DNA of 64,000 bases, taken from Chelativorans sp. Marseille-P2723 (lineage in GTDB: Bacteria > Pseudomonadota > Alphaproteobacteria > Rhizobiales > Rhizobiaceae). Positions 1-64,000 of the stretch are shown one piece after another; the stretch's first letter is position 1; the number at the start of each line of letters is the position of its first letter. Below the pieces are notes generated by a model that saw nothing but the letters and a program-made list of their open reading frames with translations, was not told the DNA's origin and did no database searches. Position numbers and translations under genes: made by a program. The DNA is taken from positions 124,001-188,000 of the forward strand of contig NZ_CADDWI010000008.1 of NCBI RefSeq assembly GCF_902809845.1. Direction: 5' to 3'.

Positions 1-1047
1 CCGCTCCGCACGCCCGAAAAGGTTGCGGTGGAGCCAGAACGCTTCTAGTCCCAGCCCGTCTACCGTCGAATAGGATCCGCCAATGCCGATGCGCCGCAAC
101 GGGCGCTCCTGAACGATGATGTCGATCGGCAGGGTGCCGTCGGGATTGATAGCCTCGGCCTCGCGGACTTGTGCGGAGCGGAATACACCGAGGCGGGAAA
201 GACGCTTGCGTGCCGCCTCCAGATCATCGGGGTCGTATTCTGCACCCGGCGTCAAGCCGGTCTGGCGGGCCACGAAGTCCGGGATCATCCGTTCCGTCCC
301 GCGTACTGCTACCGGACCAAAGACCGCGTGCTGTCCCGGTTCGACAACCAGCGTCGCGTCGATGGTGCTGGACCGATGGGCGGCCACCACCCGCCTTTCT
401 ATGATTTCGGCTTTTGCATAGCCTTGCTGACGCCATGCCGCCTCCGCATATTCGCCCGCGGCGATGATGACGCTGCTTCTTGCAGGCTCACCTACGCGGA
501 AGCCTTCCTCAGCAGGATCGTTAACAGCGTCGTTCCGATGAGTGGCAGGCGGCGCGGCATTGACGATCTCAGCCCGCGAGAAGTGGAAGGGAGGTCCGGG
601 ATCGACAACTACCTGCACTGTGGCAGGGTTGGGCAGTTCCGCGTCCGGCTGCAGGTCCGACACTTGTCTTCCGTCCACCAGAATAGAAATCGTGCCCCCA
701 TACCGCGCCTCGACATAGAGAGCATCGAGCAGACGGCGATAGTCGCCCCGTGCCATGACGATCAGTCCAGAAGACCCGGAAGCCGGCTTGTCGCGTTCGC
801 CCCAAAGCCGGGATGCGTTTCTCAGCCGCCTTTCAATGTCTTCGTGATCCCCCAGAACGACAAAATCCAGCTCATACTGCTGCGGCGTTCCGATCACCTC
901 TTCCTGGGGGCGTTCCCGCTCGAACAGGCGGAGGCCGAAAATCTCCAGGGCGCTGGCTGGAGGGGGCAAGAGCAACGGCCCGCAGGCGGCCACCGTAAGC
1001 AATGGCCGCAGCAGGTATCTCCCAGCCAGAACAAAGTGTTTATGCAA
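1..1047 (-). CDS. tamA: TamA-like outer membrane autotransporter assembly protein, N-terminal part (runs off left edge)
   Basis: The minus strand stays open from a TTG at 1047 to the window edge, giving 349 codons without a stop. The product starts with a hydrophobic signal segment ending in PPASALEIFG. POTRA-type repeats follow, with runs such as VVDPGPPFHFSRAEIV, VVEPGQHAVFGPVAVRG and IIVQERPLRRIGIGGSYST. The last is the hallmark of the final POTRA entering the beta-barrel, so this is a TamA/Omp85-family protein whose barrel lies left of the window. TamA works with TamB in the outer membrane to insert and export beta-barrel proteins. The TTG start is chosen because GGGAGGGG lies just upstream. 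A GTG at 1059 is an alternative. tamA and glyA diverge from a shared 361-bp region. Confidence 0.85.
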   Translation of the reverse strand, partial: MHKHFVLAGRYLLRPLLTVAACGPLLLPPPASALEIFGLRLFERERPQEEVIGTPQQYELDFVVLGDHEDIERRLRNASRLWGERDKPASGSSGLIVMARGDYRRLLDALYVEARYGGTISILVDGRQVSDLQPDAELPNPATVQVVVDPGPPFHFSRAEIVNAAPPATHRNDAVNDPAEEGFRVGEPARSSVIIAAGEYAEAAWRQQGYAKAEIIERRVVAAHRSSTIDATLVVEPGQHAVFGPVAVRGTERMIPDFVARQTGLTPGAEYDPDDLEAARKRLSRLGVFRSAQVREAEAINPDGTLPIDIIVQERPLRRIGIGGSYSTVDGLGLEAFWLHRNLFGRAER

Positions 1048-1408
1048 TACCCCTCCCACCGCGCATGAGCCCGCAATGCCTCTCATTCTTCGGCGTCCGC
1101 CTAACCTGCGCCCTCTGTCGGACACGTTCTGACGAGTATCCTAGGTTCTACCGCAGGTTCAAGCGCAAGAGCGTGACTTTTAAGGAACCATAGTCCCGAA
1201 AAGTGAAGGTCTTCTGTTCGCGGTCCTCTTCACATTTTGGTGTTTTGGGCCGCGCACGACGGGCGGCCGGCGCGTCATCCTGTCTCGCCTTCGGGAGAGG
1301 TGGGAAAAAATCCAGGCGGGACATGGTGACATATCCGGAAAAGTGATAACTGGCGCTCGGGGCTCGGCGAGATGCGAGTCTGAACTACATGAAAAGGGTA
1401 ACATCGCC
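1048..1408. promoter_or_regulatory. Divergent intergenic region tamA/glyA
   Basis: This 361-bp stretch separates the divergent tamA and glyA genes and should hold both promoters. I see no convincing conserved protein in it and no recognisable riboswitch. The glyA ribosome binding site (AAGGG, about 1394–1398) lies at its right end. Confidence 0.5.
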
Positions 1409-2725
1409 ATGGCAGCAAACCCGTCCGCCGCAGCGGCCGATACCGAGGGCTTTTTCTCCCGGCCGCTCGAAGACGCCGATCCTGAGATCTTCTCCGTGAT
1501 CCGCAGCGAACTTGGTCGGCAGCGGGAGGAGATCCAGCTCATCGCCTCGGAGAACATTGTTTCGCGCGCCGTAATGGAAGCGCAGGGTACTGTGCTGACC
1601 AACAAATATGCCGAAGGTTACCCCGGCAAGCGCTATTATGGCGGCTGCGAGTTTGTGGACGTGGTGGAGGAACTGGCGATCGAGCGGGCGAAGAAGCTCT
1701 TCAACTGTGCCTTCGCCAATGTTCAGCCCAATTCAGGCAGCCAGATGAACCAAGCCGTTTTTCTTGCGCTGCTGCAGCCCGGCGACACCTTCATGGGGCT
1801 GGACCTGAATGCTGGCGGGCACTTGACCCACGGCTCGCCCGTCAACCTTTCCGGCAAATGGTTCAATGTCGTCTCCTATGGCGTACGGCGCGACGATCAC
1901 CTGCTCGACATGGACGAGATCGAGCGGCTGGCACATGAGACAAAGCCGAAACTGATCCTGGCCGGCGGCACGGCCTATTCCCGTATCTGGGACTGGAAGC
2001 GCTTCCGGGAGATCGCCGACAGCGTCGGTGCCTATCTGATGGTCGACATGGCGCATATTGCAGGGCTTGTGGCAGGCGGCGCCCATCCGTCGCCCCTGCC
2101 GCACGCGCATGTGGTGACCACAACCACGCACAAGTCTCTGCGTGGGCCGCGTGGCGGCATGATCCTCACCAATGACGAAGCAATCGCCAAGAAGATCAAT
2201 TCAGCCGTTTTCCCTGGCCTTCAGGGCGGGCCGCTGATGCATGTCATCGCTGCCAAGGCCGTCTCTTTTGGCGAGGCATTGCAGCCGGGGTTCAAGGACT
2301 ACGCGCACCAGGTGGTCGCAAATGCCCGCAGCCTTGCCGCGAGCCTGAAGGAGACCGGTCTCGATATCGTTTCCGGTGGCACGGACAACCATCTGATGTT
2401 GGTTGACCTGCGGCCCAAGAGCGTTACGGGCAAGCGGGCCGAAGCCGCGCTCGGCCGCGCCAACATCACCTGCAACAAAAACGGAATTCCCTTCGACCCG
2501 GAAAAGCCGTTCGTGACGTCGGGCATACGCCTGGGCACTCCTGCGGGCACGACCCGCGGCTTTGGCGAGGCCGAGTTCCGCAAGATCGGCGGGCTGATTG
2601 CCGAAGTACTGGACGGGCTGAAGGTAGCCAATTCCGATGAGGCCAATCTGGCCGTAGAGGAAAAGGTAAAGACGGAAGTGCTGTCCCTTACGGAACGCTT
2701 CCCGCTCTATCCGTATCTGGGCTAA
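1409..2725 (+). CDS. glyA: Serine hydroxymethyltransferase
   Basis: This 438-residue cytosolic PLP enzyme interconverts serine and glycine while loading tetrahydrofolate with a one-carbon unit. The PLP lysine is visible in [14 protein letters not shown] (about K242). The N-terminal [11 protein letters not shown] and [14 protein letters not shown] segments are also typical. The ATG at 1409 ([14 protein letters not shown]) is preferred to in-frame codons upstream because it has an AAGGG site and matches the family's usual N-terminus. nrdR follows after 42 bp, the usual arrangement in this bacterial order. Confidence 0.97.
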
Positions 2726-2767
2726 GCTTGCAGACGCAATTCCTGCTCAGCCGGAACCAGGTGTGAG

Positions 2768-3229
2768 ATGCGCTGTCCCTATTGCCAGTCCGAAGATACC
2801 CAGGTGAAGGACTCACGTCCTGCTGAGGATGGTGCGGCGATACGCCGGCGCCGCGCCTGCCCTGATTGTGGCGGGCGCTTCACGACATTCGAACGCGTGC
2901 AGCTACGCGATCTGATCGTGGTCAAGAAGTCCGGCCGCAAGGTGCCGTTCGACCGCGACAAGATGCACCGTTCGCTCGATATTGCCCTGCGGAAACGCAA
3001 TGTGGATCCCGAACGCGTGGAACGGGCGGTTACCGGCATTGTGCGTCAACTTGAAAGCACGGGCGAGACAGAGGTGGCAAGCGATGACATCGGGCATCTT
3101 GTCATGGAGGCGCTAAAACTGCTCGATGACGTCGCCTATGTCCGCTATGCCTCCGTCTATCGCAATTTCCGCGAGGCAAAGGACTTCCAGAATGTCCTCG
3201 GTGAGCTCGGCGATCCGGAAGAAGAGTAG
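2768..3229 (+). CDS. nrdR: Transcriptional repressor NrdR
   Basis: The 153-residue protein has an N-terminal zinc ribbon (CPYC near residue 3 and CPDCGG near residue 31) followed by an ATP-cone domain from about residue 49 ([15 protein letters not shown]). NrdR senses ATP/dATP and represses ribonucleotide reductase operons through NrdR boxes. The length is exactly that of the family. It lies between glyA and the riboflavin genes, as in many alphaproteobacteria. Confidence 0.97.
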
Positions 3230-3357
3230 GAATGCAAGGGCGAACTCCTGAAAAAGCATGTTTTCTTCTCTCGGAGTAGTGGACGTCCGGCAGGTAAAGA
3301 GGAAGGATCACGGTTTCGACCGTTCCTTTCTCGCCGCCACCTTGCGGGGAGTTTGTG

Positions 3358-4473
3358 ATGCAGAGCGGCTTTGCATCTGAGATCGACCGGCGCTTCATGG
3401 CAGCCGCCATTCGCTACTCGCGCTGGCATCTGGGCCTGACCGGCACAAATCCCTCCGTGGCGACATTGATCGTACGGGACGATGGCGCGGGGCCGCGCAT
3501 CGTGGGGCGCGGAGTGACGGCGCTGGGCGGGCGGCCCCATGCCGAGCGGGAGGCGCTGGAGGAAGCCGGCGAGGCTGCTCGGGGTGCGGTGGCCTATGTG
3601 ACTCTAGAACCCTGCGCTCATCACGGGCGTACGCCCCCTTGTGCGACCGCGCTGATCACTGCGGGCATCACCCGCGTCGTTGGTGCTGCTAGCGATCCGG
3701 ATCCGCGCGTCAGCGGCAAAGGCTATGCCATGCTGCGCCAAGCCGGTATCGAGGTGGTGGAAGGCGTGCTGGCCGATCAGGCTGCCGACTTGATGAGCGG
3801 CTATTTGACTCGCTCTACGAAGATGAGGCCGGAAGTCATTTTGAAACTTGCGATTTCGGCCGATGGAATGATCGGCATCAAAGGTCAGGGACAAATCTGG
3901 ATAACCGGAGAGGTCGCCCGTCGGCAGGTGCATCTCATGCGGGCGGAAGCTGATGCCATCCTGGTGGGGATTAATACCGCTCTTGCCGATGATCCCTTGC
4001 TTACCTGCCGCCTGCCGGGGCTTGAGGTGCGCTCTCCAACGCGCATCGTACTTGATCGGCATATGCGACTGCCACCATCTTCGGCACTCGTTCGCAGCGC
4101 ACGGCAAGTGCCGCTTCTGGTGACGGCGGCCCAAGATGCACACGACGAACGGCGCGCCTTGCTGACGGAAGCCGGCGTCCGCTTCCTTGCCGTGGAATCA
4201 CTTGACGCCCATATTGCCCTTCCGGAGCTGCTGGAAGACATTGGCGCGCGCGGTTTCATGACCCTGCTGGTCGAAGGCGGCGCAATCACCGCGCGGCAAT
4301 TTTTAGCGGAAGGCCTGGTCGACAGGCTTTGCCTTTTCATCGGTTCGACGGAGATCGGCGGGCAGGGCATTGCAGCGCCCATCGATCCCGGCCAAATGTC
4401 ATCTGGTTTTAGTAAGCTGCGCGAGGAGCGCTTCGGTGAAGACCATTATATCGAATATGTGAGGTCAGGTTGA
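3358..4473 (+). CDS. ribD: Bifunctional riboflavin biosynthesis deaminase/reductase RibD
   Basis: The 371-residue protein carries out the second and third steps of riboflavin synthesis: deamination of the diaminopyrimidine and reduction of its ribosyl group. The N-terminal deaminase has the zinc site HAE (H61, E63) with cysteines in EPCAHHGRTPPC (C86 and C95). The C-terminal reductase domain starts near residue 155 (VILKLAISADGM). The ATG at 3358 has a GGGGAG site just upstream; the GTG three bases earlier is less likely. No FMN riboswitch is visible upstream. The stop overlaps the ribE start (TGATG), so the two genes are translationally coupled. Confidence 0.96.
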   Translation: MQSGFASEIDRRFMAAAIRYSRWHLGLTGTNPSVATLIVRDDGAGPRIVGRGVTALGGRPHAEREALEEAGEAARGAVAYVTLEPCAHHGRTPPCATALITAGITRVVGAASDPDPRVSGKGYAMLRQAGIEVVEGVLADQAADLMSGYLTRSTKMRPEVILKLAISADGMIGIKGQGQIWITGEVARRQVHLMRAEADAILVGINTALADDPLLTCRLPGLEVRSPTRIVLDRHMRLPPSSALVRSARQVPLLVTAAQDAHDERRALLTEAGVRFLAVESLDAHIALPELLEDIGARGFMTLLVEGGAITARQFLAEGLVDRLCLFIGSTEIGGQGIAAPIDPGQMSSGFSKLREERFGEDHYIEYVRSG

Positions 4474-5087
4474 TGTTCACGGGACTGGTCACCGACATAG
4501 GAACAGTTCGCGCCATCCAGCCTCTGGAAAAAGGACTGCGGCTGCGGATCGGGACGAGATACGATCCCGAGACGATCCCCATCGGCGCATCCATCGCTTG
4601 CGCCGGGGTCTGCCTTACGGTTGTCGCCCTTCCCGAGGTGGGCAGCAACGAACGGTGGTTCGAAGTGGAGGCCTGGGACGAAGCTTTGCAGCTCACTACG
4701 ATCGGCAACTGGCGTGAAGGCACGCATGTCAACCTTGAGCGCGCCCTCAGGATCGGCGATGAACTTGGCGGCCATATCGTTTCCGGCCATGTGGACGGCA
4801 CAGCGCGGATCCTCAAACGGAAGGAGGAGGGCGACGCGGTGCGGTTCCTGCTGGAAGCGCCGCCCCAATTTTCGAAGTTCATCGCGCCGAAAGGATCGGT
4901 GGCTCTGGATGGCACCTCATTGACGGTGAACAGCGTCGAGAGACACTGCTTTGACGTGCTGCTTATCCAACATTCACTCTCAGTTACGACCTGGGGAGAG
5001 CGTCGAGTAGGCGACCTGGTCAATCTTGAGGTCGATACTATCGCCCGCTACGCTGCAAGGCTTGCGGAGGCAGGTAAAGAAGCCTAA
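4473..5087 (+). CDS. ribE: Riboflavin synthase, alpha subunit
   Basis: This 204-residue protein dismutates two molecules of 6,7-dimethyl-8-ribityllumazine to riboflavin. It shows the duplicated lumazine-binding barrel. The first repeat opens MFTGLVTDIG, with GVCLTV and the trimer signature GGHIVSGHVDG near residue 97. The second repeat contains DGTSLTVN. Its start overlaps the ribD stop. ribH follows after a 238-bp gap that contains a small hairpin. Confidence 0.96.
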   Translation: MFTGLVTDIGTVRAIQPLEKGLRLRIGTRYDPETIPIGASIACAGVCLTVVALPEVGSNERWFEVEAWDEALQLTTIGNWREGTHVNLERALRIGDELGGHIVSGHVDGTARILKRKEEGDAVRFLLEAPPQFSKFIAPKGSVALDGTSLTVNSVERHCFDVLLIQHSLSVTTWGERRVGDLVNLEVDTIARYAARLAEAGKEA

Positions 5088-5124
5088 TAGCAACCGCCCC
5101 ACAAGATCGCTTCCCGTGCGGATT

Positions 5125-5146
5125 GGGACCGTTTAAATGTGGTCCC
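5125..5146 (+). other. Hairpin between ribE and ribH
   Basis: GGGACC (5125–5130) and GGTCCC (5141–5146) form a 6-bp perfect inverted repeat around a 10-nt AT-rich loop. There is no T-run after it, so it is a weak terminator or processing-site candidate at best. The rest of the 238-bp gap shows no gene and no FMN aptamer. Confidence 0.35.
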
Positions 5147-5325
5147 GGCTCGCAGGGATGATGAAGCGGGGCATTTTCCGACGCTTGCCGGTATGGAGAA
5201 TGTGGCGAAATCTCCCGGGCTGTGTTGCCCGACCAACCCGAAGCCGCGACGTCGCCAGCGGTGAGATATTAAATCGTGCAGTGCAATGGTAATTTTGCGC
5301 ACATAGCTGCCGACAAGGAACAGTG

Positions 5326-5793
5326 ATGACAGCCAAAAGCCGCCACCTCCTCATTGTTGAAGCTCGTTTCTATGACGATCTTGCTGACGGGTTGCTTGCC
5401 TCGGCCAAGACGGTTCTGGATGATGCAGGCGCGACCTACGACGTCGTGACCGTCCCCGGCGCACTGGAAATTCCGGCTGCAATCGCCTTGGCCCATCGCG
5501 CGGCAGCGAATGGCGGCCGCCGGTATGACGGTTTCATCGCGCTCGGCTGCGTGATTCGCGGCGAGACCTACCACTTCGAGATCGTCTCGAACGAATCTGC
5601 GCGCGGTCTGACGGATCTTTCGATCCAGCACGGACTTTGCCTCGGCAACGGCATCCTGACGGTGGAAAATGGAGAACAGGCATGGGCGCGCGTGAAGGGA
5701 CGCGAGGGTACCAGCGAAAGTCTCGGCAAGGGGGCGGCGGCCGCGCAGGCGGCACTAAGCATGATCGAACTTAAGGAAAGGCTGGGAGCCTGA
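5326..5793 (+). CDS. ribH: 6,7-dimethyl-8-ribityllumazine synthase
   Basis: The 155-residue enzyme condenses the RibD product with dihydroxybutanone phosphate to make lumazine for RibE. Family motifs include [14 protein letters not shown] near residue 40, [16 protein letters not shown] near residue 70 with the catalytic histidine, and the NGILTVEN segment. The ATG at 5326 has an AAGGAA site. The GTG three bases upstream is less likely. nusB starts four bases after the stop. Confidence 0.96.
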
Positions 5794-5796
5794 ACA

Positions 5797-6306
5797 TTGT
5801 CCGACCCCGCAATAAAAAAGGGCCGATCTGGGAATAGCCGGCCTGCAAACAAGCGTGGCGCAGCAAGGCTCGCCGCGGTGCAGGCGCTTTATCAAATGGA
5901 TGTGGGAGGAACCGGCCTTCTTGAAACGACGGCTGAATATGAAGCCTTCCGCCTAGGCAAGGAAATTGACGGCGCGGTCTACCGCGAAGCGGATCCGCAG
6001 TGGTTCCGTGCAATCCTTGCTGGCGTGGTGGAGGACCAGAAGATCATTGATCCGGTGATCCGCCAGGCGCTAACGGCGGACTGGCCGCTTTCACGGCTGG
6101 ATTCAACGCTGCGGGCGATCTTGCGGGCCGGGGTCTATGAGCTTTGGCGGCGCAGCGACGTTCCAGTGCCCGTCATTGTCTCTGAGTATGTAGATATCGC
6201 CAGAGCCTTCTACGGCGACGAGGAAGAGCGTAAGCTCGTCCATGCGGTGCTGGATAGAGTCGCGCAGCGGATGCGCAGGGAGGGCAGGGGAGTGGACCCG
6301 GGGTGA
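5797..6306 (+). CDS. nusB: Transcription antitermination factor NusB
   Basis: The 169-residue all-helical RNA-binding protein joins NusE (S10) on boxA RNA to support rRNA antitermination. The core [16 protein letters not shown] and the C-terminal [17 protein letters not shown] are typical. The start is a TTG at 5797 with GGGAG about eight bases upstream. No ATG fits the family's N-terminus. ribH–nusB linkage is common in bacteria. Its stop overlaps the GTG start of the next gene. Confidence 0.95.
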
Positions 6307-7523
6307 GGGATGTGGTGGCGTATCGTGAGGCGAAGCGGACCGCTCTGATCCTGGCCGGAGCTCAGGCTGTTATGGGAGGCGCCGCCCCGATCGCCATTTC
6401 CATGGGAGGGCTTGCCGGTTACTATCTGCTTGATGCTGACAAATCTCTCGCAACGGCGCCCGTGACCGGCTTCAATATCGGCGTGGCGCTTGGTGCCCTA
6501 CCAGCCGCGATGCTGATGCGTTTCGTCGGCCGGCGCAATGGCCTGATTTCCGGCACTGCGGTCACCGCGCTCGGCGGGGCCATCGCAGCTTTCGCGCTCT
6601 TCCAGATCAATTTCTGGATGCTTGTTGCCGGGCTACTGCTGGTCGGTGCCGGTAACGCGTTCCAGCAGCAATATCGCTTCGCGGCGGCTGACAATGCGCC
6701 TGCGGATTTCAAGCCGCGCGCCATTTCCTGGGTACTTTGTGGCGGGGTGGTCGCAGCAATCCTCGGCCCGCAGTTAGCTATTCACACGCGCGAGCTGTTC
6801 GAGCCCGTCATGTTCGCCGGAGCGTTTTTTTCCATTGTAGGTCTTGCTGTCGTCGGTGCGATGATTCTCTCCTTCCTGCGGCTGAGGAACGATGGCGCAA
6901 ATGCCACGCTTGGCATGGAGGCGGAAGAACCTGCGCGGGCTCTTCCCGAGATTCTTGGGCAGCCACGCTTCCTAGTTGCTCTGCTTTGCGGCGTAAGCAG
7001 CTTCGCGCTCATGAGCTTCGTCATGACGGGAGCCCCGTTGGCAATGATCGGCTGCGGCTTTTCTGCTGACGAGGCCACGCTCGGCATTTCCTGGCATGTG
7101 CTTGCCATGTTCGCTCCGAGTTTTGTGACGGGCAATCTGATCGCCCGCTTTGGCAAGGAGCGGATCGTGTCTCTCGGCCTATTGCTTCTCAGCGGCTGCG
7201 GACTGGTGGCCTTGTCAGGCACTGCACTGTGGCAATTCTGGCTGGCGCTCATTTTGCTTGGCGTCGGCTGGAATTTCGGCTTCATCGGCGCGACTGCCAT
7301 GGTGGCCGATTGTTATCGCCCATCCGAGCGGAACAAGGTGCAGGGCGTCCACGACTTCCTTCTTTTCTCGATTGTGGGCTTTGCTTCACTCATGTCGGGG
7401 CGCATCTATACCGCCTTCGGGTGGGAGATGCTGAACTGGATTATCTTTCCGGTTGCCGGCGTTTGCTTCCTGATCCTGGGGATGTTCGCCTTGCGCCGAC
7501 GCCTGCGTTCAGAACTTGCCTGA
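6303..7523 (+). CDS. MFS transporter (YnfM/NreB-like)
   Basis: This 406-residue protein has about twelve hydrophobic segments and a major facilitator layout, with a loop RFVGRRNG after the second helix in place of the usual signature A motif and a cytoplasmic loop near residue 205 that splits it into two halves. The GTG start at 6303 overlaps the nusB stop, so it is expressed with nusB. Its substrate cannot be read from the sequence. A MFS gene in this position between nusB and hppA recurs in related genomes as far as I recall. Confidence 0.85.
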
Positions 7524-7626
7524 CCAATCACCAAAAGAATAAAGTATAACAAGACCTTGACCTTCCGTGATGTCTTTCGCATAAGCGCTCGGTGAGGTCG
7601 CGGCCGAGTCGGCTGCCACCTTTTTC

Positions 7627-7650
7627 TAGGCCCGGGAGGGGTTCGCGGGC
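7627..7650 (+). other. Leader hairpin upstream of hppA
   Basis: GGCCCG and CGGGCC flank an 11-nt loop in the 150-bp gap before hppA. It could end transcription from the MFS gene or fold in the hppA leader. There is no T-run after it. Confidence 0.35.
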
Positions 7651-7673
7651 CAAAATCAAGGGATATATCGGCA

Positions 7674-9806
7674 ATGACCATGCTTTATGTAGTCATCGCC
7701 TGCGGCTTGCTTTCTGTCCTTTACGCCATCTGGGCTACACAATCGGTTCTTGCAGCCGATCAGGGCAGCGCGCGCATGCAGGAAATCGCCGGCGCCATTC
7801 GGGAGGGCGCGCAGGCTTATCTCACACGGCAGTACACGACGATCGCCATCGTAGGAGTGATCGTGTTCGTGATCGCGTGGTGGCTGCTCACTGCGGCAGC
7901 GGCCTTCGGCTTCCTGATCGGTGCGGTGCTTTCCGGCGCTGCAGGTTTCATAGGCATGCACGTTTCTGTCCGCGCTAATGTGCGCACGGCGCAGGCAGCC
8001 TCCAATAGCCTTGCCGCCGGGCTCGACATAGCGTTCAAATCAGGCGCTATCACTGGGCTGTTGGTCGCGGGGCTCGCGCTACTCGGCGTCTCCGTCTATT
8101 TCTGGGTGCTGACAAGCGTGGTAGGGCTGGAGCCGACCGACCGCACGGTCATTGATGCGCTTGTGGCCCTTGGCTTTGGCGCTTCCCTCATTTCGATCTT
8201 TGCCCGTCTCGGCGGCGGCATCTTTACCAAGGGAGCGGATGTCGGCGGCGACCTTGTAGGCAAGGTGGAAGCAGGCATCCCCGAAGACGATCCGCGCAAT
8301 CCGGCCACGATCGCCGACAATGTCGGCGACAATGTCGGCGACTGCGCAGGCATGGCCGCCGACCTGTTCGAGACCTATGTGGTGACCGTCGTTGCTACGA
8401 TGGTGCTCGCCTCGATCTTCTTTACCGGAGCCGAAGCCGTAACGCTGATGCTCTTCCCCCTGCTGATCGGCGGGGTCTGCGTTGTCACCTCCATTATTGG
8501 TACATTCTTCGTCAAGCTTGGTGCGAACAACTCCATCATGGGCGCGCTCTACAAGGGCTTCTGGGCAACGGCGATACTGTCGGTGATTGCGCTGGCGATT
8601 GTCGTCTGGGGTTGGCTAGGCGGGTCTACAGAGTTCAGGGTCAACGAGACAACCTCGTTCCTCGGCAGGGACCTGTTCTATTGCGGTATCGTCGGCCTTG
8701 TGGTGACGGGCTTCATTATCTGGATCACTGAATATTACACGGGTGTTGGTTTCCGCCCGGTGCGTTCCATCGCGCAAGCATCGGTAACGGGCCATGGCAC
8801 CAACGTGATACAGGGCCTGGCTGTTTCGCTGGAAGCGACAGCTCTGCCCGCTATCGTGATTATCGCCGGCATCCTCCTGAGCTACAATCTCGCAGGCCTG
8901 TTTGGCATCGCAATTGCAGTCACGACGATGCTGGCGCTGGCGGGAATGGTGGTAGCGCTCGATGCATTCGGCCCCGTCACTGACAATGCAGGCGGAATTG
9001 CCGAAATGGCTGACCTGCCGGGCGAGGTGCGCCAAACGACGGACGCACTCGATGCGGTAGGTAACACGACCAAGGCCGTTACCAAGGGCTATGCGATCGG
9101 CTCCGCTGGTCTCGGCGCGCTGGTTCTGTTTGCCGCCTATACGGAGGATCTGAAGTTTTTCGCCGCTAATGCCGAGGCAGGGTCCTTCTTCGAAGGAGTG
9201 ATGGTCGACTTCTCCCTCTCCAACCCGTATGTGGTGGTGGGGCTCCTGTTTGGCGGACTGCTGCCTTATCTTTTCGGTGGCCTGTCCATGACGGCGGTTG
9301 GCCGCGCGGGCGGCGCCATTGTCGAGGAGGTGCGCCGGCAGTTCCGTGAGAAGCCGGGCATCATGGATGGTAAGGAAAAGCCCGATTACGGGCGGGCCGT
9401 CGATATCCTGACGCGCGCGGCCATTCGCGAGATGATCGCTCCTTCACTTCTTCCAGTGCTATCGCCAATCGCGGTGTTCGGCGTGATCTATCTCATCAGC
9501 GGCAAGAACGAGGCATTTGCCGCGCTTGGTGCCATGCTGCTTGGTGTCATCGTCACGGGTCTCTTCGTCGCCATCTCCATGACGGCGGGCGGTGGCGCTT
9601 GGGATAATGCGAAGAAATCCTTCGAGGACGGCTTTACCGACAAGGACGGCATGAAGCACGTAAAGGGTTCCGAGGCGCACAAGGCGTCGGTCACCGGCGA
9701 CACGGTGGGTGATCCCTACAAGGACACTGCCGGGCCGGCAGTGAACCCCATGATCAAGATCACCAACATCATGGCGCTCCTGCTTCTTGCAGTCCTTGCA
9801 AGCTGA
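7674..9806 (+). CDS. hppA: Membrane-bound proton-pumping inorganic pyrophosphatase
   Basis: The 710-residue inner membrane protein couples pyrophosphate hydrolysis to proton export. It has about 16 transmembrane segments and the catalytic motif [20 protein letters not shown] near residue 190, plus [17 protein letters not shown]. The segment [16 protein letters not shown] carries the lysine and threonine that mark the K+-insensitive subclass; K+-dependent enzymes have alanine and glycine there. The late [14 protein letters not shown] motif is also present. A strong terminator follows. Confidence 0.97.
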
Positions 9807-9830
9807 CAGGGAAGGGAGCCGAAGAAGGAA

Positions 9831-9859
9831 AGGCCCGCGGTCGCCCGCGGGCCTTTTTC
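9831..9859 (+). terminator. Intrinsic terminator after hppA
   Basis: A 10-bp perfect stem (AGGCCCGCGG at 9831–9840 with CCGCGGGCCT at 9845–9854) and a 4-nt loop run straight into a TTTTT tract. It lies between the convergent hppA and bamE-like genes and can serve the plus strand. Confidence 0.9.
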
Positions 9860-9897
9860 GTTCGTTCTCTTAAGCAGCGGATTTCCGCCGGCGGCGC

Positions 9898-10410
9898 CTA
9901 CATTCCGGCGCCGAGGGGATTGAGTGGAGGCGCACCCGTGGCCACGCCCGCAATCATCTGCGCAAGGAAATTCAGATCCTTGCCGCTGGTCGGTGTGGTG
10001 CGGGAGATGAAATCGAAAAGCTTACCGTCCTGCATCCCGTAATGGGCAATCTGGGTGACGCGCCCGTCCGAGCCGAAATAGACCGCGAGCACCTGCTGAT
10101 CGACCAGCTTGGGCCGCATGAAGGCGACGTTGCGCACCCGCTTCTGCGAAATATAATAGAAAACCTCGTTATCGAAGGTCGCAGTCGTCGATGGCGATCC
10201 CAGCGCAAGCAGTACCTGCTCGCGGCTGGAGCCAACCGGAACAAGCTCCAGAGCCTGCTCGTCGATGACATATCCCTGGGTGATGGTCTCCCGCGCGTCG
10301 AGCGTCGAGCCTACGCTGCCGCATCCCGATACCCCGGCACCGCCCAACGCAACGGCCAGTGCCGATGCGCAGGCATGCTTCATCTTGAATTTCCGCACCT
10401 GCAACGACAT
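9898..10410 (-). CDS. BamE/SmpA-like outer membrane lipoprotein
   Basis: The 170-residue product has a short signal peptide ending in a lipobox (VSGC, lipidated cysteine near residue 29) and a BamE-type domain: ETITQGYVID, then VGSSREQVLLALGSPSTTATF, then FYYISQ. BamE is an accessory part of the beta-barrel assembly machine. The start is uncertain. The ATG at 10410 directly abuts AAGGAG, so the TTG at 10404 (six bases after AAGGAG) or a later ATG may be used. It is convergent with hppA and divergent from the chaperone gene. Confidence 0.85.
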   Translation of the reverse strand: MSLQVRKFKMKHACASALAVALGGAGVSGCGSVGSTLDARETITQGYVIDEQALELVPVGSSREQVLLALGSPSTTATFDNEVFYYISQKRVRNVAFMRPKLVDQQVLAVYFGSDGRVTQIAHYGMQDGKLFDFISRTTPTSGKDLNFLAQMIAGVATGAPPLNPLGAGM

Positions 10411-10560
10411 CTCCTTGTCATCTGCGCTTCCGGCCATTCCGGAGGCGCGCTCTTGCACGGTCCGGCAAAAGCGGTAAACCAGCTTTCGCGTCGATGCAAC
10501 CGGACCTTGCCCGCAAGACGCGATTGCGGGTAGCAACCCACATGAAGGAGAGCGCATATC

Positions 10561-11142
10561 ATGTTCCATTGGCTGTCCGGAACCGCAAGGCGCAACCGGC
10601 GTATCGTCGTGGATGCTCTCTACGGGGAGATCGTGGCGGCGGCGCGGCAGCCACGCTTCTATTCAGAATGGCAGGTGGCTGATACCCCGCTTGGACGTTT
10701 CGAAATGCTGTCGCTGCATCTGTTCCTGTTTCTTCATCGCCTGCGGTCAGGCAAGGACGATCTGCGTGAGGTGGCGCAGGAGGTAACGGATCAGTTCTTT
10801 ACCGATGTCGATCATTCGCTTCGCGAACTGGGAATCGGGGATCTGGGTGTGCCCAAGCGCATGAAAAAGCTCGCCCGGATGTTCTATGGACGGCTCAGCG
10901 CCTACGGGGAGGCCATTGATGCGGGCGACGTTGAAGCGTTGGCCGCGGCGCTCAAGCGGAACATTGCGCCAGAGCGCGAAGCCTGGAATGAAGCGGAAGT
11001 CCTCGCAGCCTATGTGCTCGAGGCCTACAGGGCGCTGGCCGAGCAATCGGACAGTGACATCCTGGCCGGCCATCTGCGATTCACCGCATCCTCCGAAATT
11101 GCCGAATCGGCGGATCGGAAGCGCAGTGGGAAGGTTCAGTAA
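10561..11142 (+). CDS. Ubiquinol-cytochrome c chaperone family protein
   Basis: The 193-residue protein matches the Cbp3/UQCC1 family, which in mitochondria helps assemble cytochrome b of complex III. Recognisable parts are SEWQVADTPLGRFEMLSLH near residue 36, the DVDHSLRELGIGDLGVPKRM segment near residue 82, and MFYGRLSAY. The role in bacteria is inferred from the family. It is followed after 57 bp by the DUF177 gene, the usual pairing in this order. Confidence 0.88.
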   Translation: MFHWLSGTARRNRRIVVDALYGEIVAAARQPRFYSEWQVADTPLGRFEMLSLHLFLFLHRLRSGKDDLREVAQEVTDQFFTDVDHSLRELGIGDLGVPKRMKKLARMFYGRLSAYGEAIDAGDVEALAAALKRNIAPEREAWNEAEVLAAYVLEAYRALAEQSDSDILAGHLRFTASSEIAESADRKRSGKVQ

Positions 11143-11199
11143 TGTGCAGCGTCCTTTTGCCTATGGTCGCCAGGACGTCGCTGCAGTGAGGTTTGAGCA

Positions 11200-11751
11200 A
11201 TGGTGAGCAAAGGACCAGGCCCCGTCTCGCGCATGGTTCGGGTAGGTCGCCTTCCCGCGAAGGGCATTACCGTAGCTATCCTTGCCGACGACGAGCAGAA
11301 GGCTGATCTAGCACGCGTTCACAACCTGGCCTCGGTGGAGCATTTCGAGGCCGAGATGCTGGTACGGCCGTGGAAGAGAGATGGCGTGCGGGTGACCGGC
11401 TATGTGGAAGCCAGTATCGTCCAGACCTGTGTTGTGACGCTGGAGCCCTTGCCCGCGCAAATCCGTGAGGAGATTGCGGCCTTGTTCGTGCCCGTGAATT
11501 CACGGCTGGCCCGCGAGGACGAGGAGGGTGGGGAAATCATTGTCAGTGCTGAAGGAGAAGACCTGCCCGAACCGTTTGAGGGTGATTCCATAGATGTAGG
11601 CTCGCTTGCGGAGGAGTTTTTCGTCCTCGCCATCGATCCCTATCCGCGCAAGCCGGGTGCGGTGCCCGATCTGCCGGAGCAGGAAGAGGAGGAGGAAACG
11701 CCGGAAGGTTCACTTCAGGAAGCTTTGAAGAAGCTGCAGGAGAACCGCTGA
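11200..11751 (+). CDS. DUF177 (YceD-like) protein
   Basis: The 183-residue acidic protein belongs to the YceD/DUF177 family, which in many bacteria lies upstream of rpmF or plsX and is linked to 23S rRNA maturation. The central TCVVTLEPLPAQI segment and the acidic DSIDVGSLAEEFF region are typical. The classic downstream rpmF is absent here; plsX comes next after 104 bp. Confidence 0.85.
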   Translation: MVSKGPGPVSRMVRVGRLPAKGITVAILADDEQKADLARVHNLASVEHFEAEMLVRPWKRDGVRVTGYVEASIVQTCVVTLEPLPAQIREEIAALFVPVNSRLAREDEEGGEIIVSAEGEDLPEPFEGDSIDVGSLAEEFFVLAIDPYPRKPGAVPDLPEQEEEEETPEGSLQEALKKLQENR

Positions 11752-11855
11752 AGTGGTGGCGAGCCTGAAAACGAGGTTGTGCGTGCGTGCAAAAACGCTA
11801 TTTTCGCGGCACTTTCCGTGACTCCCTTCCGTGTAAGACTTAAGGCAGAAGGCGC

Positions 11856-12908
11856 GTGATACGCATATCGATCGATGCTATGGGGGGCGACCACGGGCCA
11901 GAGGTGATCCTTCAAGGTCTTCTGCGGGTAGCCGAGCGTCGGCCCGACGCCCGGTTCCAAATCTTCGGTCACGAAGACGCAGTCCTGCCTCTGCTCGAAC
12001 AGTTGCCTCGGCTCAAGGAAATCAGCAACTTCATCCATAGCGAGGTCGCAGTACGCATGGACGACAAGCCGAGCCAGGCATTGCGCCAGGGGCGCTGGAA
12101 ATCTTCCATGTGGAAGGCCATTGAAGCGGTGAAGTCAGGCGAGGCAGATGCTTGCGTTTCCGCCGGCAATACAGGCGCGTTGATGGCCATGTCCAAGTTT
12201 TGCCTGCGCACCATGGCTGATATCGAGCGGCCTGCTATAGCCGCCATCTGGCCGACCCTGCGCGGTGAGAGCATTGTCCTTGACGTCGGCGCCACCATCG
12301 GCGCGGACGCACAGCAACTGGTGGATTTTGCCATACTGGGTGCGGCGATGGCGAATGCGCTCTTCGATATCGAACAGCCCACGGTCGGGTTGCTCAATGT
12401 CGGCGTCGAGGAGATCAAGGGGCAGGAGGAGGTGAAGGAAGCAGGCCGGATGCTGCGCGAGGCTAATCTTGAGACGATGCACTATCATGGCTTTGTGGAA
12501 GGAGATGATATTGGCAAGGGGACCGTCGATGTGGTCGTGACGGAGGGCTTCTCCGGCAATATCGCCCTTAAGACCGCAGAAGGCACCGCCCGGCAGATTG
12601 CTGAATATCTGCGCGCGGCCCTCGGTCGTACCCTGCTGGCGCGCTTGGGTTATCTCCTGGCACGCGAAGCCTTCGAAAGCTTGCGTGAGAAGATGGACGT
12701 GCGCAAGACCAATGGGGGCGTATTCCTGGGGCTGAAGGGAATCGTGGTGAAAAGCCATGGCGCTGCTGATGAGGAAGGATTTGCCGCGGCGGTAGAACTC
12801 GCATACGAAATGGTCAGAAGCGGTGTTTTCGAGAAAACCCGCTCCACCCTTGATATCTATCACGCACGAAGGCCGGTCGCCCTCGCCGGCGCGGCATCCA
12901 ACGCATAG
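11856..12908 (+). CDS. plsX: Phosphate acyltransferase PlsX
   Basis: The 350-residue peripheral membrane enzyme converts acyl-ACP to acyl-phosphate, the donor for PlsY in phospholipid synthesis. The N-terminal [12 protein letters not shown] and the [10 protein letters not shown] segment near residue 102 are diagnostic. The start is a GTG at 11856. fabH follows after 9 bp, so the two genes form one lipid-synthesis operon. Confidence 0.97.
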
Positions 12909-12917
12909 GATATTAAC

Positions 12918-13889
12918 ATGATCAGGTCCGCAGTGCGCGGGGTCGGTTCGAGCCTCCCGCGCCGCATCATGACGAACAAGGAATTCGAGAAGCTGGTCGA
13001 TACGTCTGACGAGTGGATCGTCCAGCGGACTGGCATTCGCCAGCGCCATATTGCCGCGGAAGACGAAACTACGGCATCCCTAGGCGAGGCCGCGGCGCGC
13101 GCCGCGCTGGCAGATGCCGGTCTGACACCGGACGATATCGACCTCATCGTGCTGGCAACCTCCACGCCAAACAACACCTTCCCGGCTACGGCGGTAGAGA
13201 TCCAGGAACGGCTGGGGATGCGTCATGGCTTCGCCTTCGACATGCAGGCTGTCTGCACAGGCTTCGTCTACGCTATCACCACTGCGGATCATTACCTGCG
13301 GGGCGGAACGGCCAAGCGCGCGCTCGTCATCGGCTCGGAAACCTTTTCGCGCATTCTCGACTGGAGCGACCGCACCACCTGCGTCCTTTTCGGCGATGGA
13401 GCGGGCGCGATAGTGCTGGAGGCGGCGGATGGCACAGGGAGTGCGGCTGAACGCGGCATCATCGCCTCGGCACTGCGCTCTGACGGCTCTCAGAAGGACA
13501 AGCTTTATGTCGATGGCGGCCCGTCGACGACGGGCACCGTCGGGCATTTGCGCATGCAAGGCCGCGAGGTGTTCAAGCACGCTGTCGGAATGATCACGGA
13601 CGTAGTCGAAAATGTGCTCGAACAGGCGAAGGTAACGCCGGAAGATATTGACTGGTTCGTGCCTCACCAGGCCAACAAGCGCATTATCGATGCTTCGGCA
13701 AGGAAACTCGGATTTGCCGACGAAAAGGTGGTGATCACGGTCGATCTGCACGGCAATACGTCCGCTGCCTCTGTCCCGCTTGCGCTCGACCATGCGGTGA
13801 AGCAAGGCAAGATAAAACCGGGTGACCTCGTCATGTTGGAGGCTATGGGCGGTGGCTTCACCTGGGGCGCAACGCTCATACGCTGGTAG
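12918..13889 (+). CDS. fabH: 3-oxoacyl-ACP synthase III
   Basis: The 323-residue enzyme starts fatty acid synthesis by condensing acetyl-CoA with malonyl-ACP. The catalytic triad is visible: C113 in AVCTGF, H250 in VPHQANKRI and N280 in [12 protein letters not shown]. An AGGA site lies before the ATG. It is cotranscribed with plsX. ihfA follows after 108 bp. Confidence 0.97.
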
Positions 13890-13997
13890 AATTTTTGATG
13901 CTGGCGCAAAGTGCGCGGGTTCTTGACCTTGCTCCGGCAATTCCTTAACGTCCAGTTCTCGCTTGTATTTCAGTAGTTTCGAATGATTGGAAGGACG

Positions 13998-14321
13998 ATG
14001 GGGGGAAAGACGGTGACACGTGCCGATCTGGCGGAAGCTGTGTACCGTAAGGTGGGGCTTTCACGCACCGAGTCTGCCCAGATCGTCGAAATGGTGCTCC
14101 AGGAGGTCTGCGACGCGATTGTTCGCGGAGAGACTGTGAAGCTCTCCTCCTTTGCAACCTTCCAGGTGCGTAACAAGAATGAGCGTATCGGCCGAAATCC
14201 GAAGACAGGGGAGGAAGTGCCGATTCTGCCGCGCCGGGTGATGACGTTCAAGGCCTCGAACGTGCTCAAGAATCGCATCCTGCGCGCGCATCAGGAGCGG
14301 AAGGTAGGCAAAAAGTCCTGA
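13998..14321 (+). CDS. ihfA: Integration host factor, alpha subunit
   Basis: This 107-residue HU/IHF-family DNA-bending protein has the beta-arm with the DNA-intercalating proline in [11 protein letters not shown] and the N-terminal [17 protein letters not shown]. The ATG at 13998 is chosen because GGAAGGA precedes it; an ATG at 13983 is in frame but has no such site. A MerR gene lies 90 bp downstream, the usual ihfA neighbour in this order. IHF is also the common cofactor for tyrosine recombinases such as the phage integrase at 20102. Confidence 0.95.
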
Positions 14322-14411
14322 CCGACGCATCGATAGCGGGTTTTCGCACCTTGTCGTTGCCTTCGTTGAGGTTGAATTGGCTGATGAAGCCGCAAAACAG
14401 GTGAAGAGCGC

Positions 14412-14930
14412 ATGGAAAAGAGCCCCGATGCATTCCGCACCATCAGCGAAGTGGCGGAAGAACTCGATCTTCCCCAACACGTTCTGCGATTCTGGGAGAC
14501 GCGCTTCACGCAGATAAAGCCAATGAAGCGCGGCGGTGGTCGGCGCTATTACCGCCCTCAGGATGTCGAACTAATCAAGGGCATCCGCCACATGCTATAC
14601 GATCAGGGTTATACGATCAAAGGCGTACAGAAGCTGCTGCGCGAGAATGGCAACCAGTTCATCATCGCTGTCGGACGTGGCGATCTTCAAGCGGTCCAGG
14701 CGATCGCCCCTCAGAAGCTCGCCGAGAAAGCTGCCGTCGCCGAGGATGAGGAAATCGTTATCGGCCAACCCAAGGTGAAGCCAAGCCGCCGCTTCTTCGG
14801 CCTCGGGCGGGAAGACGACGGACCGGTATCCGCCGATGAGGGCCGCCTCTCGCGCGATAACAGGGCGCTTCTACAGGAGACCTTGTTCGATTTGCTGGAA
14901 TGCAAGAGGCTGCTCGATCAGGTGCGATAA
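14412..14930 (+). CDS. MerR family transcriptional regulator
   Basis: The 172-residue protein has an N-terminal MerR-type winged helix ([20 protein letters not shown], then [15 protein letters not shown]) and a coiled linker. The C-terminal part lacks obvious metal-binding cysteines, so its effector is unknown. The SD and spacing suit the ATG at 14412. A GC-rich hairpin follows the stop. Confidence 0.9.
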
Positions 14931-14952
14931 GCCATAGGACGTGGCAAGAAGA

Positions 14953-14974
14953 AAGGGGCGCCTCGGCGCCCCTT
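14953..14974 (+). terminator. Hairpin after merR, probable terminator
   Basis: AAGGGGCGCC and GGCGCCCCTT form a 10-bp inverted repeat with almost no loop, so about nine pairs could form. It has only a short T-rich tail. It sits between merR and the convergent small lipoprotein gene and could act in both directions. Confidence 0.6.
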
Positions 14975-15000
14975 GATATATGTGCAAAATCCACGATTGC

Positions 15001-15168
15001 TTACTGCATCGGGCTGCTGTCAGTGCCGGCAGGCTCCGCCGGCACGGGTACCGTTTCGATGGCATCGCTAGCACCGACCCCGCCTTGCGGAGCCTGTGCC
15101 CCGTCGTCACAGGCGGCAAGCGCCAGAAGCGCAACAGCGCTGAGGGATGAAAGAACAATTTTCTTCAT
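15001..15168 (-). CDS. Small secreted lipoprotein (55 aa)
   Basis: A 55-residue reading frame starts MKKIVLSSLSAVALLALAAC, a textbook lipoprotein signal with the lipidated cysteine at residue 20. The mature part is only about 35 residues, rich in acidic residues, glycine and proline (PVPAEPAGTDSSP). It is likely anchored in a membrane. AAAGGAG lies about 12 bases before the ATG. It lies 23 bp downstream of the EF-hand gene on the same strand, so the two form one small unit. No function can be assigned. Confidence 0.7.
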   Translation of the reverse strand: MKKIVLSSLSAVALLALAACDDGAQAPQGGVGASDAIETVPVPAEPAGTDSSPMQ

Positions 15169-15191
15169 GGAAACGACTTTGCTCCTTTAGA

Positions 15192-15416
15192 TTAGCCGCC
15201 GGCGATTGTGGCGAATTCTTCTTCTGAAAGGTCGCCACTGCCATCAGTATCCGCGGCGTTGAAGAGTTCCTCGCTGGTATCTGGCATCACCGCCTGCAAT
15301 TCCTCAAGCGTCACGCCTCCGCTCATATCGGCATCGACAGTGGCGAAGTCCGGGGCTTGTGCGAATGCGGGAGCAGCAAGTCCAGCCGCGAGGAGAAGTG
15401 TAACAAGGTGTTTCAT
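15192..15416 (-). CDS. Small secreted EF-hand protein
   Basis: The 74-residue product has a cleavable signal peptide (AAGLAAPAFA, cleavage near residue 19) and two EF-hand loops. The first, DADMSGGVTLEE, is slightly degenerate. The second, DTDGSGDLSEEE, is canonical for Ca2+ binding. It should be exported to the periplasm. The small lipoprotein gene follows in the same direction. Confidence 0.8.
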   Translation of the reverse strand: MKHLVTLLLAAGLAAPAFAQAPDFATVDADMSGGVTLEELQAVMPDTSEELFNAADTDGSGDLSEEEFATIAGG

Positions 15417-15649
15417 TAAGAACCTCCATCGTGTTCAGACAGGGAAATATCCGTGTCTTGGCGCCCCCGCTCGATGGGAGAAGTAATAGAGAATGACGGC
15501 GAGAATTTGAATTATGTGAACTAATACTATGAATCAATCAATTGTTGTTGAGGGTTTTAACGTTACGATACTGAACGGTATTTAAGAAACGTAATATTAC
15601 TTGATGTAAAACTATGAGGAGCGAATGCCGGGTTAGGTATGCTGGCAGC
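15417..15649. promoter_or_regulatory. AT-rich divergent intergenic region
   Basis: This gap separates the minus-strand EF-hand gene from the plus-strand ku gene. About 15500–15615 is distinctly AT-rich compared with its surroundings and contains short inverted repeats (GTTACG with CGTAAT; ATAC with GTAT). It should hold the EF-hand gene promoter. No gene is seen in it. Confidence 0.45.
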
Positions 15650-15675
15650 GGAACATCCTGCCGGCCAAGTACGTT
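15650..15675 (+). promoter_or_regulatory. Candidate EcfG (general stress) promoter of ku–ligD
   Basis: GGAAC at 15650–15654 and CGTT at 15672–15675 are separated by exactly 17 bp, an exact match to the alphaproteobacterial EcfG/RpoE2 consensus GGAAC-N16/17-CGTT. Transcription would begin near 15681, about 25 bases before the ku ATG. Confidence 0.7.
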
Positions 15676-15705
15676 GTCTCCACGGGCAAGCTCAGGAGGC
15701 GAAGA

Positions 15706-16554
15706 ATGGCCCGGGCGACCTGGAAAGGATTTTTGAAGGTATCCGAGTTGGCTTTTCCGGTTGCGCTTTACGCGGGGGCCACGACTTCCAAGCGAGTCTC
15801 CTTCAACGTGATCAATCGCAAGACCGGCCATCGTGTCCGTCGCCAGTATATCGACGAGGAAACCGAGGAGCCTGTCGAAAGCGAAGAGCAGGTGAAGGGA
15901 TACGAGATCGAGGACGGCCGCTATATCGTTCTTGAGCCGGAGGAGATCGCCGCCGTCATCCCTGATAGCGACAAGACCATCCGCGTGGAGGCTTTCGTTC
16001 CTTACGATGACGTAAAGACGGTCTATCTCGACCGCCCATACTATATTGCCCCAAGCGGCCCTGTGGCGGCAGACTCTTTCGCTGTCATTCGCGAGGGCAT
16101 GCGCAGAAAGAACGTTGCCGGGCTTGCCCGGGCCGTCCTGTTCCGGCGGCTTCGTACGCTATTGTTGCGGCCGGAGGGTCCAGGTCTCGTCGCCAACACC
16201 CTCAATTTCGATTACGAGGTAAGGTCGGCGGAGGAAGTTTTCGGCGATCTTCCGGAATTGAAGATCGAAGGCGAGATGCTGGATCTTGCGGAGCACATCA
16301 TTGAAACCAAGAGCGGTGCGTTCGATCCGCGCAGTTTCGATGACCGCTATGACCTTGCCCTGCAGGAACTGGTGAAGGCGAAGATGGAAGGACGCAAGAT
16401 CGAGGTTCCAAAACCGCCCAAGGAAACCAAGGTCGTCAATCTCATGGATGCTCTGCGCCGTAGCGCAGAAGCGGGCAGCAAGGCAGCTCCGAAGAAGGCT
16501 CGGCAGGGCAAGCGAGGCGCGTCCGCTGCGGGACGGCGCCGCAAGGCCGGCTGA
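15706..16554 (+). CDS. ku: Ku protein (NHEJ)
   Basis: This 282-residue bacterial Ku forms a homodimeric ring on DNA double-strand ends and recruits LigD. The N-terminal core WKGFLKVSELAFPVALYAG and the PYYIAPSGPVAADSFAVIRE segment are typical. It ends in a basic, lysine-rich tail (KAAPKKARQGKRG) that usually contacts DNA. AGGAGG precedes the ATG. Its TGA overlaps the ligD ATG, so Ku and LigD are coupled. A second, divergent Ku lies at 19066. Confidence 0.95.
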   Translation: MARATWKGFLKVSELAFPVALYAGATTSKRVSFNVINRKTGHRVRRQYIDEETEEPVESEEQVKGYEIEDGRYIVLEPEEIAAVIPDSDKTIRVEAFVPYDDVKTVYLDRPYYIAPSGPVAADSFAVIREGMRRKNVAGLARAVLFRRLRTLLLRPEGPGLVANTLNFDYEVRSAEEVFGDLPELKIEGEMLDLAEHIIETKSGAFDPRSFDDRYDLALQELVKAKMEGRKIEVPKPPKETKVVNLMDALRRSAEAGSKAAPKKARQGKRGASAAGRRRKAG

Positions 16555-19034
16555 TGGCTCTTTCCGCGTATCGCAAGAAGCGGGATTTCACCGCAACGCC
16601 CGAACCACGAGGAGAGCGCGGAAAATCCGTGGGCGGCGACAGCTACGTCATTCAGAAGCACGCCGCAAGACGGCTTCATTACGATCTGCGCCTGGAAATG
16701 GAGGGGGTGTTGAAAAGCTGGGCCGTAACTAGAGGACCCAGCCTCGTGCCCGGCGAGAAGCGGCTGGCGGTTCATGTAGAAGACCATCCGCTTGAATATG
16801 GCGACTTCGAAGGCACGATCCCCAAAGGCGAATATGGCGGCGGCACTGTGATCATCTGGGACCGCGGCCGGTGGTCGCCCATTGGCGATGCGAAGAAGGG
16901 TTACGCCAAGGGCCATCTGGAATTCGAGCTTCACGGGGAAAAGCTGCAAGGTCGCTGGCATCTCGTGCGGATGGCCAAGAAACCACGCGAGCGAAACGAG
17001 AACTGGCTCCTGATCAAGGGCGATGATCCCGCCGCCCGGAGCGAGGAAGATCCGGACATTCTCGAAGAGCGGCCGGAATCAGTCAAAACCGGCCGAATGA
17101 TCAAGGATGTCGAGGGCGAGGCACCCGGCTGGTCGTCGAAGACCGGGCGCATAGAAAAACCAGCGGCGTCACAGGCGGTCTTGCCCAAGCGTGCAAGAAA
17201 GGCAGGCTATCCCGGTTTCATCAAGCCGGCGCTTGCAACCCTTCGGAATAGCGCTCCCCCCGGCGCAAGATGGCTTCACGAGATCAAGTTCGACGGTTAT
17301 CGTTTGCAGGCCCACATCCGGGCAGGCAAGACAAAGCTTTATACGCGCAGCGGTCTCGACTGGACCGGGAAATTCGGCGCAGCCATACCGGCCGCGCTCG
17401 GCACGCTCCCCTTGAAGGAAGCCATTATCGACGGGGAGCTTATTTCTGAAGGCGCAGGGGGCGCTTCGGATTTTTCCGCACTCCAGGCCGACCTGTCGTC
17501 CGGCAGAACCGACCGGATGGTGCTCTACCTCTTCGATCTACTTTATCTTGACGGCTATGATTTGCGTCACGCCAGCCTGACCGAAAGGAAAACGGTGCTG
17601 GAGACGCTTCTGAAGGCGGCGCCCGGGGTCCTGCGCTACAGCGAGCACTTCGAGGAAGACGGAGAAACGGTACGAAAACATGCCTGCCGTCTGGGGCTTG
17701 AGGGCATCGTCTCCAAGGACAGGGATGCGCCATATCCGACAGGCCGCGGCCGGAGCTGGATAAAGTCGAAGTGTTCCAGCCGGCAGGAATTGGTCATTGC
17801 CGGCTATGTGCCTTCCTCTACCTTCCGCGGCGCGATTGGCTCCCTGGTCCTTGGCTATTACGAGGATGGCAAACTCATTCCCGCAGGTCGTGTCGGCACC
17901 GGCTTCAGCCATCAAGTGGCGGAGGAGCTTTTTCAAAGGCTGGAGCCCATGCGCGTACCGAAAAGCCCGTTTTCACGGAAGCTTACCGCAGACGAGGCGC
18001 GTCAGGTGAAGTTTGTCCAACCTGACCTTGTTGCCGAAGTGGAGTTTCGCAACTGGACCGCAGACGGAAGCATTCGCCACGCCGCTTTTCGTGGTCTGCG
18101 GGAGGACAGGAACCCAGGAGACGTGCGGCGCGAGAGTGGACCTGGCGCAGCGCCGGAAATGCCCTCGCCCGCAGTGCGGCTTACCCATCCGGATCGGCTC
18201 TACTGGCCGGATGCTGGAGTTACAAAGCAGGGCCTCGCCGAATATTATGCGGAGGTCTGGCCGCGCATGGGGCCGTTCATTGTCGGGCGGCCGTTGGCGC
18301 TTGTGCGATGCCCTGACGGAATTAGCGGCCAATGCTTCTTCCAGAAGCACGCATGGCGCGGGCAATCGTCCGAGATTGTGAAGGGCACGGACCCCAAGGA
18401 CGATGAACCGGTCATTGCCATAGACGGTCTTCCCGGACTTCTGGGGCTCGTGCAGGGCGGCACGCTGGAAATCCATCCCTGGGGCTCGCGCCTCGATGAT
18501 CTGGAAAGACCTGACCTCATCAATATGGACCTGGATCCCGGCCCTGGCGTTGCTTGGGAGGCCGTCATTGATGCCGCGCGGGAAGTGAAGGAGCGTCTTG
18601 CAAGGGCAGGGCTTGCAAGCTTTGTAAAAACGTCAGGGGGCAAGGGGCTGCATGTCGTAGCGCCGCTGAAGCCCCGCGCAAACTGGGAAGAGACCAAGGC
18701 CTTTGCAAAATCCATTGCCGACGCCATGGCCGCGGACAGCCCGAGACGTTTCGTCGCCACGGTGACTAAGGCCAAGCGGAAGGGCAAGATTCTGGTCGAT
18801 TATCTGCGCAACGGGAGGGGAGCGACGGCGGTAGCTCCGTATTCAACGCGTGCCCGGCCGGGCGCAGCCGTATCCATGCCACTCTCCTGGGATGAGCTGA
18901 ACCCCGCAATTGGCCCCGATTATTTTACGGTCGCCAATGCCCCTACGCGGCTTGCCGCGGTGGATGCGGATCCATGGGAGGATTTTTTCAAGGCGGCAGT
19001 GCCCCTCAAGACGCGTATGAAAAGCGCGGCCTGA
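16554..19034 (+). CDS. ligD: Multifunctional DNA ligase D
   Basis: The 826-residue protein combines three NHEJ activities. The N-terminal 3'-phosphoesterase occupies about residues 25–190 (HAARRLHYDLRLEMEGVL, HVEDHPLEYGDFEGTIPKG). The ATP-dependent ligase occupies about 225–510 with the adenylated lysine in EIKFDGYR (K245). The primase-polymerase occupies about 540–820 (TSGGKGLHVVAPL, VDYLRNGRGATAVAPYSTRA). Order and length fit the rhizobial PE–Lig–Pol type. Its start overlaps the ku stop by one base. It converges on the second ku gene with 31 bp between the stops. Confidence 0.97.
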   Translation: MALSAYRKKRDFTATPEPRGERGKSVGGDSYVIQKHAARRLHYDLRLEMEGVLKSWAVTRGPSLVPGEKRLAVHVEDHPLEYGDFEGTIPKGEYGGGTVIIWDRGRWSPIGDAKKGYAKGHLEFELHGEKLQGRWHLVRMAKKPRERNENWLLIKGDDPAARSEEDPDILEERPESVKTGRMIKDVEGEAPGWSSKTGRIEKPAASQAVLPKRARKAGYPGFIKPALATLRNSAPPGARWLHEIKFDGYRLQAHIRAGKTKLYTRSGLDWTGKFGAAIPAALGTLPLKEAIIDGELISEGAGGASDFSALQADLSSGRTDRMVLYLFDLLYLDGYDLRHASLTERKTVLETLLKAAPGVLRYSEHFEEDGETVRKHACRLGLEGIVSKDRDAPYPTGRGRSWIKSKCSSRQELVIAGYVPSSTFRGAIGSLVLGYYEDGKLIPAGRVGTGFSHQVAEELFQRLEPMRVPKSPFSRKLTADEARQVKFVQPDLVAEVEFRNWTADGSIRHAAFRGLREDRNPGDVRRESGPGAAPEMPSPAVRLTHPDRLYWPDAGVTKQGLAEYYAEVWPRMGPFIVGRPLALVRCPDGISGQCFFQKHAWRGQSSEIVKGTDPKDDEPVIAIDGLPGLLGLVQGGTLEIHPWGSRLDDLERPDLINMDLDPGPGVAWEAVIDAAREVKERLARAGLASFVKTSGGKGLHVVAPLKPRANWEETKAFAKSIADAMAADSPRRFVATVTKAKRKGKILVDYLRNGRGATAVAPYSTRARPGAAVSMPLSWDELNPAIGPDYFTVANAPTRLAAVDADPWEDFFKAAVPLKTRMKSAA

Positions 19035-19065
19035 AGCGCGTGGTCATGGCCTCTCGCTGATGGCG

Positions 19066-19881
19066 TCAGTGGCTCTTCTGCTTCTCCTGCGAAAGCGATT
19101 TCTTGAGCGCATCCATAATGCTGACGACATTGCCGGGAACCTCCGGCTCCTCCTCCTCCTTCTTCTTCTTCCGGGACGCGGGGCGCTTGTCCTTCTTTCG
19201 CTTGGCTTCGATCAGATCCTTCAGCTTTTCCTGCACCGGATCGCGGACCAGATCCCGGCTCCAGGGCTTTGTGAGATCCCCGATCAGCGTGGCAACTAGT
19301 GAAACGAGTCGCGATTCAGCCGTCTTGTCCTCAAGTCCTGCGAAAACCTCGTCAGGGTCGCGCACCTCGTCGCCATATCGCAACGTCCACAGCACGATGC
19401 CCTTTCCGCACGGCTCAAGCATCACCGCCCGTTCGCGGCGGGAAAGGACAAGCCGCGAAATGCCTACCGTCCGGGTTGCGGCCATTGCTTCGCGGATGAC
19501 TGCGAAGGCCTCCTGCGCCACCTCATCGTCCGGCATAAGATAGTAAGGCTTGTCGTACCACACCCACTGAATGGAAGCGGCGGGTACAAACTGCTCAATG
19601 TCAATGGTGCGGGTGCTTTCCAGGCCGACGGCTTGTAACTCCTCTTCATCGAAGATGACATACTTGCCCTCTGCGGTTTCGTAGCCGCGTACCTCGTCTT
19701 CTTCCGCGACGGGCTTGCCCGTCTCGGCGTCCACATAGCGGCTCCGAAGGCGGTTACCGGTCTCCCGGTTGATGGTGTGAAAGCGAATCTTATCGCGGTC
19801 GCTCGTGGCCGTGGTCAGCGACACCGGACACGTCACCAGCGAAAGCTTCAAATAGCCTTTCCAATATGGTCGCGGCGCCAT
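19066..19881 (-). CDS. ku: Second Ku protein (NHEJ)
   Basis: This 271-residue Ku paralogue differs clearly from the first (PYWKGYLKLSLVTCPVSL near the N-terminus; PYYLMPDDEVAQEAFAVIRE centrally). It has a long charged tail (KRKKDKRPASRKKKKEEEEP). The ATG at 19881 is chosen because GGAGGG lies six bases upstream; in-frame codons further up have no support. Alphaproteobacteria often keep several Ku genes, which may form heterodimers. It faces ligD tail to tail. Confidence 0.95.
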   Translation of the reverse strand: MAPRPYWKGYLKLSLVTCPVSLTTATSDRDKIRFHTINRETGNRLRSRYVDAETGKPVAEEDEVRGYETAEGKYVIFDEEELQAVGLESTRTIDIEQFVPAASIQWVWYDKPYYLMPDDEVAQEAFAVIREAMAATRTVGISRLVLSRRERAVMLEPCGKGIVLWTLRYGDEVRDPDEVFAGLEDKTAESRLVSLVATLIGDLTKPWSRDLVRDPVQEKLKDLIEAKRKKDKRPASRKKKKEEEEPEVPGNVVSIMDALKKSLSQEKQKSH

Positions 19882-19905
19882 TGGAGCCCTCCGACAGATG
19901 AGGGG

Positions 19906-19931
19906 AACGCGCAAAATGCGCTAATAGTTTC
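19906..19931 (-). promoter_or_regulatory. Candidate EcfG-type promoter of the second ku
   Basis: On the minus strand GAAAC (19931–19927, preceded by G) and CGTT (19909–19906) are 17 bp apart. This is one mismatch from the EcfG consensus. The predicted start near 19899 would leave an 18-base leader before the ATG at 19881. Confidence 0.5.
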
Positions 19932-20019
19932 CTGCTTCACGCGCTTTCGGTGCGGCCCAGGGCGAGAAGCGCCTTTTTTCCTTGCGCAGCAAGGGGGGCT
20001 ATACTAAGGGTCACCCCGT

Positions 20020-20096
<77 letters not shown>

Positions 20097-20101
20097 TTAA
20101 A

Positions 20102-21187
20102 TCAATGACTTACGCAGCTGCCGCCTGAAGTCGTTTTACAGTTTTCGGCGCGTTTTACACTTCTCGTTCTTGATTCGATCTTTTCCACAGCCGCGCTCGA
20201 TACGAGATAGTGCTTCCGAATGATCCCCTCGGCGTCTTTTTCTGAGTGTCCAGTGACCTCGGCAATCTCTTTTATCGATGCTCCATTGCGATAGGCGAGG
20301 GTGACAAATGTCCCCCGCAGGTCGTGGAACGTCTTCCCCACTATGCCTGCCTTAGCCATAGCTTTGCGCCAGGACGACTTGAAACCTGTCGCCCAAGGCT
20401 TCCCCCCGCGGTTGGTTAAGATTGTTACCGCTGGTTTGTTACGGGCTTCATTGGCGGCTTTCGCTGCATCCAGAGCGGCTTTTAGCTCTACCGATACCTT
20501 CACCGCGACATGCGCCCCTGTTTTAGATTGGCGCAGCCTGATGGCCTGCCCATCATACGCTGACCATGTGAGGGCAAGCAGGTCACCTTGCCGCTGCCCC
20601 GTCCATGCGGCAAGCATCATGGCGCGCACTAAGGGCTCTGGTGCTGACTTCCGGAATTTCTCCATGTCCGCGTCGGTCCAGATGATGTCGCGCCTGGTGC
20701 CGTCACTGACCTTGCTCACGCGCTCCAGGGGATGGCGGGCGACCATCTCTCGATCCAATCCAAACCATAAAATCCGCTGCAGGACGCTCATATAGAGATC
20801 AGCCTTACGGGGGTGCGCTTCGGCAATCTCATCGCGCCATTCGAGAAACAGAGAGCGCGTGCCAGGCGCAGCAATTTGCTCTGCTGTCATGTCGTAGAAT
20901 TCGCTCTCAATCGCTCGTATGGCGAAATCATAGCCCTCGCGTGTGGATGGCTTCAGATCGCGGTAGTGTGGTGATCTCAGATAGGCGCGGATGATCTCGG
21001 CCATGCACCCCTGATATGGTGCATCCTCGCGCTCGCGGGTTAGGCGGAGATATTCCTCGGTGAATTTTCGCGTATCCGGTTCGGCCTCAATGCGAGGGCC
21101 GCCTCGCCAAGCGTAGTAGTAGGTCTTGAGGCTTCCATCAGCGAGGCGGCGGCGTACCTTATGGATTCCCACGAGATCTACCCGCAT
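20102..21187 (-). CDS. Phage tyrosine recombinase / integrase
   Basis: The 361-residue protein catalyses site-specific integration and, with a directionality factor, excision. The catalytic domain shows the first arginine in WTGQRQGDLLAL, HxxR in FHDLRGTFVTLA, the next histidine in VTGHSEK and the tyrosine nucleophile in KHYLV. The N-terminal part holds a SAM-like core-binding domain. The ATG at 21187 follows GGAGGG; codons further upstream lie in the neighbouring gene. It ends six bases from tRNA-Pro. Confidence 0.95.
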   Translation of the reverse strand: MRVDLVGIHKVRRRLADGSLKTYYYAWRGGPRIEAEPDTRKFTEEYLRLTREREDAPYQGCMAEIIRAYLRSPHYRDLKPSTREGYDFAIRAIESEFYDMTAEQIAAPGTRSLFLEWRDEIAEAHPRKADLYMSVLQRILWFGLDREMVARHPLERVSKVSDGTRRDIIWTDADMEKFRKSAPEPLVRAMMLAAWTGQRQGDLLALTWSAYDGQAIRLRQSKTGAHVAVKVSVELKAALDAAKAANEARNKPAVTILTNRGGKPWATGFKSSWRKAMAKAGIVGKTFHDLRGTFVTLAYRNGASIKEIAEVTGHSEKDAEGIIRKHYLVSSAAVEKIESRTRSVKRAENCKTTSGGSCVSH

Positions 21188-21377
21188 TGTGTCGGTCCCT
21201 CCATGCGCGGAGGGAATTGCTGCGCATAAGCGCGCTGCTGTCAACTTGGCTGTTGTGATCAGCGGGGATAAGGGTAATTGCGCCGTCGGGCTCAAGGCGT
21301 ACGGTCAGGCCCATATCGCGAGCCACCCGAGCCGCGTTCTCAATCTCACTGCGACGATGACGCAGCGGCTTCGTCAT
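21159..21377 (-). CDS. Small phage protein upstream of integrase
   Basis: A 72-residue protein whose 3' end overlaps the integrase start by 29 bp. The N-terminal half is helical and basic (PLRHRRSEIENAARVARDMG), followed by a short beta-like stretch (TVRLEPDGAITLIPAD). Similar small proteins precede integrases in alphaproteobacterial phages. Position suggests an excisionase-like or integrase-associated role, but no domain proves it. Confidence 0.7.
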   Translation of the reverse strand: MTKPLRHRRSEIENAARVARDMGLTVRLEPDGAITLIPADHNSQVDSSALMRSNSLRAWRDRHNAGRSRGNP

Positions 21378-21850
21378 TCTCTCCGCCCCTCCTTATCCTC
21401 ACGAACGCGGCGGCGAGCCTCGGCATATTCTCGGCCAAGACTTGCCGCTATGCCGTACTTGAAATCTTCGGGGAACAGCCCTTGCTTGCAATGAGGACAT
21501 GCAGGGACCATTGTCCGCGATCTCCACGCTTTGTCGATTTTCTTCGCGGCGATGGAAATCAGCGAGTGTTCCTCGGCGCTCTTGATCTCCTGCGCGCGGC
21601 GCTCCAGTCTCTCAGATGCTTGGTGGAAATTTTCGACAAGCAATTTGAACGCGTCGAATGGCTCCACATCAGTTTCGCAATCGGGACACCAGACACGGCG
21701 CTCAGCCTTGTCGTAATGCAGCCGGTGGTGCTTGCAGGCGGAGTGTGGCCGACGAGACATCCCGCGAGCAACGCGAAGGTCTCCGATATCGACCACCTTC
21801 ACGCCGCTGAGATAATCAAGCGGCTCGATGGGCGGACGCTTTTCACCCAT
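21374..21850 (-). CDS. Phage zinc-ribbon protein, unknown function
   Basis: A 158-residue protein with two cysteine/histidine clusters: CKHHRLHYD...CPDC near residues 39–57 and CPHC near residue 117. The region between is helical and charged. The clusters suggest a zinc ribbon that binds nucleic acid. Coupled by ATGA overlaps to both neighbours in the leftward early operon. Not recognised further. Confidence 0.7.
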   Translation of the reverse strand: MGEKRPPIEPLDYLSGVKVVDIGDLRVARGMSRRPHSACKHHRLHYDKAERRVWCPDCETDVEPFDAFKLLVENFHQASERLERRAQEIKSAEEHSLISIAAKKIDKAWRSRTMVPACPHCKQGLFPEDFKYGIAASLGREYAEARRRVREDKEGRRE

Positions 21851-22160
21851 CCCGCCCCTCCTTATCCTTAGAGCCTGGGGCGAGGGAGCGGCGGCCAGTC
21901 TCGAAGGATGACAATTGCGCTGGCGTGACGCCTAACCGCGCAGCCGCTTCGCGAAGGCTTTCACCACGCCCAACCCGCTCCCTGCGGTGCGCCTGCCCCT
22001 TTTCGTATCGAGCTAAGTGGTCAGCGTCCCACTGGCCTGTCCCGCCGCAATGGGCGCATTCCATGCGGTCTAGCCATTCGCCAGTGCCGCTTCCTCTGTT
22101 GACGTGAACAGGGCCGGTCCAGCCGCGACCACGGCAGTATCTGCACTCAATAGCACTCAT
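21843..22160 (-). CDS. DnaJ-type zinc finger fused to an HTH domain
   Basis: The 105-residue protein has two CxxCxGxG-like motifs (CRYCRGRGW near residue 6, CAHCGGTGQ near residue 35), as in the DnaJ cysteine-rich domain. A helix-turn-helix follows (SLREAAARLGVTPAQLSSFE, then TGRRSL, near residues 68–93). This suggests a small DNA-binding regulator with a zinc module. It overlaps its neighbours by a few bases. Confidence 0.7.
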   Translation of the reverse strand: MSAIECRYCRGRGWTGPVHVNRGSGTGEWLDRMECAHCGGTGQWDADHLARYEKGQAHRRERVGRGESLREAAARLGVTPAQLSSFETGRRSLAPGSKDKEGRDG

Positions 22161-22315
22161 CCCTCGCCCTCCTGTGCTTCAAGGGCACGGAGGGTGGCGC
22201 GAGCGATATCCCGCATCCTGATTGCGTCCTTGCGGCTCAGGAAAAAGATTGCAGGTGCGGAGATTTCTTCTAGCGCCCTTCGCATCATCTCATTTTCTCT
22301 CGTGAGATCACCCAT
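22157..22315 (-). CDS. Small phage protein (52 aa)
   Basis: A 52-residue frame starting MGDLTRENEMMRRALEEISA and ending in LRALEAQEGEG fills the gap between its neighbours with a 4-base ATGA overlap downstream and an 8-base overlap upstream. It is predicted to be a single charged helix. Function unknown. The tight coupling on both sides supports it as real. Confidence 0.6.
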   Translation of the reverse strand: MGDLTRENEMMRRALEEISAPAIFFLSRKDAIRMRDIARATLRALEAQEGEG

Positions 22316-22535
22316 CGCTCTGGCCCTCGATTTTGAGGGCGGTGCGGTCGTTCCACCCGTAGCGGATTAGAGCCTCCATCTCATCTGGCGGGCATCGTCC
22401 GTATTCCGTCTGACCTCGCGCTCCGCAATTCATGCACTCTATCCAGCCTTCCTGTGTGCCTTCGCGAGTAGAGTGGGATTCAAGCCGAAGCATCTCTGTC
22501 TCGGCGCAGAACGGGCAGGGCAGCAAATCACTCAT
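22308..22535 (-). CDS. Lar-family restriction alleviation-like zinc protein
   Basis: The 75-residue protein begins MSDLLPCPFC and has a second pair CMNCGARG near residue 33, then ALIRYGWNDR. This is the Lar-type arrangement (PCPFC, later CxxCG, then W-N-R). Lar proteins modulate host type I restriction, but many relatives are untested. The ATG at 22535 is set by this conserved N-terminus. Confidence 0.75.
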   Translation of the reverse strand: MSDLLPCPFCAETEMLRLESHSTREGTQEGWIECMNCGARGQTEYGRCPPDEMEALIRYGWNDRTALKIEGQSDG

Positions 22536-22815
22536 CGCTCTGGCCCTCCTTGTTGAGGGCGGTGCGGCCAGTTCCGCCGCACTTCTCGCACGGCCCACCG
22601 AGCATGCTGCTGCTTATGCGCCTAAATCCATCTCCCCAGCACTCGACGCAAAGACCATCCGTGAGGCGTGCCACGGCAATAGAGGCTTGCTTTTCGACTT
22701 CCTGGTTGGCCAAGTAGAGGATGTGCTTGAGCGCCCTACTTGGATATCCGACACGGCCATATCGCTCTCGGATGGCAAGAGCTTCGGCCAGTGTTATCTC
22801 GGGTTGCTCACGCAT
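22528..22815 (-). CDS. Phage zinc-binding protein
   Basis: A 95-residue protein with an N-terminal helical half and a C-terminal cysteine cluster (CVECWGDGFRR and CEKCGGTGRT near residues 56–86), again of the DnaJ-like CxxCxGxG kind. The ATG at 22815 has an AGGAGG site six bases upstream. It overlaps the Lar-like gene by 8 bp. Function unknown. Confidence 0.65.
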   Translation of the reverse strand: MREQPEITLAEALAIRERYGRVGYPSRALKHILYLANQEVEKQASIAVARLTDGLCVECWGDGFRRISSSMLGGPCEKCGGTGRTALNKEGQSDE

Positions 22816-23464
22816 CGCCACCTCCTGCCGTTGGGGCGGCGCGAACCAAACCAGTTGTGAGGTTGTCGATTTGTGTCAGGATGCCCATAAGGTCAGGGAG
22901 AGGTGCCCACTCCGGCGAGCGATCAGGGTAATGCTTTTCCGTCAGTGCGATGAGAAGCCGTTCGGCGTAGCGGTGCTCCTCACTCTGTTCCCGCTCCGGC
23001 TTGCCTGCCGTGAGGGCCGAGAGGATGCGGCGCTCGTAATCGGCCTGTGCGGCATACATGGCATCGTCCAAAGCAGGATAACTGCCTAGCGTCTCCCAAT
23101 ACTCGTCGCCAAAAAGGTACATTTGCAGGAGCCAGCCGTTAGGTGTTTGATCGATAAAATACTCATAGTCGAAATGTGTGCAGGTCGCTCTGAATCGCAG
23201 TTCCTTCGGCTTCTTCCACTCCAGCGCCTTCACCGTCCCGCTCGGCTGCGGGGCGTGGTGAGGATAAAGAGCACGCCTCTCAGCCTCTTTGGATTGCCAC
23301 TGGAGACTAAAGTCCGGCCCCGCCACCGGCTCCCCGGCATCAGCTTCCGCTCGTACACGGGCGGCGGCTTCGAGCACCGTTCGTATCTCGTCCTCATCGC
23401 AGCCTCGGTCATATTTTTCCTGAAAAGCCATCTGCGCTGCGTCGATTTCTCTTTCACTCACCAT
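22808..23464 (-). CDS. Phage hypothetical protein (218 aa)
   Basis: A 218-residue protein. Its N-terminal helix (SEREIDAAQMAFQEKYDRG) resembles short repeats in phage early proteins. A central tryptophan-rich domain (ALEWKKPKELRFRAT, FIDQTPNGWLLQM) follows, then a helical C-terminus. The ATG at 23464 is eight bases after GGAG; an ATG at 23470 lies too close to it. Not recognised further. Member of the leftward early operon. Confidence 0.65.
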   Translation of the reverse strand: MVSEREIDAAQMAFQEKYDRGCDEDEIRTVLEAAARVRAEADAGEPVAGPDFSLQWQSKEAERRALYPHHAPQPSGTVKALEWKKPKELRFRATCTHFDYEYFIDQTPNGWLLQMYLFGDEYWETLGSYPALDDAMYAAQADYERRILSALTAGKPEREQSEEHRYAERLLIALTEKHYPDRSPEWAPLPDLMGILTQIDNLTTGLVRAAPTAGGGDA

Positions 23465-23969
23465 TTCCATTCTCCTTCAGGAAGTTTCGGGCAGCGCGGA
23501 GGTGCTTGACCCGCAGTCGTCCGGCCACGGAATAGCGGGCATTGCTCATGGGCCAGAAAATGTCGTCGCCATCCTCGCCGTCTCCGATGTCCCATTCAGC
23601 CACCTCTGCGAACGGCTCGATCACCTTCATCGCCTCGGCAAGCTTGGCTTCGGCGGCTTCGGCGGCTTCGGCGCGAGCCTCCAAGTCGCCAACACCTATC
23701 TCGTCAAGTTTCTCCGTGAGGTATGCTGGATCAAGGATGCGCTGAACCCGCGCCTTCCAGTCATCCCGCTCCCGCTCCAACTCTTTGTTGCGCTCTAGGA
23801 GGGTGCGGATGAATGCATCCAGTGTGGCGATATCGTGCTTTGCGTCCTCGACAAAGAATATCATCTGCGCCCGTGACCCATCGGCAATGGCTTTGGGCGC
23901 TGCTCCATGGTATTGGCTGAGCTTCCGGCGCAGGTTTAGCCCCGCATAGTCTGGTGTGGTGTCAGTCAT
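23454..23969 (-). CDS. Phage coiled-coil protein
   Basis: A 171-residue protein with a long charged coiled coil around residues 45–120 (FIRTLLERNKELERERDDW, then alanine/glutamate-rich repeats). A C-terminal stretch with an acidic loop and an RLRVKHLRAARNFL helix follows. This layout is common in phage early operons of Hyphomicrobiales, but the role is unknown. It overlaps both neighbours. Confidence 0.65.
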   Translation of the reverse strand: MTDTTPDYAGLNLRRKLSQYHGAAPKAIADGSRAQMIFFVEDAKHDIATLDAFIRTLLERNKELERERDDWKARVQRILDPAYLTEKLDEIGVGDLEARAEAAEAAEAKLAEAMKVIEPFAEVAEWDIGDGEDGDDIFWPMSNARYSVAGRLRVKHLRAARNFLKENGNGE

Positions 23970-24381
23970 GGCGGGCCTCCTGGAATAGGCTTTTGGGTCC
24001 GGGGACAGGCAGCTTGATGCTTGCCTTGGCTTTCCGTTCTGCTGTCTTTTTTGTGATGCTGAATGGACGGCCTCTCATCTTCGGGCCGTCAACGATGCCG
24101 TGGTGTTTCTGGCGGATGGCCGCGACTTTCGCTTTCTCAGCTACGTCCTCCTGGGTCTTGGCCACATGGCACTTCTGGTGGACTGGACGCAGGTTGCGTT
24201 CGCGGTTCTCGCCGCCGTTGATAAGCGCTACGACATGATCCAGCGCCATTCTTTCCCCGGCTACAATCTTCCGGCTGCACAGGTAGCAGTTAGGGTGTTT
24301 GAGCAAGAGACGGTCGCGGACGCTCTTTGGTGCGCGATGATCGTCGGTGCGACCGATCCATTCCTTTACGGTGCGGGCCAT
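23962..24381 (-). CDS. HNH endonuclease domain protein
   Basis: The 139-residue protein has CYLCSRKI near residue 32, ALDHVVALINGGENRERNLR near residue 46 and HQKCH. Together these form the HNH nuclease fold: a His in DHV, an Asn in ERNLR, and the last His, with structural cysteines. The C-terminus is basic. HNH proteins in phage early operons can be free-standing nucleases. It is distinct from the HNH beside the terminase at 37198. Confidence 0.85.
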   Translation of the reverse strand: MARTVKEWIGRTDDHRAPKSVRDRLLLKHPNCYLCSRKIVAGERMALDHVVALINGGENRERNLRPVHQKCHVAKTQEDVAEKAKVAAIRQKHHGIVDGPKMRGRPFSITKKTAERKAKASIKLPVPGPKSLFQEARHD

Positions 24382-24566
24382 CAGATAAGCCCTCCCGCTC
24401 GCCAGTCGTCCAATATCCGCTCAATATCGCGCTCTAGCTCGTCAAGCGCCTCCTGTTCCTTCTTGCGGTTGACGTAGCCGCGCAGCAGCTCGTGTGTCTG
24501 CAGGTAGGTTTCGCTGCGCCTCCTGTCCCTGCGTATGTCGTGAGGGGCGCGAAGAAGGGATGTCAT
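24381..24566 (-). CDS. Small basic phage protein (61 aa)
   Basis: A 61-residue, highly charged helical protein (APHDIRRDRRRSETYLQTHE, then LDELERDIERILDDW). Its TGA shares a base with the HNH start, and its start overlaps the next gene. Function unknown. Confidence 0.6.
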   Translation of the reverse strand: MTSLLRAPHDIRRDRRRSETYLQTHELLRGYVNRKKEQEALDELERDIERILDDWRAGGLI

Positions 24567-25069
24567 GCCGCCCTCCCAAGCTCGTCACTTTCCACGCCAA
24601 GGAGGTCAGCAATCGCGTCGATCACCTTGACCTTGCTTTCCTGAAAGGCTTTCGCACCCATGGCCTTCATGGATTGGCTTTGCGCCGTGTAGACGCGAAC
24701 AACAGCCTCGCGCACGATGACAACCGCATATTCGTCCATGGGTTTGATGAATGCTGCCACGCGCTGAGCTTCCGCCTTGCTGGCACAGACGATGGACCGC
24801 TCATCGGCATAGCCACAGCGGATCAGCATCTTCTTTCGCAAGTGCTCTGCCGTCGGGTATTCTTCCAGAAGATGGTCTGGAAGCGTCTGCCAAGCCTCGC
24901 TGATCAAGGCAAAAAAATGATTGTGGCTCGACTGGCTGCGGTCGCGGTGTTCAACCAGCTTGTATGTTTCGCCAACCACGTAAGTGAGATCAGCCCGCTT
25001 CGCCCAATATTCTGAGGCGGTTCTGAACTCACCTTCGCCTTCGTAGCGGAATAGAAGCGGGGCAGACAT
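24563..25069 (-). CDS. Phage recombination-module protein, unknown function
   Basis: A 168-residue protein with SHNHFFALISEAWQTLPDHL near residue 50, followed by ATAEHLR-type helices and a central KPMDEYAVVIVREAVVRVYT. Its position directly after ssb and a Rad52-like gene suggests a part in DNA replication or recombination. The ATG at 25069 overlaps the ssb TGA (TGATG), which supports coupling. I do not recognise a named family. Confidence 0.65.
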   Translation of the reverse strand: MSAPLLFRYEGEGEFRTASEYWAKRADLTYVVGETYKLVEHRDRSQSSHNHFFALISEAWQTLPDHLLEEYPTAEHLRKKMLIRCGYADERSIVCASKAEAQRVAAFIKPMDEYAVVIVREAVVRVYTAQSQSMKAMGAKAFQESKVKVIDAIADLLGVESDELGRAA

Positions 25070-25485
25070 CAGCGCCACTCCGGAGCGAAGGGGATTTCGT
25101 CGTCAAGATCGACGCGCTGGCCTTCTGCCGCGTATCCGCTCTGCTCTGTCGCGAATTGCGATGGATGCGCTGATGCTGGCCGCTCATCGCTGGATGACTT
25201 GCCCTGCATCGTCACGTCATTGACGCGGATGGTGAGATAGGTCTTGCCCTCGTGCTCCCGGCGCCCAAGATCGCCGGAGACAGTGACAGGCGTTCCCTTG
25301 GTCAGATGCTTCTCAAGAGCCTCACCGCGCTTGCCCCACACTGAACAATCGAACCACATCGTGCTCTTGTTCTGGCCGTACCCATCATCGACGGCCACGG
25401 GAAAGCTAAGGACCGGATCACCGTTTTGAGTGCGGCGAAGCTGTGCGGACTTGCCAATGCGGCCGGCAATAGTGATGGTTTTCAT
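25069..25485 (-). CDS. ssb: Single-stranded DNA-binding protein
   Basis: The 138-residue phage SSB has an OB fold (ITIAGRIGKSAQLR, PVLSFPVAVDD, WFDCSVWGKRGEAL, GTPVTVSGDLG). A disordered linker follows, with an acidic tip DLDDEIPFAPEWR in place of the usual C-terminal DDDIPF, so the protein-docking motif is slightly internal. It protects ssDNA during phage replication and recombination. It is adjacent and coupled to the annealing protein. Confidence 0.92.
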   Translation of the reverse strand: MKTITIAGRIGKSAQLRRTQNGDPVLSFPVAVDDGYGQNKSTMWFDCSVWGKRGEALEKHLTKGTPVTVSGDLGRREHEGKTYLTIRVNDVTMQGKSSSDERPASAHPSQFATEQSGYAAEGQRVDLDDEIPFAPEWR

Positions 25486-26159
25486 CAGGCTGCTTCCTTT
25501 TCCTGTGCTGCAATACGCTCACGGGCAGCTTTGAACTTCTCGGCAGCCGCCATTTTGAAATCACGCGACCATCCTTCGTCGATGGACTTCTTCCGCCATT
25601 CGTCGGCGCATTGATCAACCGCTGCGATAGTTGCGCAGTCGAGAAGATCATCCTCAATTTCAGCAAGCCCGCGCTTCTGAGATGCCGCACTAGCGGCCTT
25701 TGCGATGGGGCGGGTGTGCCTCCATGGATCATCCTTGAAGCGCACGAACTGCTTCCTGCCCTGCACGTCACGGCTTTCGCAGGGGACCCACGTGTCTCCA
25801 AGAGCATAGAGGTAGCGGCCAATGCCCCACTTGACGGCGGCGCGTTTCAGGGCGTCGGAAAGCGCCCCTTTCTCGGCCTCGACGGCGGTATCACCAGCAC
25901 CATCAGCCTTTGTAATCCATTCACCATCAATGCGGATGGAGAGATAGCAAACCGTTCGGGGACCGTTGAACTCATAGCGATCCTGCCAGTTTTCAGGACC
26001 GCACACGCTATCGAGGCGATCCATAACATCCCTGGCATCGAGATAGGCAAGCGCAAGTGCTTTCGTGCCGTCGCGCGTTACCGTCTGGGCGCGCCAGTGG
26101 ACATCTTCTGGCGGGAACTCCGCAAACAGCTTTTTGATATCTTCTACCGTGCAGCTCAT
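25485..26159 (-). CDS. Rad52/Rad22-type single-strand annealing protein
   Basis: The 224-residue protein contains FPPEDVHWRAQTVTRDGTKA, AYLDARDVMDRLDSVCGPENW and GEWITKADGAGDT, followed by KGALSDALKRAAVKWGIGRYLY. These are hallmarks of the Rad52 annealing domain. It anneals complementary ssDNA during phage recombination. The ATG at 26159 is the family-like start (MSCTVEDIKKLF). A helical, charged C-terminus may contact SSB. Confidence 0.9.
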   Translation of the reverse strand: MSCTVEDIKKLFAEFPPEDVHWRAQTVTRDGTKALALAYLDARDVMDRLDSVCGPENWQDRYEFNGPRTVCYLSIRIDGEWITKADGAGDTAVEAEKGALSDALKRAAVKWGIGRYLYALGDTWVPCESRDVQGRKQFVRFKDDPWRHTRPIAKAASAASQKRGLAEIEDDLLDCATIAAVDQCADEWRKKSIDEGWSRDFKMAAAEKFKAARERIAAQEKEAA

Positions 26160-26160
26160 G

Positions 26161-26664
26161 TCACTTCGTCCTGATGGAGAGCGTTTCTTCACCAAGCGCC
26201 AATTCGGCACCGGGGATCTTGTCACCGGCCTCGATGGCCTTCTTGATCGCTGTCTTGTCGGCCTCTTTCTTGAGGCGGAAATAGCCTTGGGGGATGGCGT
26301 CCAGATCGGTGATTGCCACTGATGCCCTAGGGCTCTGGATGCTGATCGTCGCTTCTGGCAGGGTTATTTTCGGAAGGTCCGCAGCCTGCATCACGCTCTT
26401 TACGAGGGAGCGCATTGCCTCGGCCTTCTTCTCGAAGCGGGCGCGGCGTGAGGCGAGGGCGGCTTCCCGCTCCTTGATGGCCGCTGCCATTGTTTCGGCT
26501 TCGCGACGCTCATCGAGGGCGCGGGAGATGATCAATTCCAGATCAGTCTCACCTGCCAACATGTCCTCACGGAGCATGTCATCCTCAGCAAGCTCAGGAA
26601 GTTCGGTGCGAAGGCGTGTGATCTCGGCCTTGAGATAGGCGGCATCCACGTAAAGGGCTGTCAT
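26161..26664 (-). CDS. Siphovirus Gp157-family protein
   Basis: The 167-residue protein has a long N-terminal coiled coil and then the segment LPKITLPEATISIQSPRASV, followed by IPQGYFRLKKEADKTAIKKA. This matches Sipho_Gp157, a family linked to phage resistance in Streptococcus thermophilus and usually found beside recombination genes. One base separates its stop from the rad52-like start. Confidence 0.88.
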   Translation of the reverse strand: MTALYVDAAYLKAEITRLRTELPELAEDDMLREDMLAGETDLELIISRALDERREAETMAAAIKEREAALASRRARFEKKAEAMRSLVKSVMQAADLPKITLPEATISIQSPRASVAITDLDAIPQGYFRLKKEADKTAIKKAIEAGDKIPGAELALGEETLSIRTK

Positions 26665-26921
26665 GCCTGCCTCCAGCTACGTGCATAGGAAAAGTGCTTC
26701 TTGGCGTCATTCCAGAGCCGATCCGACTTCTGGCGGAATTCTTCAAAGCGCTTGTCATTGCCGAGCGCTTTGGCTTTGAGGGCATCCCGCTTGTAGCTGT
26801 GAGCAAGGCGACGCTGCGTCATGGCCAGGGAGAAGAAGGCGGAACTGACTGCTGCCCTTTCGTCCTGCTTCTCGCGCTCCAGCATCCATTGGGGAGCGTG
26901 CTGCTTCTGGAGGGGGATCAT
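26661..26921 (-). CDS. Phage hypothetical protein (86 aa)
   Basis: An 86-residue helical protein with many basic and aromatic residues (RLAHSYKRDALKAKALGNDK, then FSYARSW). It overlaps both neighbours by four bases (ATGA). Function unknown. Confidence 0.6.
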   Translation of the reverse strand: MIPLQKQHAPQWMLEREKQDERAAVSSAFFSLAMTQRRLAHSYKRDALKAKALGNDKRFEEFRQKSDRLWNDAKKHFSYARSWRQA

Positions 26922-27184
26922 GCCGCCTCCCTTTCCGCTTCGATCAGCCTTGCAAGAAGCTCGTCATCGTCCTCGGCCTTGTCGGCCACGATCAGACCAA
27001 GCTGCTGGAAGAACGTCTGATTGCTGCGCATCAGCTCGACGCCGTTGCGGTAGACGCTGGCGATGGAGATGACTGGCTCGCCGTGGAGCCATTCCAGATC
27101 GGCGTCCACCTCGCATTCGAAGTCGGGAATGACGGTGATGCCGGTTTCTGGATCTTCGATGTGCGTGCAGAAATAGAGCTTCAT
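26918..27184 (-). CDS. Phage hypothetical protein (88 aa)
   Basis: An 88-residue acidic protein starting MKLYFCTHIEDPETGITVIP. It looks like a small alpha/beta fold ending in helices. The ATG at 27184 is preferred over a codon 12 bases upstream because that N-terminus is well formed. Function unknown. Confidence 0.6.
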   Translation of the reverse strand: MKLYFCTHIEDPETGITVIPDFECEVDADLEWLHGEPVISIASVYRNGVELMRSNQTFFQQLGLIVADKAEDDDELLARLIEAEREAA

Positions 27185-27192
27185 GACGGGCC

Positions 27193-27306
27193 TCACTTGA
27201 AGCTGACGGCTTGAACGCCGAGCGGAGCGGGGTGCTCAGGGCTTTCGAGCAAGCCCACTAAGGCGACGCTGGCGACGATGAGGACTGCTACAGCTTTCTC
27301 GATCAT
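27193..27306 (-). CDS. Small membrane peptide, first gene of leftward operon
   Basis: A 37-residue frame starting MIEKAVAVLIVASVALVGLL encodes one transmembrane helix followed by a short tail. GGGAGA lies seven bases before the ATG. It would be the first product from the leftward promoter at about 27361. Function unknown. Confidence 0.5.
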   Translation of the reverse strand: MIEKAVAVLIVASVALVGLLESPEHPAPLGVQAVSFK

Positions 27307-27367
27307 GGGTTTCTCCCGCGTTGCCGGCAGATCGGCGGTTGCTTCTTCGTGCCGGACCAATACCAAC

Positions 27368-27396
27368 TTTATACCAGAATGGAATTGTCAGCGCAA
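27368..27396 (-). promoter_or_regulatory. Leftward early promoter
   Basis: On the minus strand TTGCGC (27396–27391) and TATAAA (27373–27368) are 17 bp apart. Transcription from about 27361 would read the operon 27306–20102. Both boxes are overlapped by repressor-like operators at 27371–27385 and 27396–27410. Confidence 0.6.
27371..27385. promoter_or_regulatory. Operator 1 (ATACCA-GAA-TGGAAT)
   Basis: A 15-bp inverted repeat with one mismatch to ATACCA-N3-TGGTAT. It covers part of the leftward −10 box and touches the rightward −35 box. It is a probable site for the CI- or Cro-like protein. Confidence 0.6.
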
Positions 27397-27413
27397 TACC
27401 AATCTGGCATAAT
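27385..27413 (+). promoter_or_regulatory. Rightward promoter of the wHTH gene, probably leaderless
   Basis: TTGTCA (27385–27390) and CATAAT (27408–27413) are 17 bp apart. The expected start point falls on or next to the ATG at 27420, so the transcript would have no leader. No SD is present before that ATG. Confidence 0.6.
27396..27410. promoter_or_regulatory. Operator 2 (ATACCA-ATC-TGGCAT)
   Basis: A 15-bp inverted repeat with one mismatch to the shared consensus. It lies over the leftward −35 box and enters the rightward −10 box. A related half site TGGTAT follows at 27416–27421 and runs into the start codon. Confidence 0.6.
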
Positions 27414-27419
27414 TTTGGT

Positions 27420-27734
27420 ATGGTTGATAGCAACGAGCAAAACGGCAGCACTGCTGCAGAATTTCTTCAGCGTCGCGATATGTGGATTCGCTGGGTAGTG
27501 GAGAGCGACATGGGACTGCTGGCGAAGGTCGTCGGTGTCCACCTGGCAATGCGCATGAATGTGCGAAATCAATCGGCGTGGCCGAACATCAGAACCATTG
27601 CAAAAATGCTTAACCGGTCATCGCGCCAAGTCACGCGAGCCATTTCCGAGCTGGAGAATGAGAGGGCGCTTTATGTCGCCAGAGTCGAGGGAAAGGGGAA
27701 TATCTACTATCTGCGTCTACCAACAGACCCCTGA
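27420..27734 (+). CDS. Winged-HTH DNA-binding protein (HTH_36-like)
   Basis: A 104-residue protein. The DNA-binding part is VVGVHLAMRMNVRN, then AWPNIRTIAKMLNRSSRQVT, then a wing ending in GNIYYLRL. This is the helix-turn-helix typical of phage replication-control proteins. The ATG at 27420 lies in a TGGTATGG operator half site. The frame ends at CCC-TGA (27729–27734). The +1 frame continues for 39 sense codons to a stop ending at 27852 (DKYVGTTPVKYV and on), so an extended form by frameshift is possible. It converges on the repressor gene. Confidence 0.75.
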   Translation: MVDSNEQNGSTAAEFLQRRDMWIRWVVESDMGLLAKVVGVHLAMRMNVRNQSAWPNIRTIAKMLNRSSRQVTRAISELENERALYVARVEGKGNIYYLRLPTDP

Positions 27735-27768
27735 CAAATATGTCGGTACTACCCCTGTCAAATATGTC
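27731..27768. repeat. Two 14-bp direct repeats with internal dyad
   Basis: CTGACAAATATGTC (27731–27744) and CTGTCAAATATGTC (27755–27768) repeat with a 24-bp period. Each contains GACA/TGTC-like dyad symmetry. They may be protein-binding iterons, or simply code for a repeated peptide in the +1 frame of the upstream gene. The following 80 bp are AT-rich. Confidence 0.5.
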
Positions 27769-27809
27769 TGCCGTAATAACGTAAAGCTGAATTACGGAAA
27801 GGTTGTTAT

Positions 27810-27831
27810 CTCTAGATATAGGGCTCTAGAG
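27810..27831. terminator. Hairpin between the convergent wHTH and repressor genes
   Basis: CTCTAGA (27810–27816) pairs with TCTAGAG (27825–27831) around an 8-nt loop. It sits where two convergent transcripts meet. There is no long T-run, so termination is only suggested. Confidence 0.35.
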
Positions 27832-27864
27832 AGGGAGTATTATATCTACTAGAGGATTTGGGGC

Positions 27865-28509
27865 CTAAAACGATACCGGCTCAAACTTGCCAGTGACGAT
27901 GCCCTTGACCGAAATTTCGGTGTCCTCCCCCCCGCTCAGAACGATTGGTTTGTGTGCGCTGTTAGTGCTTCTTGGCACCAAAAGCGTTTTTCCTCCCGAA
28001 AACTGCACCTCTTTCAAGGTTGTTTCGACCAGTTGCATGCCGGCCATTTGCCGCTCGACATGGATGATCATGCCACTCTTTAGCGCCAGACCACTTCCCG
28101 CAAAATCGACGCAGGTGACATAGCACCCGTCTGGAAATCGCAAGTTCATCGAGTCCCCGGAGACAAGCAGCGCATACTGCTTTGCGTGGGGGAACCGCGG
28201 ATCTCGTGCAACATGAATAACTTCTCTTTCTTCTTCTGCGTCCAGGATGGAAATGTCTCTCCAGTCTCCTGCCCTTACAATTCCCATTATTGGCAGCCCT
28301 ATGACCTCTAATTGTTCTGTTTTTTTCTCGAATATGAGCATTTCAGGAGTCACTCCAAGGTGCGGCGCAATACGCTCCGCCCACTCTTTCGTGAGTTTGC
28401 GTTCACCTGCTTCGAGGCGACGGATTTGCGGCTGAGATGTTCCTACCAGCTCGGCAAGTGCCGACTGGGACAGGCCCTTTTTAATTCTAAGGTTGCGAAG
28501 AATGCTCAT
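27865..28509 (-). CDS. CI/LexA-type phage repressor
   Basis: The 214-residue protein has an N-terminal HTH (LRIKKGLSQSALAELVGTSQ, then PQIRRLEAGER) and a C-terminal S24 peptidase-like domain. The catalytic serine is in VSGDSMNLRFPDG, and the lysine is probably in LVETTLKEV. It should maintain lysogeny and be inactivated by RecA-stimulated self-cleavage. The ATG at 28509 (MSILRNLRIKKG) is set by the domain start. A −10 box lies only about 10 bases before it, so the message is nearly leaderless, like lambda cI from PRM. Confidence 0.92.
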   Translation of the reverse strand: MSILRNLRIKKGLSQSALAELVGTSQPQIRRLEAGERKLTKEWAERIAPHLGVTPEMLIFEKKTEQLEVIGLPIMGIVRAGDWRDISILDAEEEREVIHVARDPRFPHAKQYALLVSGDSMNLRFPDGCYVTCVDFAGSGLALKSGMIIHVERQMAGMQLVETTLKEVQFSGGKTLLVPRSTNSAHKPIVLSGGEDTEISVKGIVTGKFEPVSF

Positions 28510-28518
28510 TCCTAAGCC

Positions 28519-28547
28519 ATAATACCGCCCGCTAAACCGCGCAAAGT
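28519..28547 (-). promoter_or_regulatory. Repressor promoter (weak −35)
   Basis: On the minus strand TATTAT (28524–28519) is a good −10 box, with a poor −35 box ACTTTG 17 bp upstream. The start point would be about 28512, three bases from the repressor ATG. Operator 3 overlaps the weak −35, as expected for an autoregulated promoter. Confidence 0.5.
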
Positions 28548-28559
28548 CCATTGTGGTAT
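28545..28559. promoter_or_regulatory. Operator 3 (AGTCCA-TTG-TGGTAT)
   Basis: A 15-bp site with a perfect right half and a 4/6 left half against ATACCA-N3-TGGTAT. It lies in the repressor/Cro-like control region, 34 bp from operator 4. Confidence 0.5.
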
Positions 28560-28578
28560 ATTTGGTCTTGAATGATGC

Positions 28579-28593
28579 ATACCAATGTGGTAT
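28579..28593. promoter_or_regulatory. Operator 4, perfect palindrome ATACCA-ATG-TGGTAT
   Basis: A perfect 6-3-6 palindrome just before the Cro-like gene. It defines the consensus shared with the leftward control region at 27371–27421. Confidence 0.7.
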
Positions 28594-28603
28594 GGACATC
28601 GTC

Positions 28604-28828
28604 ATGAGACTGAAAGTGTACCTCGAAGAACACGGAATTAGCGGCGCGGCATTTGCCAGGATGATCGGCACCCACCAGGTGAACGTTCATCGCTACATGC
28701 ATGGCCAGCGCTTCCCGTCGCCGCAGATCATCGCGAAGATCGATAGAGCCACGAAGGGCAAGGTGACTGTTCGTGACTGGTACGAGCAGGCCCAGGAAGG
28801 TCTCTGCAAGAAGGAGAGCGCTGCATGA
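28604..28828 (+). CDS. Cro-like HTH protein
   Basis: A 74-residue XRE-type protein (MRLKVYLEEHGISGAAFARM, then IGTHQVNVHRYMHGQRFP) lying divergently from the repressor. It likely acts as the Cro-type lytic regulator and binds the same operators. An in-frame ATG at 28592 inside operator 4 would add four residues (MDIV). The ATG at 28604 has a weak GGA site and leaves the operator upstream. Confidence 0.8.
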   Translation: MRLKVYLEEHGISGAAFARMIGTHQVNVHRYMHGQRFPSPQIIAKIDRATKGKVTVRDWYEQAQEGLCKKESAA

Positions 28829-29304
28829 GCATCCACTCCTTCCCCCGCTGCTCCGGCTACCTCAAGGCCATGAATGTCCGCCTCGAAGATCCGGAAATGA
28901 CGGATTATTGGTGCGCGGTCATGGTCGCAGACGCGTTCACTGACGAGGACTTGGCGGCGGTCGGCACAATCAACTTTGAAACCATGAACGGCGATCAGCT
29001 TCTGACAGAGTTTGAGAAGCTGCTGGCGTCGAAGCGCGCCGCGATTCCGAGCCTCTCGCATGCCGACATGGAGAGCTTGAAGGCATTCTTCGGCTCTCGC
29101 GGGGTCAAGGCGTCGGCACTCAAGAGCGCGGAAGATTTCTGGCATTGCGCAAGCATCCTCTGGCCTGACGTGGTGAAGAAAAACGAGCGCGGCCCGCTTG
29201 TCGATCTCCTGAGCCGTATTCGGGACATGTCGAAGAAGCATCGGCAGATCGCCTCCCAAAACATCAGCAAAATTCCCACCAAGTGGAGGGCCCGCGCATC
29301 ATGA
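28825..29304 (+). CDS. Phage early protein, unknown function (159 aa)
   Basis: A 159-residue protein following the Cro-like gene with an ATGA overlap. It contains DYWCAVMVADAFTDEDLAAV near residue 28 and a charged helical C-terminus (LLSRIRDMSKKHRQIASQNI). No known family is recognised. As an early gene next to cro it may modulate the host or replication. Confidence 0.65.
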   Translation: MSIHSFPRCSGYLKAMNVRLEDPEMTDYWCAVMVADAFTDEDLAAVGTINFETMNGDQLLTEFEKLLASKRAAIPSLSHADMESLKAFFGSRGVKASALKSAEDFWHCASILWPDVVKKNERGPLVDLLSRIRDMSKKHRQIASQNISKIPTKWRARAS

Positions 29305-29564
29305 CCAAGATCAACGATGGTGGACCGGCGTTTCCGGCTCTGGATTTTAATCGTCAACCAGACCCCAACGCATCGGCATTATTTCCCGGGATGAGCTTGC
29401 GCGACTGGTTCGCAGGGCAGGCGTTGGCGGGCATTATTTGCAAGTCCCCGTTTGTTCGAGTTGAGAGTTTTCATGAAGCATTTCAGGCCTCTGCGATGGG
29501 CGCATACGAATACGCCGACGCCATGCTTGCCGAACGCTCCAAATCCCAGGGGCAAGAACCATGA
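29301..29564 (+). CDS. Conserved phage protein with NDGGPAFP motif
   Basis: An 87-residue protein starting MTKINDGGPAFP and containing GMSLRDWFAGQALAG, with a tail motif AYEYADAMLAER. This combination is common in phages of many Proteobacteria, without known function. The ATG overlaps the previous stop by four bases. Confidence 0.8.
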   Translation: MTKINDGGPAFPALDFNRQPDPNASALFPGMSLRDWFAGQALAGIICKSPFVRVESFHEAFQASAMGAYEYADAMLAERSKSQGQEP

Positions 29565-29884
29565 CGGCCACCATCATTCCATTCCACCCCGATCCGCACT
29601 CCTCAGGCGCTACGGCGGCTAGCGCAGCATACCAAGGGGGTCAGCGGGCAGCGCAAAAAGCGGACGAGCTATCTGGTGGGTCGCTCGCCGTTGATCGGGG
29701 CCGCGTAGATGCGGACACTTCACGGACGTTCAATGACCCCCATGCCGCCACGAATTCTCATTGCCGCGACTACTCCTCCCGCGCGGCAAGCGCCGGGGAG
29801 GGCATGCCTCCTCCCGCGCCTTCCCCGGCCACCCCTTATTCGCCCTGGTCTGTCTCGAAAGCACAATGGTGGCAGACCAGATGA
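29561..29884 (+). CDS. Hypothetical phage protein, low complexity
   Basis: A 107-residue frame (MTATIIPFHPDPHSSGATAA at the N-terminus; proline-rich end) coupled to the previous gene by ATGA. It is rich in alanine, serine and proline and shows no domain. It may be real because of the coupling. It is followed by a structured stretch. Confidence 0.4.
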   Translation: MTATIIPFHPDPHSSGATAASAAYQGGQRAAQKADELSGGSLAVDRGRVDADTSRTFNDPHAATNSHCRDYSSRAASAGEGMPPPAPSPATPYSPWSVSKAQWWQTR

Positions 29885-30132
29885 ACGCGTCTGTTGTCAT
29901 TATCGGCCTCCCGGGCGGCGGGCCTAGCGGAGGGAAGCCGGTGCGGCGGGACATTGTGCCCGGCTTCCCTCCCTTCCGCGCCCGAGGACAGCGCGTCTGT
30001 GATCTCTTCGGAGCCATTATTCAGGCGCTCCGAAGCCTTCCTTTTCAGCCTTGCGTCCATGACTGCAATCAAGCGGCGCGCGGCCTCACCCAACGTCTCC
30101 ACCTCCCTGCTTCTGTCGCCTCTCGTGTTCAT
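29836..30132 (-). CDS. Doubtful antisense hypothetical protein (98 aa)
   Basis: A 98-residue minus-strand frame with a helical start (EVETLGEAARRLIAVMDARL) and an end with CHHC. The residue pattern looks protein-like, including a DNDNR stretch seen in small alphaproteobacterial proteins. However, it has no clear ribosome site and is crossed by three strong hairpins, so the region may instead be non-coding. Confidence 0.3.
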   Translation of the reverse strand: MNTRGDRSREVETLGEAARRLIAVMDARLKRKASERLNNGSEEITDALSSGAEGREAGHNVPPHRLPSARPAAREADNDNRRVHLVCHHCAFETDQGE

Positions 30133-30142
30133 GGAGAGAGGC
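29929..30142 (+). ncRNA. Structured region with three perfect hairpins
   Basis: Three inverted repeats occur in 214 bp. The first pairs 13 bp perfectly (29929–29941 with 29960–29972). The second pairs 9 bp (CTTCGGAGC at 30006–30014 with GCTCCGAAG at 30027–30035). The third pairs 7 bp (GCCTCTC at 30118–30124 with GAGAGGC at 30136–30142). No T-run follows any of them. The rightward early transcript would carry them, so an antitermination or processing RNA is possible. Confidence 0.45.
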
Positions 30143-30160
30143 TAACCGAAGGGGGATGCA

Positions 30161-30547
30161 ATGTCCGACAAAGGTTTTGAAGGATCTGACAAAATGGGTG
30201 TTGAGTATGTCAGTGAAGTAAAGGGTATGGCGGACTTCATTGTCCGTCAGGCTCATCGTGGCCCCGGTGACACGGTGGACGCAGCCATGCACCGGGCAGA
30301 GCGGATGTTTGGCGCCCCTGCAGCATGGCTGCACAGGCTCCGGTATCGCGAAGTGAAAGACCTCCCAACATCGGCGTTCTTCGCGATTGTTCAAGCTTAC
30401 AGGGCGGCGTGTGAGGCAAGCGAAAAAGCCTACGCGGTGGAAAGGGATTTGGCCGATGCGCGCAACTCGAAGGTTCTTTGGCTGGCTGATCTTGTGGCTG
30501 GACCGCAAGTGGGGCAGCCGGAAAGGCAGAGTCGTGAAGGAGGGTAG
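30161..30547 (+). CDS. Phage hypothetical protein (128 aa)
   Basis: A 128-residue mostly helical protein (FIVRQAHRGPGDTVDAAMHR, then AWLHRLRYREVKDLPTSAFF). A GGGGGA site lies near the ATG. Similar proteins occur in phages of this host group in the early region, but no function is known to me. Confidence 0.65.
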   Translation: MSDKGFEGSDKMGVEYVSEVKGMADFIVRQAHRGPGDTVDAAMHRAERMFGAPAAWLHRLRYREVKDLPTSAFFAIVQAYRAACEASEKAYAVERDLADARNSKVLWLADLVAGPQVGQPERQSREGG

Positions 30548-30635
30548 GCGCCATTTCCTCCGCGTCACTCTGGCGGTGCTTGTTTTCTACGCTGCCATCG
30601 CTGCCGTGCTCGTCTGGACGATGGGGGTGCTGTGA
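30456..30635 (+). CDS. Small membrane protein overlapping the previous gene
   Basis: A 59-residue frame with a very basic N-terminus (MRATRRFFGWLILWLDRKWG) and one strong transmembrane helix (VLVFYAAIAAVLVW). It overlaps the upstream gene by 92 bp in another frame. Its TGA overlaps the helicase ATG, which supports translation through it. Confidence 0.45.
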   Translation: MRATRRFFGWLILWLDRKWGSRKGRVVKEGRRHFLRVTLAVLVFYAAIAAVLVWTMGVL

Positions 30636-32026
30636 TGGACGCCTATGCATCCTTTCTAGAGCGCAAGCGCATGGTCGATCCTATGACAGGGCTCGATAAC
30701 GTTCCCGATCTGCCTAATTTCCTTTTTCCGCACCAGCGCGACATTGTTGCTTGGGCATTGCGCAGGGGCAGGGCGGCAATCTTTGCTGGCACTGGCCTTG
30801 GCAAGACGGCAATGGAGCTCGTTTGGGGGGATGAGGTTGCGAAGCATACCGGCAAGCCCGTCCTGATCTTTGCCCCACTAGCAGTCTCACAGCAGCATAT
30901 CCGAGAGGCTGACAAATTTGGACTTTCGGCTCGCATCGTCAAGGATCAGGGCGAATGCGCCGATGGTGTGAATGTCACCAACTATCAGAAGATAGAGCAT
31001 TTCGACCTGACTGCTTTCGGCGGCATCGTGCTGGATGAAAGCAGCATTCTCAAAAGCACGAACGGCCATTACCGGACGCGGCTGATCGAGGAATGCCGCA
31101 ATGTCCCGTTCCGGCTCGCAGCTACCGCCACACCCGCGCCGAACGACTTCATGGAGCTTGGCAACCATGCCGAGTTCCTGGGCGTCATGTCCTACACCGA
31201 CATGCTTGCAACTTTCTTCGTCCATGACGGCGGAGAAACGCAGAAATGGCGACTGAAGGGACATGCGGAAAACGAGTTCTGGAAGTGGATGGCGTCATGG
31301 TCTGTCATGCTTCGCCAACCTTCCGATCTTGGCTACCCGAATGATGGATATGACCTGCCGCCTCTCAAGCAGACGCAGCATCATGTTGCTGCGGATTATG
31401 CGCCGTCGCTGGATACCGGGCTACTATTCCCGGTCGAGGCGCATACGCTACAGGAGCGCATCGCCGCGCGGCGGGACACGGTTGAAGAGCGTGTCGCGCT
31501 TGCCGCATCCATTACGCCAGAAGATCGCCCATTCGTCTGGTGGTGCAATCTCAATGCCGAGGCGGATGCGCTTACAAAGGCCGTCCCAGGGTCCGTCAAT
31601 CTTCATGGTGGTCTAAAGGACATCGAGAAAGAGCGCATCCTTGTCGATTTCTCGGAAGGTCGCATCCGCGTTCTTGTCACCAAGCCATCGCTCGCCGGTT
31701 TCGGGATGAACTGGCAGCATTGTGCTGACACCGGCTTTGTTGGCCTGAATGACAGCTTCGAGCAGGTGTTTCAGGCCATTCGACGCTTCTGGCGGTTTGG
31801 ACAAACCAAGCCCGTCAATGTCCATTTCATCGCGGCGGAGACGGAGGGCGCTGTGGTCGCCAACCTCCGGCGCAAGGAGGCCGATGCCGAGCGCATGGCA
31901 GCGGCCATGGTCAAGCATATGGCTGATCTTTCGTCGGTCGAGGTCAGGGGAATGGCCCGCACGGTAGCCGACTACAACCCGAAACAGCCTGTCATCATTC
32001 CAGAGTTTTTGCGGAGGGCTGCATGA
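30635..32026 (+). CDS. SNF2-like superfamily 2 DNA helicase
   Basis: The 463-residue ATPase has Walker A GTGLGKT near residue 53, a DESS form of the DEAD box (GIVLDESSIL), motif III ATATPAPND, and C-terminal helicase motifs SLAGFGMNWQ and QAIRRFWRFGQ. The last two are typical of SNF2-type phage helicases. It likely remodels or translocates on DNA during replication or protection of phage DNA. It is coupled to the methyltransferase gene by ATGA. The ATG at 30635 overlaps the preceding stop. Confidence 0.92.
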   Translation: MDAYASFLERKRMVDPMTGLDNVPDLPNFLFPHQRDIVAWALRRGRAAIFAGTGLGKTAMELVWGDEVAKHTGKPVLIFAPLAVSQQHIREADKFGLSARIVKDQGECADGVNVTNYQKIEHFDLTAFGGIVLDESSILKSTNGHYRTRLIEECRNVPFRLAATATPAPNDFMELGNHAEFLGVMSYTDMLATFFVHDGGETQKWRLKGHAENEFWKWMASWSVMLRQPSDLGYPNDGYDLPPLKQTQHHVAADYAPSLDTGLLFPVEAHTLQERIAARRDTVEERVALAASITPEDRPFVWWCNLNAEADALTKAVPGSVNLHGGLKDIEKERILVDFSEGRIRVLVTKPSLAGFGMNWQHCADTGFVGLNDSFEQVFQAIRRFWRFGQTKPVNVHFIAAETEGAVVANLRRKEADAERMAAAMVKHMADLSSVEVRGMARTVADYNPKQPVIIPEFLRRAA

Positions 32027-32991
32027 ACCAGCATGAAAGCATCATGGCGGTCGATCAGGTCGTGACGCCAGATTATGCGATCTATCAAGGCGATTGCTGT
32101 GAGCTTATTCGCGCTATTCCCGGCGACAGCATTCACTTCGGCATTCATAGCCCGCCTTTCGAGGGGCTTTACAAATTCAGCAACTTCGACCGCGACATTT
32201 CGAACAATGAGGGTGACAGCTTTTGGCAGCATTATGCCTTCCTCATTCAAGAGCTTCTTCGCGTCACCATGCCGGGGCGGCTCCATGCGGTTCACGTGAT
32301 GCAGCTTCCCGCGTCAAAAATCCGACATGGCTTCATCGGCATGCGGGATTTCCGGGGCGAGGTCATTCGCGCTTATGAGGATGCAGGCTGGATATTCCAT
32401 AGCGAAGTCTGCATCTGGAAAGATCCAGTCGTCGCGCAGCAGCGCACCAAATCCATCCGCCTACTGCACAAGCAGATCGTCAAAGACAGCACTATCAGCG
32501 GTCAGGGACTTGCCGATTACATCGTCACATTCCGTAAGCCGGGAGAAAACCCCGAGCCTGTTGCGGGCTGTTTCAGTCGTTATGTCGGATCAGGGCCGGA
32601 ACCGGATCGCTCGAAATACACCACGCCGACCGATGGTCGGAATTGGTATTCAATTGAGGTTTGGCAGCGGTATGCCTCGCCTGTCTGGATGGACATCAAC
32701 CAGACGAGAACGCTCCAATATCGCAATGCTCGGGACGAGAAGGACGAAGTTCATATCTCGCCTCTGCAACTCGACGTAATTGAGCGCTGCATCGACCTTT
32801 GGAGCAATCCCGGTGAAACCGTACTAACGCCATTCCTTGGTATTGGCAGCGAGGTTTATGGCGCGGTTGCCGCTGGTCGTAAGGGCATCGGCTTTGAGCT
32901 TAAGCCATCTTATTTCGTGCAGGCCGTCAAGAATATCGCAGAGCTTCACCGGGCGCGGACGGAGGATCTATTCGCGGAGGCAGTTGCATGA
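32023..32991 (+). CDS. DNA N4/N6 methyltransferase
   Basis: The 322-residue beta-class methyltransferase has catalytic motif IV as SPPF (IHSPPFEGLYKFS near residue 43) and the AdoMet motif I as PFLGIGSEVYGAV near residue 270. SPPF allows either m4C or m6A; the base cannot be decided. It overlaps the helicase and the VRR-NUC gene by four bases each. There is no linked classic restriction endonuclease, so protection from host restriction is the simplest role. Confidence 0.92.
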   Translation: MNQHESIMAVDQVVTPDYAIYQGDCCELIRAIPGDSIHFGIHSPPFEGLYKFSNFDRDISNNEGDSFWQHYAFLIQELLRVTMPGRLHAVHVMQLPASKIRHGFIGMRDFRGEVIRAYEDAGWIFHSEVCIWKDPVVAQQRTKSIRLLHKQIVKDSTISGQGLADYIVTFRKPGENPEPVAGCFSRYVGSGPEPDRSKYTTPTDGRNWYSIEVWQRYASPVWMDINQTRTLQYRNARDEKDEVHISPLQLDVIERCIDLWSNPGETVLTPFLGIGSEVYGAVAAGRKGIGFELKPSYFVQAVKNIAELHRARTEDLFAEAVA

Positions 32992-33353
32992 CCATTGCTC
33001 CCAAGCCCTCTGAATTCCAGATCCATGCAGCCATCGTGGAGTACCTGCGCAGGGCGCTTCCTGATGGATATCGGGTGGAATGCAACCTTAATAACCCGCG
33101 CAGCAAGGCGGATGGTGCTCGTCTTAAGGCGATGGGCCTTACCGCTGGCCGTCCTGACATAGAGATCATCGGTCCCGGGGGCTCTGTCGCTGTTATCGAG
33201 ATCAAGGCTCCGAAGGGGCGTCTTTCACCTACCCAGAAAGCCTATCAGGAATGGTGCGATGACTGGCATGTGCCTCACTGTGTCGCCCGCTCCATAGGCG
33301 ATGTCCAAGCCTTCCTCATTGATCTGAATGTGCCGGTGAGGTGTACGGCATGA
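32988..33353 (+). CDS. VRR-NUC domain nuclease
   Basis: The 121-residue protein is a stand-alone VRR-NUC nuclease: SEFQIHAAIVEYLRRALP, GLTAGRPDIEIIGPGG, then the catalytic ExK in VAVIEIKAPKGRLSPTQ, and HCVARSIGDVQAFL. Stand-alone VRR-NUC proteins from phages can act on branched DNA such as Holliday junctions. It sits between two DNA methyltransferases and is coupled to both. Confidence 0.92.
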   Translation: MTIAPKPSEFQIHAAIVEYLRRALPDGYRVECNLNNPRSKADGARLKAMGLTAGRPDIEIIGPGGSVAVIEIKAPKGRLSPTQKAYQEWCDDWHVPHCVARSIGDVQAFLIDLNVPVRCTA

Positions 33354-34219
33354 GAAAGCTGCGCGTCCTCGATTTGTTCAGCGGTATCGGTGGCTTCTCG
33401 CTTGGCCTTGAGCGCACTGGTGGCTTCGAGACAGTAGCCTTCTGCGAGATCGATCCGTTCTGCCGCCGTGTGCTGGCGAAGCATTGGCCGGAGGTTCCCT
33501 GTTACCATGACGTTCGAGAGCTCACAGCCGACACTCTTCGCAGAGACGGAATTGCCGCCGATATCATCACTGGCGGGTTCCCGTGCCAAGATATCAGCAC
33601 CGCCGGGAAGCAGGCCGGCTTGGGCGAGGGCACTAGGTCAGGGCTCTGGTCAGAAATCGTCCGACTTGCTTGCGAAATTCGACCGAAATTCCTCATCGTG
33701 GAGAACGTTGCAAACCTGCTTAGTGGCCCATCTCACAAGCCAGGCGGGTGGTTTGGCCGAGTTCTCGGAGACTTGGCCGAATGCGGGTACGATGCGGAAT
33801 GGGAGAATATACCAGCGGCTGCCTTGGGCGCTCCGCACGTTAGAGAGCGCGTCTGGATTATTGCCTACCCCTCGGAAGAACGACAGTCAAAAGAGAGGCA
33901 ACTTCGATATACATCAGTTGCGGAATGGCTTTCCTGCTGCGGTGAAGCGGTTATTTCTTCCCACGCTGGGCAAGAACGAGCCGAAGGGCGCAAGCCGCAA
34001 CAGGTATCGGGGTTCTCCGCATTTTCGTGGTGCCAAAATGTCCGAAGGGCTGAGGATCTGCGAGGACGATCCGATATACCTCCACCCCTCTTTCGCGGAA
34101 GCCGTGATGGGATTCCCAATTGGGTGGACCGAATTGGGTCCTGCGGAAACGCAGTAATCCCACAAATTCCAGAGCTGATCGGCTACGCCATACTCGAAAG
34201 CATGGCGCGGCCGGCATGA
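33350..34219 (+). CDS. dcm: DNA (cytosine-5) methyltransferase
   Basis: The 289-residue enzyme has motif I DLFSGIGGFSLG, catalytic motif IV GGFPCQDIS, motif VI ENVANLL, motif VIII APHVRERVWII and motif X GNAVIPQIPE. The ATG at 33350 overlaps the VRR-NUC stop (ATGA). The target-recognition stretch between motifs VIII and X (about 33870–34110) is weakly conserved in this frame. The +1 frame there encodes another recognisable sequence (see 33507–34157). Confidence 0.93.
   Translation: MRKLRVLDLFSGIGGFSLGLERTGGFETVAFCEIDPFCRRVLAKHWPEVPCYHDVRELTADTLRRDGIAADIITGGFPCQDISTAGKQAGLGEGTRSGLWSEIVRLACEIRPKFLIVENVANLLSGPSHKPGGWFGRVLGDLAECGYDAEWENIPAAALGAPHVRERVWIIAYPSEERQSKERQLRYTSVAEWLSCCGEAVISSHAGQERAEGRKPQQVSGFSAFSWCQNVRRAEDLRGRSDIPPPLFRGSRDGIPNWVDRIGSCGNAVIPQIPELIGYAILESMARPA
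33507..34157 (+). CDS. Overlapping +1-frame protein inside the C5 methyltransferase gene
   Basis: A 216-codon open frame lies wholly inside the C5 methyltransferase gene in the +1 frame. It reads like a protein family found in many phages: SSSWRTLQTCLV, then FSETWPNAGTMRNGRIYQR, then SGLLPTPRKND, and ending FAEAVMGFPIGWTEL. The last lies over the frame-0 GIPNWVDRIGSCGNA. The start is unclear; an ATG at 33507 or a GTG at 33468 could be used, neither with a good SD. If translated, this is a true dual-coding region. If not, it is a remarkable conserved shadow. Confidence 0.5.
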   Translation: MTFESSQPTLFAETELPPISSLAGSRAKISAPPGSRPAWARALGQGSGQKSSDLLAKFDRNSSSWRTLQTCLVAHLTSQAGGLAEFSETWPNAGTMRNGRIYQRLPWALRTLESASGLLPTPRKNDSQKRGNFDIHQLRNGFPAAVKRLFLPTLGKNEPKGASRNRYRGSPHFRGAKMSEGLRICEDDPIYLHPSFAEAVMGFPIGWTELGPAETQ

Positions 34220-34407
34220 CCTTCACTCATTCCGAAATGGCTCTTGAGCTGCAGAAGCTCGTCTGGAGCAAGACCACTTGGCTTTCTGATCACGGCTCCA
34301 AGCGCCCCTATCATGAAGTTGAAACCCGCAAGCGTGAATTGGCTGTGCTTGAGCAGGCTGCCGCCATGTTTGAGCGCGCTGCTAAGAAACAGGAGGAAGC
34401 GGCATGA
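34216..34407 (+). CDS. Small phage protein (63 aa)
   Basis: A 63-residue helical protein (MTFTHSEMALELQKLVWSKT, then a lysine/glutamate-rich end). It overlaps the methyltransferase stop and the next start by four bases each. Function unknown. Confidence 0.65.
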   Translation: MTFTHSEMALELQKLVWSKTTWLSDHGSKRPYHEVETRKRELAVLEQAAAMFERAAKKQEEAA

Positions 34408-34718
34408 AATACGCCTCACAAATCAAGGGCCTCGTCCTTGATGCAATCAGAAGCCTCTACCCTTTTCTGGTGTGCGCAGTCTCAGCCCAAATGATCTCAA
34501 TTACATGGAGCGAGGTGGGAAGCACGTCGGCGCGGTTGGCATTCACCGTTGTCGGCATGCTCGGCTTCGTGTGGGCCCTCGATCTAGCAGAGACCAAAGG
34601 GTACTCCCGCGGCACCGCCAAATACGCATCGCTGTTCCTCGATTTCATTACGTCAGCGAATGACAAGGAAATCATCATTACGCACCGCACAGAAGACCGG
34701 CAGGGGGCGTCAGAATGA
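34404..34718 (+). CDS. Phage membrane protein (104 aa)
   Basis: A 104-residue protein with two hydrophobic helices (PFLVCAVSAQMISITW and AFTVVGMLGFVWALDLA), then a soluble tail with a run of isoleucines. It is probably an inner membrane protein made early. Role unknown. Confidence 0.6.
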   Translation: MKYASQIKGLVLDAIRSLYPFLVCAVSAQMISITWSEVGSTSARLAFTVVGMLGFVWALDLAETKGYSRGTAKYASLFLDFITSANDKEIIITHRTEDRQGASE

Positions 34719-35104
34719 GAAGGCAGCTAGACGCAGACCTTGAGGGCTTCGATACCTTCTGGAAGCTCTGGAGAGGCCATTGCCGCAAGACGGACGGAAG
34801 GGGAAAGGCCCGCCCCGCCTATCAGCAGATGCTGCAGCTAGGGGCAGACCCGCAGGACATCATAGACGGCGCCCGCTGGTATCTCCGTAATATGAGCGAT
34901 CGGGACGCGCCATACATTCCACTAGCCTCGACATGGCTGCGGTCAGAGCGGTGGGCAGATGATTGCGAGCTGGAGCGCGCCTACCAGGCCCGCCTGCAAG
35001 AGCGCCAATCCCAATCCAACGTCGTCTCCATGTCTGCCTCGCGCCCAACCAAGAAGACGCGCTTCCTCGAATATTGGGAGCGAATGAAAGCGGAGAATGC
35101 GTAA
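34715..35104 (+). CDS. Phage replication-region protein (129 aa)
   Basis: The 129-residue protein has DTFWKLWRGHCRKTDGRGKA and PYIPLASTWLRSERWAD, a pattern seen in the C-terminal parts of phage replication initiator and helicase-loader proteins. It precedes a DnaA-domain protein and may take part in replication. The TAA overlaps the next ATG (TAATG). Confidence 0.65.
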   Translation: MRRQLDADLEGFDTFWKLWRGHCRKTDGRGKARPAYQQMLQLGADPQDIIDGARWYLRNMSDRDAPYIPLASTWLRSERWADDCELERAYQARLQERQSQSNVVSMSASRPTKKTRFLEYWERMKAENA

Positions 35105-35613
35105 TGTACAACAGCTCTGAAACCTACCGCGTCGGCTTCAACCCTGACTTTCTTGCCAGAGTCCGCAAGAAAAAGCGGGCGGAGGCTAAGAAGGCGGCCA
35201 AGGAAGAGATGCGCCGGCAGATCGAGGCAAGAGCTAAGCAATATGCAGAGCGCGCCAAGCAGATGGAAAAGAGTCTGGACACCCTCAAGGCCCAGCGCGC
35301 GGCGGAGATACGTTTCTCGAAGATGATGGCGGAAATATCCAGCCGCTCAGAAAAGCGCCGATCCGCACCCATCCGCGTCATTGATATCATTGCGATAGTC
35401 GCTGCCAAGCATGGCCTGACCATCGGTGACATCAAGGGACCATTGCGGCAGAGGAACATCGTGCTTGCGCGCCATGAGGCGATAGCACTGGCTCGCAAGG
35501 AGCGGCCTGATCTTTCCCTGACTCAGCTCGGCCGGCAGTTTGATCGGGATCACACATCTATCCTGCATGCGCTCAGAAGGATGGGCATGCCCACGGCATC
35601 GCGTCAGGAATAA
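35104..35613 (+). CDS. Protein with C-terminal DnaA domain IV-like DNA-binding domain
   Basis: The 169-residue protein has a long basic coiled coil in its first 100 residues and then a DnaA domain IV-like helix-turn-helix. This reads VAAKHGLTIGDIKGPLRQRN, then ARHEAIALARKERPDLSLTQ, then FDRDHTSILHALRRM. Domain IV binds DnaA boxes. The protein has no ATPase part, so it could compete with host DnaA or mark a phage origin. Confidence 0.85.
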   Translation: MYNSSETYRVGFNPDFLARVRKKKRAEAKKAAKEEMRRQIEARAKQYAERAKQMEKSLDTLKAQRAAEIRFSKMMAEISSRSEKRRSAPIRVIDIIAIVAAKHGLTIGDIKGPLRQRNIVLARHEAIALARKERPDLSLTQLGRQFDRDHTSILHALRRMGMPTASRQE

Positions 35614-35639
35614 TCACCATCACAGCGGCGGGGACTATA

Positions 35640-35894
35640 ATGGGACAGCTTACACAGATCATCAATGACGTGGCGGACTGGGCCGACGAGCGCCATGTCG
35701 ATTACGCCATCTTCCGCGATGGTGGGGATTGGACACTGCAGCTCAATTTCTCGGACGCGAAGGGCAAATTCATCCAATTCTTCCCACTTCCAGATCGCGA
35801 AAGTGGCCGCCTCCATAAGCAGCTCGACAATCTCTGCATCGAGGCCCGCAAGAGACGCATGCAGCGTGTGGCTTACGGAAAGGCGGGGGTGTGA
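35640..35894 (+). CDS. Phage hypothetical protein (84 aa)
   Basis: An 84-residue alpha/beta protein (MGQLTQIINDVADWADERHV, then WTLQLNFSDAKGKFIQFF) with a basic C-terminus. Its TGA overlaps the next ATG. Function unknown. Confidence 0.6.
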   Translation: MGQLTQIINDVADWADERHVDYAIFRDGGDWTLQLNFSDAKGKFIQFFPLPDRESGRLHKQLDNLCIEARKRRMQRVAYGKAGV

Positions 35895-36538
35895 TGGCGA
35901 AAGCATCGAAGCGAAAGCGCAAGGGAGGCCGCCCGTTAAAGCAGGGCGTCCCCCGCGTGCCGGGAAGCGGGCGCATATCAAGATCGGCAGAGGCGCAGAT
36001 CATCCTCTCTCGTGAGAAGGCCATGGAATATCGCCTGATGATGGAAGCAGCCACATGGAAGCGCCGCCAGATCGATCCGTCATTGACGGTGGAGAAGGCC
36101 AGACAGCAGGAGCATGGATCGGTGATTCATCGATGGGAAGCGCAGCACAGCAGCTTTCGCAAGAGGCATGGCGAGGATAAGCCGGATCCGATGTGCTTCA
36201 CTCAGCATGATCGGCAGATATGCGAGAACATTCAAGAGGCCTATGAACGCTATCGCGCCGCTATCGCCTCCCGCAACATACGCTCATCGAGCGATTTCAG
36301 CGGCCCCGGCGGCTTTGATGGCCGCGACCCCTTCGATGAGGATCGCGAAAAGCGCGAAGCAAGGGCAATTCAGCGCTGGAAGGAGATACGCAGGGCAATA
36401 CTGGATAGCGGCCCGCTCGGCATGATGGCTGTCGAGGCGATAGTGTTTGAGAATAAGCCCGCCGATAAGCTTATCGGAGACTTGCGCCTTGCCATCAATG
36501 CCGTGGATAGGCTGGGCCGGCACTCAAAGGCTGCTTGA
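35894..36538 (+). CDS. Phage hypothetical protein with basic N-terminal tail
   Basis: The 214-residue last gene of the rightward early operon has a very basic N-terminus (KASKRKRKGGRPLKQG, AT-hook-like) and a helical body. In this position phages often have a late regulator or a packaging-linked DNA-binding protein; this is an inference from position only. The ATG at 35894 overlaps the previous stop. A terminator lies 39 bp after its stop. Confidence 0.6.
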   Translation: MAKASKRKRKGGRPLKQGVPRVPGSGRISRSAEAQIILSREKAMEYRLMMEAATWKRRQIDPSLTVEKARQQEHGSVIHRWEAQHSSFRKRHGEDKPDPMCFTQHDRQICENIQEAYERYRAAIASRNIRSSSDFSGPGGFDGRDPFDEDREKREARAIQRWKEIRRAILDSGPLGMMAVEAIVFENKPADKLIGDLRLAINAVDRLGRHSKAA

Positions 36539-36576
36539 CTTTGTCGGCAAAATGGATCAAGGATGAAACTCATAAT

Positions 36577-36605
36577 GGGCGCTTTGTAGGTAGAGTGCCT
36601 TTTTT
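36577..36605 (+). terminator. Intrinsic terminator of the rightward early operon
   Basis: GGCGCT (36578–36583) pairs with AGTGCC (36594–36599) with one wobble pair around a 10-nt loop and is followed by TTTTTT (36600–36605). It lies 39 bp after the last early gene. A phage antiterminator would have to override it if early transcription feeds the late genes. Confidence 0.65.
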
Positions 36606-36606
36606 G

Positions 36607-36790
36607 ATCCGCAGCTGCGAGGCGGATGCGGGAAGGATAGTAGCCCCTAGCGGGCGAAAGGCAGAGGCTAGCGAACCTGCCGCCCCTTAAGTCTGCCGCC
36701 TCGCATTCCATCCGCGCCGTGGCTCAGGGTATGGCAAGGTGCCCTCACGGATAGACGTCAGGTCTGCTTGCCTTGCCCGCGCAGATGCGG
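36607..36790 (+). ncRNA. Candidate structured RNA before the late genes
   Basis: A 10-bp perfect stem (TGCGAGGCGG at 36616–36625 with CCGCCTCGCA at 36696–36705) encloses two small hairpins (GCCC/GGGC and GGCAG/CTGCC) whose loops both contain CTAGC-like complementary bases. A second unit follows (CCGTG/CACGG with an AGGGTA/TGCCCT inner stem), and its GGCAAGG can also pair with the downstream CCTTGCC. No good reading frame covers it. This layout suggests a folded RNA or a packaging-site structure. Confidence 0.5.
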
Positions 36791-37197
36791 AGTCGTCACC
36801 GCGTAAGAGTGACGCCGGAAGCTGGCAACCGGCCAAATAATTTCACAGTCAGTCCGGCACCACGCAACATTCTTGGCAGCACCTATCCCACAGGCGTAGG
36901 CTGCTCGGGCTACCAGATCAGGACGGCGGCGCTGAAAGCAGAAGCGCGGCGAATGGAACAGGTCCCGCTGGTCGGATCAGTGGAGCCGGGGTGAGGACCG
37001 GTAGCAAGGCTTATGGCTTTGGCTATTCGAGAAGGGCCGCCCCAGCAGCCGGAGTAGCGCCCGGCCCGTCCTGAGCCAGTCTTCCCCGGCCAGTCCGCCG
37101 TCCTCTCATCGCTCCGGCTGCCCGCCCAGCGAGGGGAGTATACTACGCTCCAAGTAGTGGCGCTAGTAGACCGAATTGTCGATGGCGCGAGGCTGCA
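36791..37197. other. Non-coding gap before the terminase genes; probable late promoter and cos region
   Basis: About 400 bp with no supported gene. It is GC-rich with many short inverted repeats (for example around 37035–37075). HK97-type phages with an HNH gene before the terminase usually keep their cohesive end site just upstream, so cos is expected here. The exact nick site cannot be seen. GAGG precedes the TTG start of the HNH gene. Confidence 0.4.
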
Positions 37198-37482
37198 TTG
37201 ATCAAAACACGCGTGACACAGCGCATACGCGGACGCAAGGGTCAGGAGCTGCGCAGACGCCGCTTACTCCGCACCAACTACCTCTGCGAGATGTGTCAGG
37301 CCAAGGGCATCACAAGGCTAGCCGACGAGGTAGATCACATCATCCCGCTAGATCATGGCGGTGAGGATGTGGACGAGAACACACGCAATCTCTGTCGAGA
37401 TCATCACCTGGACGTCACTGCCGAGCAGTTCGGGCATCGCAAGCGCGTTACCATCGGCGTGGACGGCTGGCCCGTTGAGTAG
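37198..37482 (+). CDS. HNH endonuclease adjacent to terminase
   Basis: The 94-residue protein has NYLCEMCQAKGITRLADEVD, HIIPLDHGGEDVDENTRNLC and CRDHH, a complete HNH fold with zinc cysteines. In cos phages such as HK97 the HNH protein works with the terminase at cos cleavage. The start is probably a TTG at 37198 with GAGG six bases upstream; no ATG is in frame nearby. Confidence 0.88.
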   Translation: MIKTRVTQRIRGRKGQELRRRRLLRTNYLCEMCQAKGITRLADEVDHIIPLDHGGEDVDENTRNLCRDHHLDVTAEQFGHRKRVTIGVDGWPVE

Positions 37483-37589
37483 GGGGGGGTGCCTGAAAGT
37501 TCAGAAGCACTCACCTCGGACACCAGCGCGGGCCCGCAAAAATCATAAACCGTAACAGAAAAGGTTTTCCGTTCAGGAAATTTGAAACC

Positions 37590-38006
37590 ATGGCAAAGCG
37601 TGGCAGGAAGTCTGCGGCATCACTTGAGATCGTATCTTCCCCCGCCGCAGTTGAAGCAGTCGAGCGCCCCGACGCTCCCTACGACCTGACGGATGAGCAG
37701 GCGGCGGAATGGTGGGCTGTAGTTGATCGCCTCCCGGCAGATTGGTTCCCACGTGAGACACACGCTCTGCTAGCTGAATATTGTCGGCATGTCGTGAAAT
37801 CGCGCCGCATTGCGCAGCTGATTGCCGATGCGGAGAGCGCTGAGGAAATCGACATCGATACGCTCGACAAGCTCTACAAGATGGCCGAGCGGGAGAGCCG
37901 GGCGATTTCTTCGCTGGCGACGCGGATGCGCATCAGTCAGCAGGCGACTTCCACGCATCGCGCAGATAAGGGAAAACGGGGCGTTAGAAAGCCCTGGGAG
38001 GCTTGA
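37590..38006 (+). CDS. terS: Terminase small subunit (P27 family)
   Basis: The 138-residue protein has the basic start AKRGRKSAASLEIV, then RPDAPYDLTDEQAAEWW, PADWFPRETHALLAEYCRHV, and a C-terminal RAISSLATRMRISQQATSTH. This is the P27-type small terminase, which recognises phage DNA for packaging. The large subunit would normally follow directly. Here a PLD-like gene intervenes. Confidence 0.92.
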   Translation: MAKRGRKSAASLEIVSSPAAVEAVERPDAPYDLTDEQAAEWWAVVDRLPADWFPRETHALLAEYCRHVVKSRRIAQLIADAESAEEIDIDTLDKLYKMAERESRAISSLATRMRISQQATSTHRADKGKRGVRKPWEA

Positions 38007-38012
38007 TTTTAC

Positions 38013-38041
38013 TTCCTGTGCAAGAGGCGATTTGCTATAAT
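38013..38041 (+). promoter_or_regulatory. Strong promoter before the PLD-like gene
   Basis: A perfect TATAAT at 38036–38041 carries an extended −10 (TGC before it), with a possible −35 TTCCTG 17 bp upstream. The segment is AT-rich compared with its surroundings. An ideal SD, TAAGGAGG (38053–38060), precedes the ATG. Confidence 0.65.
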
Positions 38042-38065
38042 TTCCAATAATTTAAGGAGGATATT

Positions 38066-38722
38066 ATGCAAAGAGCCCGGTCTGCAATCGGTCGCGATGT
38101 GGTATCCCGTCAGGGATCATTTTTGATGAAGAATGAGACGGCGCAAGAGGCGCTAGCGGGTGCGGGCTTTGGGCGCGGGCGGGAAGTTTTCGGGTTCAAT
38201 CAGGGGACATTCTCGCTGATCGATTTGATCGATGCGGTTATCGATTACACCGGGCAAGCGGATTGCGTTATCGCGACATGGACAGCCGCAAAGGCGGAAA
38301 TGAAGCACGTCCATAGCTGGCTTGAGAAAGATCGTCTTTCCAGTGCCCGATGGATGGTTGATCGCAGCTTTCTGAACCGCCAGCCGGAGCTGTGCGCTCA
38401 TCTCCGCCGCGTCTTTGGGGATGAGAATATCAGGGTTTCGCGGTGTCACGCGAAATTCGTCCTTCTCGGCAATGAAGACTGGTCGGTGACGCTTCTCACT
38501 TCGATGAACCTGAACAGGAACGCGCGGATCGAAAATTATCTCGTGAGCGATTGCCCTGTGCTCTTTCGAGAGTACCACGCGCTGATTGATCGCGTGTACG
38601 AGGGGCAAGAAGATGCGGCGGGGTTCGGCGATTATTCCGCAGTGTCCAAGGTAATGGATGCGGTTTCATATGGCGGGACACGAAAGCAGAAAAAGAAAAC
38701 GCTCGTCGCCCGCCCGTGGTGA
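38066..38722 (+). CDS. Phospholipase D-like protein between terS and terL
   Basis: The 218-residue protein has one PLD-type signature, CHAKFVLLGNEDW...TSMNLNRNARIENYLVSD (about residues 132–160). It has the His and Lys of HxK, an SMN in place of GSxN, and a following Glu, but the Asp of HxKxxxxD appears replaced by Gly. One such motif implies a dimer, as in Nuc or BfiI. The N-terminal half is TFSLIDLIDAVIDYTGQADC-type alpha/beta. It has its own promoter and a perfect SD, and overlaps terL by about 53 bp. It may be a lysogenic-state nuclease or an accessory packaging factor. Confidence 0.8.
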   Translation: MQRARSAIGRDVVSRQGSFLMKNETAQEALAGAGFGRGREVFGFNQGTFSLIDLIDAVIDYTGQADCVIATWTAAKAEMKHVHSWLEKDRLSSARWMVDRSFLNRQPELCAHLRRVFGDENIRVSRCHAKFVLLGNEDWSVTLLTSMNLNRNARIENYLVSDCPVLFREYHALIDRVYEGQEDAAGFGDYSAVSKVMDAVSYGGTRKQKKKTLVARPW

Positions 38723-40250
38723 AACCCGCGCCGAACGGAACATTCGCTGGATAGAGACTTATTGTCGCGTTCCAAAGGACGAGGGAGTTGGGGAGCCGGT
38801 CAGGCTCAGGGATTGGCAAAAGGACGAGCTGAAGCGGATTTACGACAATCCGGCGGGGACACGCCGCGCGATCCTCTCATTCGGGCGGAAGAATGGGAAA
38901 ACGGCCTTAAGCGCATTCATCGTGCTTCTGCACCTATGCGGACCGGAAGCAAGGCCCAACTCGAATATCTACAGTGCTGCGCAGGCCCGACATCAGGCCG
39001 CGATCCTTTTCGACTATGCTGCCAAATCTGTGCGGTTCTCGCCCGATCTCGCTGCGGTCCTGACCATTCGTGACACGGCCAAACAGATTGCCTGCCAGGA
39101 GCTTGGGACTATTTACGGCGCATTATCCGCCGAGGCCGCCACGGCATACGGGCTTTCGCCATCGTTGATTATTCACGACGAGCTTGGGCAGGTGCGTGGT
39201 CCGCGCTCGGAGCTCTATGAGGCATTGGAAACATCGACTGGTGCTCAGCGCAACCCGTTGTCAATCATCATCTCGACACAGGCGCCGAACCCGAATGATC
39301 TGCTTTCGGTGCTGATAGATGACGCTCAGACAGGCGCTGACCCCCGCGTTGTGCTGAGCCTCTATACCGCACCCGATGATGCCGACCCGTTCGACGCCGA
39401 AACGATTAAACTGGCAAATCCAGCATTTGGAGACTTCCAGAACGCTGCCGAAACCCTGGCGATGGCGGAAGACGCGCGCCGCATGCCAAGCCGTGAACCG
39501 GAATATCGCAACCTCATTCTCAATCAGCGCGTTGAGATGTTCGCGCCGTTTGTGTCCCGCTCGGTATGGGCAGGATGCGGCGATCCAACAGTGAAGGATT
39601 TCGGCGGTCTTCCGTTGTTTGGCGGGCTCGATCTTTCCAGCGTCAATGACTTGACGGCAAAGGTCTATCTCGCTCCTGTCGATGGGATTTGGCACGTGAA
39701 GCCTACATTTTGGCTTCCGGGTGAGGGCCTGAAAGAGAAATCCCGTAATGATCGCGTGCCCTATGATGTGTGGGCAGAGCAGGGTCATCTTCGCACCACT
39801 CCGGGGCGGACGATTGATTACGAGTTTGTTGCTGCCACGCTCTACGCGGATTGCGAACAGGGCGACATACGCAAAATCGCCTTTGACCGCTGGAACTGGC
39901 GGCATCTTAAGCCGTGGCTTCTGAAGGCCGGTTTCTCTGAAGAGCAGGTTGAGGGTGATGACGCCATTTTTGAGCCGTTTGGGCAGGGCTACCAGTCCAT
40001 GTCGCCGGCCTTGCGGGATCTGGAAAGCGATCTTCTTGAGGGTCGCATTGCTCACGGCAATCACCCGGTTTTGACGATGTGTGCTGCCAACGCGGTGGTT
40101 ACGAGCGATCCAGCCGGAAATCGCAAATTGGATAAGGCGAAAGCTTCGGGCCGGATCGACGGCATGGTGGCACTAGCGATGGCTAGATCGGTTGCCGGAA
40201 CGTTCTCAGCCAAGCCCGAACCGCAGTTCCAGATGTACGTCTTCGGCTGA
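38670..40250 (+). CDS. terL: Terminase large subunit
   Basis: The 526-residue packaging motor has an N-terminal ATPase with a Walker A-like SFGRKNGKTA near residue 70 and Walker B LIIHDELGQ near residue 167. The C-terminal RNase H-like nuclease has acidic residues in FGGLDLSSVNDL and later AFDRWNWRHL. It resembles HK97-like TerL. The ATG at 38670 (MAGHESRKRK) or 38658 are both possible; both lie inside the end of the PLD-like gene. Confidence 0.95.
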   Translation: MAGHESRKRKRSSPARGETRAERNIRWIETYCRVPKDEGVGEPVRLRDWQKDELKRIYDNPAGTRRAILSFGRKNGKTALSAFIVLLHLCGPEARPNSNIYSAAQARHQAAILFDYAAKSVRFSPDLAAVLTIRDTAKQIACQELGTIYGALSAEAATAYGLSPSLIIHDELGQVRGPRSELYEALETSTGAQRNPLSIIISTQAPNPNDLLSVLIDDAQTGADPRVVLSLYTAPDDADPFDAETIKLANPAFGDFQNAAETLAMAEDARRMPSREPEYRNLILNQRVEMFAPFVSRSVWAGCGDPTVKDFGGLPLFGGLDLSSVNDLTAKVYLAPVDGIWHVKPTFWLPGEGLKEKSRNDRVPYDVWAEQGHLRTTPGRTIDYEFVAATLYADCEQGDIRKIAFDRWNWRHLKPWLLKAGFSEEQVEGDDAIFEPFGQGYQSMSPALRDLESDLLEGRIAHGNHPVLTMCAANAVVTSDPAGNRKLDKAKASGRIDGMVALAMARSVAGTFSAKPEPQFQMYVFG

Positions 40251-40285
40251 TCAAACCTAACATTTTCAACGATTGGAGGTCCGTC

Positions 40286-40921
40286 ATGATCATGGCGAAC
40301 CGCGCCTATTCCGTGCTCGAAGTAAAAAGCGTGGCAGAGGACAAGCGCATTATCCGCGGCGTCGCGACTACGCCGACGACTGACAGGGTTGGGGATATTG
40401 TTGAACCGCTGGGCGTGTCCTTTAAGAACCCCATGCCCCTACTCTGGCAGCACAAACACGATAAGCCTGTTGGAACCGTGAAGTTCAACAATCCAACGGA
40501 AGACGGCATCACGTTCGAGGCTGAGATTCCTCAGATTGTCGAGGCGGGAACACTGCGGGATCGGATCGAGGAAGCATGGCAATCGGTCAAGGCGGGCCTT
40601 GTCTCTGCCGTCTCCATCGGCTTCCGGCCCATCGAATACGCCTTCACGGACGAAGGCATTCGTTTCATCAAATCAGAAGTGTTTGAGCTTTCGCTCGTCA
40701 CCATTCCGGCCAATGCCGACGCGGTGATTACTTCCAAAAACTTTGATGCTGAGATGGCGTCGATCATCAAACAGCATGACATCGGCATTCCCGCCGATCC
40801 TGAAATTCAGAGTCAGCCTGAACCCGCCGCGTCTGGCAAAGCGGTTCGCGTTGTTCGTCTGGATGCTCCGGCCCGCGATCGGGCAAAACCCTTTGTAATC
40901 CGCTCGATCAAGAGGACTTAG
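40286..40921 (+). CDS. HK97-type prohead protease
   Basis: The 211-residue S78-family serine protease has the catalytic His in LLWQHKHDKPVG, Ser in VSAVSIGFRP, and Glu in FELSLVTIPANADA. It matures the capsid protein by removing its delta domain. GGAGG lies six bases before the ATG at 40286. The C-terminal tail is basic and probably removed. Confidence 0.95.
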   Translation: MIMANRAYSVLEVKSVAEDKRIIRGVATTPTTDRVGDIVEPLGVSFKNPMPLLWQHKHDKPVGTVKFNNPTEDGITFEAEIPQIVEAGTLRDRIEEAWQSVKAGLVSAVSIGFRPIEYAFTDEGIRFIKSEVFELSLVTIPANADAVITSKNFDAEMASIIKQHDIGIPADPEIQSQPEPAASGKAVRVVRLDAPARDRAKPFVIRSIKRT

Positions 40922-40925
40922 ATCA

Positions 40926-42308
40926 ATGAGTAAGTATGCAGAACAGATCGCTGCATTCGAGCAGAAGCGTGCTTCTCTCGTCGCGGCGAATGAAGAAATC
41001 ATGGCGAAGGCTGCGGCTGAGGGTGCGACGCTTGACGCTGAGCAGCAGGAATCGTTCGATGGCAATCAGGATGACATCAAGGCTATTGATGATCACCTGA
41101 AGCGTCTTCGCGCCATGGAAAAAGCGGCTGGCGAAGCAGCGAAGCCGATTGAAGGTACTTCGGAGCAGAGGGGCCGCGAGAGCCGTGTTCCGGCACAGAT
41201 CAAAGCAGCTAAGCCTGCTCCTGGCATTCGCTTTGCCCGTTATGCTCGCTGCTTGGGTCTTGCGCGTAAGCAGGGTCGCGATCTGATGAGCGTGGCTGAA
41301 GAGCAATATGGTACGCGCGACCCCGACTTGATCGGCATTGTTAAGGCGGCTGTCACGGCAGTGAACACGAACACCGACTCCGCGCTTATCGGGAATGAGG
41401 GCGGCTTCGGAGATTTCGTGGAATTTCTGCGCCCCATGACGATTGTGGGCCGCTTCGGCGCTGGCGGCATTCCCGGCTTGCGCCGAGTGCCGTTCCGCGT
41501 TCCGCTGATCACCCAGACTGGCGGTGCGACTGGTTACTGGGTGGGTGAGGGTGCGGCCAAGCCGCTTACCAAGCCCGCGTGGGGCCGTACGGAACTTTCG
41601 CCGCTCAAGGCTGCGAACATCGCAGTTGCGACGATGGAGGCTTTGCGGGATAGCTCGCCTTCCGCCGAAACGCTCCTGCGTGATGATCTTGCAGCAGCAA
41701 TTGCGGCGGCGATCGATACAGCGTTCATCGATCCGGCGAATGCTGGCACAGCGGGCGTAAAGCCAGCCGCAATCACAAATGGCATCACGGCGATCCCGTC
41801 AACCGGCAATGACGCAGCGGCGATCCGAGAGGATGTCCGTGCGGCAATGGGTGCGTTCATCGCTGCCAGCAACCCGCTTTCGTCCGGTGTATGGATCATG
41901 TCGGCAAGCACTGCGCTTGCTCTGTCCATGATGCGCACTGCTTTGGACCAGCCAGAGTTCTCCGGCATCACCATGAACGGCGGCACGTTCTTCGGACTGC
42001 CTGTCGTCGTGTCTGAGTACATCGACGGCTATGTGGTTCTGGCGAACGCTTCCGACATCTGGTTTGCAGATGATGGTGGCGTGGCGGTGGACATGTCCAC
42101 TGAGGCGTCTCTGGAAATGGCGGACAATCCTTCGGGATCGTCCGTCACGCCAACCGCCGCGGAACTGGTCTCGATGTTCCAGACTAACAGCGTGGCCTTC
42201 CGTGCCGAGCGCACCGTCAACTGGGCGCGCCGTCGCGCAACCGGCGTAGCGGTGATCTCCGGTGTCGAATGGGGCACGCCTGCCGAAGAAGAAGGCGGCG
42301 ACGGCTAA
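40926..42308 (+). CDS. Major capsid protein (HK97 fold)
   Basis: The 460-residue protein has an N-terminal coiled-coil scaffolding (delta) domain to about residue 95, which the protease should remove. The HK97-fold body follows (NEGGFGDFVEFLRPMTIVGR, AAFIDPANAGTAG, TFFGLPVVVSEYI, ARRRATGVAVI). It starts five bases after the protease stop. It assembles the icosahedral head. Confidence 0.95.
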   Translation: MSKYAEQIAAFEQKRASLVAANEEIMAKAAAEGATLDAEQQESFDGNQDDIKAIDDHLKRLRAMEKAAGEAAKPIEGTSEQRGRESRVPAQIKAAKPAPGIRFARYARCLGLARKQGRDLMSVAEEQYGTRDPDLIGIVKAAVTAVNTNTDSALIGNEGGFGDFVEFLRPMTIVGRFGAGGIPGLRRVPFRVPLITQTGGATGYWVGEGAAKPLTKPAWGRTELSPLKAANIAVATMEALRDSSPSAETLLRDDLAAAIAAAIDTAFIDPANAGTAGVKPAAITNGITAIPSTGNDAAAIREDVRAAMGAFIAASNPLSSGVWIMSASTALALSMMRTALDQPEFSGITMNGGTFFGLPVVVSEYIDGYVVLANASDIWFADDGGVAVDMSTEASLEMADNPSGSSVTPTAAELVSMFQTNSVAFRAERTVNWARRRATGVAVISGVEWGTPAEEEGGDG

Positions 42309-42374
42309 CACTGCCTGATCAACATGATCGGTCGCGGGAAACTGCGGCCGGTCTCCCTCCATATGGAGAAGTCC

Positions 42375-42635
42375 ATGAAAAAGACGCTAGTTGCCAACCA
42401 GCCGATGACCTATGCCACGCGCCGTCTGAAAGCTGAGGACGAATTTACCGCTTCCCGCCGTGACGCCGATTTGCTGGTCCGTATCGGCCGCGCCCGCTAT
42501 GCCGTAGCGAAACCGAGTGATGAGGACGATCTGGCGGAATTGCGCCGGCAGTATGAAGATGTCGTCGGAAAGCGCGCCTATCATGGATGGGATGCGGCCG
42601 AACTCAAGCGCCGTATGGCTGAAGCCGGCGAATAA
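42375..42635 (+). CDS. Small head-region protein (86 aa)
   Basis: An 86-residue protein between capsid and portal (MKKTLVANQPMTYATRRLKA, then LLVRIGRARYAV). GGAGA precedes the ATG at 42375. It resembles small head or head–tail proteins by position only. Confidence 0.7.
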   Translation: MKKTLVANQPMTYATRRLKAEDEFTASRRDADLLVRIGRARYAVAKPSDEDDLAELRRQYEDVVGKRAYHGWDAAELKRRMAEAGE

Positions 42636-42637
42636 TC

Positions 42638-43990
42638 ATGCGCGTGTTCGGCCTCCCAATTCCGTTTACTGGCAAGCGTCAGAAAGCCTTGTCGCCTGTT
42701 GGCGGCAGGGGCTGGCTGCCTGTCGTGCGGGAATCCTTTTCCGGCGCCTGGCAGCGGAATGTGGAGATCCGAAAGGAAGCGGTGCTGTCGCATCATGCCG
42801 TCTTTGCCTGCCAGACGCTGATTGCCTCGGACATCGCTAAGCTGCGCCTTAGGCTCGTGCAGCGCGATGATAATGGCATCTGGACCGAAGTGCCGAACCG
42901 GAATTTTCGCATCATCTCCAAGCCGAACAGCTACCAGACTCGGCTTCAGTTTTATGAAAGCTGGGTGTTATCCAAGCTTCAGTCCGGCAATGCCTATATC
43001 CTGAAAGAGCGCGGCCCGCGTGGGATTGTCGGCCTGCATGTCCTTGACCCTGGTAGGGTTACACCACTGGTGTCAGATAGCGGCGAGGTCTTTTACGAAC
43101 TGAGCGCGGACCAGCTTGCGGGCGTAGGGGATAGCTTGGTTGTCCCGGCACGCGACATCATCCATGACCGCTTCAACTGCCTGTTTCATCCGCTCGTCGG
43201 CCTGTCTCCTATTTTCGCATCCGGCCTTGCCGCGATGCAGGGGCTTGCGATTCAGAATGACAGCACATTGTTCTTCCAGAACGGGGCTCAGCCGGGCGGC
43301 ATCCTGACCGCGCCGGGCGCGATCTCGGATGAGACGGCCGCACGCCTCAAGGAATATTGGGACACGAATTTCTCAGGCGCGAACGCTGGCAAGGTGGCGG
43401 TAGTAGGCGACGGCCTCAAATATGAGGCGATGCGCGCCAAGGCGGTCGATAGCCAGGTGATCGAGCAGCTGCGCTGGTCTGCCGAGGTGGTGTGCGGCGT
43501 CTACCACGTCCCAGCCTTTATGATTGGGGTTGGGCAGGAGCCCAATTACAACAACGTCCAGAACCTCACGCTGCGCTATTATTCGCAATGCCTCCAGAGG
43601 CTGATCGAAGACATTGAAGCCCTGCTTGATGACGGCCTTGGCCTGAATGGTGACGCGGGCACCGGACAAAGCCTTGGCACAGAGTTCGATCTGGATGACC
43701 TGTTGCGCATGGATACGGTGACGCAGTTTGATGTCGTCCAGAAGGCAAAGGGCACGGCAACGCTCAATGAGGCGCGCCGCAGGGTCAATCTAGGCCCGGT
43801 CGATGGTGGTGATACGATCTATCTCCAGCAGCAGGATCACAGCCTCGCAGCCATTGCAGCGCGTGATGAGCAATTGATTGATCTGGTCAATAATCCCCCG
43901 GCTCCTGCTGAGGCACCCCCGGCAAACGATAATCTTGCCGATCAGGCCAACGCTGCCCTTGTCGAAATCTACAAAGGACTGCGCGGATGA
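42638..43990 (+). CDS. Portal protein (HK97 family)
   Basis: The 450-residue protein has the HK97 portal pattern: HHAVFACQTLIASDIAKLRL near residue 52, LSKLQSGNAYILKERG near residue 110, and CGVYHVPAFMIGVGQEPNYN near residue 287. Twelve copies form the DNA gate at one head vertex. It lies after the capsid gene, not before the protease as in HK97. Confidence 0.95.
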   Translation: MRVFGLPIPFTGKRQKALSPVGGRGWLPVVRESFSGAWQRNVEIRKEAVLSHHAVFACQTLIASDIAKLRLRLVQRDDNGIWTEVPNRNFRIISKPNSYQTRLQFYESWVLSKLQSGNAYILKERGPRGIVGLHVLDPGRVTPLVSDSGEVFYELSADQLAGVGDSLVVPARDIIHDRFNCLFHPLVGLSPIFASGLAAMQGLAIQNDSTLFFQNGAQPGGILTAPGAISDETAARLKEYWDTNFSGANAGKVAVVGDGLKYEAMRAKAVDSQVIEQLRWSAEVVCGVYHVPAFMIGVGQEPNYNNVQNLTLRYYSQCLQRLIEDIEALLDDGLGLNGDAGTGQSLGTEFDLDDLLRMDTVTQFDVVQKAKGTATLNEARRRVNLGPVDGGDTIYLQQQDHSLAAIAARDEQLIDLVNNPPAPAEAPPANDNLADQANAALVEIYKGLRG

Positions 43991-44754
43991 CATTCGATGG
44001 CAAGGCGTTCGGCGCTCAAATCGTTGATGCCGTCAAAGCGCATGTTTCTGATGTGCTGGCGCCTGTCCTCAGGCGGCTGGATGCCATAGAGGCACGCCAG
44101 CCTGAGAAGGGGGATAAAGGCGATCCCGGCGAGCGTGGCCTCGATGGTGCCCCCGGCAAAGATGCGCTGCCACCATCGAGGGAGCAGATCGTTGAAGCGA
44201 TCTTGTCTGTGCCCGATGTGCTGGACGAGGCAGTGCAGAGGTACCTTGCCGATAATCCGCCGCCTGCCGGGAAAGACGGCCGGGATGGAGTTGACGGCGC
44301 TCCGGGCGAGAAAGGTATGGACGGGGCGAACGGCAAGGATGGCCGCGACGGCGTAGGCCTTGCTGGCGCTCTTATCGATCGACACGGCAATCTTGCCCTT
44401 ACCTTGACCGATGGCAGCACCCGCGACCTAGGCCCTGTTGTCGGCAAAGATGGCGAACCGGGCCGGGACGGCGTTGATGGCGTCGGCTTTGACGACATGA
44501 CCTGCGATGTCCGCGACGATGGCGTCTATCTTGTTTGGGAAAAGGGCGAAACCGTCAAGGAAGCCCGCCTGCCGATCCCGATGGATATGGGTGTCTACAG
44601 GTCCGATGCGACCTACAAGACCGGCCATTGCGTCACCTGGGGCGGCAGTGTCTGGATCGCCCGGAAGGACAATCCGCAAGGCAAGCCCGATGCGCCTGAT
44701 AGCGAATGGCGGCTTGCGGTAAAGCGTGGCCGCGATGCAAGGATTCCACAATGA
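43987..44754 (+). CDS. Collagen-like structural protein with C-terminal carbohydrate-binding-like domain
   Basis: The 255-residue protein has an N-terminal helix and two blocks of G-X-Y repeats (KGDKGDPGERGLDGAPGKD and GRDGVDGAPGEKGMDGANGK). A further block leads to a C-terminal domain (GVYRSDATYKTGHCVTWGG, then SVWIARKDNPQGKP) resembling chitinase-type carbohydrate-binding modules. Its place between portal and connector suggests a virion surface or head-fibre protein. ATGA overlaps join it to both neighbours. Confidence 0.85.
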   Translation: MTFDGKAFGAQIVDAVKAHVSDVLAPVLRRLDAIEARQPEKGDKGDPGERGLDGAPGKDALPPSREQIVEAILSVPDVLDEAVQRYLADNPPPAGKDGRDGVDGAPGEKGMDGANGKDGRDGVGLAGALIDRHGNLALTLTDGSTRDLGPVVGKDGEPGRDGVDGVGFDDMTCDVRDDGVYLVWEKGETVKEARLPIPMDMGVYRSDATYKTGHCVTWGGSVWIARKDNPQGKPDAPDSEWRLAVKRGRDARIPQ

Positions 44755-45065
44755 ACCCGCTTGTCACGCTTGAACAGGTGGACCTTGCGCTGAAGCTCGA
44801 TCTTGTCGAAGACGACGAGCGCACGCCAGACATCGAATGGAAGATGCGGCAGGCGACGGAGATCGTGATCGACTACCTCAAGAGGCCCGATCATGAGTGG
44901 ACGGTCGAGGACGTGCCGGGGCAGGTATCGGCGGCGATCATTCTTGCAATTCGCGCCTTACTTGATGGGGAGGAGGCTGAACTTCTGTCGGGCCTCGCCA
45001 ACAGCGACACATCCTCTCCGGTTGTTGCGCTTCTTATGCGCTTGCGTGATCCGGCAGTGGCATGA
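44751..45065 (+). CDS. Head–tail connector protein (gp6-like)
   Basis: The 104-residue helical protein starts MNPLVTLEQVDLALKLDLVE and has QATEIVIDYLKRPDHEW, typical of HK97 gp6-like adaptors that dock on the portal. The ATG at 44751 overlaps the previous stop. Confidence 0.85.
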   Translation: MNPLVTLEQVDLALKLDLVEDDERTPDIEWKMRQATEIVIDYLKRPDHEWTVEDVPGQVSAAIILAIRALLDGEEAELLSGLANSDTSSPVVALLMRLRDPAVA

Positions 45066-45415
45066 AAAAGCCTTTCGCACCGAAGCTGGACACGCGCTTT
45101 ACCTTCGAGCGCGACATGGCCGAGCCGGATTGGAGCGGGCATCCCGGCGAGCCAGATTGGCGGCCGCTATTCACGGTGTGGGGCAACATTGCATTCATGC
45201 GTGGTGGCGAGGCTGTGATCGCAGCACGTCTCACTGCACGACAGCCAGCAATCCTGACCATCCGCAACAGCGCGGCGGCACGCGGGATCAAACCGAGCGA
45301 TCGGGCCGTTAATGCCCGCACCGGCGAGATCTTCAACATCCGGGAACAGCCGCGTGTGTCGAAGGATAGTCGCGGCTTTTTGGAGATTCTGGTCGAGGCG
45401 GGGGCTAGTGAGTGA
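45062..45415 (+). CDS. Phage head closure protein
   Basis: The 117-residue beta-rich protein (DTRFTFERDMAEPDW, FTVWGNIAFMRGGEAVIAAR, DRAVNARTGEIFNIREQP) fits the SPP1 gp16/HK97 head-closure family. It plugs the connector after packaging. Confidence 0.88.
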   Translation: MKKPFAPKLDTRFTFERDMAEPDWSGHPGEPDWRPLFTVWGNIAFMRGGEAVIAARLTARQPAILTIRNSAAARGIKPSDRAVNARTGEIFNIREQPRVSKDSRGFLEILVEAGASE

Positions 45416-45975
45416 TGGCTAGAGGTCCTGTCTCTGTCCGCGTGGAAGGACTGAAGGAGCTTGATCAGGCCCTTGGCGAGCTATCCAAGGCCACGGCGCG
45501 CAACACGCTCCGCAGGGCGCTGGTGAATGCCGCAGAGCCAATGCGGGCGGCAGCGGAAAGAAATGCGCCGGCCGATACCGGAGCGCTCCAGCGCAGCATC
45601 CAGATTGGCACGAAGATAGCGAAGAACAAGAGCAAGGATCCGGGCAGTCGGGCCTATGCGGCGACTATGAGAGCGGGCGGCACGCGAGGCGAGGCAGTGC
45701 AGGCTTTGCGGGACGCGCGCCGGGCTGCTGGCGTTGGTGAATCCTTTGCGGAGGCTTTTCTTGGCCCTGTCAGAAGCGGCAAACGAGCGGCCATCAAGGC
45801 AATTGTGCAGGAATTCGGCAGCCATAAGCAGGCCGCGCAACCCTATATGCGCCCGGCATTCGACGCGGAAGCGCAGAACGTCATCAATGGCATCCGCAAG
45901 GAGCTTGTCGCCGAAATCGACAAGTCAGTTCGCAGGGCTCGCGCTCGGGCGGCAAGGAAGGCGGCGAAGGGCTGA
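45415..45975 (+). CDS. HK97 gp10-like tail component
   Basis: The 186-residue protein has the family pattern VSVRVEGLKELDQALGELS, then ERNAPADTGALQRSIQIGT, then IVQEFGSHKQAAQPYMRPAF and a basic helical tail. It joins the head to the tail. ATG 45415 overlaps the previous stop (TGATG). Confidence 0.92.
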   Translation: MARGPVSVRVEGLKELDQALGELSKATARNTLRRALVNAAEPMRAAAERNAPADTGALQRSIQIGTKIAKNKSKDPGSRAYAATMRAGGTRGEAVQALRDARRAAGVGESFAEAFLGPVRSGKRAAIKAIVQEFGSHKQAAQPYMRPAFDAEAQNVINGIRKELVAEIDKSVRRARARAARKAAKG

Positions 45976-45978
45976 GTG

Positions 45979-46170
45979 ATGAAACTGAAGGTGAAGATAC
46001 TCAAAACCGCAGCCGTTACGGGCCGCTCTGTGGTTCTCTGTGATGAGGGTGGCAGGATGCTCCCCGGACAGCAGCGGACGGTGCTCAATTGCCCTCATGA
46101 CGACATTCCCCGTCTCACAGTCGAGTTCGTAGTGGACGGTGACAGCGTTCAGCTCGTGGGGAGCGATTGA
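45979..46170 (+). CDS. Small phage protein in tail module (63 aa)
   Basis: A 63-residue beta-rich protein (MKLKVKILKTAAVTGRSVVL, then DIPRLTVEFVVDGDSVQLVG). The start overlaps no gene and lies three bases after the previous stop. It is probably a minor structural protein. Function unknown. Confidence 0.65.
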   Translation: MKLKVKILKTAAVTGRSVVLCDEGGRMLPGQQRTVLNCPHDDIPRLTVEFVVDGDSVQLVGSD

Positions 46171-46171
46171 C

Positions 46172-46540
46172 TTGGAGCCGGAACTGACCGCTCTGCTCTC
46201 GCCCGTTGCACCGCGCCTGTATTGGGGCCGCGCACCGCAGGATGCACCTGCGCGCCCTTATGTCGTGCTGTCCCGCGTGTCAGGCATTCGTGAATATCAC
46301 ATGCGAGGTCCTGACGGGTTGGTCACTTCCCGCGTGCAGATCGATGTCTATGCCAATACCTATATTTCGGCGCATGGCACTGGCAACGCAATAATCGACG
46401 CTCTGTCCGGTCATCATGGCGGGATATTCCAGGCCATCTTTATCGATAGCCAGCGCGATTTGACGGGCATCGATGGTAGCGATCCGAGCGAACTATTCCG
46501 CCTATCCATTGACGTGATGGTGCATCACAAGTCCGCGTAA
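46172..46540 (+). CDS. Tail completion protein (DUF3168)
   Basis: A 122-residue protein (LTALLSPVAPRLYWGRAPQD, PYVVLSRVSG, SRVQIDVYANTYISA) of the DUF3168/GTA gp8-like family that caps the tail. The start is probably the TTG at 46172, about seven bases after GGGGAG. A GTG at 46139 inside the upstream gene is an alternative. Confidence 0.85.
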   Translation: MEPELTALLSPVAPRLYWGRAPQDAPARPYVVLSRVSGIREYHMRGPDGLVTSRVQIDVYANTYISAHGTGNAIIDALSGHHGGIFQAIFIDSQRDLTGIDGSDPSELFRLSIDVMVHHKSA

Positions 46541-46604
46541 GCCCTCTCAACAATCCGACTTCAACCCGCCGCCCTAGCGCGGCTTTCGCGCATGGAGAAA
46601 CGTC

Positions 46605-47039
46605 ATGACTGACGCAATGATTGGCTATAATTCTAAGTATGAAATTTCCAACGGCGATGGTCCAGAAACCTTCTACGAACTGGAGGAAGTGTTCCTTATT
46701 GAGCCCGGTGAAGAGACGACAGACTGGATTCAGGCAACCCATTACCAGTCACCCGGACGTCGTCATGAATACCTCGCCGGGATTACAGACGTGGGTGAAG
46801 GAACGATACAGTTCAATTTCATCCCAGGGAGTCCGACACATCAGTTCATGCGAGATTTGCGTAACAGCGGCGAGAAGCGCACCCACCGCATAACGCATCC
46901 GAATGGAGTCACCGTCTCTTACGAAGCCATCGTTGGCTCAGTGTCAAGGGCGATGCCTCTGGACGACAGGATGACGGCTACAGCCACCATCAGGGTCTCT
47001 GGCGATGAGACCTGGGAGAACGAGCCGGAGATTGAGTAA
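46605..47039 (+). CDS. Major tail (tube) protein
   Basis: The 144-residue protein (MTDAMIGYNSKYEISNGDGP, ELEEVFLIEPGEETTDWIQA, RHEYLAGITDVGEGTIQFNF, MTATATIRVSGDETW) matches short siphovirus tail tube proteins. Hexameric rings stack to form the tail tube. Its TAA overlaps the next ATG. Confidence 0.9.
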   Translation: MTDAMIGYNSKYEISNGDGPETFYELEEVFLIEPGEETTDWIQATHYQSPGRRHEYLAGITDVGEGTIQFNFIPGSPTHQFMRDLRNSGEKRTHRITHPNGVTVSYEAIVGSVSRAMPLDDRMTATATIRVSGDETWENEPEIE

Positions 47040-47389
47040 TGGCAAACCCTCATCGTGGCTCGGTCGCTCTCCAGGTGGGGGGGCGGGCATACACGCTGTC
47101 GTTCTCGGTCAACGCGCTCTGCGAACTAGAGGACGCCTTGGGCCAGCCTGTGGCGCAGATTGCCAATGCTCTCAATGATCCTGATACGGCGCGCCTTTCG
47201 ACCGTCCGCGCTCTGGTGTGGGCAGGACTTCGCGATCATCATGACGAAGTGGGAGTGAAGGAGGCAGGTGACATCATCACTGATGCCGGCATCCCTGCCT
47301 GTATGGAAGCGATCGGCAAGGCCTTCAAGGCGGCATTCCCTGAACAGGAGGCCAAGGAAAACGCCCGCCCTCGGAAGGCGAAGGCTTAA
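47039..47389 (+). CDS. Tail assembly chaperone (GTA gp10-like), N-terminal product
   Basis: The 116-residue protein (HRGSVALQVGGRAYTLSFSV, NALCELEDALGQPVAQIANA) matches GTA_gp10-like tail chaperones. It ends at TAA 47387–47389. The −1 frame is open from 47344 and continues to 47688 with conserved chaperone sequence, so a −1 frameshift product is expected, like lambda G/GT. Confidence 0.88.
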   Translation: MANPHRGSVALQVGGRAYTLSFSVNALCELEDALGQPVAQIANALNDPDTARLSTVRALVWAGLRDHHDEVGVKEAGDIITDAGIPACMEAIGKAFKAAFPEQEAKENARPRKAKA

Positions 47390-47688
47390 AACCGCTCGAT
47401 CTACTGAAATCATGGGTCGAGGCAGGACAAGAGCCTTCGCTATTCTGGCGGCTCACATACAAAGAAATCAGCGTTATCCTGTCAGGCGCAGCGGCGCGAT
47501 TGAGGCGTGAGCACAACGAGCGAATGTCGCTAGCCTGGCATACAGCGGCACTTTACAGGGCGAAGAAAATGCCGAAGCTCAAGGACATGATGCACAGTGA
47601 GAAGCCGCGCGCGCTGAATATGACGCCTGAGCAGTCAGTGGCCGTCACCCGGTCTTGGCTGGCGAGCGCAAGGCGTAGGAAGGGATAG
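47344..47688 (+). CDS. Tail assembly chaperone extension, made by −1 frameshift
   Basis: The −1 frame is open from 47344 to a stop at 47688. It reads LKPLDLLKSWVEAGQEPSLF, then WRLTYKEISVILSGAAARLR, REHNERMSLAWHTAALYRAK and MPKLKDMM, which is a typical second tail chaperone domain. There is no good start codon at its beginning: the first starts are a TTG at 47500 and an ATG at 47524, in the middle of the domain. Slippage must occur between 47344 and 47386; GGAAAAC at 47356–47362 is the best but non-standard candidate. Confidence 0.75.
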   Translation, partial: TGGQGKRPPSEGEGLKPLDLLKSWVEAGQEPSLFWRLTYKEISVILSGAAARLRREHNERMSLAWHTAALYRAKKMPKLKDMMHSEKPRALNMTPEQSVAVTRSWLASARRRKG

Positions 47689-47691
47689 CGA

Positions 47692-48165
47692 TCAACGCCG
47701 TCTCCATTCCCACGGCGGGATAAATGATCCCGCCCACATGCCACGCCGATTGCGCTCCGCGTCGGATTGGTCCTGCGCGTAAGCGCCCTTGCTGTATCTG
47801 GGCCAGTCAAGGGCGTGCCCGTTCCGAACGAGCCATGCCTGAACATCCTTACCATCGGCGCGAAAGCACCGCCCGACAAAACGCCGGTACCGGTCGCGTT
47901 CGATGAATTCGCAACGCGTTGGACTGGACGCTGACAGAAAGTCAGCCAAGGCGTTCGCTGCGATGGTGCCACAACGGTAATCTTTGCCGCGGGCGTCTTG
48001 GCATCTCTGCCGTCCTTCCGGCGCATCTATCCCATTGAGGCGGATGCGCTCACCATGGATTTCGATGGTGTCACCGTCGATCACAGAGGCGCGTCCGATA
48101 AGAGGTTCGGAGGCGAGTGCTGGGGATGCCAGGAATATCAGCACAATGACGAGAACCTTATTCAT
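47692..48165 (-). CDS. Secreted thermonuclease-like (SNase) protein
   Basis: The 157-residue protein has a signal peptide (VLIVLIFLASPALAS-type, cleavage near residue 18) and a staphylococcal nuclease domain: ASVIDGDTIEIHGERIRLNG, IDAPEGRQRCQD, FIERDRYRRFVGRC and AWLVRNGHALDW. The catalytic Asp/Arg/Glu positions are present. It is on the minus strand inside the late tail operon, so it is a moron rather than a virion gene. The product is exported to the periplasm or medium. Confidence 0.9.
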   Translation of the reverse strand: MNKVLVIVLIFLASPALASEPLIGRASVIDGDTIEIHGERIRLNGIDAPEGRQRCQDARGKDYRCGTIAANALADFLSASSPTRCEFIERDRYRRFVGRCFRADGKDVQAWLVRNGHALDWPRYSKGAYAQDQSDAERNRRGMWAGSFIPPWEWRRR

Positions 48166-48445
48166 CGATCACGGCCTCTGAGTTGTGTCGGAACGTTACG
48201 ACCTCAACAGCCATTTCGCAGAATAGGGCGGTTCCGTCAGAGGTTGACGCAAGCACCTGAAGCAGCGTCGGTTCCCCCGCCCGTTCTTTCAGCTTCACCG
48301 ATTCAATTGCGTCCGGCATCGGCGCGTCACCGCCAGCATCTATCTGCGCAAGATCGCAGGCCATCCATAAGTCGTCCAGTTTAACAACCTGCGCGTGAGC
48401 GTTTGCGGTTAACGCGAGAAACGCGGCGGCTAGTAGCATTCTCAT
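48158..48445 (-). CDS. Small secreted protein paired with the nuclease
   Basis: The 95-residue protein has a signal peptide (MRMLLAAAFLALTANAHAQ, cleavage after residue 19) and a mature domain with three cysteines, WMACDLAQIDAG and ALFCEMAVEVVTFRHN. It overlaps the nuclease start by 8 bp and would be translated first. The ATG at 48445 has GGGGGA upstream; other in-frame ATGs exist at 48439 and 48460. Function unknown. It may be an inhibitor or partner of the nuclease. Confidence 0.75.
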   Translation of the reverse strand: MRMLLAAAFLALTANAHAQVVKLDDLWMACDLAQIDAGGDAPMPDAIESVKLKERAGEPTLLQVLASTSDGTALFCEMAVEVVTFRHNSEAVIDE

Positions 48446-48458
48446 CAGGATATCCCCC

Positions 48459-50612
48459 ATGGCTAGTGCTGTTATCGGCGCACTCCGCGTCACGCTCGGT
48501 CTTGATAGCGCCGCTTTCGAAGAAGGCATGAAAAACCTTCGCGGCTCGCTGAGCAAGGCCGGCAAGCAAATGCAGAACGTCGGGCGGCAAATGTCAACCT
48601 ACGTGACAGCACCACTAGCAGGTTTTGGTGCCCTCACACTCAAAGTGGCCGGCGATTTCGAAAAGGCAATGAACCAGGTCGCCGCCGTCTCTGGCGCGAC
48701 CGGCGATCAATTCCAGGCCCTTCGCGAACAGGCAAAGGAGCTTGGCGCGACGACGCAATTCTCGTCTTCTGAAGCTGCCGACGCTATGGGCTTCCTCGCC
48801 ATGGCCGGTATGAAAACAAATGAAATCCTCGGCGCAATGCCGGATACGCTGAAGCTTGCCGCTGCAGCAAATCTCGACATGGCATCTGCTGCCGATATCG
48901 TCACAAACATCCTCGCTGGTTACAACAAGGACGTCTCGGAACTCGGCCATGCGACTGACGTACTGGTCAAGGCATTCACTTCGGCCAATACTGATCTGCG
49001 CCAGTTGGGCGAGGCCATGAAATATGCTGGCCCGGTTGCGAGCGCGGCAGGTGTGGATTTCGAAGAAGCTGCCGCTGCCCTCGCCATGATGGGTAACGCA
49101 GGTATCCAAGCGAGCATGGCTGGTACGTCGCTCCGCGGTGCCGTGTCGCGCATTCTTAACCCCACCAAGGCCATGCGCACAGCTATGGATGAAGCGGGGC
49201 TGGCGTTTACCGATGCGTCCGGCAAGCTCCTACCACTGGCGGATATTATCCAACAGCTAGAGCCGCATGCCGACAATGCCGGCTTGTTCATGGAGCTGTT
49301 TGGTCAACGCGCCGGCCCGGCGATGGCGGCTCTTGTGTCGCAAGGGGCTGATGCAGTTCGCGAGCTTACACACGAATTGGAAAACAGCGCGGGAACTGCC
49401 ACAGAGATCGCAGCCGTCCAGATGGAAGGATTTAACGGCGCGATGCGGGAATTGACTTCCGCATTTGAGGGGCTTCAACTCGCCATAGCGGATGCTGGCC
49501 TGATTGAGTGGGCGACGGAAGCAGTGAAGGCGGTCACCGCTTGGGTTCAGGAGGTATCTAAGAGCAGCCCTGAACTGCTTAAATGGGGCACGATCATCGC
49601 GGGTGTTGCGGCGGCTCTCGGTCCTGTCGTGCTCGCCCTCGGCCTTCTCGCCACCGGCTTGGCTGCGATAAGCGCTCCGGTGTTGGCTGTAACCGCCGGA
49701 ATCGCGGCACTCACCGCTGGCGTGGTCGCCTTCTGGCCGGAGATCGATGCTGCCGGTAAGGCCGTAAATGCCTTCCTCACATCGATAAATGAGGGGTTAC
49801 GCGCTGCAATCGACGGTGCCGTGCAAAAGTTCTTCGAGCTTGATGCAAAGCTCCGTGAGTTTTCGGATCAGATCGTTGCCATCTTCCAGGCAATTCCCGG
49901 GCAGATGTACCAGATCGGCGTCGATATCATGCAGGGCCTTTGGGATGGCCTGAAAAGCATGGCCACTTCTGTGATCGATGGAGCCAAAAGCATTGGCTCT
50001 GGGGTCATCGACGGCGTGAAGGGCATCTTTCGGACCCATTCCCCCTCTCGTGTCATGCACGAGATTGGTGTCAACGTCATGCAGGGCCTTGCCAACGGGA
50101 TGCAGAGCATGGCCGGCTCTGTCACTGGTGGCGCAGGGACTATCGCCAATGATCTGCAGAGCGCGTTCCAAGGCATCGGCTCGTCTATTGCCGATGCGCT
50201 TAAAGGCACGAAGGAATGGCGCGATGTTCTGAGAGACATGCTGTCTCAGATTGCGCGGCTGGCTCTTTCTGGCCTTGGTCAAATGGGCGGCTTCGGCGGG
50301 TTCCTGTCTTCAATCTTCGGCAGCCTCATGGGCTTCGCGAATGGCGGCTCCTTTACGGTTGGCGGGGCGGGCGGCGTTGATAGCCAGCTTATCGCCTTCC
50401 GGGCCACCCCCGGCGAGATGGTTGATATCCGCAAGCCCGGGCAGGACAGGGGCGGCGGCAGTATCATCATCAACGCGCCGATCAATGCCCCTGGCGCTGA
50501 TCCCGCCCAGTTGAAGCGTGTCGAGGAAAGCGTGAAGGAACTCGGCCGCAACATCCCGAAGATGGTCGATCAGCGCGTGAATACAAAGCAGCTTAGGGGC
50601 ACGAGGGCATAA
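48459..50612 (+). CDS. Tail tape measure protein
   Basis: The 717-residue protein has the TP901-type core (QVAAVSGATGDQFQALREQA, KELGATTQFSSSEAADAMGF, GYNKDVSELGHATDVLVKAF, LAMMGNAGIQASMAGTSLRG). Membrane-like segments near residues 385–430 and a later THSPSRVMHEIGVNVMQGLA motif follow. It sets tail length. AGGA lies nine bases before the ATG at 48459, only 13 bases from the start of the divergent moron gene. Confidence 0.95.
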   Translation: MASAVIGALRVTLGLDSAAFEEGMKNLRGSLSKAGKQMQNVGRQMSTYVTAPLAGFGALTLKVAGDFEKAMNQVAAVSGATGDQFQALREQAKELGATTQFSSSEAADAMGFLAMAGMKTNEILGAMPDTLKLAAAANLDMASAADIVTNILAGYNKDVSELGHATDVLVKAFTSANTDLRQLGEAMKYAGPVASAAGVDFEEAAAALAMMGNAGIQASMAGTSLRGAVSRILNPTKAMRTAMDEAGLAFTDASGKLLPLADIIQQLEPHADNAGLFMELFGQRAGPAMAALVSQGADAVRELTHELENSAGTATEIAAVQMEGFNGAMRELTSAFEGLQLAIADAGLIEWATEAVKAVTAWVQEVSKSSPELLKWGTIIAGVAAALGPVVLALGLLATGLAAISAPVLAVTAGIAALTAGVVAFWPEIDAAGKAVNAFLTSINEGLRAAIDGAVQKFFELDAKLREFSDQIVAIFQAIPGQMYQIGVDIMQGLWDGLKSMATSVIDGAKSIGSGVIDGVKGIFRTHSPSRVMHEIGVNVMQGLANGMQSMAGSVTGGAGTIANDLQSAFQGIGSSIADALKGTKEWRDVLRDMLSQIARLALSGLGQMGGFGGFLSSIFGSLMGFANGGSFTVGGAGGVDSQLIAFRATPGEMVDIRKPGQDRGGGSIIINAPINAPGADPAQLKRVEESVKELGRNIPKMVDQRVNTKQLRGTRA

Positions 50613-51425
50613 ATGGCGCACCGCTTAATCTCGCCGCCAAATGGCTTGCCTATAACCGCCATCGAGCCTTTGTCAGGACCTCGCACGATCCATGCAGGAG
50701 CCAGCCAGAGCATCGGCAATTTCGTCCAGACCTTCGGTTCGCCCTTCGGCCTGTGGCGCTTTCGCTTCTCGTTCGCTCCGATGCGAGGGAAGATGTTCCG
50801 GCGCTATCGCGGATGGGTGACAGCATTGCATGGCGGCGCGAATGCCACGCGCTGGCATTTCTTCGACCCCGATGCAATCACCTTTCAGGAGGCCGGTGTC
50901 GATGCCTCGAACTTCGAAATAGCTACCGGCGAGCCATGGTCCAATGACCAGCCATGGTCAAACATGGAGAACTGGCAATCATCCCGGCCACGCGTCCCGG
51001 CTGACGCGGCAGAGATGGGAGCGACTCTTATCCAGCTTGCTGACGTGTTTTGGGGGCATCGCCTTGAGGGTGGGGACTATATCGGCTTCGCGTCCGATCA
51101 CTTCGGCCTCTACATCGTCACTGAGGTAATTGAGCAGGGCTGGTATCGGATCTGGCCGCCGCTCAGGAAAGCGGTGGAGCTGGGTGACGAAGCCACGCTT
51201 AATCCAACGCTCGCCATGCGTCTTGAGGGTGAGGATGCGGCGGTAGCCAATCGCGGCCTTGAGGTAGCGGACAATCTCTCCGTGACCCTGGTGGAAGTGC
51301 TCGATTCCGATGTTCGGCAGTATTTCAGCGAGACACCGCCCCCGTTGCCCGCCCCGCCATGGATACTCGCTGACGATGCCTGGAATGATTTCGGCGTCTG
51401 GGACGATCAGGAAGTCTACCCATGA
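50613..51425 (+). CDS. Distal tail protein
   Basis: The 270-residue protein starts right after the tape measure stop (WRFRFSFAPMRGKMFRRYRG, WVTALHGGANATRWHFFDPD, FWGHRLEGGDYIGFASDHFG). The order and content fit distal tail proteins at the tube end. ATGA joins it to the next gene. Confidence 0.8.
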   Translation: MAHRLISPPNGLPITAIEPLSGPRTIHAGASQSIGNFVQTFGSPFGLWRFRFSFAPMRGKMFRRYRGWVTALHGGANATRWHFFDPDAITFQEAGVDASNFEIATGEPWSNDQPWSNMENWQSSRPRVPADAAEMGATLIQLADVFWGHRLEGGDYIGFASDHFGLYIVTEVIEQGWYRIWPPLRKAVELGDEATLNPTLAMRLEGEDAAVANRGLEVADNLSVTLVEVLDSDVRQYFSETPPPLPAPPWILADDAWNDFGVWDDQEVYP

Positions 51426-52900
51426 CTATTGCTAGCGGTGAAGCCAAGGCGGAAGTTGCCGCGAGGATTTCAGACCTTCTGGACGAGTGGGGCGGCATTC
51501 ATGGCGGGGGAGAACCTGCAACCTGGGGCGATGTCCGTTCGCAGCTTAATGCGGCCCTTGTTTTTAATAGCATCGAAGATATTGGGGCAGCGGAAAGCGG
51601 GTTGCGGGCGCGCGAGAGGATCAATGCACTTATCGTGGCGACTCCGGCGCAACGGAGGCTCCTGCTCGACTTTGCGGATGATTATGGCTTGGTGATTGGC
51701 CCCGATGGTCGATCCGGTGCTGTGGGCGAAATCGTCACCTCGCAACGCGCCTCCGGTGCCACCTATTTCGACGCCGATGGCCTGATGCAGGTGGCGGGGA
51801 ATAACGTCCTTCGGCTGGATCATGATCCTGTGACGGGGGAGGCGCTAGGCGCGCTGATTGAAGAACAGCGGACGAACTTTCTGCTGCATTCGGAAGCGTT
51901 CGAGAACACTGCGTGGCGCAAGGTGGGTGTTACGTTTTCCGCAAGCGGTGTGCCAGCTCCTGATGGCTCCAATGCTATGAAAATGCATGAACGCACCGGC
52001 ACAGGCCTCTCACGGTTGGATCAGGGCGGTACTGTCACCGAGGGCGTGACCTATACGGTAAGCGGCTTTGTCCGTGCCGGCGAGAGAAATCACATTGAAT
52101 TGCGTACGGGGTCTTGGTCATCTTCCGGGCGCATCCTGGTCGATCTCACCAGCGGGGTGGTCACTCCGATATCTTCGCCCGAAGCCTATTCGATTATACC
52201 GGTCTACGGCGGTTGGTATCGCATCTCCTTAACGGCCACGGCGGCAAGCTCTGGGAGCGTGACTCAGCTATGGGTCGCACACATTACCGACGAGCACGGC
52301 AATACCACCTATTCTGGTGACGGCACATCCGGTCTTTATGTGTGGGGTGCGCAGGTAGAGCAAGGCGCTTACCCCACCTCCTACATCCCTACCCAAGGAT
52401 CGCAGGTGACGAGGGCGGCAGATCAAGTGAGATTGGCGACGAGCGCCTTTCCGTTCAACTCAAGCGAGGTAACGATCTTTGCTGAGTTCGCCACCAACAG
52501 GCCACCGGAGGCTTACGCGACTTCAAACGATAGAGCCGGTGTTTGGGGGCTTTTAGGTTCTGATAACACCATCGAACTGCGTTATCAGACCCAATTGCAG
52601 CTTGAGGGAAGAAGGGACGGCGGCTCGTTCGTTAACCGAAATCTTGGGGCTCAGCCTCCTGCCGGGACTTTTGAGAAGGTCGCGGTCGCTCTCGCCAACG
52701 ACCAGTCGCGTGTTTGCCGGAATGGCGTCTTGATGCCACCGGCTGACAATCCTGTGAACCTTGCCGACATCCACACGCTTTTCGTTGGAAATACCGCGAT
52801 AGCCAGTGGAGGCGCGCGCGTCCTCAAAGGCCCCCTAAAGCGCCTTGCCTGCTATCCGCGCGCTATGTCCGATGCTGAATTGCAGGCTCTAATGTCATGA
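51422..52900 (+). CDS. Lectin-like tail protein
   Basis: The 492-residue protein has two jelly-roll-like domains. A carbohydrate-binding-like region covers about residues 150–310 (TNFLLHSEAFENTAWRKVGV, then VWGAQVEQGAYPTSYIPTQG). A concanavalin/LamG-like region covers about 330–490 (EVTIFAEFATNRPPEAYATS, then GGARVLKGPLKRLACYPRAM). Such proteins decorate tail tips and bind cell-surface sugars. Confidence 0.8.
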   Translation: MTIASGEAKAEVAARISDLLDEWGGIHGGGEPATWGDVRSQLNAALVFNSIEDIGAAESGLRARERINALIVATPAQRRLLLDFADDYGLVIGPDGRSGAVGEIVTSQRASGATYFDADGLMQVAGNNVLRLDHDPVTGEALGALIEEQRTNFLLHSEAFENTAWRKVGVTFSASGVPAPDGSNAMKMHERTGTGLSRLDQGGTVTEGVTYTVSGFVRAGERNHIELRTGSWSSSGRILVDLTSGVVTPISSPEAYSIIPVYGGWYRISLTATAASSGSVTQLWVAHITDEHGNTTYSGDGTSGLYVWGAQVEQGAYPTSYIPTQGSQVTRAADQVRLATSAFPFNSSEVTIFAEFATNRPPEAYATSNDRAGVWGLLGSDNTIELRYQTQLQLEGRRDGGSFVNRNLGAQPPAGTFEKVAVALANDQSRVCRNGVLMPPADNPVNLADIHTLFVGNTAIASGGARVLKGPLKRLACYPRAMSDAELQALMS

Positions 52901-53181
52901 TCCACGCCATCATAACCTTGGCCGTGCAGTTCGCGGTCGGTCTTCTCGCCGGCAATTGGCTCCTGGGTGGAATCGCTGCTGCCGCCTTCTTTGTGGGCCG
53001 TGAGATCACGCAGGCTGAATATCGCTGGATTGAAGCATTCGGAGACGGCAAGCGCGAGAACATGCCATGGTGGGGCGGCTTCGATCCTGCCGTCTGGAAC
53101 CTCAAGAGCATCGCCGATGCGGCATTGCCAGTGATCGCGGTAGTCATCCTCTTTGCCGTCGTTTCGGAGATCCAGCGATGA
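52897..53181 (+). CDS. Small membrane protein in tail module (94 aa)
   Basis: A 94-residue protein with an N-terminal pair of hydrophobic stretches (IHAIITLAVQFAVGLLAGNW, LGGIAAAAFFVG) and a C-terminal one (ALPVIAVVILFAVVSEI). It overlaps both neighbours by ATGA. Similar proteins occur in GTA-like tail modules. It may be a membrane or lysis accessory. Confidence 0.65.
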   Translation: MIHAIITLAVQFAVGLLAGNWLLGGIAAAAFFVGREITQAEYRWIEAFGDGKRENMPWWGGFDPAVWNLKSIADAALPVIAVVILFAVVSEIQR

Positions 53182-53486
53182 TCGACATCTATTTGCGCGC
53201 CGGAAATGCCGGGGCTCTTGTCTCCGCTTGCCCATTCCTGCGCGGCGAGGATGAGCGCGGCAAGCGGTTCTGGATCACCGCCGGGGATGGGTTCGTACTC
53301 GATGTGATCGGCCCCGTTGTCATCACTCCCGGCGAGCATGATGACGAGGGCGACGAGATCACGCCTCCGGTGATCGATGGCCGTTTCCACGTCAATTTGC
53401 GGTGCACCCCGGCTGTAGCAGCGCAGGTGCCGGATCATTTTAAGGTGGAGCCTACCACGCCATATCGGCGCTGGTTGATGGCGTAA
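53178..53486 (+). CDS. Tail-module protein (102 aa)
   Basis: A 102-residue beta-rich protein (MIDIYLRAGNAGALVSACPF, then IDGRFHVNLRCTPAV). It lies between the membrane protein and the DUF2163 protein. Function unknown, probably structural. Confidence 0.7.
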   Translation: MIDIYLRAGNAGALVSACPFLRGEDERGKRFWITAGDGFVLDVIGPVVITPGEHDDEGDEITPPVIDGRFHVNLRCTPAVAAQVPDHFKVEPTTPYRRWLMA

Positions 53487-53492
53487 CAGCAC

Positions 53493-54101
53493 ATGGCGAT
53501 CTTCAACGAAGAAGACTTCGACCGGCTGTCCGGCCCCCATGTCGCGCGTATCTGGCTTGCCGAGATAGACCTGCCGACAGGATTGCGGCGCGTGCATAAC
53601 GGCGTGGGCACCATCACGGTCAACGGGCTGGAATGGCGCGGGATTACCGATCCTGCTGGGGGGCAGCTTGTTGGCGTCACGGCGGTGGAAGACCCGCGCT
53701 TTGGTCAGGCTCCTTCAGTCGTCATCAGCCTCGGTGGCATCACCGCGGCGGTTTGGAAAGAGATCAAGGAATACGCCCGCGAGATCGAGGGGAGCCGCTG
53801 CGATATGTGGTGGGCTATGTTCGACCCTGAAACGCAGGAGATAGTTACCACTGCCGATCCGGTGACGGAGGAAGAAAAGCCGCTGGTCAAGAAGCTATTC
53901 CCCGGCAAGATCAGCGCACCGACATTGCAAAGGCAGGGGCCGGGCGTTCGTTTCGCTGCCTTCACGGTCGAAAGCCTGTGGCAAAGCCAGAACTATCCCT
54001 TTGGTGGCCGCTGGAATGCGGCGGATCAGGAGCGCCGTTTCCCCGGTGACAAAGGTGGCCAGTTCATAGGCGTAAAGGTGGTTGAGGTGTTTAATGGCTG
54101 A
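53493..54101 (+). CDS. DUF2163 (GTA gp13-like) baseplate protein
   Basis: The 202-residue protein (HVARIWLAEIDLPTGLRRVH, NGVGTITVNGLEWRGITDPA, VAAVE-like VTAVEDPRFG, TVESLWQSQNYPFGGRW) fits the tail tip hub family next to NlpC/P60 proteins in gene transfer agents. It overlaps the next gene by 8 bp. Confidence 0.82.
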   Translation: MAIFNEEDFDRLSGPHVARIWLAEIDLPTGLRRVHNGVGTITVNGLEWRGITDPAGGQLVGVTAVEDPRFGQAPSVVISLGGITAAVWKEIKEYAREIEGSRCDMWWAMFDPETQEIVTTADPVTEEEKPLVKKLFPGKISAPTLQRQGPGVRFAAFTVESLWQSQNYPFGGRWNAADQERRFPGDKGGQFIGVKVVEVFNG

Positions 54102-54492
54102 TCTGGGCCAGCGCCTCATGGCTTTCCTTGAGCCACTTGAGGGCAAGCCGACCGAGTGGGGCCTGGATGATTGCTCTGCTCTATGTGCCCGTTGGGCGCA
54201 GGAGAACGGGCACACGGTCGAGATGCCGCCCTATGCGAGCGAGGATGAGGCGCGACGGCTTATCGAAGAGGCAGGCGGTCTAGTCAATCTATGGGGCGAC
54301 ATAGCCTTCGATGCGGGCATTCAGGAGCGGCGTGGCCTTCCAGAGATGGGTGACGTGGGCATCATCGATACGCGCCTCTTTGGCCCCGTAGGTGTCATTT
54401 GTGTTTCAAACGGGGTGTGCTGCTGGCGCACAAGCAGGAGCGCGGCATGGCTTGCCCCTCGCGGCTATCTAAAGGTCTGGGCGATCACCTGA
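54094..54492 (+). CDS. NlpC/P60-like (DUF6950-type) tail tip protein
   Basis: The 132-residue protein has EWGLDDCSALCARWAQENG near residue 25, which carries the DCxxFxxxW-like cysteine, and later GDVGIIDTRLFGPVGVI and WLAPRGYLKVWAI. This is the circularly conserved NlpC-like fold used in siphovirus tails to open peptidoglycan. The catalytic His is not certain. Confidence 0.75.
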   Translation: MADLGQRLMAFLEPLEGKPTEWGLDDCSALCARWAQENGHTVEMPPYASEDEARRLIEEAGGLVNLWGDIAFDAGIQERRGLPEMGDVGIIDTRLFGPVGVICVSNGVCCWRTSRSAAWLAPRGYLKVWAIT

Positions 54493-54493
54493 C

Positions 54494-56689
54494 ATGAAAT
54501 GGATCAAGCTTGCTTTGGCTGGCACGGCATCGTGGCTGGCAATGACGGCGCATGCGCAGGCGGACGTTATCTTCACGCCGCTCACCTTCCTGCTTTTCGC
54601 CGGTCCCTTGGGTGCGGTATTTACCCCCGGCATCATCTATGCGGGCCTGCAAATCGCCGCCTATACCGCTGTTCTCGGTGCGCAGCTTGCACTTGCCGCG
54701 CGGCCCCGACAACCGAAGATCGATCCGGGGCAGCTCAAAAACACGTTCCAGGAGTCCGAAACCTCCGAATACAACGCCATAGGGCGGGTGCGCCTTGGTG
54801 GCTTGAAGGCTTTTGGCAATACCAAGGGCAGCTTTATTTCGCGCCTTGTCTGGCACTGCAAAGGCCCGATGGTGGCTGTCGAGGAATACCATGTTGGCGG
54901 CAGGCCGGTGACGGTGGACCCGCCGAATGGCGCGGTATCCTCGCCACCATGGGCACGGCAGAACACCACCTATCTCCATATCCAGAATAAGGTGGGTGAC
55001 GGGACAGAAGCGGCATGGAGCCAGCTTGTCGCTGATTTCCCAAACGTCTGGACCTCGGATCACCGGGCGCGGGGTGTCTTCCAAAGTCTGGCCCGCTATC
55101 GTGTCCCTCCGCTCGACACCGAGTCCGGGAACAAGCTGTTTCAGAAGCTCTACCAGGGTGGCGCACCCGACATCATGGTGACGGCGCGTGTCGGCCGCGT
55201 CTATGACCCTCGCGATCCAAGCCAGAACCCGGATGAAGATCCGCTAAACCCCGCCACATGGCAGTGGAGCGACAACGGCATCCTTTGCGCTGTCCACATC
55301 ATGCGGTCCTATCCTGATCTGAAATCGTCAGACTTCGATTGGGCGTTTATCGCAGCCGAGGCAAACCGGGCCGACGCGCTGGTGCCGACGCTGACGGGTA
55401 CGGAGCCGAGGGCCAGGTGCTGGGGCGTGTGGCCGTCCGAAAACGCCCGCGGCGAGACCATGCAGGAGGTGCTGGATTCAATCGGCGCTGAGGTGGTGCT
55501 GAGCGAGGAAGGCAAAATACGTATCCGCCTGATCGATGATGACCCGGAAGCAGAAATTGCCTTTGGCTCGAAACACATTACCGAGCTTGTCTGGAAATCC
55601 GGCCCGGAGGCCATCGAGCGCCCCAATGTCTGCCGCATCAAATACTACTCGCAGGAGCGCGGCTTCGACATGGCCGAAATCAATATGTCGGGCATCGGCT
55701 GGGCGCGCGTGCAGGAGGAAATCGACCTTTATGGCGAGAAGATATTCGATGTCGAACTGCCTTTTTGCCCTTCTGCCTCTCAGGCGCAGCGCATAGCGCG
55801 CAGGCTCTTCCTCCAAGCCCGCGCCGATGCCGGATCAATCAAGACCAATATGGCAGGCGTTGCGGCGTGGGGCGTGACCTATGCGAGCATCCATGACGAC
55901 GACGCCGAGGAAACGATGCTTTGCCGCATTGCCGCGCCGCGCATCGATGACGAGGCGGGGCAGGTGGATATCCCCTATGTCGTATGGCCGCCGGCACTCA
56001 TTGAACAGCCATGGGACCCGGCGACGATGGAGGCTCCGGCACCAGAGGAAGTGCCGGACCTGCAATACGAAAGCGACATCCCGCAGCCTGCCAAGCCGTC
56101 TGGCGCAGCCGTGGTGCAACTTCCCAACGGCACTTATGAAACGCGTGTGCAATTCTCAGGCGTGAGCGGTGGCACCATCCCGGAGGCGAATTACAGGACT
56201 GTTCCCGGCGGCCAGCCTACGCAATGGGCGGCGATGGAGGAAATCGAATTTCAGAACACGTATTTCGGGGTCGTTGAAGAGAATACCGTTGGCGAAAGGG
56301 CTGAGTTCCGCGCCCGCTTCGCCAACAGCGATGGCGACGTCTCTTACTTTTCGGATACGCTCATGGTCGATCCGATGGAGATCGATAACGCGCCTCCGGT
56401 GGCTCCGGTAGTAAGTGTGGCTACTAGAGACTACCAGCCGGGAGACCCAGTGGACATACCGGCTCAAATCACTTGGAACATCCGGTGTCTCTCGCTGAGC
56501 GTTGTTCGATTGGATGTCACAATCGCTGGTGTGACGACGACTATCAACAACGTCCAACCGGGCACAAGATATAGTATTGTGCGTCAGTATGACAACCAAC
56601 CGCGAACGGTGTTTTGGTCCGTGCGAGGCTTGACGACCAATGGCACTCAAGGCGCTGCCCAAAACGGCAGTGCCAGCGTCAACCTCTAG
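54494..56689 (+). CDS. Tail tip host specificity protein (J/GTA gp15-like)
   Basis: The 731-residue protein begins with two hydrophobic segments (ALAGTASWLAMTAHAQA and ITPGIIYAGLQIAAYT-type), then a hub domain (AIGRVRLGGLKAFGNTKGSF, WHCKGPMVAVEEYHVGGRPV, NILCAVHIMRSYPDL-type), and fibronectin-like domains after residue 540. It should form the central tail fibre base that contacts the receptor. Confidence 0.88.
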   Translation: MKWIKLALAGTASWLAMTAHAQADVIFTPLTFLLFAGPLGAVFTPGIIYAGLQIAAYTAVLGAQLALAARPRQPKIDPGQLKNTFQESETSEYNAIGRVRLGGLKAFGNTKGSFISRLVWHCKGPMVAVEEYHVGGRPVTVDPPNGAVSSPPWARQNTTYLHIQNKVGDGTEAAWSQLVADFPNVWTSDHRARGVFQSLARYRVPPLDTESGNKLFQKLYQGGAPDIMVTARVGRVYDPRDPSQNPDEDPLNPATWQWSDNGILCAVHIMRSYPDLKSSDFDWAFIAAEANRADALVPTLTGTEPRARCWGVWPSENARGETMQEVLDSIGAEVVLSEEGKIRIRLIDDDPEAEIAFGSKHITELVWKSGPEAIERPNVCRIKYYSQERGFDMAEINMSGIGWARVQEEIDLYGEKIFDVELPFCPSASQAQRIARRLFLQARADAGSIKTNMAGVAAWGVTYASIHDDDAEETMLCRIAAPRIDDEAGQVDIPYVVWPPALIEQPWDPATMEAPAPEEVPDLQYESDIPQPAKPSGAAVVQLPNGTYETRVQFSGVSGGTIPEANYRTVPGGQPTQWAAMEEIEFQNTYFGVVEENTVGERAEFRARFANSDGDVSYFSDTLMVDPMEIDNAPPVAPVVSVATRDYQPGDPVDIPAQITWNIRCLSLSVVRLDVTIAGVTTTINNVQPGTRYSIVRQYDNQPRTVFWSVRGLTTNGTQGAAQNGSASVNL

Positions 56690-56726
56690 ACGCAACTCGT
56701 ATCCCCTTTACATCTGGAGCATCTGA

Positions 56727-58721
56727 ATGACCCTCTTTACCAAGCGGGCCGTGGATATATTTGCGCCCGTCGATGCCGCAGGAAAGCTGCGCCAGGTAAA
56801 CAATGGCGAGACGCAGACATGGGGTGCGGAGGTCGAACGGGCCGTACGCGCCGCCGTCATGGCGGGGGCACTCGTCTATGCCACGCGGGCCGATCTTGAT
56901 GCCGACCTCGACCATGATGCTGGCACAGGAGCATGGGTGGTTGGTGATCCGCTCTCGACCAGCAACGGCATCTACCAGAAGCAGGGCGAGGCGGGCACGG
57001 GCGGATGGGCTAAGATCGCAGACCTGCCGGAAGGTGCGCCCGGTTCATCCGATGTGGTGGGGTCCTCTGATAGCAGTGTCACGATAGGGACGGGGGCGAA
57101 AAACTTCGTCGTTGCCGAGCCTGCGCGTGGATGGGCGACGGGTGCAAGGCTGCGCGTCTCGTCCATTGCCGATCCTGCCAACTGGATGGAAGGCATCCTC
57201 ACGGCCTATGGCGGGAGAGCGCTTGAAATTGACGTTGACCTTGTAGGTGGCTCCGGCACTTTTGGTGAATGGTCTATCAATCTCGCGGGCGAGCAGGGGG
57301 CGCAAGGTCCGGTGGGGCCGCAAGGTGAGCAAGGGCCACAGGGAGAGCAAGGACCAAAAGGCGATCAGGGGCCGCAAGGACCGGCAGGAGACGGCACCGG
57401 CGACATGCTGGCGAGCGTCTACGATCCTGAAGGCAAGGCAGCGGACGCTTTCGACAGTGCCAATCACGCCTACGACAATAGCACGAGCGGCTTGGAGGCC
57501 AGTACCGTTCAGGCAGCGCTTGATGAGTTGGCGGAGGGGGCTGGTGTACCCGATGGCTCGATCACCCCTGAGAAGATCGCCGCTAAGGCAATTGATATAG
57601 AGCACCTTTCTGACACTGCCGCTGCTCAAGTAGGCATGATGGTGGCAGACCGTACTGAGCTTGCAGCGCTTGATGTGAACCGTGCCGAGGTCGTCTACGT
57701 AGCTGAAGGAAAGCGCAGGGGCCTTTTCTACAAGGATGCCTACGCGTCATGGTCAGCCCTTGTAGCGATCGATACTGGTGAAGGCTTTATCGTCCGCTCG
57801 ACTGACGATCCTAGCTTTGTATGGGTGCGCGTCGATGACAAGGCGACGCCTCAGATGTTTGGCGCGGAAGCGAACCATCAGGAGGGGAACACGAATGACT
57901 GGCAAGCCATTCTAGATTGGTTCCGCTTCATCAATAACGCGCGCCAGCGCGGGATATGGGGGCTTATGAAAGGGAGATACCACCTTTCACAGAATCTACG
58001 CCTCAATTTCACTCCCGAGGGGCCGGGAGCGCAGGGCTTTACCATCCGTGGTTCAAGTATGACCAATAGTGGGTTCTACTTTACACCTGGCTCATCAATT
58101 GTCATGGACAGCGATGGCGCCGTCTTTTGCTGTGATGTCCTGAATCTTCACATTAACGGAAATCACGCCGGCAATTTCATCACGGTCGGCAAACAGGACC
58201 TGTCCAGCGGCTTCAACGCCTGCAACATTGAACTGTTCGTTCAGAACGGGACTCAGGTTACCGGGCTCGGCCCGAAACACGTCATATTGAACTATATGTG
58301 CAACAGCCGGTTCAGGATCGTCTCGAATGGCGGTCTATCAGGGCGTCCTGAGGCACTCGGAGGGGATGGCACAGGTACTGGTGTAGGGGTGTGGATGCGT
58401 CAGTGCGTGTTTAACCACTTCTCGCTCGCCGCTGGGCATGCTCGTGCAGGCTTGATGATGAGCGAGGGCCATAACTACGGCAACACTTTCGACGGGTCCT
58501 TGAACATCGAGGAAGTCGCAATCGGTGTCCATATCACTGGGGAAGAGTGCTGGGGTAACACCTTCCTCGGTGGGACTATCGTCGCCAGTCAGATTTTCCG
58601 CGCCACAGCAGGTTACAAGAATCTTGTTATCAATACACGCATGGGGCCTTATGATGGCGGCACCATAGGCACTGAACTGACGGGATTGGTCGTGCCAGAT
58701 ACGTCGCCGCTCACGGCCTAA
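56727..58721 (+). CDS. Tail fibre/tailspike with collagen-like segment
   Basis: The 664-residue protein has a short N-terminal attachment domain. A G-X-X collagen-like repeat follows near residues 190–225 (EQGAQGPVGPQGEQGPQGEQ), then a linker, then a right-handed beta-helix type region (AEANHQEGNTNDWQAILDWF near residue 380 to the end). It is likely the receptor-binding or polysaccharide-degrading spike. No catalytic residues can be picked. Confidence 0.85.
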   Translation: MTLFTKRAVDIFAPVDAAGKLRQVNNGETQTWGAEVERAVRAAVMAGALVYATRADLDADLDHDAGTGAWVVGDPLSTSNGIYQKQGEAGTGGWAKIADLPEGAPGSSDVVGSSDSSVTIGTGAKNFVVAEPARGWATGARLRVSSIADPANWMEGILTAYGGRALEIDVDLVGGSGTFGEWSINLAGEQGAQGPVGPQGEQGPQGEQGPKGDQGPQGPAGDGTGDMLASVYDPEGKAADAFDSANHAYDNSTSGLEASTVQAALDELAEGAGVPDGSITPEKIAAKAIDIEHLSDTAAAQVGMMVADRTELAALDVNRAEVVYVAEGKRRGLFYKDAYASWSALVAIDTGEGFIVRSTDDPSFVWVRVDDKATPQMFGAEANHQEGNTNDWQAILDWFRFINNARQRGIWGLMKGRYHLSQNLRLNFTPEGPGAQGFTIRGSSMTNSGFYFTPGSSIVMDSDGAVFCCDVLNLHINGNHAGNFITVGKQDLSSGFNACNIELFVQNGTQVTGLGPKHVILNYMCNSRFRIVSNGGLSGRPEALGGDGTGTGVGVWMRQCVFNHFSLAAGHARAGLMMSEGHNYGNTFDGSLNIEEVAIGVHITGEECWGNTFLGGTIVASQIFRATAGYKNLVINTRMGPYDGGTIGTELTGLVVPDTSPLTA

Positions 58722-60007
58722 TATTCGATCCGCCAGATCGAAGCGCCTCTTGACCGTGTATCACCGTTGCGACGCCCGAGTTCCTGATCAGTGTAGGTAC
58801 GGTCCACTTCGATCTCGATCTTCAGATAGGGAGCGTGCCACTGTGGAGGCTGGAACACTGCCACATCTTCTGCTCCTTCTTGCTTCTCGAATGAGAAGCT
58901 CACCGCCTTGTTGTTAGCTTTCAGGCGAAGGGTATTCTTCAGCGAGCGATGTGACCACCCTCGAATGAAAATGCGCACTTGATTGCCGGTCGAAGGCAGG
59001 TAGAGGACCGAGCGGGTCTCCGGTCCGGTCCATCGGCAGCAATCAGGCGTTCCAGCTCCGTCGCGGACTGAGAAGCCTGACCCTACCAGCGCATGATTCA
59101 TGGTGTACAGGAGACCGCCCTTGCCATTGGGCGTCCTCTCGATCGTTCTCACTCGGGTGGCAGCAAAAAGGCGTTCGAACTCGGCCTCAGTATATTCTTC
59201 TGCCCCCGACAACATAGGTGCAACGGTTTCTAGTGCGTATTCATAAAGCCGCATATCAGCTTGATTGATCGCCTTGAGATACTCGTTTGCGGCGTCGCTC
59301 CCGGGTTGCGTTGCGTCTTTGCCGATTACATTTTGCCTAAGAGGTTGTACGACTGGGTATGCACCTATTGCTCTGGAGAGAGCCTGCATCGTACGTGCAA
59401 AATCTTCCTGGATGCCAAAGAAATGGACTTTCTCTTCGAGAGTCTCACGTGCTTGCTCGAACCGCTGCTCGGGAGACAAATCAAAGTAATCCATTCCTTT
59501 GTAGCGTTCCAACAGAAGAGCTCGGCATTGGCGGTCCTCATAGATTGATCTTAAGGGAGCCGATCCTGCATGTTTTTCAAGAACCCGTGCAAAACTTTCC
59601 GACTGACAATCGCGATGATACTGTTGCGACTTCGGAGGCAAATGGGCAAAATCGTGCTCTTTGAGGCGGGAATGGTCAAAATATTGAGACCAGCAGCGCC
59701 TTATCGGGTCTCGTAGAACTGTAAACAGGAATGCAGAGGCTGGCGCATAGGTTTGTACATCGTCATGACCATGAATGATGTCAAATGCATCCCATATAAA
59801 GCGAGCTACGATCTCAGATGAAATCGCTCTTGGCACCTGCCTTTCCGTCATGAAGTCAAGAAAGTCTCCCCAAAAGACGTCAGGCCTTACGCGGTTGAAA
59901 TGAGCAAGGTCGTTAAGCCAAGCATTTACGGATGTGCCTGCGGTCTTTGGGATATGGATGTGCCCGATCTTTGACGGGATTTCGTGAATGTCCGTTTTTA
60001 GCATCAT
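58718..60007 (-). CDS. Sulfotransferase-family protein
   Basis: The 429-residue protein has a 5'-phosphosulfate binding loop in IGHIHIPKTAGTSVNAWL near residue 14 and a 3'-phosphate binding motif in FTVLRDPIRRCWSQYF near residue 96. These mark a PAPS-dependent carbohydrate sulfotransferase. The C-terminal 150 residues form an extra beta-rich domain. It is antisense to the tail fibre and shares its last bases with it. GC content looks lower than in the flanks, suggesting acquisition. Confidence 0.88.
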   Translation of the reverse strand: MMLKTDIHEIPSKIGHIHIPKTAGTSVNAWLNDLAHFNRVRPDVFWGDFLDFMTERQVPRAISSEIVARFIWDAFDIIHGHDDVQTYAPASAFLFTVLRDPIRRCWSQYFDHSRLKEHDFAHLPPKSQQYHRDCQSESFARVLEKHAGSAPLRSIYEDRQCRALLLERYKGMDYFDLSPEQRFEQARETLEEKVHFFGIQEDFARTMQALSRAIGAYPVVQPLRQNVIGKDATQPGSDAANEYLKAINQADMRLYEYALETVAPMLSGAEEYTEAEFERLFAATRVRTIERTPNGKGGLLYTMNHALVGSGFSVRDGAGTPDCCRWTGPETRSVLYLPSTGNQVRIFIRGWSHRSLKNTLRLKANNKAVSFSFEKQEGAEDVAVFQPPQWHAPYLKIEIEVDRTYTDQELGRRNGDTRSRGASIWRIEY

Positions 60008-60025
60008 GTCTCTTGATAATGAGGA

Positions 60026-60976
60026 TCACAGATGGCGCAAGATTGCGTAGCTAGGGCGTCCTGTTTCCGGGTCTGGAACGGTCTCAACCAAATCACAAAA
60101 TGAAAGAAGGATGTCATAGGCCGGCTTTGTTGACTCCCAGCCAATGTCATCCATAACAATGATACCTCCTGCGGTGACACGAGTGGCATAAGTAACCACG
60201 TCCTGCGCAGCGTTGATGATTGAGTGGCTGCCATCGATATGGAGAAAATCGATTTTCGGGAACAGATGGGAGACCTCAGACGAACGCGCTTCCAAAATCC
60301 GTACTTGCCGATGCAACTCATTGTCCACCATGAAGCGATAGAAGCCAGCTTTGATCCGACCAAAATCGAGAGCCTGCCACCACGCGTCATTGGTGGCGGT
60401 TGTGGGATTTTCGACGGCTGTTTCCGGGTCCCATGCCTCGATGCCATAAATTATTCCCTTACCATTCTCCCTCAGCGCCGCGGCGCAGGGAAAAAGGGAC
60501 CTGCCGCCATAAACGCCAATCTCGACGCATACTGACGGTTGCGTTTCCCGGATGAAGGTTGCCATCTTCGCGGCTTTCTCTGCCGAGCACCAACCTTCAA
60601 GCTCGGTGATTGCTCTTTTTATGACCTCTTCGACAGAGCCCGTATTCGCCGGTGTACTGCTGGTCTTAGCGCGGAAGCTTGGTAGCTCAGAAAGGACGGC
60701 CGAGATATTGGTGATGGTATCGCTGAACACGTCAGGAGCGACACTGAACTCTTCGCCAGATAGAATCCTTTCAACGGAAGTCCCGCCCTTCTCGGCTGCA
60801 TAATTGAGGTGCTTCAGGATTTCGTTATGTGCACGAGTGCCCTCAAGCTCGCTGAGCGCATGGTCTACCGCTTTGAAAACGTTCTGCTCTTGTGCGGCGG
60901 ACGGGAAGTTCTCTGTGATTATGTGAAGGAGCTTGTCAGTGTCCGGCGTTCTTCCAGCGTCATTCCATCTATTCAT
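60026..60976 (-). CDS. Class I SAM-dependent methyltransferase (Methyltransf_24-like)
   Basis: The 316-residue protein has a helical N-terminal extension and a Rossmann methyltransferase from about residue 125: VCVEIGVYGGRSLFPCA (motif I), then IYGIEAWDP, then PKIDFLHIDGSHSIINA and GGIIVMDDIGWE. This family methylates sugars or lipids in surface polymers. It lies 18 bp upstream of the sulfotransferase and is transcribed with it. AGGAGG before its ATG lies in a hairpin. Confidence 0.88.
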   Translation of the reverse strand: MNRWNDAGRTPDTDKLLHIITENFPSAAQEQNVFKAVDHALSELEGTRAHNEILKHLNYAAEKGGTSVERILSGEEFSVAPDVFSDTITNISAVLSELPSFRAKTSSTPANTGSVEEVIKRAITELEGWCSAEKAAKMATFIRETQPSVCVEIGVYGGRSLFPCAAALRENGKGIIYGIEAWDPETAVENPTTATNDAWWQALDFGRIKAGFYRFMVDNELHRQVRILEARSSEVSHLFPKIDFLHIDGSHSIINAAQDVVTYATRVTAGGIIVMDDIGWESTKPAYDILLSFCDLVETVPDPETGRPSYAILRHL

Positions 60977-60979
60977 TAA

Positions 60980-61009
60980 GGTGTCCCTCCTCTCTGCTGA
61001 GCGGACACC
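60980..61009 (-). promoter_or_regulatory. Hairpin over the methyltransferase ribosome site
   Basis: On the minus strand GGTGTCC (61009–61003) pairs perfectly with GGACACC (60986–60980). The loop and 3' arm contain GAGGAGG, the SD of the methyltransferase gene, so the stem could hide it. Confidence 0.5.
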
Positions 61010-61012
61010 ATA

Positions 61013-61277
61013 GTGGGAACGAACGGAAGTTGTCTAACTGTGATTCCCCTTTACGCTCCAACCTGACCCCTTAAAAAAAGGGACAGTAAACCAGCCTCGT
61101 GACTACTGCCTGTCCAGGTGCGCCCAGCGCGCGGAAATGTAGAAGGAAGTCACACCAGCGCCCGCAAGTGCGCCGACGGCACCCAGGTGCACTAAGCACA
61201 AAATTGCTTCGGAGACTAACAGCCCGACGGCAGCCGAGCCCGACCCGCCTAACAACCTGAAACTGAAAGGAAGTGCC
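61013..61277. other. Gap between the moron pair and the lysis genes
   Basis: About 265 bp with no supported plus-strand gene. It should contain the promoter of the minus-strand methyltransferase–sulfotransferase unit (possible TATGGT −10 at 61012–61007). A hydrophobic 58-codon minus-strand frame (61103–61279) shares the CCATGG at the endolysin start and is doubtful. Confidence 0.4.
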
Positions 61278-61994
61278 ATGGACCCGAGCATCCCGCGTGG
61301 GGCCGCGATCCTGCTTGGCTTCGTTTATGAAACGGAGACGGGCCGGAAGCCGCCCCAATGCTATGACGTGATCTACGGCCACCGCCAGTCGGCGCTGTCA
61401 AAGCCCCTCACTACGATGACCGTAGGCGAGGTTGTAGATGAGCAGGCCGTCTGGTCATCAAAGGCATGGGCGGCGAAGTTCGGCTCGACCAAAGCATCAT
61501 CTGCCGCCGGTGCTCCCCAATTCATCCGTGCCACGCTGATTGATCTGGCGAAGGAACTGCGCCTGCGTGGCACGCAAATCTTTGACGGCAATCTCCAAGA
61601 CCGGCTCGCCTATCACCTTCTCAAGCGCCGTGGCTACGAAAGCTTCATGGCTGGCCAGATGAGCCGGGAGGAATTCGGCAAGCGCTTGGCCATGGAATGG
61701 GCATCTCTACCAGTGCTGGCATCCACACGCGGTGCTACGCGGATGATTGGCCGGGGGCAGAGCTACTATGCCGGCGACGGGCTCAATAAAGCGCTCGTGG
61801 ACCCGGCGGAATTCGAGAAGGTGCTGACGGCGGCGAAGTCGGCCGGCAATGGCACTCAGACGCCCGGCACGCCCAAACCAGCCCCATCAGGAAAGGCCGG
61901 CATCCTCGCCGCAATCCTCGCTGCTCTGGCTGCTGCCGGGGCGTGGCTCGCAAACATCCCGTGCAATCTCTTTGGCATCTTCTGTGGAGGCTGA
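61278..61994 (+). CDS. Endolysin (lambda lysozyme-like) with C-terminal membrane tail
   Basis: The 238-residue protein has a lambda R/GH104-like pattern: a Glu in VYETETGRK (E18, matching lambda E19), CYDVIYGHRQSALSKPLTTM, then SSAAGAPQFIR and RLAMEWASLPVLAS. After residue 190 a proline-rich linker leads to a transmembrane helix (GILAAILAALAAAGAWLA). It therefore may be a membrane-anchored endolysin rather than a cytosolic one. AAAGGAAG precedes the ATG. Confidence 0.85.
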   Translation: MDPSIPRGAAILLGFVYETETGRKPPQCYDVIYGHRQSALSKPLTTMTVGEVVDEQAVWSSKAWAAKFGSTKASSAAGAPQFIRATLIDLAKELRLRGTQIFDGNLQDRLAYHLLKRRGYESFMAGQMSREEFGKRLAMEWASLPVLASTRGATRMIGRGQSYYAGDGLNKALVDPAEFEKVLTAAKSAGNGTQTPGTPKPAPSGKAGILAAILAALAAAGAWLANIPCNLFGIFCGG

Positions 61995-61998
61995 CATC

Positions 61999-62211
61999 AT
62001 GTGGCAGCGCATTCGTGACTTCTTCCGCGATTCCGAAACGCTCTTCTGGGCGCGCCTCCAAGCGCTGCTCGGGCTTGTCGCGGCAGGCATGGCGGCGATT
62101 GATCCCGTCTTGCTCCAGGCAGTGCTCACGCCCAAGGCATTCGCCCTTTACCTCTTCGCGAATGGCGTGATCACCGAGCTTCTGCGCCGCCGTCGCGCGG
62201 ATGATTTGTGA
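61999..62211 (+). CDS. Small membrane protein, holin-like
   Basis: The 70-residue protein (MWQRIRDFFRDSETLFWARL, then hydrophobic LQALLGLVAAGMAAIDP and ALYLFANGVITELLR) has two hydrophobic stretches and a basic end. Its place between endolysin and spanin genes suggests a holin. The stop overlaps the next start. Confidence 0.75.
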   Translation: MWQRIRDFFRDSETLFWARLQALLGLVAAGMAAIDPVLLQAVLTPKAFALYLFANGVITELLRRRRADDL

Positions 62212-62459
62212 TGCTTGGCTTGGCTTTTGGCACATGGGTGCGGATCGGCATAGGTGCCGCGCTGATCGTCGCATTGGGATGGTCCCACCTATCTGCTTAT
62301 CGCGCGGGCCGCTCGGCCGAGCAGGCAGCATTCCTCAACCAGATCAGACAGGAGAACGAACATGCCGGCAAAACCGCTGAAGATTGGCGCGGTCACTATC
62401 GCCTGTGCGTTGAGCGTGGCGGGCTGTTCGACTTCGAAACCGGCTCCTGCGACCGCTGA
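62211..62459 (+). CDS. Probable inner-membrane spanin (Rz-like)
   Basis: The 82-residue protein has an N-terminal transmembrane helix (TWVRIGIGAALIVALGWSHL) and a periplasmic helical part (AEQAAFLNQIRQENEHAG) ending in cysteines. This is the layout of an i-spanin. The lipoprotein gene that follows starts inside it in another frame, as in Rz/Rz1. Confidence 0.75.
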   Translation: MLGLAFGTWVRIGIGAALIVALGWSHLSAYRAGRSAEQAAFLNQIRQENEHAGKTAEDWRGHYRLCVERGGLFDFETGSCDR

Positions 62460-62616
62460 TGGACTGCGGCAGGTGGTGGGCACGTCACTCATCGGCGCGC
62501 AAGGCAAGACACCCACTGATCAGGCGGCGATCGATGAAACCGCCGCAGGACTTTGCGGGGCCACAATCTGGACGCCATCAGAATGCGCAAGGCATGGGCG
62601 TGAGAGCAGGCGCTGA
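62362..62616 (+). CDS. Outer-membrane lipoprotein, o-spanin-like, nested start
   Basis: The 84-residue protein has a lipobox VAGC (cysteine near residue 22) after MPAKPLKIGAVTIACALS, then DGLRQVVGTSLIGAQGKTPT and AGLCGATIWTPSECARHG. It begins in the +1 frame inside the i-spanin gene, with AGGAG seven bases before the ATG. It should be exported and lipidated, and pairs with the i-spanin in lysis. Confidence 0.8.
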   Translation: MPAKPLKIGAVTIACALSVAGCSTSKPAPATADGLRQVVGTSLIGAQGKTPTDQAAIDETAAGLCGATIWTPSECARHGRESRR

Positions 62617-62654
62617 AACCAACAACACCAACAAGCATTGACAACGGGGACGAT

Positions 62655-63044
62655 ATGGCGGGCGAGCGCGAGGAAGCACAGATGCCAATGAGAGCGCCGA
62701 CATGGCGATTCGAGTGGAACTTGAATACGATCGTCCTGCTGTTCGGCTTGCTCGCCGGCGTAGCAGCCTGGGGCGCGACATGGGAGCGGATGAGCTCCGG
62801 GCAGGCAGCCAATCTGGGCGCGATTGATCGTCTCGACCGCCGTGTCACCTCCTTGGAGACAACGGCCCGTATGCTCGACAATCACGAATTGCGCATCAGC
62901 AATGTGGAAAAGCAGGCGTCCGATGCTGCGACAGCCATGCGAGCCGTGGAGGCGGCCTTGAACGCTTTAGCCGCCGACATGAAGGTGACGAGAGAAATAT
63001 TGCAGCGGATCGAGGCGGCGCAGAATGGACGAAGGCCGCAGTAG
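62655..63044 (+). CDS. Phage membrane coiled-coil protein
   Basis: The 129-residue protein has one transmembrane helix (NTIVLLFGLLAGVAAWGATW) and a long periplasmic coiled coil (NLGAIDRLDRRVTSLETTAR to the end). It resembles small phage lysis-region membrane proteins. It is the last plus-strand gene in the window. Confidence 0.7.
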   Translation: MAGEREEAQMPMRAPTWRFEWNLNTIVLLFGLLAGVAAWGATWERMSSGQAANLGAIDRLDRRVTSLETTARMLDNHELRISNVEKQASDAATAMRAVEAALNALAADMKVTREILQRIEAAQNGRRPQ

Positions 63045-63058
63045 TGAGCCCAGGCATT

Positions 63059-63232
63059 TCAATGCTCAGTCTTGCCTGCAAGATGCGTCGGCCAAGGAGC
63101 GCTGATCGCTTCTTTTAGTTCGCGGGCGATCTCCCGGCATCTTTGCCGCTCTGCTTCCGTGGCTTCCTCCCATTGCTTGCCGATCTCTATTTGACAGATC
63201 AAGGCAAGCTGATCTTCGCTCATTTCTCCCAT
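63059..63232 (-). CDS. Small phage protein (57 aa)
   Basis: A 57-residue helical protein (MGEMSEDQLALICQIEIGKQ, then ERQRCREIARELKEA). It is convergent with the lysis genes. An internal ATG at 63223 follows GGGAG and is an alternative start. Function unknown. Confidence 0.55.
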   Translation of the reverse strand: MGEMSEDQLALICQIEIGKQWEEATEAERQRCREIARELKEAISAPWPTHLAGKTEH

Positions 63233-63245
63233 AGCACTTATTGGT

Positions 63246-63254
63246 CCCCCCCCC
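63246..63254. repeat. C9 homopolymer tract
   Basis: A run of nine C (nine G on the minus strand) lies in the gap before the 63232 gene. Such tracts can slip and vary in length between cells. Confidence 0.6.
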
Positions 63255-63263
63255 AATTGTAGC

Positions 63264-63303
63264 GGCCCGGCAGGCATGGGTTTATGGGGTGGCTTGCCGG
63301 GCC
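63264..63303. other. Hairpin in minus-strand gap
   Basis: GGCCCGGCA (63264–63272) and TGCCGGGCC (63295–63303) form a 9-bp perfect stem with a 22-nt loop. It lies between two minus-strand genes (63345 and 63232). No T-run follows, so it may be an attenuator or processing site rather than a terminator. Confidence 0.4.
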
Positions 63304-63344
63304 TAACCACGCCGCTCTTGGGAGGGAGCAGCACGGCTGGCCGT

Positions 63345-63599
63345 CTATAGTCTGCTAGCTGTGACTTGTGAATACCCGACTGCCTGCTGTTGATCGATCA
63401 GCGTCATCAGACGGCGGATTGTCGGCTCATAAGGCGTGGGCCTGCCCCTAAGCAGTCCGGCATAAGTATCCGCGCTCTTGATCCGCAAAGCCTCTTGCCC
63501 GACCTTGCGCGCGCCGTATTCCTTGCCTCCGTTCAGGGCCACCTGCCATGCCTTAAGGCATTCGGAGAGCGGGCGCGGATCGGTCTCCCAGTCGTACAT
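63345..63599 (-). CDS. Phage hypothetical protein (84 aa)
   Basis: An 84-residue protein with DPRPLSECLKAWQVALNGGK, then a helical pair that may be HTH-like (SADTYAGLLRGRPTPYEPTI, RRLMTLIDQQQ). The start overlaps the previous stop (TGATG). Function unknown. Confidence 0.6.
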   Translation of the reverse strand: MYDWETDPRPLSECLKAWQVALNGGKEYGARKVGQEALRIKSADTYAGLLRGRPTPYEPTIRRLMTLIDQQQAVGYSQVTASRL

Positions 63600-63859
63600 C
63601 ACTGTAACGGAGCAGCAAGCGCCGCCTCTACAAAGCGACGGTTCAGTCGCTCCATTTCATCGCGCATTAGGGCTAGAGCGGCAGGCACTACACGCTGATC
63701 GATCGGCCTATCAAGGCTTGCTACGACCTGGTTGATAGCCTCCTGTACCGAGGCACAGAAGGCAAGAACATCAGCCTTGGCGGCCTCTGGCAGCGGCAGC
63801 CTGTCCAGCTCAGAAAGGGTCTGTTCGCGCTCCTCGCGCATGATATCTTCAACGGTCAT
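63599..63859 (-). CDS. Phage hypothetical protein (86 aa)
   Basis: An 86-residue helical protein (MTVEDIMREEREQTLSELDR, then RVVPAALALMRDEMERLNRR). It is linked to both neighbours by overlapping start and stop codons. Function unknown. Confidence 0.6.
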   Translation of the reverse strand: MTVEDIMREEREQTLSELDRLPLPEAAKADVLAFCASVQEAINQVVASLDRPIDQRVVPAALALMRDEMERLNRRFVEAALAAPLQ

Positions 63860-64000
63860 TTCGGCTCTCCAAGGCTTTCATCTTGCAGCAATGCGAGCGC
63901 AGAGCGGGCGCGCCCCGGCCTGTCTGTTTCTAGCCACGCTCCGAGCTCATCCCGAAGCATTCTGAAAGTCGCACCATCCAGCACATCGCGGCTGTTGCGA
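63856..64000 (-). CDS. Partial phage gene at right edge (5' end outside window)
   Basis: An open minus-strand frame enters from the right edge and ends at TGA 63858–63856, giving about 47 C-terminal residues (VLDGATFRMLRDELGAWLET, then LALLQDESLGEPK). It overlaps the next gene's ATG by four bases. This shows the prophage continues past 64000. Confidence 0.6.
   Translation of the reverse strand, partial: RNSRDVLDGATFRMLRDELGAWLETDRPGRARSALALLQDESLGEPK

Follow-up and report, generated by a model that had tools for sequence, protein, structure and literature searches.

The window, by which we mean the whole 64,000-nucleotide stretch of DNA analysed here, comes from a genome of 3.77 Mb (G000) and contains a same-strand run of genes for a helicase, an N4/N6 methyltransferase (MTase), a VRR-NUC nuclease and a C5 MTase. 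The ATG at 33350 that starts the C5 MTase gene overlaps the stop codon of the preceding VRR-NUC gene (ATGA), and a promoter and terminator scan returned 0 promoter-like and 2 terminator-like sites, with 0.8 and 1.1 in shuffled sequence. Inside the C5 MTase gene lies a long open frame that runs one base ahead of it (+1), and an IMG/VR viral contig (L009) carries the same +1 protein at 100% identity. The neighbouring N4/N6 MTase gene also contains a +1 ORF, of 150 codons (32327-32779). In C5 MTases, a variable region (the TRD) lies between motifs VIII and IX and forms, together with IX, the small domain (PMC3404938). The features of the locus, with the evidence for each, are as follows.

33350-34219, + strand: frame-0 C5-cytosine DNA methyltransferase (large chain), with motifs I-VIII, a linker and motif X (PF00145, PHROG_363, AF2).
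33438-34157, + strand: +1 open frame, stop to stop and including the stop codon, inside the MTase gene (PHROG_1008).
33490-33494, + strand: GGAGG, Shine-Dalgarno-like, 12 nt upstream of ATG 33507 (from the sequence only).
33507-34157, + strand: proposed +1 protein (small chain) of 216 aa from ATG 33507, a guessed start.
33572-33592, + strand: frame-0 motif IV, GGFPCQD, with the catalytic Cys (sequence).
33666-33842, + strand: putative +1 N-terminal conserved domain (LLAKFDRNSSSWRTLQT...FSETWPNAGTMRNGRIYQR...) over frame-0 motifs V-VIII (constraint, AF2, p1N).
33701-33709, + strand: frame-0 motif VI, ENV (sequence).
33839-33865, + strand: frame-0 motif VIII region, RERVWIIA (sequence).
33843-34061, + strand: +1 TRD-like segment (SGLLPTPRKND ... 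KGASRNRYRGSPHFRGAKMSEGL; p1C matches, constraint of 2.39x).
33902-34132, + strand: frame-0 linker from VIII to X, residues 184-260, replacing a small domain (AF2, substitutions).
34080-34136, + strand: putative +1 motif IX (LHPSFAEAVMGFPIGWTEL; fourfold-site identity, p1IX profile).
34145-34165, + strand: frame-0 motif X, GNAVIPQ (sequence, AF2).

The frame-0 protein matches PHROG_363 (2.1e-81) and PF00145 (E=2.5e-44, residues 4-179), the latter over profile positions 2-168 of 324 only. Motifs I-VIII and X, numbered after the usual C5-MTase nomenclature, are present in the window's frame 0, and no motif IX was seen there. The window thus lacks the arrangement of a single-chain C5 MTase, in which IX follows VIII and precedes X within one frame. 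The AF2 model comprises a confident large domain (residues 1-170, block pLDDT 77-98), a linker with block pLDDT of 39-59 (residues 181-260) and a motif X helix with pLDDT of 72 (residues 261-270) and 95 (residues 271-280), and its best Foldseek match is M.HhaI, over 173-178 columns. As modelled, frame 0 has no confident small domain, and a low-confidence linker stands in its place.

From stop to stop, the +1 ORF has 239 codons (33438-34154, with the stop codon at 34155-34157); counted from ATG 33507 it has 216, as first reported. The stretches by which it had been recognised, SSSWRTLQTCLV, FSETWPNAGTMRNGRIYQR, SGLLPTPRKND and MGFPIGWTEL, are all found within this ORF. The last of them had been placed exactly over motif X; it lies at 34107-34136, just upstream of the X core (GN, 34145). 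What we take to be +1 motif IX owes its identity to homology to single-chain relatives and to the motif consensus. As a start, ATG 33507 is a guess; ATGs are frequent there in relatives, in which frame-0 residue 52 is NAT in 25 cases and NAC in 20, a weak excess over the 18.5 NAT expected. A role for the GGAGG is only a suggestion, because the same letters spell frame-0 residues. By profile, the +1 protein is a member of PHROG_1008 (7.8e-21), and it has no sequence match in Pfam, NCBIfam or the PDB. Modelled alone by AF2, it reaches a pLDDT of 60.5 and a pTM of 0.30, with a block pLDDT of 60-75 for residues 51-110; so poor a model might fit a partner-dependent chain and, equally, a wrong one. 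A Pfam search of 108 +1 members (E up to 0.1) matched four families, each through one weak member, and no HNH family was among them, which speaks against a hidden homing endonuclease of the ShiLan type (PMC11855218).

Relatives of the +1 protein are numerous. A tblastn search matched 242 phage records, and in 49 of them the match covers 80% or more of the query. In the Paenibacillus phages Lily and Rani the +1 protein is annotated as an "internal gene," and Dylan, LittleGuy and Heather each have two overlapping genes labelled DNA methylase or methyltransferase. Profile searches yielded at least 79 new viral loci and at least 80 loci on genome contigs from many phyla, including one archaeal MAG; the genome contigs gave no relatives when searched with the single +1 protein and gave these when searched with the alignment. 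Among the matches listed, the best matches to the +1 family and to the MTase lie in overlapping ORFs, with +1 one base ahead, in 191 of 191 loci, and no free-standing +1 copy was found in these loci, which had been ascertained through the +1 protein. The family had initially been regarded as one of free-standing phage proteins. Among the matches listed, it is instead nested or overlapping throughout, or its C-terminal half is fused in frame. Because the 191 loci came through the +1 protein, we gathered 80 viral loci through an alignment of frame 0, among which some contigs occur more than once. A +1 match was present in all 80. The p1N profile matched in +1 in 79, and the p1IX profile matched in +1 in 76 and in frame 0 in none (74 of 264 loci, the window included, escaped a crude pattern for +1 motif IX); motif X was in frame 0 in 73. 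Among 101 genomes, comprising the window's relatives and its own, 12 matched the +1 profile, some of them with internal stops. A relative of the Kluyvera copy occurs in 4 of 5426 E. coli genomes, and the gene table of E. coli PT62 has one MTase at the locus, with no second CDS overlying it.

Several loci have peculiarities of their own. In L029 a stop interrupts +1 immediately ahead of the MGWPIGWTDL stretch (motif IX), and in L031 the linker contains a frame-0 stop. LPTP-like stretches occur several times per TRD-like region in L005, L007, L030, L031 and L276, as if modules had been repeated, and the Roseovarius MAG OX638333.1 has five copies of the locus (L169-L173) in one chromosome, with equal match statistics. 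The MTase of Gordonia phage Ailee (L280) is annotated as two joined pieces with an HNH endonuclease gene within its span, like the elements described in PMC11855218. The nested phage MTase family is undescribed in the open-licence PMC papers that we found, and nothing on it was seen in passages from PMC3091744, PMC10885494, PMC11860570, PMC4168068 and PMC6456624.

Stop codons are scarce in the +1 frame of the family. Expected numbers were obtained by synonymous codon shuffling, which preserves the frame-0 protein and its codon usage. Of the 80 loci ascertained through frame 0, the count used the 73 with a parsed motif X and covered the stretch that begins at motif IV and ends 12 codons short of X. 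The +1 frame has 12 stops against 334.0 expected, and the third frame (+2) has 652 against 651.9; 63 of the 73 loci are stop-free in +1 and 10 have at least one stop. Stops thus do not appear freely in the +1 frame of homologues, a point on which the initial annotation had proposed to judge the case. Kinship was handled by comparing disjoint pairs and by merging loci that are nearly identical (200 of 230 kept, some contigs being present twice among the loci), and after collapse at 98% identity the 70 remaining loci still have 12 +1 stops against 312.6, with 617 against 609.2 in +2. The depletion is regional, with observed/expected +1 stops of 160/120.7 in I-III, 4/208.4 in IV-VIII (75 loci) and 7/101.1 in VIII-X (65 loci), in a count that used 75 of the 80 window-family loci (2 unparsed). 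Genome-borne PF00145 genes from the window's phylum, of which 13 of 30 loci were parsed, have 71 +1 stops over IV-VIII against 72.5 expected, and 0 of the 13 is stop-free. The +2 frame of the same 13 controls fell below expectation over IV-VIII (74 against 102.8), so the null is inexact in this small sample. For the window gene alone, 28 of 5000 synonymous shuffles equal or exceed its +1 run, and its openness is therefore modest evidence by itself; it is the family evidence that goes far past chance. When the +1 protein was held fixed instead, frame-0 stops between VIII and IX numbered 0 against 157.5 expected (66 loci parsed by X in frame 0). Against the +1 profile, synonymously recoded genes score 64 bits on average and real genes 160. 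Since a +2 shadow profile likewise beat recoding, in 76 of 80 loci, this score is support and not independent proof.

Constraint on third positions and the direction of substitutions lead to the same frame. Each third codon position of frame 0 is a second position in +1 and should be constrained if +1 is coding. In 1928 of 3741 pairs, those with less than 50% frame-0 identity, agreement at fourfold third positions relative to expectation is 1.08x before the +1 ORF, 1.27x from the +1 N terminus to IV, 1.75x in IV-VIII, 2.39x in the linker/TRD, 3.03x in IX (identity of 0.837 against 0.276 expected) and 1.32x from X. Codon inheritance hardly explains this regional pattern, because the starts of the same genes are near background. 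Over V-VIII, close pairs (61 pairs, 1394 changes) show changes altering both proteins at 0.53x and changes silent in both at 5.42x; those that create a +1 stop without altering the frame-0 protein stand at 0.36x, those silent in frame 0 only at 1.90x and those silent in +1 only at 0.88x. By these ratios, both frames are constrained there, frame 0 more so. Between VIII and IX (44 pairs, 1247 changes, counted on a frame-neutral DNA alignment), changes silent in +1 only are at 2.26x and those silent in frame 0 only at 0.54x, a direction repeated in other substitution counts, one of which had 228 loci parsed (43 unparsed). Motifs I-III and X have the ordinary frame-0 pattern. The lead therefore passes to +1 past motif VIII and returns to frame 0 at X. 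Substitutions that follow frame-0 constraint alone, the other outcome considered at the outset, are not what is seen; both frames count over V-VIII, and +1 is the dominant one from VIII to IX. These comparisons demonstrate purifying selection on both frames in the family. The initial annotation had offered a choice between two frames in use and one conserved shadow. Selection on both frames speaks for the former, and a shadow component is also real, as the bits retained by recoded genes indicate.

What the +1 frame might encode is suggested by relatives in which the same segment lies elsewhere. The C-terminal half of the +1 protein, from SGLLPTP to the end, is represented by the p1C profile. 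This profile matches the +1 frame in the split loci L003, L005, L274 and L278 and in the nested loci L273 and L277, and it matches frame 0 itself in the single-chain loci L275, L276, L279 and L280 (in L276 also weakly +1). By phage, the C-terminal half is found in +1 in the split Dylan, LittleGuy, A10ZJ24 and Heather and in the nested ShroomBoi and Rani; in single-chain enzymes it is found in the MTase's frame between VIII and X (VRedHorse, Daenerys, Actinomyces xhp1) or after VIII (Gordonia Ailee). PHROG_1008 independently takes in the Dylan +1 ORF (4.3e-60) and matches the single-chain Daenerys gp70 (2e-72, with the best stretch at residues 346-542), so that it spans the window, split and single-chain forms. 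The C-terminal half of the +1 protein is thus in all likelihood the TRD together with motif IX. The actinophages have split as well as single-chain versions of one MTase, with the TRD-IX module in differing frames.

We consider it highly probable that the gene encodes a two-chain C5 MTase in two overlapping frames, with frame 0 providing the catalytic and +1 the recognition part. Frame 0 would yield the large catalytic domain, in which a flexible linker connects motifs I-VIII to X. From the +1 frame would come a second protein, probably initiated inside the gene near ATG 33507, whose C-terminal half would be the small DNA-reading domain (TRD and IX) and whose N-terminal half would be overprinted on motifs V-VIII. 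Once translated, the +1 chain would pair with the frame-0 chain and assemble into an enzyme that methylates a defined target.

The N-terminal half of the +1 protein bears on the first of three alternatives, namely that the +1 product is an overprinted, independent protein with another job, such as regulating or assisting the MTase. This half stays in +1 in the loci where TRD-IX is in frame 0 (L275, L276, L279 and L280), and a Streptococcus-phage type whose frame 0 is complete keeps a related ORF open. The MTase of Streptococcus phage Javan336 (L281) covers positions 1-322 of 324 of PF00145, its +1 ORF is PHROG_16143, and L281-L361 have a nested +1 ORF of 142-192 codons, stop to stop, over IV-VIII. 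In that region the Javan336 relatives have 0 +1 stops against 335.0 expected (66 of 80 loci), and a regional recount for this type took 43 non-redundant loci of the 80 (1 unparsed); the whole-gene count, 734 against 941 (67 loci), masks the regional effect. In close pairs of this type, changes that make a +1 stop number 5 against 13.3 where they are silent in frame 0 and 0 against 30.8 otherwise, and amino-acid changes track frame 0 more closely than +1. In the Javan336 group, +1 has an LSDILE..FFLS stretch, and a like stretch is found in frame 0 of three genome-borne MTases. Because the Streptococcus type keeps +1 despite a complete frame 0, the N-terminal half needs a use beyond supplying IX. 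As an account of the whole +1 protein, however, an independent job is unlikely, since the C-terminal half shares homology with the post-VIII segment of the MTase itself and the window's frame 0 lacks that segment as a folded domain in the AF2 model. Such a job may also coexist with a two-chain enzyme.

Less probable still is a programmed +1 frameshift after VIII, which would produce one chain of I-VIII, TRD and IX. The leading frame does switch just past VIII, and single-chain relatives show that very order of parts, but the resulting chain would be without motif X, and the +1 frame is also open and constrained upstream, over V-VIII, where a slip past VIII does not need it. The actinophages likewise point away from a slip. 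Their 16 single-chain loci have observed/expected +1 stops of 27/20.6 before motif V and 2/19.8 after it (the actinophage count used 24 of 38 loci, 11 being unparsed and the others repeats), and +1 coding would therefore start near motif V there, as an internal start predicts. A conserved shadow, with frame 0 alone translated and +1 forced by frame-0 motifs and codon habits, accounts for the score that recoded genes keep and for the +1 reading of ENV and LGYDVEW as RT and WGMMWNG in Javan336, but we reject it as very improbable in view of the +1 stop depletion, the third-position constraint that peaks at IX, the VIII-IX substitutions that track +1 and the genome-borne C5 MTases without depletion.

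Returning to the two-chain MTase, a wider reading can be put forward tentatively, and we hold it to be possible rather than probable. Phage C5 MTases would include a large and old frame-partitioned class in which the leading frame switches where one domain ends and later reverts, and in which the catalytic and the recognition domain come as two proteins from the same DNA. The N-terminal half of the +1 protein might then be an older overprinted gene with its own function, kept where the TRD is in frame 0 (actinophages) or never lost (the Streptococcus-phage type). If the two-chain reading is true, many annotated phage and prophage C5 MTases are half enzymes on paper, with the specificity chain hidden in +1 or annotated alone as "DNA methyltransferase" or "hypothetical protein." Prediction of specificity, cloning from frame 0 alone or recoding would then fail unnoticed. 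The family would also be a rare and widespread case of natural overprinting in which both proteins are parts of one enzyme, and its split, nested and single-chain relatives would allow the steps to be reconstructed. The label of PHROG_1008, "DNA methyltransferase," is silent on its members being nested, split or fused with another MTase part.

Three known systems invite comparison. The ShiLan domain, as described in PMC11855218, is an out-of-frame ORF with an HNH inside a phage DNA methylase gene. The window resembles it in having an out-of-frame ORF in a phage-type DNA methylase gene, and, unlike that inserted homing element as there described, its +1 frame has no HNH match and overlaps conserved motifs that belong to the MTase itself. 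C5 MTases that are split between VIII and the TRD complement well (PMC5944983), and a natural split is known in M.AquI (CYCGRG), with I-VIII on the large chain and IX-X on the small one (PMC3404938). Mycobacteriophage Dylan and Streptomyces phage Heather are like M.AquI, with a long overlap of the two genes, and the layout with IX and X on the small chain is found in L003, L005 and the translations of L274 and L278. The window is unlike M.AquI in that its motif X is in frame 0 and not on the small chain.

M.EcoHK31I has a small chain that is coded within the large one, in another frame. By its published description it is the nearest known case: a two-polypeptide C5 MTase (YGGCCR) whose large chain holds I-VIII and X, while the small chain alone holds IX (PMC3404938); PMC3439449 describes it as naturally split. 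The window agrees with it in that the large chain has I-VIII and X and IX would be on the second chain only. The two differ, when compared by description, in the place of the TRD, since the predicted TRD of M.EcoHK31I was published on the large chain, whereas the window has its TRD-like module on the +1 chain and, in frame 0, a linker that appears to be unfolded. The phage family goes beyond M.EcoHK31I in its wide spread and in having split and single-chain relatives besides the nested form.
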